40,047 nt of DNA from Fidelibacterota bacterium (GTDB lineage Bacteria > Fidelibacterota > Marinisomatia > Marinisomatales > UBA1611): assembly GCA_002718655.1 (NCBI GenBank), contig PBFM01000010.1:1-40047 (forward strand), written 5' to 3'. Position numbers and translations under genes: made by a program. Each line of letters opens with the position of its first letter. The first letter of the stretch is position 1. The notes under the pieces are model-generated. The model was not told the DNA's origin. It saw nothing but the letters and a program-made list of their open reading frames with translations, and did not search any database. Below, in pieces: positions 1-40,047 of this stretch.

Positions 1-44
1 AAGCGAGGGTTTTATTGAGAGGTGTATGGTATTTACTCTCTGTG

Positions 45-118
<74 letters not shown>

Positions 119-120
119 TT

Positions 121-378
121 TTAATTTTTATTTTTATTTACATTATTATCGCGATATAAAATTGAGATAGGGATAATTATTATATAGCCAACAAACAACA
201 TAATGGGTGCAAGAGTGAGACTTTGAAAACTGTTCACACTTCCAGTAGCCATTACGATGTATCCTAAGATAATAAAAATGAGGCCAGTGAAAAAAATTAT
301 ATAATTTTTTTTTGATAGAGACCAATAATTGAATAACTCTGAGCTACTATCTGAATTTTTTTTGAAAATTTTGTTCAT
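121..378 (-). CDS. Small two-TM membrane protein, DUF3098-like
   Basis: 85 aa; 'NYIIFFTGLIFIILGYIVMATG...' followed by a second TM resembles DUF3098 proteins by eye. Confidence 0.6.
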   Translation of the reverse strand: MNKIFKKNSDSSSELFNYWSLSKKNYIIFFTGLIFIILGYIVMATGSVNSFQSLTLAPIMLFVGYIIIIPISILYRDNNVNKNKN

Positions 379-505
379 TTTGTATCAAAATTTACGCTTG
401 ATTGGAGTAGTGCCAAAATTATTTTTTTGTTCAGTTAGTTCAAAAATAATTGAAAACAAAATTTAATATTATTATAAAAATTACTATTAAATTCATCGCC
501 CGATA

Positions 506-1540
506 ATGGCTAATAAATTAAGGAAAAAATTAATAGTACCAATCGGTAAGGTTGTTTTATCAGTACTTTTTTTGGGAATAGTAGTGGTGTTAATCATTAT
601 TTATTGGCCACAAAATAATATTCACAAAATAACCAAAGTAAAGATAGAACCTGGCTCCTCACTTACTAGAATAACAAATCAATTACATAAAGAAAAAATA
701 ATATCAAATAAAAAGATGTTTGATTTTGCTGTGAGAATCTTAGGTAAAGAAAAGGAAATTCCGATTGGGACTTTTAACTTAATAAAAGCAAAATCAAACT
801 ATGATATCATTAATCAGCTTATTTTTGGTACACCTGAAGTAAAAAAAGTTACAATTCTTGAAGGATGGAATATAAATCAGATAGCTAGCCAATTAAGTAA
901 TAAATTAGGTCTCGATAGTACAAGAGTAGTACAACTAGCTTATGATCCATTATTTCTTAAATCAGAAGGTGTAAGTGCCTTATCGCTAGAAGGATATCTT
1001 TACCCCGATACATATTTTTTCTTTATTGGTGATGAACCTGAGTCAATTTTATCACAACTCGTAAAAAAACATAAACAGTTTTGGGTCAGGTCGCATATGA
1101 TACAAGCAAAAAAATTAAACCTGTCAAAAAATGAGATTATAACTTTAGCATCAATCATTGAAGGTGAAGCAATACATAACAGTGAAAGACCCAAAATCTC
1201 AGCTGTTTATCATAATAGATTAAACATTGGAATGAAGCTACAGGCTGACCCAACCATACAATACATTATCAGAGATGGTCCAAGACGATTACTTAATAAA
1301 GATTTAAGAATAGACTCACCTTATAATACATATTTAAATAAGGGTCTTCCCCCAGGTCCAATCAATTCACCTAGTAATCAATCACTGCTAGCAGCCTTAT
1401 ATCCAGAAAATAATGACTTTTTATTTTTTGTAGCTACTGGTGATGGTTACCATACTTTTACTACAAATGAAAAAGATCACAATAAAGCAAAAAGAAAACT
1501 TCAAAAATTGAGGCGTTCATTAAAAAGGAAAAAAAAATAA
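506..1540 (+). CDS. mltG: Endolytic murein transglycosylase MltG (YceG-like)
   Basis: N-terminal TM, 'LASIIEGEA...ERPKISAVYHNRLNIGMKLQADPTIQY' and 'LPPGPINSPSNQSLLAALYP' motifs. Confidence 0.95.
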   Translation: MANKLRKKLIVPIGKVVLSVLFLGIVVVLIIIYWPQNNIHKITKVKIEPGSSLTRITNQLHKEKIISNKKMFDFAVRILGKEKEIPIGTFNLIKAKSNYDIINQLIFGTPEVKKVTILEGWNINQIASQLSNKLGLDSTRVVQLAYDPLFLKSEGVSALSLEGYLYPDTYFFFIGDEPESILSQLVKKHKQFWVRSHMIQAKKLNLSKNEIITLASIIEGEAIHNSERPKISAVYHNRLNIGMKLQADPTIQYIIRDGPRRLLNKDLRIDSPYNTYLNKGLPPGPINSPSNQSLLAALYPENNDFLFFVATGDGYHTFTTNEKDHNKAKRKLQKLRRSLKRKKK

Positions 1541-3712
1541 ATGAGTTTAAAAAATTTAAATAGAATACAAAGGAAAGCGGTAGAGTCAATCGATGGCCCT
1601 GTTCTTATTTTTGCTGGAGCTGGTAGTGGGAAAACACGTGTACTGACTCATAAAATGTTTTACCTAATAAAAGAGAAATTATATAAGCCAGAAAATATAT
1701 TATCTGTTACTTTTACTAATAAAGCAGCAAAAGAAATGAAAAGTAGGGTTATGAAATTATTAAGAACTGATAATCTTCCCATCACAATTGGCACTTTTCA
1801 CTCAGTTTGTGCAAGATTATTAAGAAATGAATCTAGACATTTAGATATAAGCCCACATTTTGCAATTTATGATGTACAGGACCAATTAGATTTATTAAAA
1901 GTAATATTAAAAAATCTTAACATTCCAAAAGACCAAATAACACCCAATTTTGCTCGAAATCAAATTAGTTATTTGAAAAATAAAATGATAAGCCCTGATG
2001 CTCAACTACGAAAATCACGTACAATTAATGAAAAGAAATTTGTTGAGGTTTATAATGCTTATCAAAAATCCTTAGCTGACAATGATGCATTAGACTTTGA
2101 TGACTTATTGTTATTTCCCTTAGAATTATTTGAAAAAAACCCAAAAATCCTCTCCAAGTACCAAAATAGGTGGAAATATATATTAGTTGATGAATACCAA
2201 GATACAAATAGACCTCAATTTTTTTTCTTAACAAAGCTTGCTGAAAAAAATGAAAATATTTGCGTTGTAGGTGATGATGATCAATCAATTTATGGTTGGC
2301 GTGGTGCAGATGTGACTAATATACTGGATTTTGAAAAGTTCTTTCCAAGTTGTAGGGTTTTTACTCTTGAAAAAAATTATAGATCGACTCAGCAAATACT
2401 AGATGCAGCAACAGCCGTTGTGACCCATAACGATCGCAGAGCAAAGAAAAAATTATTTGCGGAGAATGGTTCAGGAGAACTATTAGGATTGATTGAAACA
2501 AGTGACGAACTTGAAGAATCAGATGCAATTATCTCTGCATTAGAGAAGGAAATAAAAATAAACAAACGCACTTTTAAAGATTTTTCAGTACTTTACAGGA
2601 CTAATGCGCAATCTCGCCCACTTGAAGATAGTTTTAGAAGAATGGGAATACCCTACAATCTAGTAGGTAGTATTAGATTTTATGACCGTAAAGAGGTAAA
2701 AGATGTTTTAGCATATTTAAGGCTTGTAATTAATCTTAAAGATACAATATCACTTAGAAGAGTGGTCAACTTTCCTGCAAGAGGAATTGGTTTGAAAACA
2801 ATGGATAAATGTGTTTACCAAGCTGAAAAAGATAAAATAGAATTATTTGAAGTTTTGAAAAAAGCAGATGAATTACCAATACGCGGAAAACAATCCGACT
2901 CATTAATTAAATTTTATAGTTTGATAAAAAAATATAATGGTTTAAGAAAAAAATTGAGTGCTAGTGAATTAAGTCAAAGTTTGATTGAAGAGGCAGGTAT
3001 TTTAACTCAATTTAAAAAATCTAAAAATATTGACGATAAAGAAAGATACGAAAATGTAAGAGAATTATTAAATAGCATAGATGAATTTTGTTCCAAAAGA
3101 GAAAATACTACATTAAGTGATTTCCTTGAGGAAGTTTCATTGTTAACGGATTTAGACCATTGGAATGATTCAGATAACAGGGTCACTTTAATGACAGTTC
3201 ATTCGGCAAAAGGTCTTGAGTTCCCAGTAATTTTTATCGCTGGTCTTGATGATGGATTATTTCCATTATTTTCATCAATTGAACAAAAAAAGGATTTGGA
3301 AGAAGAAAGAAGGCTTTTTTACGTTGCTCTTACAAGAGCTGAAGAGCGAGTGTTTTTACTTTATGCGACAAATAGGCGAAGAATGGGTGGTGAAAACGTA
3401 TTAGGGTTACCAAGTAGATTTATTAGTGAAATTCCGCCAGAATATTTAGATAGGATTGAATTTCAATCAGCATTAACTAGAAGAGTAATCTCTGATTCTG
3501 GACAAAAAAGAACTAAGATTAGAGTTAGGAGGACTGTAACAACCTTTGATGATTTTAAAGTTGGGGATATGGTAGAACATTCAATCTTTGGTATAGGTAA
3601 AATAATGGTCCTAAGTGGTACAGGTGAGAATCAGAGAGTAGGTGTCATATTTAAAGATGGTACAAAGAAAAAGCTGATAGTAAAATATGCAAATTTGACA
3701 AAGGTAAGTTGA
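1541..3712 (+). CDS. pcrA: UvrD/PcrA-type superfamily 1 DNA helicase
   Basis: Walker A 'FAGAGSGKT', 'VDEYQDTN', 'VGDDDQSIYGWRGA', 'LMTVHSAKGLEF', 'EEERRLFYVALTRA'. Confidence 0.96.
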   Translation: MSLKNLNRIQRKAVESIDGPVLIFAGAGSGKTRVLTHKMFYLIKEKLYKPENILSVTFTNKAAKEMKSRVMKLLRTDNLPITIGTFHSVCARLLRNESRHLDISPHFAIYDVQDQLDLLKVILKNLNIPKDQITPNFARNQISYLKNKMISPDAQLRKSRTINEKKFVEVYNAYQKSLADNDALDFDDLLLFPLELFEKNPKILSKYQNRWKYILVDEYQDTNRPQFFFLTKLAEKNENICVVGDDDQSIYGWRGADVTNILDFEKFFPSCRVFTLEKNYRSTQQILDAATAVVTHNDRRAKKKLFAENGSGELLGLIETSDELEESDAIISALEKEIKINKRTFKDFSVLYRTNAQSRPLEDSFRRMGIPYNLVGSIRFYDRKEVKDVLAYLRLVINLKDTISLRRVVNFPARGIGLKTMDKCVYQAEKDKIELFEVLKKADELPIRGKQSDSLIKFYSLIKKYNGLRKKLSASELSQSLIEEAGILTQFKKSKNIDDKERYENVRELLNSIDEFCSKRENTTLSDFLEEVSLLTDLDHWNDSDNRVTLMTVHSAKGLEFPVIFIAGLDDGLFPLFSSIEQKKDLEEERRLFYVALTRAEERVFLLYATNRRRMGGENVLGLPSRFISEIPPEYLDRIEFQSALTRRVISDSGQKRTKIRVRRTVTTFDDFKVGDMVEHSIFGIGKIMVLSGTGENQRVGVIFKDGTKKKLIVKYANLTKVS

Positions 3713-3717
3713 TTATT

Positions 3718-3741
3718 TATCAATTTAATTCATTATTGATA
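3718..3741. promoter_or_regulatory. Palindrome upstream of fur-family gene (possible operator)
   Basis: TATCAAT-N10-ATTGATA perfect 7-bp arms, about 33 nt upstream of the ATG. Confidence 0.4.
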
Positions 3742-3773
3742 GTATTTAAATCTTAATTATATTAAAATGAGTA

Positions 3774-4196
3774 ATGGGAAAAGCTAGTTCAATTATTTTA
3801 AATGAGGTTCTTAAAACAGAAGGTCTTCGTTATACAGAACAAAGACAAGCAGTTTGGGATGAGATTCTTCGAATTCAAGACCATAGAGATGCTGAGGATA
3901 TTTATCTAACACTTGTTAGAAAAAATATAAAAGTTTCAAGAGCTACAGTATATAGGACAATTGATGTTTTAGAAAAAAATAGATTAGTTAGAAAAATGGA
4001 TGTAGGAGATGGTCGAAGTTTATACGAACCTAGATTAAATAATGAGCACCATGATCATATGATCTGTATGGATACTGGAAAAATTATTGAATTTTACAAT
4101 GAGGATTTAGAGAACCTACAGGATAAAATTGCTAAAGAACATGGCTATAGAGTCATTAAACACGTTCATCAGCTTTTCGTGAAACCAATAAAGTAA
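3774..4196 (+). CDS. fur: Fur-family metalloregulator
   Basis: 'LRYTEQRQAVWDEI', 'VSRATVYRTIDVLEKNRLV', 'HHDHMICMDTGKIIEF'. Confidence 0.9.
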   Translation: MGKASSIILNEVLKTEGLRYTEQRQAVWDEILRIQDHRDAEDIYLTLVRKNIKVSRATVYRTIDVLEKNRLVRKMDVGDGRSLYEPRLNNEHHDHMICMDTGKIIEFYNEDLENLQDKIAKEHGYRVIKHVHQLFVKPIK

Positions 4197-4205
4197 TCTT
4201 TACTT

Positions 4206-4700
4206 CTAGTATAACTCTTTTTTCATTTTATAATAAGTGGTCTTCGATTTTTTTTCAAAAAATTTGTATCCAATCTTTTCAAAAAGTTTTATACTTATTT
4301 TATCTTTCTTATTTATGGAAACAACAATGTAGTTTAAGTTTATTTTCTGTCCATAATTTTCTATTTTTTTTGTGAGCTTTTGCCCAAATCCATTTCTTCT
4401 GAAAGCAGGATCAATAAAAAGATGAAAAATACTACCATAGCCATCAAAGATTTTTACGCTAACATGACCAATTATCCATTTATTTCTTTTTATTATTAAG
4501 GTTTTAATTTCATGATTTATGTCATCCTTGTAATAATACAATAACCACTTTTTATAATTAAATGGGAAGGTGACTTTTGGTGCGAAAAAGTTTAAGGTTT
4601 TAGGATTGCGTAACCATTTACTAAGTATTTTTTCCATAATTTTTTTATCATCTTTCGATAAATAAGAAATTTCTTCTATTTTATATTCTTGTAATGCCAC
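4206..4700 (-). CDS. GNAT-family N-acetyltransferase
   Basis: 164 aa; 'FIDPAFRRNGFGQKLTKKIENYG...LFEKIGYKFFEKK' acetyl-CoA-binding type motif. Confidence 0.8.
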   Translation of the reverse strand: MALQEYKIEEISYLSKDDKKIMEKILSKWLRNPKTLNFFAPKVTFPFNYKKWLLYYYKDDINHEIKTLIIKRNKWIIGHVSVKIFDGYGSIFHLFIDPAFRRNGFGQKLTKKIENYGQKINLNYIVVSINKKDKISIKLFEKIGYKFFEKKSKTTYYKMKKELY

Positions 4701-4749
4701 AGTAAAAATTAGAATAAATTGGTTAATTAAAGGAAAAAAATTAGGAAGT

Positions 4750-5712
4750 ATGAAAAAATTAAAGTCTATTAAATCATTTGTTGAAGGCGAAAAAATTCAA
4801 GGATTTTTTTTATGCACGGAAAAACATCTAAGGCATACAAGAAATGGAGATATATATATTGACATAGAATTAAGAGATATAACAGGGCATATTTCAGGAA
4901 AGATTTGGAATAATATTTCAGCATTGAATGAAAAATTTGTAGCAGGAAATGCAGTTGCTATATCTGGAATTGTAGAACTATATCTTGAAAAAACTCAACT
5001 TAATGTTAAAAAAATAAATAAAGCTACAATTCAGCATTATGCACGTTATGGATTTGACCCCGCAAATGTTGTTCCTTCATCCAAGAAAAACACAGATAGA
5101 ATGTGGAAGGATATTAAATCTAATATTCGATTAATGAATGATAAATCACTTCGCCGGTTAGTAGAGTCCATATATCGTTCTTTCAAGAAAAAAATTATAA
5201 TTTTACCAGGCTCTATAAAATCTTATTATTCATTTCGTTCCGGGTTCATTGAGCATATTGTTTCCATGTTGAGATTGGCAAACAAAATCACTTCATCCTA
5301 CAATATTAATAAAGACATGGTAATTGCTGGAATTTTTCTACATGACATTGGAAAATTAAGAGAAATTAATTCTGAATATATTGCTGATTATACCATAGAG
5401 GGTAATTTATTAGGAAGTAAGGTATTAGGTAGAGATATTCTCATGGAAAATGCTAGGCATATAAAAAATCTAAATGAAATAGATTTATTAAAGCTTGAGC
5501 ACATCATTCTCGTATGTGGATTTAACAACGAGTTAAAATCAGAAGATATTCCTTCATTTTCTGAAGCATTATTTATTAAACAAATCAAAATGTTAGATAC
5601 CAGTATGAACATTATGGATATGGTCTATGATGAGGAAAAAGAAAATAGTACTTTTACAACAAGGTTTAATTATTTTGGAATACCCCTTTTGAAAGGAAAT
5701 GAAACTAGATAA
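4750..5712 (+). CDS. OB-fold plus HD-domain protein, YhaM-like 3'-5' exonuclease
   Basis: N-terminal OB-type region ('DIELRDITGHISGKIWNN') and HD motif 'AGIFLHDIGKLREI'. Confidence 0.8.
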   Translation: MKKLKSIKSFVEGEKIQGFFLCTEKHLRHTRNGDIYIDIELRDITGHISGKIWNNISALNEKFVAGNAVAISGIVELYLEKTQLNVKKINKATIQHYARYGFDPANVVPSSKKNTDRMWKDIKSNIRLMNDKSLRRLVESIYRSFKKKIIILPGSIKSYYSFRSGFIEHIVSMLRLANKITSSYNINKDMVIAGIFLHDIGKLREINSEYIADYTIEGNLLGSKVLGRDILMENARHIKNLNEIDLLKLEHIILVCGFNNELKSEDIPSFSEALFIKQIKMLDTSMNIMDMVYDEEKENSTFTTRFNYFGIPLLKGNETR

Positions 5713-6220
5713 GATTGTAAAAGCTTCAATTTTTGCTGGTACTTCCATTGGACTAGGATTTGCCTTTGTTTTTATACCAAACGTAGAATTCATATCCGTA
5801 ACAGTTTTCATTTCAGGTATGTACTTGGGATTCCCATTTGGCATCCTTATTGGATTTTCAACTATGTTAATTTATTCTGTTCTAAATCCAATGGGTTCAG
5901 GGTTAATTCATTTGCCACTTTTATTTAGTCAATTAATTGCAATGGCTGGGATTGGAGGTCTAGGGTCAGCTTTCAGAAAAATTTTTAGGAATATGGGTAT
6001 CAAGACTCTTATGCTGGTTTCTGGAATTTTAGGCTTCATATGCACTGTATGGTATGATATGCTAACAAGCTTATCATACCCATTGAGTGCAGGTTACAGT
6101 TGGGAAGAATCTATGGCATTTGCAATTTCAGGTTTTATGTTCACTATTATTCACGTAATCTCAAACTGCATTATTTTTTCAATTGTAGTACCAGGGTTTA
6201 TAAAAAGGTTAAATAATTAA
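5699..6220 (+). CDS. ECF transporter S-component-like integral membrane protein
   Basis: 173 aa, about six hydrophobic segments; 'GMYLGFPFGILIGFSTMLIYSVLNPMGSG...LLFSQLIAMAGIGGLG' resembles S components; substrate not determinable. Confidence 0.65.
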   Translation: MKLDKIVKASIFAGTSIGLGFAFVFIPNVEFISVTVFISGMYLGFPFGILIGFSTMLIYSVLNPMGSGLIHLPLLFSQLIAMAGIGGLGSAFRKIFRNMGIKTLMLVSGILGFICTVWYDMLTSLSYPLSAGYSWEESMAFAISGFMFTIIHVISNCIIFSIVVPGFIKRLNN

Positions 6221-6221
6221 T

Positions 6222-7829
6222 ATGAGATTGTTGATAATAGTATTATCAAGTTTTATTTACGGTAACAACCTTTCCTCATTACCTTTTGATTGGTCTGGCC
6301 AATTTGGACTATTTAATCATCAAGGAAGTCTTTTATGGAATAATGATTGGTATTCAAAATCACTTTTTTTTGATGGTACATGGTCTGTTTATCCGACAAT
6401 GTATGGTGATGAAATAAAAAAGGATTTTAATTTTAGCCGAACAAAGCATAAAGATATTTTTGGGAAAAATGATAATCAAGAAAATGATTCATACTTTAAA
6501 TATGATCAAGGTGATTATCTTCTTGATAGATTTTCTTGTGGAATAATATTAAAAACAAAAAGAAGACTTGCAAGTTTTAATGGTTTTAAAAGGACCTATT
6601 CGGGCAATAAAAACCAATATGCAAACAATTCTTATCAGCCACAGCAGCAATCATATGTATTTTCATACAAATCAAATGAGGATCAACAAAACATAGGTTT
6701 CACATTAGGTCATTTTGATACATATTCAGGATTTCCTGATGGAACTGAGATAGGTTTAATTGATAATCAGATAATTACTTCAAATCTTAACTGGGGCAAT
6801 AAATTATTGACTTCATATATAACGTTATCCTTAGATCAGTTTTATCAAAAGTATAAAACAAAACATACACTTTCTAGTTATCATAAATCTAGATTCCTAA
6901 TTAGAAAAAATTTTGAATTAGATTTAGTTTTACCAACCAATAATCAAAACTTATTTGCTAATATTTCGCATAATTCTCGATCTATAAACATAGATACTAC
7001 AGTTAATTTAAAATGGAATAATTATTTAATTGGATATGGCAATGATTCAACAAAAATTATCTTTAGTATTTTCCATCTCTCTAATAAGTTTTTATTTCAG
7101 ACATCTTTAGATTTCAAGAAAAAAATAGGGCCATTCGTAGCAAAAATTAATTATGACATTGATTATAAACCCATACATCCATACTATGTTCTGTTTCTAA
7201 ATGAAAATATTACCAAAAAAGAAATTCAAAGAAAAAATGCTAGTGCACTTATTTATTATAAATTCAAAAATGGTCGTATTTCTTCATCATTTTATCAAAT
7301 AAATGATGAAGAAGAATTTTGGAGCATGATTGATGGTAATACTGTAAACAATCTTGTGCACAGAATGCTTTCCCTTGATTACAGTTCTATTATTTTTAAT
7401 AATACTGAAGTTAAATTGAAATATAACATCCAAAATTCAGATGGATTATACTCCGGCGGGATTAAAAATTGGCTAGAAATTGGCCTAAGTTCAAATTTTA
7501 AGGTCTTCGATGATAAAATGATGATTAATCTAAATTGTGATTTTATTCAATTAAGTTATGGAACCAATAAAAGAACATTAAATCCAATAGAGATGGTGCC
7601 AGACTTGAATAGTTTTGATATATATGATAATAATCCTGTTAATGTAATCAATACGAGCATATCTGCTAAAGTAAATAATTTTATCATTTCATATGAGTCA
7701 TATAACTTTATTGATATAATCTATAATTCAATCAATCTCAATCGAGGGAATAGTGTATACTATGACCCGACCATACCAGATCTAGGCCACCAAACAATTA
7801 TCTCAATAAAATGGGCGTTCAAGGATTAA
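6222..7829 (+). CDS. Putative outer-membrane beta-barrel protein
   Basis: N-terminal signal-like segment, alternating polar/hydrophobic strands rich in Asn/Tyr/Ser, aromatic C-terminal strand 'TIISIKWAFKD'; starts 1 nt after the S-component stop. Confidence 0.55.
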   Translation: MRLLIIVLSSFIYGNNLSSLPFDWSGQFGLFNHQGSLLWNNDWYSKSLFFDGTWSVYPTMYGDEIKKDFNFSRTKHKDIFGKNDNQENDSYFKYDQGDYLLDRFSCGIILKTKRRLASFNGFKRTYSGNKNQYANNSYQPQQQSYVFSYKSNEDQQNIGFTLGHFDTYSGFPDGTEIGLIDNQIITSNLNWGNKLLTSYITLSLDQFYQKYKTKHTLSSYHKSRFLIRKNFELDLVLPTNNQNLFANISHNSRSINIDTTVNLKWNNYLIGYGNDSTKIIFSIFHLSNKFLFQTSLDFKKKIGPFVAKINYDIDYKPIHPYYVLFLNENITKKEIQRKNASALIYYKFKNGRISSSFYQINDEEEFWSMIDGNTVNNLVHRMLSLDYSSIIFNNTEVKLKYNIQNSDGLYSGGIKNWLEIGLSSNFKVFDDKMMINLNCDFIQLSYGTNKRTLNPIEMVPDLNSFDIYDNNPVNVINTSISAKVNNFIISYESYNFIDIIYNSINLNRGNSVYYDPTIPDLGHQTIISIKWAFKD

Positions 7830-8839
7830 TTGTTTTTCCAAATTGCATAATCATTTGGAAGTGCACCAACAGATATGAAGGTCTCTAATTCGCCTATTTC
7901 ATTGTATGTAAAAACCGTATCTGGGGCATTGTAATCACTTGTTCCTAGATATAGAATATCGTCATTATCATGAAATGCAGAATAAGGTGTTCTTGTTGAT
8001 AAGGAACCTATTTTAGCCGAAAGATTTAAACTCAAATCATCATCAAGTGGTGCTATCCCACCACTAGTTGTTCTGTAGACGATTTCATTAATTTTTAGTA
8101 TTCCTCCTCCACAAACTATTCCTGGACCATAATTATTTATCGTAACCTCACCAGTTTCTAAATCTAACTTACTTGATCCGTAGTATGCAGTATACCAATC
8201 TGAAGAATAAAAGGTCCTTGATATCCATAAAAAATTATTATCGATAATAAGTTGCTGGGGGCCACGACCTACTTCATATGTTTGTAAAATACTATTAGAA
8301 GAGATGTCAATTTTTACGACACTGGAACCTTGATTTGTATCATATAACTCTAAATTAGGTAAGCTTATCCAAAGATATTGCCCATCATATACGATATCTT
8401 CTGGAATACCTTGGAGAGGTATGGATGTTTCAATTGCATATGTATTGAGATTCAAAATTTTAACATCCATTGAGTTCCAATTAGTAAAATATAATTTATC
8501 ATTAACGATTACCATATTTCTGGGGCTCGAATTGTTAGTGGATATTTCTATACCAGGTAAATTAAGGCCAGATTCTGTAATGGTATATTTTTTGATCAAA
8601 TGGCTATTATTAGCAATTACAAAAAGTTTATCACCATCTACTAGTAGTGATTGAACGACGTCTCCAATATTTTCAACGGATTGTATTACCTGGTTATTTT
8701 TTATTACTGCTATTGAACCATCACTATTTCCAAATGTGCCTTCAGATGATATAAACAAGATATCTGAATCTTCTGTTGTTTTTATTGAATCTTCGCAACT
8801 TATATATAGTAGAATAAAAAGAGGTATGACTTTTCTCAT
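7826..8839 (-). CDS. BtuG-like (DUF5074/YncE-type beta-propeller) lipoprotein, probable cobalamin-binding surface protein
   Basis: Start reassigned to ATG at 8839 (MRKVIPLFILLYISC, lipobox-like) rather than 8893; 'EGTFGNSDGSIAVIKNNQ...GDVVQSLLVDGDKLFVIANNS...SPRNMVIVNDKLYFTNWNSMDVKILNLNTY' resembles DUF5074 propeller repeats; preceded by a cobalamin riboswitch. Confidence 0.75.
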   Translation of the reverse strand: MRKVIPLFILLYISCEDSIKTTEDSDILFISSEGTFGNSDGSIAVIKNNQVIQSVENIGDVVQSLLVDGDKLFVIANNSHLIKKYTITESGLNLPGIEISTNNSSPRNMVIVNDKLYFTNWNSMDVKILNLNTYAIETSIPLQGIPEDIVYDGQYLWISLPNLELYDTNQGSSVVKIDISSNSILQTYEVGRGPQQLIIDNNFLWISRTFYSSDWYTAYYGSSKLDLETGEVTINNYGPGIVCGGGILKINEIVYRTTSGGIAPLDDDLSLNLSAKIGSLSTRTPYSAFHDNDDILYLGTSDYNAPDTVFTYNEIGELETFISVGALPNDYAIWKNN

Positions 8840-8864
8840 ATTGTTTTCCAAATTTAATTCAGGT

Positions 8865-9080
8865 GTGGGATATATAATGACAAATAATCCCACTTTTAAC
8901 CCGAAAGTGTTATTTAAGAAGCTTCATATAATCAGGTCTCCTGGCTTATGCAGTAATCAACCAATTCCGTCTTCTTCAATACACAAAAGGTAAAAAATGA
9001 CTCTTGGGTTTGGTATTCTGCAAATACAGTAGCGGGCACTGCACTCGACTCAAACGAGTTTCCCTGTTTTAAATGAAAGT
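8865..9080 (-). promoter_or_regulatory. Cobalamin riboswitch (aptamer about 8921-9080, expression platform about 8865-8910)
   Basis: Minus strand has CAGGGAA...AGTGCAGTGCCCGCTACTGTA...GCCAGGAGACCTG (B12-box GCCAGGAGACC), P1 TTTCAT/ATGAAG, L5 AACCC complementary to the GGGTT loop of a downstream hairpin. Confidence 0.92.
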
Positions 9081-9170
9081 TATATTCATAAAAATTTTAC
9101 ACAAAATAAAAATTGTTATCAATATTAAAACTAACTGTTTTCCAATAATTTCATAGATTAATTTTTTGTT

Positions 9171-9896
9171 ATGCAAATCAGTAAAAAAAAATGGTTTATT
9201 ATCCAATCTGGATCTGCACCTGTTTATTCAAAGCCAACATTCAATTCATCTTGGCTTACTGAAAGCATATATGGCGAATCATGTAGTATTATAAAAAGGA
9301 ATAAAGATTGGCTAAATATTAAATGCGAAGATGGATATGTTGGTTGGATTCATTCATTTTACGGTATTCAAACAGTTAAAAAAAATAGTCCTAAATTTAT
9401 TGTCGCATATCCAAATGAATTAGGTTTGTTTAGTGGTTTGCATCCATTTGGTGCAATGCTAAATCGAAAATTTACTGGTACTATAAAATTAAATGAACCA
9501 CTAAAAATTAATAAATTAAATACCATCCTCAAATCACTTATCGGTATACCATACAGATGGGGAGGTAAATCATCTTTAGGATTTGATTGTTCTGGCTTTA
9601 CGCAAACCGTATTAAAAATGTTTGGATTAGAAATCCCACGTGATTCAAAAGATCAATTTTCATATTTAGATGATTATAGAGTGAGTTTATTTGATGCAAA
9701 TCCCGGCGATTTACATTTTTTTTCTAATGGTAAAAAGGTAAATCATGTAGGCTTATCAATTGGCGGGCCTGAATTAATACACGCGCAAGGTTTTGTGAAA
9801 AAAGATTCCTTAGATCATAAAAAGAAAAGTTTTAATAAAAATTTATTAGATATCTATCATTCAACATATTCGATTGAGAGTAAATTACAACAATGA
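9171..9896 (+). CDS. SH3b plus NlpC/P60 cysteine peptidase
   Basis: SH3-like N-terminus ('DWLNIKCEDGYVGWIHSFYG') and NlpC/P60 motifs 'IPYRWGGKSSLGFDCSGFTQTVLKMFG', 'GDLHFFSNGKKVNHVGLSIG'. Confidence 0.92.
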   Translation: MQISKKKWFIIQSGSAPVYSKPTFNSSWLTESIYGESCSIIKRNKDWLNIKCEDGYVGWIHSFYGIQTVKKNSPKFIVAYPNELGLFSGLHPFGAMLNRKFTGTIKLNEPLKINKLNTILKSLIGIPYRWGGKSSLGFDCSGFTQTVLKMFGLEIPRDSKDQFSYLDDYRVSLFDANPGDLHFFSNGKKVNHVGLSIGGPELIHAQGFVKKDSLDHKKKSFNKNLLDIYHSTYSIESKLQQ

Positions 9897-10444
9897 AAAT
9901 ACCTTCATCTAATTTAAATGAGGTTAGATTATTGGACCGTGCAGTATTAGTTCTTAATGCAAATTATTCTCCAATGATGATATGTACTGCAAAGCGTGCA
10001 ATATGCTTAGATTACTTAGATAAAATAGATATCTTAGCTAATTATAATGAAAAAGTCTCCAGTCCTAGTTTAACCCTAGATCTCCCAAGTGTTATAAAAA
10101 TAAAAAATTATGTTCGGTATGATAATTTATCTTTAGATCTAAATAGAAAAAATATTATATCAAGAGATGACTATTTATGTCAATATTGTGGTTGTAACAA
10201 AGGGCCTTTAACAATAGATCATATAATCCCGAAAGGTAAAGGAGGGACCGACACTTGGGAAAACTTGGTTGCTGCTTGTAAACCATGTAATCAAAAAAAA
10301 GGTAACCAAAAGCCTGAGGAAGTTGGCATGTTGCTGAGAAAAAAACCGAAAAGGCCCAATAGACTACATTATTTTCAAAAATTTGTTAAAGAAAAACAAA
10401 AGGATTGGAGACCATATTTGTTTATGGAACCATTTAAAACTTAA
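9893..10444 (+). CDS. HNH endonuclease family protein
   Basis: 'YLCQYCGCNKGPLTIDHIIPKGKGGTDTWENLVAACKPCNQKKGN'. Confidence 0.93.
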   Translation: MKIPSSNLNEVRLLDRAVLVLNANYSPMMICTAKRAICLDYLDKIDILANYNEKVSSPSLTLDLPSVIKIKNYVRYDNLSLDLNRKNIISRDDYLCQYCGCNKGPLTIDHIIPKGKGGTDTWENLVAACKPCNQKKGNQKPEEVGMLLRKKPKRPNRLHYFQKFVKEKQKDWRPYLFMEPFKT

Positions 10445-10455
10445 CATTACGTCTT

Positions 10456-11424
10456 ATGCGTGTTCTAAGTGGCATACAACCATCAGGTGAATTACACCTC
10501 GGTAATTATTTTAGTATGATGTCGAAGATGATTAGATATCAATCTGAAAACGAATTATTTTGTTTTATAGCAAATTATCATGCTTTGACCACGGTTTCAA
10601 ATTCTGAGGTTCTCAGAAGAAATACATTTAATGCAGTATGTGATTTTTTAGCACTAGGCTTAAATCCTGAGAAATCAACTTTTTGGGTACAATCTGATGT
10701 GCCTCATGTTACTGAACTAATGTGGATTCTTTCTTCTCATGCAGGCAAGGGTTTAATGGATCGTTCGACTTCCTACAAGGATAAGATTAATCAGGGTTTG
10801 AAACCAAATATGGGTCTATATTCCTATCCGATACTGATGGCAGCAGACATTTTACTTTTTGATACGAATTTAGTTCCTGTTGGAAAAGACCAAAAACAGC
10901 ATCTTGAAATGGCTAAAGACATAGCAAATAAGTTCAATAACTTGTATGGTGATACATTAGTTGTTCCTAAAGCCAATATCGATAAAGAAACACAACTTAT
11001 TCCAGGTATTGATGGTCAAAAAATGAGTAAGTCATACAATAATACAATTCCAATATTTAGCTCTGATATGGTGATTAAAAAAAGGATTATGTCAATAGTA
11101 ACTGATAATGCGCCAATTAATGAAACAAAAAGTAAAAAAACTCCATTATTTCAACTCTACAGTCTTTTTCTTGATGAAAAAGAAAAAAAAGATTTAGCAA
11201 ATAGATATGATACTCCAGGTGTAAGGTATGGAGACATAAAAATAGAATTTTATGAAAAAATTATGGATTATTTTCAACCATTTAGAGAAAAAAGAAATAA
11301 ACTAATAAAAAACCCAGATTTTGTTTTTGAAATTCTAAATTTTGGTGCAGAGAAAGCAAAAAAAGTAGCAATTGAGGTTATTGAACGAGTGAAAAACTCT
11401 TCAGGGCTGAAATACAGTAAATAA
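10456..11424 (+). CDS. trpS: Tryptophanyl-tRNA synthetase
   Basis: 'SGIQPSGELHLGNYF' and 'GIDGQKMSKSYNN'. Confidence 0.97.
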   Translation: MRVLSGIQPSGELHLGNYFSMMSKMIRYQSENELFCFIANYHALTTVSNSEVLRRNTFNAVCDFLALGLNPEKSTFWVQSDVPHVTELMWILSSHAGKGLMDRSTSYKDKINQGLKPNMGLYSYPILMAADILLFDTNLVPVGKDQKQHLEMAKDIANKFNNLYGDTLVVPKANIDKETQLIPGIDGQKMSKSYNNTIPIFSSDMVIKKRIMSIVTDNAPINETKSKKTPLFQLYSLFLDEKEKKDLANRYDTPGVRYGDIKIEFYEKIMDYFQPFREKRNKLIKNPDFVFEILNFGAEKAKKVAIEVIERVKNSSGLKYSK

Positions 11425-11426
11425 TT

Positions 11427-12149
11427 ATGTATAAAATTAAACTAGAAAACTTTGAAGGGCCATTAGATTTGCTATTGTACTTCATTAGAAGAGATGAACT
11501 CGACATATATGATATTCCAATATCAAAGATAACTAAAGATTTTATCAATGTAATTGAAGAATGGAAAAGCCTTAACTTGGTTATTGCAGGAGATTTTATT
11601 TTTATGGCTTCCACTCTTATGAGGGTCAAAGTAAAAATGATGATACCTAGACAAGAAATTGATGATTATGGTGAAACTATTGATCCAAGGGCTGAATTAA
11701 TGCAGAAATTAATCGATTATAAAAGATTTCGGGATATTTCTGATGTATTACAAAGCTTAATTGGAGATGAATCTCATAATATACCTAGACAAACCATATA
11801 TGACATAATAGATATGAATGATAAGATGGATATCGTGATGAGAGATATTTCTCTTTTTGATTTAGGGAGTGTTTTTAAAGAAATTATTGATTCAAGGCCT
11901 GTAATATCTCAACTTGAACTAAATCGTGAGCCTATAAAACTTGAAAGCCAAAAAGAATTAATTATCAATTATTTTGATGATGAAGGAAAATTAAGATTTA
12001 ATTCATTAATCAAGAAATTGGAAACTAGAATGGAAATTGTTGTTACATTTTTAGCGCTATTAGATTTAGTTAGGGAAGGTATCTGTACTATTATTCAATC
12101 TGATATTTTTAAGGATATTGAAATCATACATTTAAAGATTAAATCATAA
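11427..12149 (+). CDS. scpA: Segregation and condensation protein A
   Basis: 'KLENFEGPLDLLLYFIRRDELDIYDIPISKIT'; next to scpB. Confidence 0.96.
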   Translation: MYKIKLENFEGPLDLLLYFIRRDELDIYDIPISKITKDFINVIEEWKSLNLVIAGDFIFMASTLMRVKVKMMIPRQEIDDYGETIDPRAELMQKLIDYKRFRDISDVLQSLIGDESHNIPRQTIYDIIDMNDKMDIVMRDISLFDLGSVFKEIIDSRPVISQLELNREPIKLESQKELIINYFDDEGKLRFNSLIKKLETRMEIVVTFLALLDLVREGICTIIQSDIFKDIEIIHLKIKS

Positions 12150-12766
12150 TGAATGAAAAAGAAATAAAGAGAATTGTTGAAGCACTATTATTTGCTAGTC
12201 CTGAGCCATTAACTCAAAAAAAGATAAATAATATTTTTGATCCTTTAACATCTAACCTTAAAAAAATCACCGCAGATTTGAATGAGCAATATCATAAAGG
12301 TAACCATGCTTTTCACATAAGAAAAGTTGCAGGTGGTTATCAACTTGTATCAAATAAAGAATTTGAACCGTATATCCTTAAAATGCTTAAAAAATCATAT
12401 GCAATGACTTTATCAAGAGCTTCAATGGATTGTCTTGCTATCATTGCATATAAACAACCGATAGGCAGATATGAAATTGAAGCTATTCGCGGTGTGGATT
12501 CTAGCGGTGTAATAAAAACCTTACTAAAAAAGAATATGATTAAAATTAAAGGAAGAGATTCAGGCCCTGGAAGACCTTTGCTTTATAAAACAACTAATTC
12601 ATTTATGGAACATTTGGGAATTAATCGCTTATCTGATTTACCAAAGCTTAAAGAAATAACAGAAATAATATCCTCAGATCATTCTCTTGGTGAACAGATT
12701 GCAGTATTTGAAGATAATTTAAATCACAATGATTTGAATGATATTACAATGAATGAAAAAAAATGA
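12149..12766 (+). CDS. scpB: Segregation and condensation protein B
   Basis: 'VEALLFASPEPLT', 'LAIIAYKQPIGRYEIEAIRGVDSSGVIKTLL'. Confidence 0.95.
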   Translation: MNEKEIKRIVEALLFASPEPLTQKKINNIFDPLTSNLKKITADLNEQYHKGNHAFHIRKVAGGYQLVSNKEFEPYILKMLKKSYAMTLSRASMDCLAIIAYKQPIGRYEIEAIRGVDSSGVIKTLLKKNMIKIKGRDSGPGRPLLYKTTNSFMEHLGINRLSDLPKLKEITEIISSDHSLGEQIAVFEDNLNHNDLNDITMNEKK

Positions 12767-13475
12767 AATATTTATGCGTCTAAATAAGTTTTTATCACTT
12801 TCAGGTATTGCTTCAAGAAGAAAATCCGATAATCTTATTAAGATGGCGACTACTGAGGTCAATGGGAAGATATGTTTAGATCCTGCTTTTGATGTTAATA
12901 TTAATGATAGAGTTTCTTATGAAGGAAAAACAATAAAACTAATAACTGATAAAATAGTATTAATGCTAAATAAACCGGCAAATGTAATAACCACAGTCAA
13001 AGATACGCACGGAAGAAAAACCGTTATGGATTTTGTTAAATCCAAAACTAGATTAACTCCCATTGGACGCTTAGATCGCGATACTACAGGATTATTACTA
13101 TTAACTAATGATGGTGACCTTCAACAATTTCTTACTCATCCAAGTAATAGAATTTCGAAAGATTACATAGCAATAATAGAAGGAAGGATGAAAAAACTCG
13201 ATATTAAAAAACTAAATAAAGGAGTTTATATAGGCAATAAAGAATATGGCAAAGCTAAAATTCTTAAACAAGAAACCATTAAAGGTAGATCAAAAATAAC
13301 TTTGAGATTAAAACATGGGAAAAAAAGAGAGATTAGAAGAATATTCTTTAGAATGAGAAAAAAATTATTAAGTCTTAAAAGAATTGGTTTATCAAAATTA
13401 AAACTTGGAGATTTAAGGGAAGGATGTTTCAGGCAATTAACGGATAATGAGATTAAATCCTTGTATCAGAGGTAA
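12753..13475 (+). CDS. rluB: RsuA/RluB-family pseudouridine synthase
   Basis: S4 domain 'MRLNKFLSLSGIASRRKSDNLI', catalytic 'PIGRLDRDTTGLLLLTNDGDL'. Confidence 0.93.
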   Translation: MKKNEIFMRLNKFLSLSGIASRRKSDNLIKMATTEVNGKICLDPAFDVNINDRVSYEGKTIKLITDKIVLMLNKPANVITTVKDTHGRKTVMDFVKSKTRLTPIGRLDRDTTGLLLLTNDGDLQQFLTHPSNRISKDYIAIIEGRMKKLDIKKLNKGVYIGNKEYGKAKILKQETIKGRSKITLRLKHGKKREIRRIFFRMRKKLLSLKRIGLSKLKLGDLREGCFRQLTDNEIKSLYQR

Positions 13476-13541
13476 ATATTTCTTCATTGGCAATCAGGAA
13501 ACAAAAAGTTAACTTCGCCGGCTTATTGAGATTAAAATTAT

Positions 13542-14189
13542 ATGATTATTGCAATTGATGGACCCTCTGCATCGGGCAAGAGTACCACAGCAAAAGAGGT
13601 AGCTAAACGATTGAGCATAATGCATCTCGACACTGGGGCTATGTACCGTGCTGTTACTTGGGGAATTAAACAATCATCAATCAATATTTATGATGATAAT
13701 GCAATAAAGAATTATCTATATAATATAGAGCTTTATTTTGATGAAAATAATCATATATACCTTAATAATAGGAATGTATCAGATGTCATAAGGACAGTTG
13801 ATATTTCAGAGCAAGTTAGCATAATTAGTGCGAGACCTGAGGTGAGAAAGAAAATGGTTGAAATACAAAGGAAGCTAGGTAGGGAATTCAGTTGCGTATT
13901 GGAAGGGCGTGATATCGGAACCGTAGTTTTTCCCAACGCTGAATTCAAATTTTTCTTAAACGCTGATGTAGATATTCGTGCAAAAAGAAGATTCTCTGAG
14001 CTAAAGAAAAAAAATGAAAAAATTACCTTTGACGAAATACTTAAAAATATTAAAAATAGAGATAGAATGGATTCATCAAGAGTACATTCTCCTCTCAAAA
14101 AAGCAAAGGATGCAATAGAGATTGATACTACTCAGCTAACAATAAATGATCAAGTAGACAAGATTTTGGAAAGAATAAAAAACAAATAA
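13542..14189 (+). CDS. cmk: Cytidylate kinase
   Basis: 'IAIDGPSASGKSTTAKEVAKRL', 'LDTGAMYRAVT', 'LEGRDIGTVVFPNAEFKFFL'. Confidence 0.96.
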   Translation: MIIAIDGPSASGKSTTAKEVAKRLSIMHLDTGAMYRAVTWGIKQSSINIYDDNAIKNYLYNIELYFDENNHIYLNNRNVSDVIRTVDISEQVSIISARPEVRKKMVEIQRKLGREFSCVLEGRDIGTVVFPNAEFKFFLNADVDIRAKRRFSELKKKNEKITFDEILKNIKNRDRMDSSRVHSPLKKAKDAIEIDTTQLTINDQVDKILERIKNK

Positions 14190-14209
14190 AAAAGGACATT
14201 AATAGAGTT

Positions 14210-16147
14210 ATGTATAATGAACAAAATCAAGAACAGGTTGTTGAACAGACTTTAGAATCGACTGAAAATGATAGTGATGAAAAAGTCAGCGTTATGGATA
14301 CGCCTACTGCCATAGAAAATAATAGTACAAAAATAAAAGATTACCTTAATCCAAAATTATTTGATGAAATAAAAACAGTAAATAAAAATGATTTGGATGA
14401 AAATAAGCTTGTGACAGATGTGGATGATGAACTAAAAGCTAAATATGCAAGTACATTTGCTGATATTTCAGAACATTCATTAATTAATGGACGTGTAATT
14501 GGTATGAATGAAAGAGATGTCCTTATTGATATTGGTTTTAAATCAGAAGGCATTATTGATAGATCTGAGTTTAGCGAAAATGATTTACCAGCTGTTGGTG
14601 AACAGGTTGAGGTTTATTTAGAGTTTATTGAGGATGCAAGTGGAAATACTATTCTATCAAAAGAGAAAGCTGATTTTTTACTCCGATGGAAAGAACTTAA
14701 AGATGCTTTTGAAAACGAAACGATTATTACTGGAAGAATTGTTCGTCGCATCAAAGGTGGATTGATTGTCGATTTGGGAGTTGTTCAGGCATTTTTACCT
14801 GGTTCTCAGGTAGATGTTCGTCCCATTCAAGATTTTGATATTTATTTAGAAAAAGAAATTGATATTCGAATTGTTAAATTCAATGAATCAAGAAAAAATA
14901 TAGTTGTATCGCATAAAATCATATTAGAAGATAGTTTGCAAGAGCAAAGAGAAGCTCTTTTTAAAGAATTAGAGGTTGGATCAATCCTTGAAGGAAGAGT
15001 CAAAAATATCACTGATTTTGGTGTTTTTGTCGATTTAGGTGGTATTGATGGTTTATTACATATCACAGATCTTTCTTGGGGTAGGGTGAACCACCCATCT
15101 GAATTATTATCAATGAATGATCCAATCACAGTCAAAGTAATCGAATATGATGAAGAAAGAAAACGTGTTTCACTGGGCTTAAAACAACTTGCCCCTCACC
15201 CTTGGGAAGAAGTTGAGATTAAATTCCCAATAGGAAATGTTGTTAAAGGGAAGGTCGTTAGTCTAACAAACTATGGTTGCTTTATTGAATTAGAACCAGG
15301 TGTAGAGGGATTAATTCACGTATCTGAAATTTCTTGGACTAAGCATATAAAAAACCCATCTGAGGTTTATAATATGGGCGATGAGGTTGATGCAAAAGTA
15401 TTATCAATTGACGCTGATGAGAAGAAAATAAGTTTAGGTGTAAAACAACTTACACCAGACCCATGGGATGAAATTGAAGAAAAATTTATGGTAGGTACCG
15501 TTCATAAATCAATAGTGCGAAACCTTGCACAATTTGGTGCATTTTCTGAATTAGAGGATGGTATTGATGGACTAATTCATGTATCTGATTTATCCTGGAC
15601 AAAGGTTATAAAACATCCTAAGGAGGTTCTTGAAAAAGGACAAGAAATAGAAGTGAAAATATTAGAAATATCTAGAGAAAATCGAAGAATATCACTTGGG
15701 TATAAACAAGTTCAAGATGATCCTTGGTCTGAAATCGAAAATTATTACGAAGCAGGGAAAGAAGTAAGTGGCCCAATATTAAGAGTGCTTGACAAAGGGA
15801 TAATTATTCAACTTGATATGGATGTAGAGGGTATAATACCATTTGGCAAAATGTCAAAAAAAGACAGACGAGCATTAGCTGGACAGTACGAAGTTGGAGC
15901 AAACCTATCAGGAATTGTTATGAAAGTAACGCCCGAAGATAAAAAAGTAGTTTTGTTTAAGGAGGAATTAGCAGGAGCTACAAATAGGACTTCAGCCAAT
16001 GATGAGGTCAAACAATATTTATCTAATCAAAAAACTTCAGATGGTGATAAACTCGAATTGCCTCAGGAATTATTGGAAATTGCTAGTCAGGCTGAAAAAG
16101 ATGGTAAAGTTTCTGAAGAGCCTGAACAGGAATCAGAAAAAGAATAA
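14210..16147 (+). CDS. rpsA: 30S ribosomal protein S1 (six S1-like repeats)
   Basis: Repeated S1 motifs, e.g. 'GRVKNITDFGVFVDLGGIDGLLHITDLSWGR'; follows cmk. Confidence 0.96.
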   Translation: MYNEQNQEQVVEQTLESTENDSDEKVSVMDTPTAIENNSTKIKDYLNPKLFDEIKTVNKNDLDENKLVTDVDDELKAKYASTFADISEHSLINGRVIGMNERDVLIDIGFKSEGIIDRSEFSENDLPAVGEQVEVYLEFIEDASGNTILSKEKADFLLRWKELKDAFENETIITGRIVRRIKGGLIVDLGVVQAFLPGSQVDVRPIQDFDIYLEKEIDIRIVKFNESRKNIVVSHKIILEDSLQEQREALFKELEVGSILEGRVKNITDFGVFVDLGGIDGLLHITDLSWGRVNHPSELLSMNDPITVKVIEYDEERKRVSLGLKQLAPHPWEEVEIKFPIGNVVKGKVVSLTNYGCFIELEPGVEGLIHVSEISWTKHIKNPSEVYNMGDEVDAKVLSIDADEKKISLGVKQLTPDPWDEIEEKFMVGTVHKSIVRNLAQFGAFSELEDGIDGLIHVSDLSWTKVIKHPKEVLEKGQEIEVKILEISRENRRISLGYKQVQDDPWSEIENYYEAGKEVSGPILRVLDKGIIIQLDMDVEGIIPFGKMSKKDRRALAGQYEVGANLSGIVMKVTPEDKKVVLFKEELAGATNRTSANDEVKQYLSNQKTSDGDKLELPQELLEIASQAEKDGKVSEEPEQESEKE

Positions 16148-16173
16148 AAACATAAACTCAGTGGGTTAAAATC

Positions 16174-17139
16174 GTGAAAAAAAATAAACCCATTGAACAC
16201 AAATTCACATTCTTACCGGGTGCTTTCGGGTTAGCTTTATTGCTCTGGATTTTTGTTGTTGCAGAAAATGAATTTACCTTAGTCTTAGACCTTCCCATAG
16301 AAGCCAGAAATTTAAATGTTCAAAAAGCGCATAAAAAGGAGGTACCTCCATATGCATCTGTGCGCTTGAGAGGAACGGGAAGAGATTTATTCAAATCTTT
16401 TTTATTAAAAAATTTTGCTGGATTTAAGTTAGTTTTAGATTTAGAGGGTATATCTCAGGAATACGAGTTTAACTTAAATGAATATTTTGAAAAATATCCA
16501 CAAAAAGTAGTGTTACCATTAAACTATAATGTCTCTTTTGTTGAAGTGATTTATCCAAACCGAATAAATATTAGTTTAGATGAATACTCATCTAAAATGG
16601 TACCAATATTATCAAATTTTCATGTAAAACCTGCACCTGGTTATACTATCATTACTAAACCTGATATAACTCCTTCAGAAATTGAAGTAGCAGGTCCAAA
16701 AAAAGAATTAGCTTTGATAAATCATATAGAAACTATTTATGATACGATAACTGGAATAACTACAAAATATGATGGTTCAATTGAACTAACATCTCTAGGA
16801 CGCTTAATTGAATATTCAAAAAATTTTGTTACGATTAGTGTAGATGTACAAATTATCAGTGAACGTATAATTTCGGATATTCCAGTTGGTGTAATAAATA
16901 TACCGAAAAACTTTAGAGTGTTTGCATCTCCACAAACGGTTTCACTAACGGTCTTAGGTGGTGTTAAAAGAATATCTGAGCTTTTCCCGAATGATATAAA
17001 AGTCATCGTTGATTTTAAAAATTGGGATAGATTAATTCAGTTCTATGAACCCAAAGTAATTATACCTGAGGATATCTTAGATTGGAGGGATATTTCTCCA
17101 AAAAATCTTGAAATAGCAGTTGCGAGAGAATTAGAATGA
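16174..17139 (+). CDS. YbbR-like (CdaR-type) domain protein
   Basis: GTG start; N-terminal TM ('LALLLWIFVVAENE') followed by YbbR-like repeats ('VKPAPGYTIITKPDITPSEIEVAGPKKEL'). Confidence 0.8.
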   Translation: MKKNKPIEHKFTFLPGAFGLALLLWIFVVAENEFTLVLDLPIEARNLNVQKAHKKEVPPYASVRLRGTGRDLFKSFLLKNFAGFKLVLDLEGISQEYEFNLNEYFEKYPQKVVLPLNYNVSFVEVIYPNRINISLDEYSSKMVPILSNFHVKPAPGYTIITKPDITPSEIEVAGPKKELALINHIETIYDTITGITTKYDGSIELTSLGRLIEYSKNFVTISVDVQIISERIISDIPVGVINIPKNFRVFASPQTVSLTVLGGVKRISELFPNDIKVIVDFKNWDRLIQFYEPKVIIPEDILDWRDISPKNLEIAVARELE

Positions 17140-18125
17140 TTGTCTTAGGTATTGAAACTTCTTGTGATGAAACAGCAGCTTCAGTGTGCAGGAGTGGAAA
17201 AATATTATCAAGCATAGTTAGTAGTCAGATTATACATAGTGAATTTGGAGGAGTAATACCTGAACTAGCTTCGAGAGAACACGAATTGCTTTTAAATGAG
17301 GTAGTAAATAAATCACTAATTGATTCAAAAATTAGCTTAGGAAATTTGGATGGTATTGCAGTTACACAAGGTCCTGGTCTTTCTGGCACATTGCTCACTG
17401 GAATTAGTTTTGCTAAAGGTCTAGGCATTGGTTTAGGTATTCCAGTTATTCCAGTGAACCATCTAGAAGGGCATATTTTTGCAAATTTCTTAGCAAATGA
17501 CAAATTAAATTTTCCTTTTATATGTTTATTAGTATCTGGCGGTCACACTCAATTATGGTCCATATTGGGTATGAATGATTATGAATTATTAGGAGAGACT
17601 AGGGATGATGCAGCAGGAGAAGCTTTTGATAAAGGTGCTCGAATTTTTGGTTTGGGTTATCCAGGTGGGCCACTGATTGAAAAAAATGCAGAAGGTGGCG
17701 ATCCAAATAAGATAAAATTTCCAAGAAGTTTGCTTGAAGATAATAGCTTGGAGTTTAGCTTTAGTGGTTTAAAAACATCCTTACTTTATTATATGGATGG
17801 TTTTCAGGAAAAAGAATCCTTATTAATTAAAGATGTAATCGCAAGCTATCAACAAGCTATCATTGATACATTAGTTGAAAAAATGAGAAGAGCAGTCAAA
17901 CTTACAGGTATAACTAGATGTGTTATTGCAGGAGGTGTCGCAGCAAACCTCTGTTTAAGAGAGGCACTAAAACATAAACTGCCGGAAAATGAATTGATTT
18001 TTCCCGATTTATCTTATTGTACGGATAATGCAGCAATGATTAGTTATTTAGGCGAGTTAAAACTGCAATTTGATGAGTATGATTCTATGGGATTTGGCGC
18101 AATCCCGAATTTAAAGTTAAGATAA
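17136..18125 (+). CDS. tsaD: tRNA N6-adenosine threonylcarbamoyltransferase TsaD
   Basis: 'VLGIETSCDETAASV', 'PVNHLEGHIFANF', 'LLVSGGHTQL', 'VIAGGVAANLCLR'. Confidence 0.97.
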   Translation: MIVLGIETSCDETAASVCRSGKILSSIVSSQIIHSEFGGVIPELASREHELLLNEVVNKSLIDSKISLGNLDGIAVTQGPGLSGTLLTGISFAKGLGIGLGIPVIPVNHLEGHIFANFLANDKLNFPFICLLVSGGHTQLWSILGMNDYELLGETRDDAAGEAFDKGARIFGLGYPGGPLIEKNAEGGDPNKIKFPRSLLEDNSLEFSFSGLKTSLLYYMDGFQEKESLLIKDVIASYQQAIIDTLVEKMRRAVKLTGITRCVIAGGVAANLCLREALKHKLPENELIFPDLSYCTDNAAMISYLGELKLQFDEYDSMGFGAIPNLKLR

Positions 18126-18127
18126 TT

Positions 18128-20230
18128 TTGAAATTTAGTTTTGTAGATTATGACCAATCATTTTGGTTGATATTATTTTTATCGTTTGGTGTTGTTTTTT
18201 TCTCTTTCCATAAATCCTGGAAATTTAAAAAGGTAAAGATTCTTTTGGTTTTTAGAATAATTGTAATTGGAATAATAATTTTTCTTTTTTTAAACCCCAA
18301 ATTAACCCTAGTTAAAACAAATAATCGTGAACAAAAATGGAATATTTATATAGATGAATCATTAAGTATGGCATATCATTCTTATCCATCAATAAGCTCA
18401 CTTATTTCTGGGATAGATGAATTAATTCACAAATTAAGTAAGAAACAAATCCCCCTCAATATTTATGGGTTTGGAACAAATTTGGATACTAGTCTGGCAA
18501 TAAACAATACTGAATTCAAAGATATTTCAACAAATATTGGTCAAGTAATTGAACAAATAATTAATGAAAGTGATAAAAACCTTGCTGGCTCTATAATAAT
18601 TACTGACGGGCAAATTAACCAAGGATCGGAAATTATTATTGACCAACTAGACAAGATTAAACCTATAAATATTATTGGTATAGGTGATAAAAATCCATTG
18701 GTTGACGTTTCAATTCAATCAATCAATGCACCCCCTGCAATTATCAAAGGTGAGAATGCTGAAATTGAAGTCTCTGTTAATTCATATGGCACTATAGATA
18801 ATAGAATTAATGTCACCTTGAATAATGGAAAAAAATTATTAGGTTCAAAAGTATTAACAGTTTCTGGGAATGGTAGTATCAATAAAATTCGATTTATGAT
18901 AAATCCTGATCAAACAGGAGAAGTAGAATATAAAGTGCAGGTAAGCGCGCTTCCCGATGAAATTAATATTCTAAATAATAAACAGATAGTACCAATTCAA
19001 GTATTAAAGAATAACTATAAAATTTGTATTATCACAGGTTCGCCAAATTTTAATACTAGGATAATAAAGGATGTATTATCAGGTAATAGTAAATTTGAAA
19101 TTGAACATTTTTATCTAACAAGAAATGGCTATTCAGAAAAGTTAAAAATATTTTGGGATACTAAATATGATTTGATTTTATTTGATAATCACCCAGTAGA
19201 CCTTAACTCATCAAATTGGGATTCATTTTTAAGAATTTTTGCAAAAAAAATACTATCTCAAAAAACTAGTTTTGCAGTGATCATGGGAAATGATGTAAAC
19301 AAAAATTCATTGATGCCATATCTAAATCTGATGGATTTAAAAATAAATCAATCGGTGATAAAATTAGATTCAGAACACAAATGGAATTTTACAAAAAACT
19401 GGAATAAATACTTCCCCTTCCATAGCCTTGATTTAATAAGCATAGAAAATGATTATCCTCCATTATACGTTGATTTAGAAATAGATTCAGCAGGAGCTGT
19501 GGTTTTGGCAGAATTCACAATTTCTGATGTTAATTTACCCCTAATACTCCTTGGAGAAAAAGACCCTCTGAGGTACATGGTTTTTGTATCTCCCAATTTA
19601 TATCAGCTTTATTATAAAATACAGAATGATCAATCTCACAACATTGCTAAACAAACTTTAGATCCAATTTTTTCTTGGTTAATGAGAACTGGTCATGGAG
19701 AGGACTTTTATTTTAGATCTGGGAAGAATTCTTATCAGCAAGGTGAAAGGGTTAAAATAAGTGGCAAACCTATAAAAGAAACTGAAATTGCAACAGAAGG
19801 ATATATACATATTTACAGCAAAGGTAAAAAAGTTAATGTAAAACCAGTTGTATACAATAATGAGACAGGCCATTATGAAGGTCAATTTTGGGCATCCCAG
19901 CCAGGGAGATTAGATTATGATATTGAGTTGGTCTATGGAGATAAATCCTTAATTGTAGGTGAAGGGTCTTTACAAATCCAAGAAAGCCAAATTGAATTAA
20001 ATAGGGTATACTTAAATGAAGAATTTCTACGTAATTTGTCAGAATCTACGGGTGGTACATTTTATGGATGGGATAAACGTTTCGAAATATTAAACAATAT
20101 TGATAAAAAAACAAATACTCAGAAGATACTATCAAGAATTACTATCCATAATAGCTGGTGGTTATTTTTTGCTTTAATTTTTTTTCTAACATTGGAGTGG
20201 TTGTACAGAAGAAAAGTTGGTTTGATTTGA
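18128..20230 (+). CDS. Membrane-anchored VWA-like protein
   Basis: TTG start; two N-terminal TMs, 'IYIDESLSMAY' DxSxS-like motif, C-terminal TM. Confidence 0.6.
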   Translation: MKFSFVDYDQSFWLILFLSFGVVFFSFHKSWKFKKVKILLVFRIIVIGIIIFLFLNPKLTLVKTNNREQKWNIYIDESLSMAYHSYPSISSLISGIDELIHKLSKKQIPLNIYGFGTNLDTSLAINNTEFKDISTNIGQVIEQIINESDKNLAGSIIITDGQINQGSEIIIDQLDKIKPINIIGIGDKNPLVDVSIQSINAPPAIIKGENAEIEVSVNSYGTIDNRINVTLNNGKKLLGSKVLTVSGNGSINKIRFMINPDQTGEVEYKVQVSALPDEINILNNKQIVPIQVLKNNYKICIITGSPNFNTRIIKDVLSGNSKFEIEHFYLTRNGYSEKLKIFWDTKYDLILFDNHPVDLNSSNWDSFLRIFAKKILSQKTSFAVIMGNDVNKNSLMPYLNLMDLKINQSVIKLDSEHKWNFTKNWNKYFPFHSLDLISIENDYPPLYVDLEIDSAGAVVLAEFTISDVNLPLILLGEKDPLRYMVFVSPNLYQLYYKIQNDQSHNIAKQTLDPIFSWLMRTGHGEDFYFRSGKNSYQQGERVKISGKPIKETEIATEGYIHIYSKGKKVNVKPVVYNNETGHYEGQFWASQPGRLDYDIELVYGDKSLIVGEGSLQIQESQIELNRVYLNEEFLRNLSESTGGTFYGWDKRFEILNNIDKKTNTQKILSRITIHNSWWLFFALIFFLTLEWLYRRKVGLI

Positions 20231-20273
20231 TTACCCAGAAAAACAATTAAATGGAAGAAAAAATTAATTAGAT

Positions 20274-21596
20274 ATGAGAAATGTAACAATTGTAGGTGCT
20301 GGTTATGTAGGATTGGTTAGTGGAGCAGGAATTTCTGATTTTGGCCACATAGTAACGTGTGTTGATATATCTAAAAATAAAATCAAAGAGTTGAAAAATG
20401 GTAAAATACCAATATACGAACCTGGTTTAGATGAATTAATAAAAAAAAATGTAAAAGCAGGTAGATTATTTTTTGAAAACAATATAAAAGATGCTATATC
20501 AAATGCAGATATAATTTTTATTGCTGTAGGGACACCAATGAATCAAGATGGTAGTGCCGATATAACTGCAGTAAAAGATGTAGCCAAATCAATTGGTGAA
20601 AATTTAAATAACTATAAGGTTATTTGTACTAAAAGTACAGTCCCAATAGGTACGGGGAAACTGATTATTGATATTATAAAAAATTATAAACCTAATGATA
20701 TTAGATTTGATTATGTCTCAAACCCTGAATTTTTAAGGGAAGGTTCTGCTGTTAAAGACTTTTTATGGCCAGATCGAGTTGTGATTGGTGCACAAAGTCA
20801 ATCTGCTTTTAATATTATGAAAGAAGTATATGGACCATTATATATAAATGAAACGCAAATTATACATACAGGTGTTGTAACTGCTGAGATGATAAAGTAT
20901 GCTTCAAATTCCTTTTTAGCTTTGAAAATAAGCTATATAAATGAAGTCGCCAATTTATGTGAAGCAATAGGTGCTGATGTACATCAAGTATCAAATGCTA
21001 TGGGAAAAGATGGAAGAATAAGTCCTAAATTTTTGCATCCAGGCCCTGGTTTTGGAGGATCATGTTTTCCGAAGGACACGAAAGCATTTCTTTCTTTTTC
21101 AGAAAGCTATGGAAATAAGTTAAGAACTATACAAGCTGCAATTGAAACAAATAAAAATCAAAAGCAAAGAATGGTTGAAAAAATAAAGAAACTTATCGGT
21201 GGAAATTTAAAAAATAAAAAAATTGCAATTTTAGGATTGGCTTTTAAACCAAATACCAATGATGTGAGAGAATCTGCATCAATACATATGATTGAATCCT
21301 TAAATCGTAAAAGGTGTATAATAAATGCATTTGACCCAATTGCAAATGATGAGATGAAGAAAATTTTTCCTAATTTAAATTATAAAAACTCTTGGCAAGA
21401 AGCATGTAAAGGTGCAGATGGGGTAGTAGTGATGACTGAATGGAATGAGTTTAGAGGTATAAGTCTCTCATTATTAAAATCACTTTTAAAACGACCTATT
21501 TTATTGGATACTAGAAATATATTTGATATAGAAAAACTAATAAAGCATAATTATAAATTTGATAATGTTGGCAGGAAATATTTAGATGAAAATTGA
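20274..21596 (+). CDS. ugd: UDP-glucose 6-dehydrogenase
   Basis: 'VGAGYVGLVSGAGISDFGH', 'STVPIGTG', 'NPEFLREGSAVKDFLWPDRVVIG', 'GPGFGGSCFPKDT'. Confidence 0.96.
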   Translation: MRNVTIVGAGYVGLVSGAGISDFGHIVTCVDISKNKIKELKNGKIPIYEPGLDELIKKNVKAGRLFFENNIKDAISNADIIFIAVGTPMNQDGSADITAVKDVAKSIGENLNNYKVICTKSTVPIGTGKLIIDIIKNYKPNDIRFDYVSNPEFLREGSAVKDFLWPDRVVIGAQSQSAFNIMKEVYGPLYINETQIIHTGVVTAEMIKYASNSFLALKISYINEVANLCEAIGADVHQVSNAMGKDGRISPKFLHPGPGFGGSCFPKDTKAFLSFSESYGNKLRTIQAAIETNKNQKQRMVEKIKKLIGGNLKNKKIAILGLAFKPNTNDVRESASIHMIESLNRKRCIINAFDPIANDEMKKIFPNLNYKNSWQEACKGADGVVVMTEWNEFRGISLSLLKSLLKRPILLDTRNIFDIEKLIKHNYKFDNVGRKYLDEN

Positions 21597-22131
21597 AAAT
21601 TCTTATCTTAATGAAGTAAAAATAATCACTCCTGATATCTATTTTGACGAAAGAGGAAATTTTTCTGAAGTATATAAATCCTCAGTATTTAAAAATAATG
21701 GCATAAGAGCAAAATTTGTTCAGGATAATGAAGTTAGATCAAAGTACGGAGTTTTAAGAGGATTGCATTATCAATTAAAATCACCTCAAGGCAAACTTAT
21801 TCGCTGTATTTTAGGAACAATCATTGATGTTGCGGTTGATATTCGAATTGGATCACCAACATTTGGTAAACATATTAAACTAGAATTATCAGCAGATAAT
21901 AAAAAAATGTTATATATACCTGAAGGGTTTGCACACGGATATCTTGTAACATCAAAAAAATCAATTGTTATTTATAAGTGTACAACATACTATGATGAGA
22001 ATGATCAGTATGGTGTTATTTGGAATGATAAAGATTTAGATATAAATTGGAATTTTGAAACACCAGCTCTATCTCAAAAAGATAAAACTTTACCAATGTT
22101 AAAAATAAATAAAAATCTCCCAAAATATTAA
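21586..22131 (+). CDS. rfbC: dTDP-4-dehydrorhamnose 3,5-epimerase
   Basis: '[11 protein letters not shown]', '[31 protein letters not shown]', '[11 protein letters not shown]'. Confidence 0.95.
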
Positions 22132-22133
22132 AA

Positions 22134-23186
22134 ATGAAGAAAATTCTTGTAACTGGTGGTTGTGGATTTATAGGTTCAAATTTTATTAAATCTGTTATTA
22201 AAAAGGATGAATCTATTTTTATTGTGAATGTTGATAAACTAACATACGCTGGAAATTTGTCAAATTTACAGGATATATCTAGCAGTAATTTTCTGCATAT
22301 AAAAGGTGATATTTGTGATTCAGAATTAATATACTCCATATTTAAAAAATATTCCTTTGATGCAGTAGTGCATTTTGCTGCTGAAAGTCACGTTGATAGG
22401 TCTATTGATGGTCCGTCTAAGTTTGTTAAAACGAACATTGTTGGTACGATGAACTTATTAGAAAATTCGAGAAAATTCATAACGGAATCAAAAGTTAAAA
22501 AATTCAGATTCGTACATATTTCTACGGATGAAGTATATGGGTCACTTACTGATGATATGAAGTTTGTAGAAACGACAAAGTATGATCCTAGTTCACCATA
22601 TTCTGCATCAAAAGCTGGAGCCGATCATTTAGTTAGATCATGGTATCGGACATTTGGTCTCCCCACATTAATAACTAATTGTTCAAATAATTATGGTCCA
22701 TTCCAATTTCCAGAAAAACTAATCCCTTTAATGATAATAAATGCTATGATGGATAAACCCTTACCTATTTACGGTAAAGGGGAAAATATAAGAGATTGGT
22801 TGTATGTTACTGATCATTGTGACGCTATTTGGTCTGTTCTAAATAGTGGTCTTGTAGGAGAGACTTACAATATTGGAGGTGATAACGAAATTAAGAATAT
22901 AGATATTGTTACTAAAATTTGTGAAATTCTTGATGATTTATTACCAAGGGATGATGGGAAAATGCATTCAGAATCAATTACTTTTGTCAAAGATCGTCCT
23001 GGTCATGATTTCCGTTATGCGATAGATGCAAAAAAGATCAGAACTGAATTAGGTTGGAAACCAAAGGAGTCTTTTGATACAGGAATCAGAAAAACTATAG
23101 AGTGGTATCTTTGTAATAAGTCTTGGTGGAAAGCAATACAAGATCAAACATATGGGCAAGAAAGATTAGGAACATTAAATAAGTGA
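22134..23186 (+). CDS. rfbB: dTDP-glucose 4,6-dehydratase
   Basis: '[15 protein letters not shown]', '[14 protein letters not shown]', 'STDEVYGSL', '[15 protein letters not shown]'. Confidence 0.97.
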
Positions 23187-24073
23187 AGGGAATTATTTTA
23201 GCAGGAGGAAGTGGAACAAGGTTGTACCCAATTACCTCTGTAGTATCAAAACAATTACTTCCCATATATGATAAACCAATGATATACTATCCTCTTTCTA
23301 CTTTGATGCTTTCAGGTATAAATGATATTTTAATTATCTCGACAATTGAAGATACGCCTAGATTTCGTGATTTACTCGGTGATGGAAATCAATTAGGTAT
23401 AAAAATTACTTATAAAGTACAGCCATCACCAGATGGTTTGGCCCAAGCTTTTATATTAGGGGAAGAATTTATTGGTAATGATTCGGTTTGTTTAATTTTA
23501 GGAGACAATATTTTTTTTGGACACGGATTATCAGAATTATTAAATCGAAGTAAAAATATTGTTAATTCAAATGGTGATGCAGTCATCTTTGGATATGAAG
23601 TCAAAGACCCAGAACGTTATGGAGTGGTTACTTTTGATAGCAAAAATAATGTAAAGAGCATTATAGAAAAACCAAAAAAACCAAAATCAAATTATGCTGT
23701 AGTAGGATTATACTTTTATCCAAACAACATCATTGAAATTGCAAAAGATATTAAGCCTTCAGATAGAGGTGAATTGGAAATAACGTCAGTCAATGAAGTT
23801 TTTCTTAGCAGAAGACAGTTGACTGTTGAATTGATGGGTCGTGGATATGCTTGGCTTGATACAGGAACTCAACGTGCGATGAATAACGCTTCGAATTTCA
23901 TCAAAACTATTGAAGATAGACAAGGATTGAAAATAGCATGCCTCGAGGAAATTGCATATCAAAAAGGCTTTATTAATATCAATCAATTAGATGATTTATC
24001 TAATCAATTTTCTAATGATTATGGTCAGTATTTGAAAAATTTGGTAGCAAGAAATAAAAAAATAAAATCTTAA
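23183..24073 (+). CDS. rfbA: Glucose-1-phosphate thymidylyltransferase
   Basis: GTG start; '[37 protein letters not shown]', '[11 protein letters not shown]'. Confidence 0.97.
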
Positions 24074-24076
24074 TTT

Positions 24077-25417
24077 TTAATGATTGTAATTCACACCTAT
24101 CTCGATTGCAAGTTTGTCTATGCTAATTATGCTCACATCACTTTCATTTAAAATAAAATTTGAATTAATAAATTTTATATTATTTACTGCAAAAGACAAT
24201 TCTAATCCATCTATACTGGTTAATCTATCAATTTTTAGTAAAGTAAAAGCCCTCTTTTGATATCCGTTTTCATAACGCTTATCATAAGTATCATTATAAT
24301 GAGAGTTTATCATTTCCCTAGTCATCGAGCCACGCTTTACATATGAATATTCAAATGTTATTCTGAATTTTTCATATAAAGATAAAAATTTTAAAAGTAA
24401 CTCTTCTGAGTGTGGTCCTGCCCAGAATCCCAGTGGTGAATTATGGGAGTAATAATCATTGATATTATATTTATGTTTATAAATACGTTGGTCTGTCCAA
24501 TTGTATTCTGCAGTAAGAAAAATATCTTTTGATCTTATTTTTTTAGCATTTATTCCTATTTGCCATGCAAACCAATTATGATTTTTTTCGTTCAATATCC
24601 ACTCAGGAGTAACTTCATCCATAAAGAAGCCTAAATATATTTTTTTATTCGCTGAAAGTTTGTAACTCATATCGAACCCCATTTGAAGATTATCAGTGTC
24701 ACCTAGATAATTCTCAATTGGATAAAATGGTGCCATCGGTATTAGATAATGGATGTCAAGTGAACGTGATGCATAAATTACAGTCTCATTTAAACTTAAT
24801 GAGAAATCTCCTGTAGGAGACCATTCAATCTTATGTGATGCGATGCTTCTTGGTATATTTATTGTTCGATGACTGAAATCATTATCGTAATAAATCATTC
24901 TTGATGAGTCTTCTATACCACTATTTAAAAAGCCATGGAAATAACTTAAAATTAAGTTTTCATTTAATTTCCACTCTAACCCAAATTGTGGATAAGACGG
25001 GGCTTTCGAAGAGACTTGTAATGCTCTAACACCATACCCCCAATGTCTGTCAAAGATACCAAAATCAAATTCCAATACATTTGTGATATATGCTATCCTA
25101 GCATTGATATATTCACTCCAATATCCAGGGGCATCTTTTGATTTATCAAGATATGGAAGACTCTTTATTGGAGAAAAATGATAAAGTTCAGATTTGATTT
25201 CACCAAAAAAACCTAGTTGCGTGTATTGCAAATCAATATTCCATAAGTCATTATCGAAATTTGCTTTCAAGCCAGCTCCAAAATATGTCAAGGGAGTTTT
25301 TTGATAAATCCAATCACTTCCAGTTGAAGAGTAAATTGAAAAAAAAGTTGGTTTTATTTTAATGTCATTCGAAAAAATCAAATTAATTCCTAGAAAAAAA
25401 AAATAATTGTTTAACAA
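24077..25417 (-). CDS. Wzi-like capsule assembly outer-membrane protein
   Basis: 446 aa; 'FGIFDRHWGYGVRALQVSSKAPSYPQFGLEWKLNENL' resembles Wzi family; located at the end of an EPS locus. Confidence 0.7.
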   Translation of the reverse strand: MLNNYFFFLGINLIFSNDIKIKPTFFSIYSSTGSDWIYQKTPLTYFGAGLKANFDNDLWNIDLQYTQLGFFGEIKSELYHFSPIKSLPYLDKSKDAPGYWSEYINARIAYITNVLEFDFGIFDRHWGYGVRALQVSSKAPSYPQFGLEWKLNENLILSYFHGFLNSGIEDSSRMIYYDNDFSHRTINIPRSIASHKIEWSPTGDFSLSLNETVIYASRSLDIHYLIPMAPFYPIENYLGDTDNLQMGFDMSYKLSANKKIYLGFFMDEVTPEWILNEKNHNWFAWQIGINAKKIRSKDIFLTAEYNWTDQRIYKHKYNINDYYSHNSPLGFWAGPHSEELLLKFLSLYEKFRITFEYSYVKRGSMTREMINSHYNDTYDKRYENGYQKRAFTLLKIDRLTSIDGLELSFAVNNIKFINSNFILNESDVSIISIDKLAIEIGVNYNH

Positions 25418-25426
25418 AATTCTTAA

Positions 25427-27403
25427 TTATTTACTCCTCGCACCTAAAAAAATAATATTTGATAGTGCCTTTATAAAGTATTTCAAATCGGTAAATAATG
25501 GTGATTTTTCTTTTTGGTTTAAATATGTTCTTTCACTTTCAATTATCGCATCGAATGACTTTGGTAGGTCTGCGTAATATGGTGGAATTAATCCAGGCTT
25601 GAAATTTATTCGCTTTTCTTGTAAATCTTTAGGATAAAGGCTGTAATAGTGTTCACTGAGGGCTCTAACTCCTATAAAATTCAAGTCACCTTTTAACCAA
25701 TTATATAGTTGTGGAATTTCATCAATAAAATATTTTCGAAAAAATTTCCCCCATGATGTGATTCTATAATCCCCTTGTAATTTCCCTGTTTTATCTAAGT
25801 GATATTTATCATAAATCTCACCCTGAATAAACTCACTATAGGGATACATTGTTCTTATTTTATATATGTAAATTAGTTTTCCTTCATATCCTATTCTTTT
25901 CAATTTTACTATAGGACCGTATGAAGGAGAGGTTTCTTTTGAAATAGTTTTCTTTTTCTTGCATACAAAGTATAATCTATCTGAAATGAGATTTTCATCT
26001 ATAATTTCAAATCCACAAAATGAAAGTCTTCCAAATATTTCTGATTTTGATAATATTCGATTTTTTCCCTTGGTTAAAATGAAATATATTTGTTTAGTAA
26101 TCATAAGTTTTGGAAATACTCTGTGAAAAAGAAAATGAAAAGGAAGTAATATTAAATAGAGAAAATGAGGCATTTTTGATCTAAGATGTATTCTAAATTT
26201 TTCCAATGGAACAAAATTACCTACTAAAATTCCACCACTTTCTAGTTTTTTATAATTAGCCAGTAAATATTCATTTATTCTTCTACAATCATTTAATCTA
26301 TTAACATTAATTATTAATTTTTTTGAATCATTGAATAACAGTTTAATATTTACGGTTTGATCTGTATTGAAAATTGAAACTTTATTTTTTTCAATTTGTT
26401 CATCAGTGATTGTACTCCAAATGAATTTTATTAATTGATTTTGATAAGCGAAACCAAATGTTTTGATGCTATCTTTTAACAATTCTCTTGTATATGTATT
26501 TTTATTATTTTCTCCAATATTTTCGATTTCCAATTCATCTTGTCCCTCATCTGTAAGAGGAATTTTATTATATCTCTTATTCCTAATTCCATTTTTTTTT
26601 GATTCTCCAAAAAAGAATAAATAAAAAGCAGTTATTTCAATACCAGAATGGAAAATCCCAGCGTTGAAAATTAGAGAAATTGAATCTGAATCGATTCTCA
26701 ATATGTAATAAAATAAGGTTATAAAAAGAATTGTTAATATAGATGCCTTGATATAAGGTGCAATTTCATAGTAGTGATTAATAGAATTTGGTTCCTTATA
26801 TCTATTAGTTAAAAGGGTTCCTAAACCCCAAGATGCTATTAATATTAGTAGATTTTGTTCGTGCATTAGACCATATTGAAAAGACCCATATTTTATGTAA
26901 TTGGTACCAATGTATGTAAAAAAAAGCAATAATATTCCTGGTATAAGCCATTTAATATAAAATTTATTGATGCCCTTTATTTCTATTCTTTTGTCACTGT
27001 ACTTTACTTTGACATTAGTAGATTGAATCATAGCCTTAAATAATATTGAAACAAAAATATCATATAAAAACAAAATAATTGTTAGGGTAAGTATGAATAA
27101 TCTTGAAGTACTCCATAGGTTAGAAAAAGATATAATTATTACTACAAATAATATGCATATAAGAGTTGACCAGAATGTTATTCTTAATGCAAGCCAAAGT
27201 GGTTTTTGTATTAATGCAATTGTTCTTTCATAGTAAAAAGATGTGAAATTTCTAAAAATTAAAAAAATAAAGTATAAGTATAAGTAATTACCATATGGAA
27301 TAAATACTGAGAACTTTTCATAGTGTAAAATTGAAAAAAAGATAGAAAAGAAAGTTAAATCTATTGTAAAAAGAATACTTTGTAGGGTTTTTTTGTGTAT
27401 CAT
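25427..27403 (-). CDS. Polytopic membrane sugar transferase with a central extra domain
   Basis: C-terminal bacterial sugar transferase motifs 'YIYKIRTM', 'RITSWGKFFRKYFIDEIPQLYNWLKGDLNFIGVRALSEHY'; multiple N-terminal TMs. Confidence 0.85.
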   Translation of the reverse strand: MIHKKTLQSILFTIDLTFFSIFFSILHYEKFSVFIPYGNYLYLYFIFLIFRNFTSFYYERTIALIQKPLWLALRITFWSTLICILFVVIIISFSNLWSTSRLFILTLTIILFLYDIFVSILFKAMIQSTNVKVKYSDKRIEIKGINKFYIKWLIPGILLLFFTYIGTNYIKYGSFQYGLMHEQNLLILIASWGLGTLLTNRYKEPNSINHYYEIAPYIKASILTILFITLFYYILRIDSDSISLIFNAGIFHSGIEITAFYLFFFGESKKNGIRNKRYNKIPLTDEGQDELEIENIGENNKNTYTRELLKDSIKTFGFAYQNQLIKFIWSTITDEQIEKNKVSIFNTDQTVNIKLLFNDSKKLIINVNRLNDCRRINEYLLANYKKLESGGILVGNFVPLEKFRIHLRSKMPHFLYLILLPFHFLFHRVFPKLMITKQIYFILTKGKNRILSKSEIFGRLSFCGFEIIDENLISDRLYFVCKKKKTISKETSPSYGPIVKLKRIGYEGKLIYIYKIRTMYPYSEFIQGEIYDKYHLDKTGKLQGDYRITSWGKFFRKYFIDEIPQLYNWLKGDLNFIGVRALSEHYYSLYPKDLQEKRINFKPGLIPPYYADLPKSFDAIIESERTYLNQKEKSPLFTDLKYFIKALSNIIFLGARSK

Positions 27404-27462
27404 CCTATGGAATCATCCTATTTTGCTTGCAATGGGGATTAAATTAAAGGATGGAATACATA

Positions 27463-27482
27463 TGATACTGTGTCCAGGATCA
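27463..27482. promoter_or_regulatory. Small hairpin in the 220-nt leader of the sugar transferase gene
   Basis: TGATACTG-tgtc-CAGGATCA: 8-position stem with one mismatch. Confidence 0.4.
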
Positions 27483-27623
27483 CATTCTTGTAGGGTAAGT
27501 ATAGCAAAACGCATTTGGCATTTATTCTTTTTTTCTTAAAATGCTAACGTTCTACACCGATAAACTTTTCTCCTACTTACATACCAAATATAGCTATTTT
27601 TAAATTGATAAGGAAAAAAATTG

Positions 27624-28694
27624 TTATTCTATTAATAATTGTTTTTCAGAATTTTCAAACATTTCTTTCTTTGACTCAGGATAGTTCAATATAAACCATT
27701 TCATAAATTTTGTTACATCAATTGTTTTTTTTATAAACTTATCTCTTTTTTGTATTTGATTTGTTTTGATTTTTTTATTTTTTATGATGCTAATAGCTTT
27801 TTCTTTAACACCCTCAGTTGAATTAAAAATATATACTAACCCATTTTTCTCTTGCTCTTCCAAGGTACCTGCAGTTAGGGTATTTATATAAATTGCAGGT
27901 GTGCCTAAAATCGCGCATTCAGATGCCATAGTCGCACCCTCACCAATAAATAAAGTTGCATGGAATAGAATGCTATGAATTTCATTTGCAGTTGCATTTA
28001 ATTTATTTTTTCCTAGTTGAACTGGTATATCTCCCTCAGAAGAAATAAATACTGGAGCATAATTTTCAATTTCTTTAACAAGTTTAATTAAAAAATTTAA
28101 TTCAAAACCTTTTTGGCCAATATCATGGCTGGCATTCCAAGAAACTAATCGAATTATTACGTATTTTTGATTTAACGCTAAATTCAAATTGGTAAAAAAA
28201 TTATTATTTGGTTGGAAATATTTAGGGTGCAGGTAACATTGCTCCATAAATCCGTTAAAACGAATGTGCTTATTTCCTAAATGATTTTTATATGCATTAG
28301 GTGTTAGTACTATTTGAGAGAATGGTAAAAATGACATAATGCCAATTTTAGCGTTCTCAGTATCAGTAAATGTAATGTGAGGTTTTTTTAAAAAAAATGC
28401 CACCTGCGCAGCATAAGGTGATGCAAAACTTAGGAATAGATTAGGCTTGAATATTTTTGCTATTTTGTATAACTGATAGTTTGCTTTGAATAAATAAAAA
28501 AATTTCCCGATTAATCCTCTCTTGCCTTCGCCTCTTGATACGTATTGTATACTGTAATGATCTAGTAGATTATGAGTAACATCTTTATTACGTGCAGTTA
28601 TTAAAACTTTGTGACCTTCATTTTTTATCTCCATAATAAAATTTTTAAAATAATGCACATGTGCAGGATGCCCTATATCAAGAAAAATTTTCAT
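27624..28694 (-). CDS. DUF354 family glycosyltransferase/epimerase-like protein
   Basis: 'MKIFLDIGHPAHVHYFKNFIMEIKNEGHKVLITAR', 'FIGEGATMASECAILGTPAIYINTL'. Confidence 0.8.
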   Translation of the reverse strand: MKIFLDIGHPAHVHYFKNFIMEIKNEGHKVLITARNKDVTHNLLDHYSIQYVSRGEGKRGLIGKFFYLFKANYQLYKIAKIFKPNLFLSFASPYAAQVAFFLKKPHITFTDTENAKIGIMSFLPFSQIVLTPNAYKNHLGNKHIRFNGFMEQCYLHPKYFQPNNNFFTNLNLALNQKYVIIRLVSWNASHDIGQKGFELNFLIKLVKEIENYAPVFISSEGDIPVQLGKNKLNATANEIHSILFHATLFIGEGATMASECAILGTPAIYINTLTAGTLEEQEKNGLVYIFNSTEGVKEKAISIIKNKKIKTNQIQKRDKFIKKTIDVTKFMKWFILNYPESKKEMFENSEKQLLIE

Positions 28695-29611
28695 GAAACA
28701 TATTTTACTTTTTCATACACTTTTAAGATTTTAATCGAAACCAAATCCAATCTATATTCTTTTACAGCATCTCTTCCATTAGTTTTTTCTTTTGATTCTA
28801 AGATTAATTTTATTTTATCTTGTATTTCCTTTTCGTTGTAATCTGTTATGAAGCAATTTTTCACATTTTTTATCAATTTATTAACATCACCAACATTGGT
28901 TGAAATTATTGGACAATTACATGCCAATGCTTCTTTAACTACTAATGGTCCTGTTTCTGAAAACGATGTGACAAGTAACATATCAACTGCATTCATTAAA
29001 AGACTTACCTCAGTTCTAGAAAGATCTTTCATCTCAATCAGCTCACAATTGTCTATTTTTTTAACTGCTAATCTTGCCAAAGGATAGTTTTTGATTTTAT
29101 TATTGAATGAAGACGAAAATAGTACATAATTCTTATTTTGATTAAGCCCTAGTTTATTTCTTGCATCTGAAATTGGCATTGGTTTAAAAATATTTAAATC
29201 TATACCACAGGGTATAATGTCAATATCTCTTGAATATATTTTTAACTTTTTTGACAAATCTGAATGAACAAAAATATTTCTTGCTGATAATCTTGATGCT
29301 AGCCAACTATATAAGTAATTATGCCATAAATTAACATCGCTTCCATGAAATGTAATCACAACAGGGACTAATTTTTGCATTGATGCTAGTAAACCAGATA
29401 AGCCATAATGAGCATGAATGATATCATAACTTTTATTTTTTGTTAACTTGTTTCTTAGTAAGAAATAATTTTTTAAGTATCCAACAATTCCTTTGCCTTT
29501 GATTAGAAAATAATCAATTGCTAGACCGTGTTTCTCAAGACTATTTACCTGTTCCTTAACAAACGGACTGATTTTATAACTATTCCCACTCGCTACAATT
29601 AAAATTCTCAT
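28691..29611 (-). CDS. Glycosyltransferase family 4-like protein
   Basis: 'DIIHAHYGLSGLLASM', 'VITFHGSDVNLW', 'SFSETGPLVVKEALACNCPIISTNVGDV'. Confidence 0.9.
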   Translation of the reverse strand: MRILIVASGNSYKISPFVKEQVNSLEKHGLAIDYFLIKGKGIVGYLKNYFLLRNKLTKNKSYDIIHAHYGLSGLLASMQKLVPVVITFHGSDVNLWHNYLYSWLASRLSARNIFVHSDLSKKLKIYSRDIDIIPCGIDLNIFKPMPISDARNKLGLNQNKNYVLFSSSFNNKIKNYPLARLAVKKIDNCELIEMKDLSRTEVSLLMNAVDMLLVTSFSETGPLVVKEALACNCPIISTNVGDVNKLIKNVKNCFITDYNEKEIQDKIKLILESKEKTNGRDAVKEYRLDLVSIKILKVYEKVKYVS

Positions 29612-29612
29612 A

Positions 29613-30836
29613 TTAAGATTTCATCGTGGCTAGTAAGTAATAAAAAAGGGATCCAGAAGTGACTGAGTCAATTACATGACCACCAAAAAAGCTGTAGGCA
29701 AAAAATAAGATAATAGCAATATTGTTCCTTTCATTAGATTGGTAAAAGTCTTTTATTAAACCTCTGGTAATCAAAAGTAAAAAAATTAGTGTTCCAATTA
29801 TGCCATATTTGAAAAAAAAATCAAAAAAATCCATAGATGCATTAGTAAACCAAAATTCACCTCTTTTTTTCCAAAATAAATTTTGTCCGGAAAAACTAGT
29901 TCCAAAAAGTAAAGTCAATGAGTTAGAAAAAGATTCTTCCATTTGTATGTTCAATGAGGCATAGCGTCTAAAATTAATTGATGCTATTCGATTTAAAGTT
30001 TGATTATCATATAAGCCACCAACTTTTTCTGCAGCAGCTATTGATTTATTTATGTTAATACCAAACCGTGACTCATACATTTCAATCGATTTATCAATCA
30101 ACATTGAGAATGAAAAAATAAAAATAATAGTAAAAATATTATATGCTATAATCTTATTTAGACTAAGAGCCCTTCTTTTTAGAGCAAAAAAAATTGGAAT
30201 AATAAAACCAAAAACACTTTTTGATGCAATTATAAAAGCATTGAAAAAAGTTAATGATAAAGGAATAATTTGCTTTCTTAGTTTTTCATCTAGTAAAAAA
30301 TATGTGAAAAAAATCAAGTTCAATATTGAAACAGGGTTACCACCTTGGAACATGCCTTTTGATGTCCCTTCAAATCTATATGCCTCTAGTCCTAATCCAA
30401 ATAAATGACCTGCTAAAAGGTTTAACACAAAAATAGAAAAATTGATATAAATAACTCTCTTAGAAAAGTTTTCACTTATATCCATACGATATTTAATAAA
30501 TACAAAAAGAAAAAGAAGAAATTGAAATCTTAGAATGTAGGTTACATCTTCAAGCAGCATATTAAGCGATGCATGAAAGAAAAAGTGGATAATTGTATTA
30601 AGAACAAAAAATAATAACATAAAGATACTTAACAATTCACCGAAAAATAAATTTTTCTTTATGGCTTTCATGAAATAAAATATTATAAAAAAAAATAAAA
30701 TTGGACCCCTAATCCAATATCCAATATTGAATAATGGATTAGAGATTCCTAAATAAATACGAATGAACCCACTTAAGGTATCAATAAATAGAAAGCTCAA
30801 CATATAATATTTAACAATAGTGTGCAATCTAATCAT
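29613..30836 (-). CDS. Wzy-like O-antigen/EPS polymerase
   Basis: 407 aa polytopic membrane protein in EPS locus, between GT and flippase. Confidence 0.7.
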   Translation of the reverse strand: MIRLHTIVKYYMLSFLFIDTLSGFIRIYLGISNPLFNIGYWIRGPILFFFIIFYFMKAIKKNLFFGELLSIFMLLFFVLNTIIHFFFHASLNMLLEDVTYILRFQFLLFLFVFIKYRMDISENFSKRVIYINFSIFVLNLLAGHLFGLGLEAYRFEGTSKGMFQGGNPVSILNLIFFTYFLLDEKLRKQIIPLSLTFFNAFIIASKSVFGFIIPIFFALKRRALSLNKIIAYNIFTIIFIFSFSMLIDKSIEMYESRFGININKSIAAAEKVGGLYDNQTLNRIASINFRRYASLNIQMEESFSNSLTLLFGTSFSGQNLFWKKRGEFWFTNASMDFFDFFFKYGIIGTLIFLLLITRGLIKDFYQSNERNNIAIILFFAYSFFGGHVIDSVTSGSLFYYLLATMKS

Positions 30837-30850
30837 ATGATTGTTTCATT

Positions 30851-32167
30851 TTAACCATTAGCGAATGATTTAATTTTAAGATAAGCCATTAATATTTGGT
30901 AACTGACACCTGTTATGTTTCCAATTGTATATCCGATGGCAACACCTAATAAACTGTAATTAGGCACTAAAATAACCCAAGATATAAGTGATACAAAAAA
31001 TATTATTACACCACCAATATTTGGGTAGATTATGTATTTAGTGCCAGAAAGAAATGATACAAATGGGATTGATGTTATCCTAATGAATACACTTGGTAAA
31101 AGTAATTGCAAAATAATACTACCCTTTACGAATTCTTCGCCAAATAAGTTTAGAATATCTGATGAAATTAAATAAACTATAGTACATAATGCTGCTGATA
31201 ATGAAATCATTATTTTACTTGTTTGATAAAATAATTGAGTTATTTCTTTATTTTTTTCTGCACCAAATAGGTTTGATATTTCTGGAAGGAACACCTGGGT
31301 GAAAAGTTTGGGTATGAACATAAGAATGCTCACGATAGCAAGGACTGAAGAATAAAGTCCGGCGTCTGACTGACTAAGGTACATTCCTATTACAAGTATT
31401 GACAGATAACCAGTGCCTGTACTTGCTACAGTACCTACCATACTTACTATGCCATAATGAGAAAATTTTTTCATAATATCATTTTTATTGAAATTATCCA
31501 AATATGACATATTTTTTGTTATGGTTTGATAATTTTTCAACAAAAGTATTATGCTAATAATAACAAAAGTTGCATAGCCATAAATATAACAGTCTAATAA
31601 AAGAGTAGTTTTACCTTTAAAAGCAACTAAGATGATTGCTAAAAACAAAACTATATCTGATATAATTTCAATTTTTGCATATATAGAAACTAGATCTACA
31701 CTGTAATAGATTCTTCTAAAGATAATGTAGAAAGACCGGAAAAATATGTAAAATATGATTTTTATAAATAACTCATATGGTAAGGAAAAGTTTTTACTAA
31801 AATAATCCCATTTTATAAGCAATATTGTGTTTAGAAGTAATAAAATTATTATTGGTCCAAATATGACTATCTTTAAAACATACACAAATTGATTGTAACT
31901 ATTCTTTCCTCTATACTCGGCAAGAAATTTATTTCCAGCACTGCCAAAAAAATTTGTTACAAAAATTGTAATTATTAGACAAAAACTAATCATTATATTG
32001 AATTCTCCAAGGACTTCTTGTCCAAAGAACCTTGCAATAATGAAATTAAATAGCGGAGTTATTATTCCAGCAAATAGCAGAGCAAGCCCTGTGTAAAATG
32101 AGTTTTTTAAAATACGTTTACTGAAAATAGAGGGTTTAATTTTCTTGTCTATCAATATATATTGCAA
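30851..32167 (-). CDS. Wzx-like polysaccharide flippase
   Basis: 438 aa polytopic; 'GLALLFAGIITPLFNFIIARFFGQEVLGEFNIM' characteristic of MOP/Wzx proteins. Confidence 0.85.
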   Translation of the reverse strand: MQYILIDKKIKPSIFSKRILKNSFYTGLALLFAGIITPLFNFIIARFFGQEVLGEFNIMISFCLIITIFVTNFFGSAGNKFLAEYRGKNSYNQFVYVLKIVIFGPIIILLLLNTILLIKWDYFSKNFSLPYELFIKIIFYIFFRSFYIIFRRIYYSVDLVSIYAKIEIISDIVLFLAIILVAFKGKTTLLLDCYIYGYATFVIISIILLLKNYQTITKNMSYLDNFNKNDIMKKFSHYGIVSMVGTVASTGTGYLSILVIGMYLSQSDAGLYSSVLAIVSILMFIPKLFTQVFLPEISNLFGAEKNKEITQLFYQTSKIMISLSAALCTIVYLISSDILNLFGEEFVKGSIILQLLLPSVFIRITSIPFVSFLSGTKYIIYPNIGGVIIFFVSLISWVILVPNYSLLGVAIGYTIGNITGVSYQILMAYLKIKSFANG

Positions 32168-33338
32168 AAGGGATTGCTAAAATAATTCCCAAAAATAATG
32201 AAAGAATTACTATCAATGTTCGTTTAGGCTTTGCCTTCTTAACTGCAGGTTCAGCAGTATCCAAAATACTGATTAGAAGTCGTTCCTTTGCTTCGTCAAT
32301 TTTTGCTATTTCAAATTGTTGTCTTAGTGTAATGTCAACAGCGCGATTTTCTTCAACAGCGCTTTCAAGTCTTTCCCTTGTCATTTCTATGGAAGGGGTA
32401 TCAAGCCTAAGAGGGTGGCTTTTTCTAAAATCTGTTAAAATATCCTCTGAATATTCCGTTTGTGATTTTGCATCTTCCATTTGATTCTCAATAAACACTC
32501 TATTTCTTGAAGCTTCTCTTTTTTGTTCTATCGATATGAAATTTTTGACATATTCAGCGATATAGTTTGCTATGTCAGATGAAAGTTTTGGATCTTCTGT
32601 TAAAACTTTGACCGTTATCAAGCCCGAAATTTCCTCTTTTACGGAAATTAATTCATCTAATTGTAATATAGCTTCATAGGTTTGTTTATCAATCTTATTT
32701 GAGCTAAAACCGCCCGTTGGTAAAATTTTTTTAATTAATTTAATTGGTGAGAAAAGGGGAGGCTTGTCTAGTTCCCAATATTTAATTAGGTTTGAGCCGT
32801 TTGGATAAAGTTTTGATTCCCATTGTTTTAAGACAATATCTTTTTTTAATCTTCTGCTCTTGATGATATCAGGTATATTGTATGTCGTAGTACTAGTAAG
32901 ACCTCCAATTCCAAAAGATTTTGCAAGGCCTTGAAAATCACCAAGCATTCCTCCTGAGTTATTTTGTTCTCCAGCAGGATATAGTGATATTTTTGATTCG
33001 AAGTAGATAGTAGCAAGAAGGGAGTAAACCAGCCCAATTAAAGTAAAAAATATGCCAAATTTTAAAATAAAAGTTTTTTTATTACTGATAATTTTAAATA
33101 TTGCCTCGACATTAATTTCATCATTTTCATTTATTAATTGGAGATGATTCTTTTTCCCCTTTAAGTGTTCAAGCTGAATAAGGTCTCTTTTTTTTAGTTC
33201 AGCAATACGGTTTCTTAAAGTTTTTTCGGTTAATCCATATTTGGATGCAATTTTAGTTCTTTCGCTAGGATTATCAATAATTTTAGGATTTTCATTAATA
33301 ATATTTAAAATCTTTTCTTCGTGTGGAGTCAATTTCAT
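32136..33338 (-). CDS. Wzz-type polysaccharide chain-length determinant with N-terminal winged-helix domain
   Basis: aa about 1-60 'LTPHEEKILNIINENPKIIDNPSERTKIASKYGLTEKTLRNRIAELKKRDLIQLE' wHTH-like; then TM, coiled coil 'DAKSQTEYSEDILTDFRK', Wzz-type 'AEPAVKKAKPKRTLIVILSLFLGIILAI' and second TM. Confidence 0.85.
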   Translation of the reverse strand: MKLTPHEEKILNIINENPKIIDNPSERTKIASKYGLTEKTLRNRIAELKKRDLIQLEHLKGKKNHLQLINENDEINVEAIFKIISNKKTFILKFGIFFTLIGLVYSLLATIYFESKISLYPAGEQNNSGGMLGDFQGLAKSFGIGGLTSTTTYNIPDIIKSRRLKKDIVLKQWESKLYPNGSNLIKYWELDKPPLFSPIKLIKKILPTGGFSSNKIDKQTYEAILQLDELISVKEEISGLITVKVLTEDPKLSSDIANYIAEYVKNFISIEQKREASRNRVFIENQMEDAKSQTEYSEDILTDFRKSHPLRLDTPSIEMTRERLESAVEENRAVDITLRQQFEIAKIDEAKERLLISILDTAEPAVKKAKPKRTLIVILSLFLGIILAIPFAIYIDRQEN

Positions 33339-33369
33339 ATTTTTAATCTTTTATCAAATTTTTTTGTAT

Positions 33370-35100
33370 TTATTGGTCTCTTTCTCTAATGATAATCGAT
33401 TGGAGATAATACATTAATAGCCCTCCTTGATATAAAGCTCCCACTAATTCTTTAGCTGCTACCCATTCATTATAATCAACTTTGTCTGGTATAAAAATTA
33501 TATCACCATATGATAGGCTTTCATTTTTATTTAATTTTAGTCTTTGACCAGTTGTAGATTTTATAATAAACTTTTTTCTACTTGCGTTTTTTGATACACC
33601 ACCAGCTAATTTAATGTAATCTTTTGCATTGTTAATTGGTTTGTATAAATATCTACCAGGTGCATTTACAGCACCTATGACCTCTATGTATGGAAAGTAA
33701 CGCGGAATGTATATTTCATCACTATTATTTAGGATTATGTCTTTTTGTTTAAGGCTATTCACAGATGTTTCAATGGAGCCTTTTTGGGTTCTTATTCGTG
33801 CTTTTACATAGGCATTTTCTTCAATTGATCTCACTACTTCATTTTTAAGTAATATACGCTCTAACTCTTTATCTGGAATACGCGCAATAATATTGTTATT
33901 GATATAAATTTTGGAACTGTCAGCACTTGGAAGAAATCCACCTGCTTTCTTAATTATATCATTGACGGTTGTTTTTCCTTTTGTGATTGGGTAACTACCT
34001 GGGAATTTAACTTCGCCTAAAATTTGTGCAATACTATAAGAATCATTATTCTCAAAATAAGTCACCATAATATGATCGTCAGGAAGTAATCTTGTAAGAT
34101 TAGTTTCATTTGAATTAACAAAAAAGGATTCTGATTGGTTCTTAAATTTTGACCTTGTAATAAAAATGCTATCTCTTGTTGCATTCGGATGTAGACCTCC
34201 AGCTATGTTAATGGCATTAAGTATATTGTCTTCAGGATTATATTCATATTTTCCTGGCATTTGCACACCGCCTTGGATAGTAAAAAACTGTTTTTTATAT
34301 GGAATATTTATAATGTCATTTTGCCTTATGTATACATTATGGTTTTCATCACCGGTTACCTTAAATTTTTCTAGGTCTATTCTTAATGTATCTGATTGCC
34401 TGAATATTAAAATGTTTCGGTTTGAAAGAAGATCTGATTCAAGCATTTGTTTTTCAGACATTCCCAACTTTCTATCGTAAAAATCATCTACAGCTATTCG
34501 AGAACGCATACCAAATGTTTCTGAAGCACTTAATTGTCTAGCATCCAAATCTAAAATCTCTTTTTTCTTAATATTATGATCAGATATAATTTGGTCATAC
34601 AAATCAGATACTCTTGTCATTGGTGTTACAATAAAATAACCTGCGTTGCTAAACTGTCCAATTACTAATACTCTAAATTCTCTAATTACTTCTAGTTCTA
34701 CATTGATTTTCACATTTGCATTCCAAGATTTTATTTCTTTTTTTATTACTTCAATCAATGTTTTCAAAGTCAAGCCATTACAGGTTACGATGCCTACAGA
34801 CGGGATTAATAAATTTCCGGTTGGGTTTATAATCAGGTTATGGTCAAAGGTTTCATTACTAGATATTATGTTAATATGTAATTGATCGCCCGGGCCAACA
34901 TAATAATTATTAGGATCAACAGCTTTGTCAGCTATAAAATATTCTCTATTTTGATTTCGCTTGGATATTTTATTTGACTGATTGGAAGTTCTTGATAATT
35001 GTTTTTGAGCAATTCTAATTGCACTTAAGTCAAGATTTTGTAATTTAGCAGTAGTACTAATACAAAGCAGTAGCACTGAAAGTTTAATAATTTTTTTCAT
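33370..35100 (-). CDS. wza: Wza-like polysaccharide export protein with several SLBB repeats
   Basis: 'YYVGPGDQLHINI', repeats 'IQGGVQMPGKYEYNPEDNILNAINIAGGL', 'ILGEVKFPGSYPI', 'VIGAVNAPGRYLYKP'. Confidence 0.92.
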   Translation of the reverse strand: MKKIIKLSVLLLCISTTAKLQNLDLSAIRIAQKQLSRTSNQSNKISKRNQNREYFIADKAVDPNNYYVGPGDQLHINIISSNETFDHNLIINPTGNLLIPSVGIVTCNGLTLKTLIEVIKKEIKSWNANVKINVELEVIREFRVLVIGQFSNAGYFIVTPMTRVSDLYDQIISDHNIKKKEILDLDARQLSASETFGMRSRIAVDDFYDRKLGMSEKQMLESDLLSNRNILIFRQSDTLRIDLEKFKVTGDENHNVYIRQNDIINIPYKKQFFTIQGGVQMPGKYEYNPEDNILNAINIAGGLHPNATRDSIFITRSKFKNQSESFFVNSNETNLTRLLPDDHIMVTYFENNDSYSIAQILGEVKFPGSYPITKGKTTVNDIIKKAGGFLPSADSSKIYINNNIIARIPDKELERILLKNEVVRSIEENAYVKARIRTQKGSIETSVNSLKQKDIILNNSDEIYIPRYFPYIEVIGAVNAPGRYLYKPINNAKDYIKLAGGVSKNASRKKFIIKSTTGQRLKLNKNESLSYGDIIFIPDKVDYNEWVAAKELVGALYQGGLLMYYLQSIIIRERDQ

Positions 35101-35115
35101 CTATTTTTATGTAAT

Positions 35116-35159
35116 CTGTTGTAATGAGGCTTAGAAATAGGAATAACATTACACAACAG
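35116..35159. promoter_or_regulatory. Bulged inverted repeat upstream of wza-like EPS operon
   Basis: CTGTTG-TAATG (35116-35126) and CATTA-CA-CAACAG (35147-35159), 6+5 bp with a 2-nt bulge, 20-nt spacer; ends 16 nt from the wza start codon. Confidence 0.5.
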
Positions 35160-35377
35160 CTTTTGATTAATTTACCTTTACCTTTATTTAATTAAAACTT
35201 GGCGCGGTTTTTTCAGATTGTATTCCTTTGTATTATGATAAAAATTATTCTTATAAAATCAATATTACAAATTATATTTAGCCCGGGCAAATGCCCATAA
35301 GTATCTATTCTTTTCATAAGGTTTGAAATAGAATAATAATCAAAATAAATTAATGCTCTTCATAAGGGTTATTATAT

Positions 35378-36631
35378 ATGATATCAATTAAAAAACTAAG
35401 AACTGAAACTCAGTACTGTCAGGAGAGATTAAGTTTAAAGCAGCAAAACATAAAACTTAATAGTATTATTGAACTAGATCAGAAACTTCGGCAGTTAAAA
35501 ACAAGCTCGAGCGATATGCGTGCAAAGCGCAATGCTGAATCTGAAAAAATCGGTCATTTTAAAAGAGATGGTTTAGAAACTAAAAAATCAATTGAGAATA
35601 TGAGAATCCTAGGTTCCAAGTTAAAAGCACTTGAAGCTGAGCTTAGTGAAGTTTCAGATATGTTAAGAAATAAATTATACCAGCTACCAAATATCCCTCA
35701 TGAAACTGTACCAAAAGGTCTTGAATCAAATGAAAATAAAGTAGTGAGGTATTGGGGTGAAAAACCGAAATTTAATTTCACACCCCTATCTCATTTAGAA
35801 ATTGGAGATAAACTTAATTTATTTGATTTTAAAAGAAGTGCAAAATTATCAGGTAGTGGTTTTCCTTTATATAGAGGATTTGGTGCAAAACTTGAACGAG
35901 AGCTAATTAATTCAATGATGAATTACCATCGAGACAAATATAATTTTGAAGAAATTTTTCCGCCAGTATTGATGAGAAAAAAATCTATGTTAACAACAGG
36001 GCAGTTACCCAAATTTGAAGATGACATGTACCATACTGAAACTGATAATCTTTATCTTGCTCCCACTGCAGAAGTTCCTATCACTAACCTTCATCGCGAT
36101 GAAATATTAGATGAATCTGAATTACCAATATATTATGTCGCTTACTCTCCTTGTTTTAGGCGAGAGTCTGGTTCCTATGGCAAGGATACGAGAGGTTTAC
36201 TTCGTGTACACCAGTTTAATAAAGTAGAATTAGTGAAATTTGTAGTTCCTGACACTTCTTATGATGAATTAGAAAGCTTGACTATGCAAGCAGAATCAAT
36301 TTTACAAAATTTGGGTTTACATTATCGCATTGTAGAATTGTGTATAGGAGATTTGGGATTCGCAGCTTCTAAATGTTATGACATTGAGGTTTGGGCACCG
36401 GGTGAATGTAAATGGTTAGAGGCCTCATCTTGTAGCAATTTTGAATCGTTTCAGGCTCGCAGAGGTAATATTAGATTTAGGAATGCTAACAATGATGTGA
36501 AATATCTTCACACTTTGAATGGATCTGGTCTTGCTACTCCAAGATTAATGATTGCATTACTTGAGACATACCAAACAGAAGATGGTAGCGTAGAATTCCC
36601 AGAATCCGTTTCAAAATTTTTAAGCGTTTAG
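35378..36631 (+). CDS. serS: Seryl-tRNA synthetase
   Basis: 'LYLAPTAEVPITNLHRDEIL', 'CFRRESGSYGKDTRGLLRVHQFNKVELVKF', 'NGSGLATPRLMIALLE'. Confidence 0.97.
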   Translation: MISIKKLRTETQYCQERLSLKQQNIKLNSIIELDQKLRQLKTSSSDMRAKRNAESEKIGHFKRDGLETKKSIENMRILGSKLKALEAELSEVSDMLRNKLYQLPNIPHETVPKGLESNENKVVRYWGEKPKFNFTPLSHLEIGDKLNLFDFKRSAKLSGSGFPLYRGFGAKLERELINSMMNYHRDKYNFEEIFPPVLMRKKSMLTTGQLPKFEDDMYHTETDNLYLAPTAEVPITNLHRDEILDESELPIYYVAYSPCFRRESGSYGKDTRGLLRVHQFNKVELVKFVVPDTSYDELESLTMQAESILQNLGLHYRIVELCIGDLGFAASKCYDIEVWAPGECKWLEASSCSNFESFQARRGNIRFRNANNDVKYLHTLNGSGLATPRLMIALLETYQTEDGSVEFPESVSKFLSV

Positions 36632-36644
36632 GGGATATTATAAA

Positions 36645-37349
36645 TTGAGATTTATATGGGCATTATTTAATACTGTAATTTTTACCATAATCTATGGTTT
36701 GCCAGGTATGTTATTAACTTTCTTTGAATCTAAAAAAGGTAAAATTTTAAGTCATTGTGCACGAATGTGGGGTAAAAGTATTTTATTTTTTAGTGGTGTT
36801 AAATACACTGTCAAAGGTTTGGAGAATCTTAAACCAAAAGGAAATTATGTTTTTGCAGGGAACCACGCTTCTGTTTTTGATATACCAATTGCTTTTTCTT
36901 GTTTACCATATTGGTTGGTTCCGGTTGCAAAAATTGAATTGAAATCAATTATTTTACTTGGTTGGATTATGAGGTCTGCTGGACATATTTTTATTGATAG
37001 GAAAAATAGAGATAGCGCTATTCAGACCTTAGAAAAGGCAAAAGATTCATTAATTAATCATCCCAGATCAATATTATTATTTCCTGAAGGGACTCGCACA
37101 ATTGATGGTTCACTTGGACAGTTTAAAAGAGGAGGGATGTTATTATCAATAAATACAAACTTACCGATTGTCCCTATTGCATTTGTTGGCACTTTTGATT
37201 TGCTTGAGAAAGGTGCTTGGAAAATGAAAAGAATGACTGTTGAATTAAGAATAGGTCACCCGCTCAATACTGAAAAGTTTTCTTATGAAGATTGTGGCAA
37301 TGTAGCTGATACTCTTAGGAAAAAAGTTTATGAATTACTTCAAAACTGA
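36645..37349 (+). CDS. plsC: 1-acyl-sn-glycerol-3-phosphate acyltransferase
   Basis: TTG start; 'AGNHASVFDIP' (HX4D), 'LFPEGTRTIDG'. Confidence 0.94.
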   Translation: MRFIWALFNTVIFTIIYGLPGMLLTFFESKKGKILSHCARMWGKSILFFSGVKYTVKGLENLKPKGNYVFAGNHASVFDIPIAFSCLPYWLVPVAKIELKSIILLGWIMRSAGHIFIDRKNRDSAIQTLEKAKDSLINHPRSILLFPEGTRTIDGSLGQFKRGGMLLSINTNLPIVPIAFVGTFDLLEKGAWKMKRMTVELRIGHPLNTEKFSYEDCGNVADTLRKKVYELLQN

Positions 37350-37355
37350 ATAATT

Positions 37356-37829
37356 TTGACAAAACAATTAACTCAAATAGCAGATGATTCAAGAAATTGG
37401 AAAAATCTTGGAAAAAAAATTGTATTTACAAATGGATGTTTTGATCTCTTGCATAAAGGCCATTTGGATTTGTTATTCAATGCCTCCAGACTTGGCGACC
37501 TATTGATTGTTGGACTGAATTCTGATAATTCAGTAAAAAAATTAAAAGGCAGAGATAGACCAGTACAACCTGAGGCAGATAGAAAAGAAGCAATACTTAA
37601 TACAAATTTTGTTGAAAAAGTTTATATTTTTAATACTGAAACTCCAAAAGCAATAATAGAAACACTTCGTCCAGATTATTTGGTTAAGGGTGGTGATTAC
37701 AAATCAGACGAAATTATTGGTGCAGAAGATGTCCATAGTTGGGGAGGAAAAGTGAAGATTTTTCCATTAACACCCGGATATAGCACTACTAAAAAAATAA
37801 AAAAAATGAGAACACAAGGTCTTGTATAA
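37356..37829 (+). CDS. rfaE2: D-glycero-beta-D-manno-heptose 1-phosphate adenylyltransferase (HldE C-terminal-type, RfaE2)
   Basis: TTG start; 'VFTNGCFDLLHKGHLDLL', 'GLNSDNSVKKLKGRDRPVQPEADR', 'LVKGGDY', 'GYSTTKKIKKM'. Confidence 0.93.
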   Translation: MTKQLTQIADDSRNWKNLGKKIVFTNGCFDLLHKGHLDLLFNASRLGDLLIVGLNSDNSVKKLKGRDRPVQPEADRKEAILNTNFVEKVYIFNTETPKAIIETLRPDYLVKGGDYKSDEIIGAEDVHSWGGKVKIFPLTPGYSTTKKIKKMRTQGLV

Positions 37830-37877
37830 TTAAATATTTAAAGTTTATATTTAGACGCGGAGTTTCACTAGATACCT

Positions 37878-39497
37878 TTGAATAAAATACTTACAGTCAT
37901 AGTAAATATCTATATCACTGCCTCGATAGTCATTGGCGCAGAGACTAAATCCATTACGAAAGTAAATCCTACCCCGTCTTTTTTTACTACCATTCAAGAT
38001 TCCACAATGGATATTGATGAAACAAGAAATAGGTTCCCTGCAATATTAAAAGATGCAAAACTATTAATGTCTGAAGTGATGATATCAGACTTTAATAGAG
38101 ATACATTGGAGGTTGCTTATATACTAAGTAAAATTTTTGAACTCCTTATGGAAGCAGACCAAATTGGTGATATGAACCTTGAAGATAAAGAAGAATTTGA
38201 TAGATTTAATAGAACATTTACTGAATTGTATACCCATAATTTAGCTACTGTGCAGAGTATAGATGCTCCGGTAATGGCGGAAAAGTTAAGGACTGTTATA
38301 AGCGAGAGTTTTGAGATTGAGATGGGTGAAACAAAATTCACGGTTGTTGAAGATAGGGATGGTCATTTACCACTTGTTCGCACGAAACAGGTCGACCAAT
38401 ATATTAATTATTTTCAAACAAAAGGTAGAAAACAATTTCAGATATGGTTAGAGCGTTATGACAAATATAAAGGTTTAATTTTACCAATTCTAAAAGAACA
38501 TGAAATGCCACAAGAGTTTATGTATTTGGCAATGATTGAGTCTGGTTTAAATCCAAAGGCCTATAGTAAAGCTAAAGCTTCAGGTATGTGGCAGTTCATT
38601 TATTCAACCGGAAAGAAATATGGTTTAGATAGGGACTGGTATAAGGATGAAAGGAGAGACCCTGAGAAAGCTACCCATGCCGCATGTATGTACTTAAAGG
38701 ATTTATATAAGCAATTTGACAATTGGTATTTAGCTATTGCAGCATATAATTGCGGTAGTGGTAGGGTGATGAGAGCATCGAAGATTCATCAAACTTATGA
38801 TTTTTGGCAAATGCATTCACTACCAAGAGAAACAAGAAATTATATTCCATACTTTTTATCTGCAGCAATTATTGCACGAAGCCCAGAAGCATATGGTTTT
38901 ACAATACCAAAAAATATCCAACCTTTTCGATACGAAACGATAGAATTAGAAAAAAGTGCAGATATTGCAGTGTTGGCTCGTGTTGTAGGAGTTAAACCTA
39001 AAGTTTTAAGAGATTATAATCCTGAGCTTAGACAATCAGCGACTCCTACCGAACCTGGTTACCAGCTAAAATTACCATTAGGTAAAAAAGATGATTTTAT
39101 AAATGCATGGAATGCCATTCCTGAAGAAGAAAGATTTGCACCTCAGTTTGTTGTTCATAGAGTTAGATATGGTGAAAGTCTTTGGACAATATCAAAAAAG
39201 TATAATGTTTCGATTCACGATTTGGCCGCTGTAAATAAAATAAGAAATAGAAATAAAGTAAGAGTAGGTCAAAAATTAAATGTCCCACTAAAAGGAGGAC
39301 GAATTTGGGGTAATGGAGAAAATGGAGGACCACCTGGCTATGCTAAGAAAATATACCGTGTAAAACGTGGAGATACCCTTGGGCAAATCGCTGAAAACTT
39401 TGGTACTCGAGCGAGTAAGATAAGGCGTTGGAATAATATGAAGTATGGCTCACATCTAATTCATCCAGGCCAGAAACTGGTGATTTGGGTTAAATAA
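37878..39497 (+). CDS. mltD: MltD-like lytic transglycosylase with two LysM domains
   Basis: TTG start; 'MIESGLNPKAYSKAKASGMWQFIYSTGKKYGL', 'AIAAYNCGSGRV', LysM 'VRYGESLWTISKKYNVSIHDLAAVN' and 'VKRGDTLGQIAENFGTRASKIRRWN'. Confidence 0.93.
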   Translation: MNKILTVIVNIYITASIVIGAETKSITKVNPTPSFFTTIQDSTMDIDETRNRFPAILKDAKLLMSEVMISDFNRDTLEVAYILSKIFELLMEADQIGDMNLEDKEEFDRFNRTFTELYTHNLATVQSIDAPVMAEKLRTVISESFEIEMGETKFTVVEDRDGHLPLVRTKQVDQYINYFQTKGRKQFQIWLERYDKYKGLILPILKEHEMPQEFMYLAMIESGLNPKAYSKAKASGMWQFIYSTGKKYGLDRDWYKDERRDPEKATHAACMYLKDLYKQFDNWYLAIAAYNCGSGRVMRASKIHQTYDFWQMHSLPRETRNYIPYFLSAAIIARSPEAYGFTIPKNIQPFRYETIELEKSADIAVLARVVGVKPKVLRDYNPELRQSATPTEPGYQLKLPLGKKDDFINAWNAIPEEERFAPQFVVHRVRYGESLWTISKKYNVSIHDLAAVNKIRNRNKVRVGQKLNVPLKGGRIWGNGENGGPPGYAKKIYRVKRGDTLGQIAENFGTRASKIRRWNNMKYGSHLIHPGQKLVIWVK

Positions 39498-39527
39498 AAA
39501 AAGATGCATAAATATTAGGAGATTAAA

Positions 39528-39815
39528 ATGACAAAACAGGAAATTGTCAATTCAGTGTCAGAAGCAACAGGTTTAACTAAAGTTGAAACTGAAACGGTAA
39601 TGAATGGGGTAATGGGTACAATTATTGATTCATTAGCGAATAATGAAAAAGTTGAATTGAGAGGTTTTGGTACATTTGGGATTAAACACAGGATGCCAAA
39701 AAAAGCGAGGAACCCTGGTACTGGGGAACCAGTTTTTTTACCAGAAAGGTTTGTTCCTACATTTAAACCTAGTAAACTTATGCGCCTTCGGGTTAATGAT
39801 TTGATTAATAAATAA
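39528..39815 (+). CDS. HU/IHF-family DNA-binding protein
   Basis: 'TKQEIVNSVSEATGLTKVETETVMNGV', 'VELRGFGTFGIKHRMPKKARNPGTGEPV'; SD AGGAG upstream. Confidence 0.95.
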   Translation: MTKQEIVNSVSEATGLTKVETETVMNGVMGTIIDSLANNEKVELRGFGTFGIKHRMPKKARNPGTGEPVFLPERFVPTFKPSKLMRLRVNDLINK

Positions 39816-39826
39816 ATGGATTTTCA

Positions 39827-39922
39827 ATGCCAAGCGGTAAAAAAAGAAAAAAGAAAAAAATGAATACACACAAACGAAAGAAACGTTTGCGTGCTAATCG
39901 TCACAAGAAAAAAGATAAATAA
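39827..39922 (+). CDS. 31-aa basic protein, AURKAIP1/COX24-type (mS38/bS22-like) ribosomal microprotein
   Basis: ATG...TAA translates MPSGKKRKKKKMNTHKRKKRLRANRHKKKDK; below the ORF-track length cut-off. Confidence 0.85.
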   Translation: MPSGKKRKKKKMNTHKRKKRLRANRHKKKDK

Positions 39923-39979
39923 ATTATAAGATTTTAATCCATCATACCGAAAACAATGTATTTTTAGACAATTTGACTT

Positions 39980-40047
39980 ATGGCTAGCTATAAAGATTGT
40001 TTAACTGTTTCTGGTTTAAACTCCATAATAAGTGAAAAGTTTGAAAA
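39980..40047 (+). CDS. xseA: Exodeoxyribonuclease VII large subunit, N-terminal fragment (runs off window)
   Basis: ATG at 39980 gives MASYKDCLTVSGLNSIISEKFE..., similar to the XseA N-terminus 'LTVSELN..IK..LE'. Confidence 0.65.
   Translation, partial: MASYKDCLTVSGLNSIISEKFE

Follow-up and report, generated by a model that had tools for sequence, protein, structure and literature searches.

How bacteria fit the expression of an export machine to its assembly is mostly open; control of envelope export is known to run through separate kinases, two-component systems or antiterminators. The polysaccharide locus described here, which lies in an analysed stretch of 40,047 nucleotides (the window), raises the question of whether a component of the machine can itself act on transcription. 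Its gene for a Wzz-type chain-length determinant (32136..33338, minus strand) encodes a helix-turn-helix (HTH) domain at the N-terminus. The favoured answer, with a probability of about two in three, is that the product combines two roles, as a polysaccharide co-polymerase and as a regulator, anchored in the membrane, of the transcription of its own operon.

The initial annotation had described a single uninterrupted ORF of 400 aa, and this is correct; the frame is that of the minus strand, the plus strand of the same interval containing many stops. The product is a Wzz/GNVR co-polymerase carrying an HTH ahead of its first transmembrane helix. Pfam assigns a Wzz (chain length determinant) domain to aa 73-165 (PF02706; 32844..33122, minus; 30.7 bits against a cut-off of 25.5) and a GNVR domain to aa 323-393 (PF13807; 36.2 bits, above the cut-off). 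The proposed succession of a transmembrane helix, a periplasmic coiled coil and a second transmembrane helix is borne out by the AlphaFold2 model, which places them at aa 88-108 (33015..33077, minus; a hydrophobic sequence), 250-351 (32286..32591, minus) and 373-399 (32142..32222, minus; within the GNVR region), respectively, with a low-confidence linker between the HTH and the first transmembrane helix. The best structural matches of the full-protein model are Wzc, WzzE and KpsE. As had also been noted, Pfam detects no C-terminal tyrosine kinase (BY-kinase) domain in the fusion protein. By analogy with co-polymerase topology, the HTH would be placed on the cytoplasmic side of the membrane, and the protein would form, as its family does, a ring oligomer that sets chain length. 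Both other Wzz proteins encoded in the same genome are devoid of an HTH.

The HTH occupies aa 1-56 (33171..33338, minus), with the EKTLRNR motif of the recognition helix at aa 38-44. Scanned in isolation, this segment matches HTH_24 with 24.2 bits (cut-off, 21.9), and Pfam-type matches of the N-terminus comprise HTH_24, HTH_Mga and AsnC-type families. AlphaFold2, run on an alignment of 14 relatives, predicts three helices for the isolated domain (residues 5-16, 24-33 and 38-50) with block pLDDT values of 83-94 over aa 1-50. A beta-wing is absent from the models of both the full protein and the isolated domain, so that of the winged HTH originally proposed, the HTH is demonstrated but the wing is not. 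By fold, Lrp/AsnC domains are nearest to the HTH alone in Foldseek (about 2 Å rmsd over about 52 columns), but with weak E-values of 0.1 and above; in sequence, the HTH of Csa3 is the closest solved domain (EKTLINKIAELKKFG in Csa3 and EKTLRNRIAELKKRD in the window). The model of the N-terminus is that of a wingless, three-helix HTH of Lrp/AsnC-like type. Lrp/AsnC proteins and Csa3 are soluble and pair their HTHs with ligand-binding domains. In the fusion protein, no RAM ligand-binding domain follows the HTH, the transmembrane helix and Wzz coming next, and no Pfam match to the OmpR-type winged-helix domain (Trans_reg_C) is found. The earlier description of the protein as ToxR-like therefore holds for its layout but not for its type of HTH, which is nearer to Lrp/AsnC.

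The fusion gene is the second gene of a cluster ordered wza, wzz, wzx, wzy-like, glycosyltransferase, DUF354 and sugar transferase, all directed away from serS. The first gene of the operon encodes a Wza-type export protein (33370..35100, minus; Pfam Poly_export and SLBB), and the wzx flippase gene (30851..32167, minus; Pfam Polysacc_synt/MatE) overlaps the 3' end of the fusion gene. The remaining cluster (25427..30836, minus), identified by Pfam and kept in the same order in relatives, encodes the Wzy-like membrane protein, a GT4 glycosyltransferase, the DUF354 protein and the sugar transferase. The fusion gene is located in a wza-wzx-wzy locus in which wza and wzx are assigned by Pfam and the Wzy-like protein, which has no Pfam match, by position alone. 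Promoter-like hexamers for wza, TTGATT-16-TATCAT (35235..35262, minus), were detected by a consensus scan and are weak taken alone; some relatives carry TTGACA-17-TAATAT at roughly the corresponding place. Across the taxonomic order, the arrangement rpsA-ybbR-tsaD-VWA-ugd-rmlC-rmlB(-rmlA)-wza-HTHwzz is widely found. Comparison of the 14210-24073 region with other loci indicates that in the window the wza part has been inverted and now lies beside serS.

The initial annotation had suggested looking for the same architecture in other genomes. A search with an HTH-only profile finds the fusion in 61 of 245 genomes from the marine, uncultured phylum Marinimicrobia; with few exceptions these have a single copy, in an ORF as long as that of a Wzz protein. 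In almost all loci with a visible neighbour the fusion gene adjoins wza, a single gene lying in between in one genus. Full-length relatives share 47-77% identity throughout the family, and more distant members, whose N-terminal halves fall to 25-36% identity, have the HTH and the start of Wzz in common. No part of the protein is better conserved than the HTH: 14 of its 56 columns are invariant across the order, and EKTLRNR is identical in all 56 aligned rows, which represent 49 distinct loci. None of the counter-findings named in the initial annotation arose: an HTH fold is modelled, the basic residues of the recognition helix have been retained, and an assembly artefact is ruled out, as the fusion recurs in dozens of independent genomes.

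Further HTH-bearing sequences were noticed in the course of this survey. One genome (G026) carries, besides the main fusion, an independent second fusion of the same kind, a 413-aa Wzz protein with a phage CI repressor-type HTH at its N-terminus (L024 2438-3676, G026:C49; PF07022, 31.2 bits against a cut-off of 22). A candidate stand-alone copy of the HTH (L048 1-3174, G015:C6) was rejected: an inverted junction close to a contig end cuts both wzx and the fusion gene short, and is probably an amplification chimera in this single-cell genome. A short HTH fragment (G034:C41) is probably a contig end, because contig C167 begins with the same gene.

The palindrome GCCCGGGC is the candidate operator. 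It occurs five times in the 2.1-Mb genome of the window, and two of these copies flank the wza promoter. Candidate operator 1 (35281..35288) lies just upstream of the promoter-like hexamers, centred about 55 bp before the inferred transcription start and inside the region 35101-35377 that had been proposed for binding tests; 17 loci from the family and its close kin carry the palindrome in front of wza. Candidate operator 2 (34888..34895) lies 393 bp from operator 1 within the VGPGD codons of wza. The palindrome occupies these codons in all of those relatives except one, although the chance of this codon choice is about 0.001-0.009 per genome. Two more copies in the same genome (C21:10076 and C21:11553; L152 4077 and 5554) fall within a gene of penicillin-acylase-like type (codon ~462-466) and the next, phosphodiesterase-like gene (codon ~150), respectively; copies occur at identical codons in three genera (further loci, L154 and L157). 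This gene pair is a possible second target.

The palindrome is concentrated around the operon in the draft assemblies of uncultured bacteria analysed here. Across 44 loci, GCCCGGGC has 59 copies at the operon, of which 17 fall within 300 bp before wza, 16 within ugd and 26 within wza, compared with two in 556 kb of flanking sequence; the 15 other GC-only 8-mer palindromes are near zero in the same comparison. GCCCGGGC or its core CCCGGGC shifts gene, codon and frame between clades. Some clades have it in the upstream region and at wza codons ~65-85, or at wza codon 18 (ARAQ), and others at ugd codons 49 (EPGL), 104 (VARAIG) or 239-242 (VARAMG), or at the 3' end of the gene preceding ugd. In loci whose wza-wzz pair is separated from ugd, such as that of the window, wza contains a site and ugd none. 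That sites stay with wza when the wza unit leaves ugd argues that they belong to the transcription unit encoding HTH-Wzz. Restriction-site avoidance was rejected as a source of the palindromes, as it would not conserve sites.

A site is present in 42 of the 44 HTH-Wzz loci and in none of 12 control loci of the same phylum that lack the fusion (L187, L205, L206, L208, L209, L210, L213 and L215-L219; L220 was excluded). Contigs ending before wza in fusion-bearing genera, two very GC-rich loci and loci with the wza unit elsewhere were left out of the controls. Two of the control operons encode a Wzz without HTH and three have lost the polysaccharide genes. At the places of the ugd and wza sites, CCCGGGC in coding orientation is absent from all 12 controls, in which EPGL uses other codons. 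The Fisher value for co-occurrence, 1.6e-10, overstates the independent evidence because the loci share phylogeny. One clear exception (L107, G104) has an intact EKTLRNR fusion and no CCCGGGC in ugd or wza; another fusion locus (L106) has no site but is cut off upstream. Conversely, two loci with sites and no visible fusion (L204 and L212) break off at a contig edge or close to one, and come from genera known to have it.

Between the promoter and wza, the operon has a conserved 5' leader (35107..35231, minus), AAGGAATACTATCGA...GCGCCCAGTTTAA...AAAGGCAA, recognized by alignment and pairing. Within the family of the window, strong matches occur once per genome and only beside wza (L034, L041, L046, L080 and others). 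Its 5' strand GGAAUACUAUCGA can pair with a downstream strand, and it includes a hairpin, AAACUG-CGCC-CAGUUU, and a GGCAA stretch. The predicted fold is better than those of shuffled sequences in several genomes, though not in the window's own copy, and the pairing of the long-range helix beats shuffles in most genomes. When the strands of this helix were swapped between genomes, the own partner was not favoured, giving no sign of covariation, and no Rfam match to the leader was found. The leader is probably a structured RNA, and may add a second layer of control.

Several lines of evidence point to an autoregulator: the HTH fold and family matches, the invariant EKTLRNR, the single copy beside wza and the sites that track the HTH-Wzz unit. 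The reading given in the initial annotation is supported in part: a co-polymerase encoded next to wza has a DNA-binding-type domain, predicted to face the cytoplasm, with an invariant recognition helix, and operator-like sites accompany its own operon. The presence of such a domain, together with a palindrome that moves with the operon of its gene, suggests that expression of the export genes is probably under the control of the machine they encode. Co-occurrence is the link between HTH and palindrome; in its simplest reading, the HTH would bind CCCGGGC and regulate its own operon. An uninterrupted 8-bp palindrome is, on the other side, short for a classical HTH dimer.

Because co-polymerases form multi-subunit rings, several HTHs would be displayed beneath the membrane by each ring. 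One ring might then hold two operators flanking the promoter, often 360-390 bp apart, and the resulting DNA loop would lower transcription. When the ring is busy with polymerisation and export, the HTHs would release the DNA, so that the supply of export proteins would track demand; the signal read could be ring assembly, engagement with Wzy or Wza, or the polymer. In loci of the wza type, paired sites are mostly spaced by 383-393 bp (range, 373-449), in those of the VWA/ugd type by 361-366 bp, and in two loci by 167 and 233 bp; the pairs lie around the start of the first gene, an arrangement that fits a looping repressor carried by an oligomeric ring. Less favourably, the spacings are without clear helical phasing, and many loci have a single site. 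Such rings are usually controlled from the cytoplasm by a BY-kinase; BY-kinases above the curated cut-off are absent from 22 of 26 genomes, including that of the window, so that control of another kind, as proposed here, has a place. The export ring may, with somewhat less than even probability, itself be a DNA-looping autoregulator through which transcription of the operon directly reports the assembly state, a kinase-free alternative to BY-kinase control.

Looping autorepression is somewhat favoured over activation because, in loci with paired sites, one site precedes the first gene and its partner falls within that gene. Activation is also possible, given the upstream site about 55 bp before the inferred start in the window. 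In this alternative, HTH-Wzz would activate its own operon from the upstream site, the intragenic site being a second or decoy site, and the activator would be turned on, in the manner of CadC/ToxR, by engagement of the membrane ring. Weak promoter hexamers directly follow the palindrome in the window and in most close relatives, which puts it at a usual place for an activator; it is further away in relatives with a near-consensus promoter. Several clades, by contrast, have sites solely within ugd or wza, an uncommon arrangement for an activator, and this alternative is considered rather unlikely.

A further alternative separates the two elements: an unlinked regulator other than HTH-Wzz would use the palindromes as its operators, and the HTH would be a module through which the co-polymerase contacts other proteins. 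HTH folds can act as protein contacts, and the tie between HTH and palindrome by co-occurrence, together with L107, which has the HTH without sites, is compatible with this explanation. The exact conservation of the recognition-helix residues, basic ones included, and the association of the sites with the HTH-Wzz unit, from which they are missing where Wzz lacks the HTH, speak against it and make it improbable.

An incidental origin of the GCCCGGGC sites, from codon use or from conserved GPG, EPGL or ARA peptide motifs, has very little probability: many copies do sit in such motifs and chance is higher in GC-rich loci, but synonymous-codon resampling of ugd and wza gives a mean of 1.1 and a maximum of 4 copies in 300 runs against 42 observed, contradicting this explanation, as do the non-coding copies upstream of wza and the different encoding of EPGL in fusion-free loci. 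A degenerate relic without present function is equally implausible for an HTH with that many invariant columns and a constant EKTLRNR, and nothing was found in its favour.

Autoregulation by HTH-Wzz therefore remains the preferred reading. With a DNA-binding domain in a machine part and a concrete predicted operator, the idea is testable using a 70-residue domain and a 20-bp duplex. If true, it would offer a rare example in which regulator and operator are read jointly from uncultured genomes, with operators that lie inside coding sequence and shift between genes.

The window protein resembles the known Wzz co-polymerases (WzzB, WzzE, Wzc and KpsE) in its Wzz and GNVR domains, its two transmembrane helices, its periplasmic coiled coil and the position of its gene between wza and wzx. 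A limited literature search found no account of Wzz-HTH fusions, which is weak evidence of novelty. The cytoplasmic N-terminus of Wzc is a single short helix, residues 17-30 (PMC8285477); the window protein has a whole HTH at that place and no kinase domain after it. CpsA of Streptococcus agalactiae, a member of the LytR-CpsA-Psr family, is likewise a membrane protein of capsule assembly, the N-terminal part of which reportedly binds the promoter of the capsule operon (PMC8875755); unlike HTH-Wzz, it belongs to another family and acts at another step, the attachment of the polymer to the wall. With ToxR and CadC, the fusion shares a cytoplasmic N-terminal DNA-binding-type domain, a transmembrane helix and a periplasmic part, but its HTH is not identified as their OmpR-type winged helix, its periplasmic part is a machine component, and it has a second transmembrane helix. 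Unlike in known control, it is a component of the machine itself that bears the DNA-binding domain.
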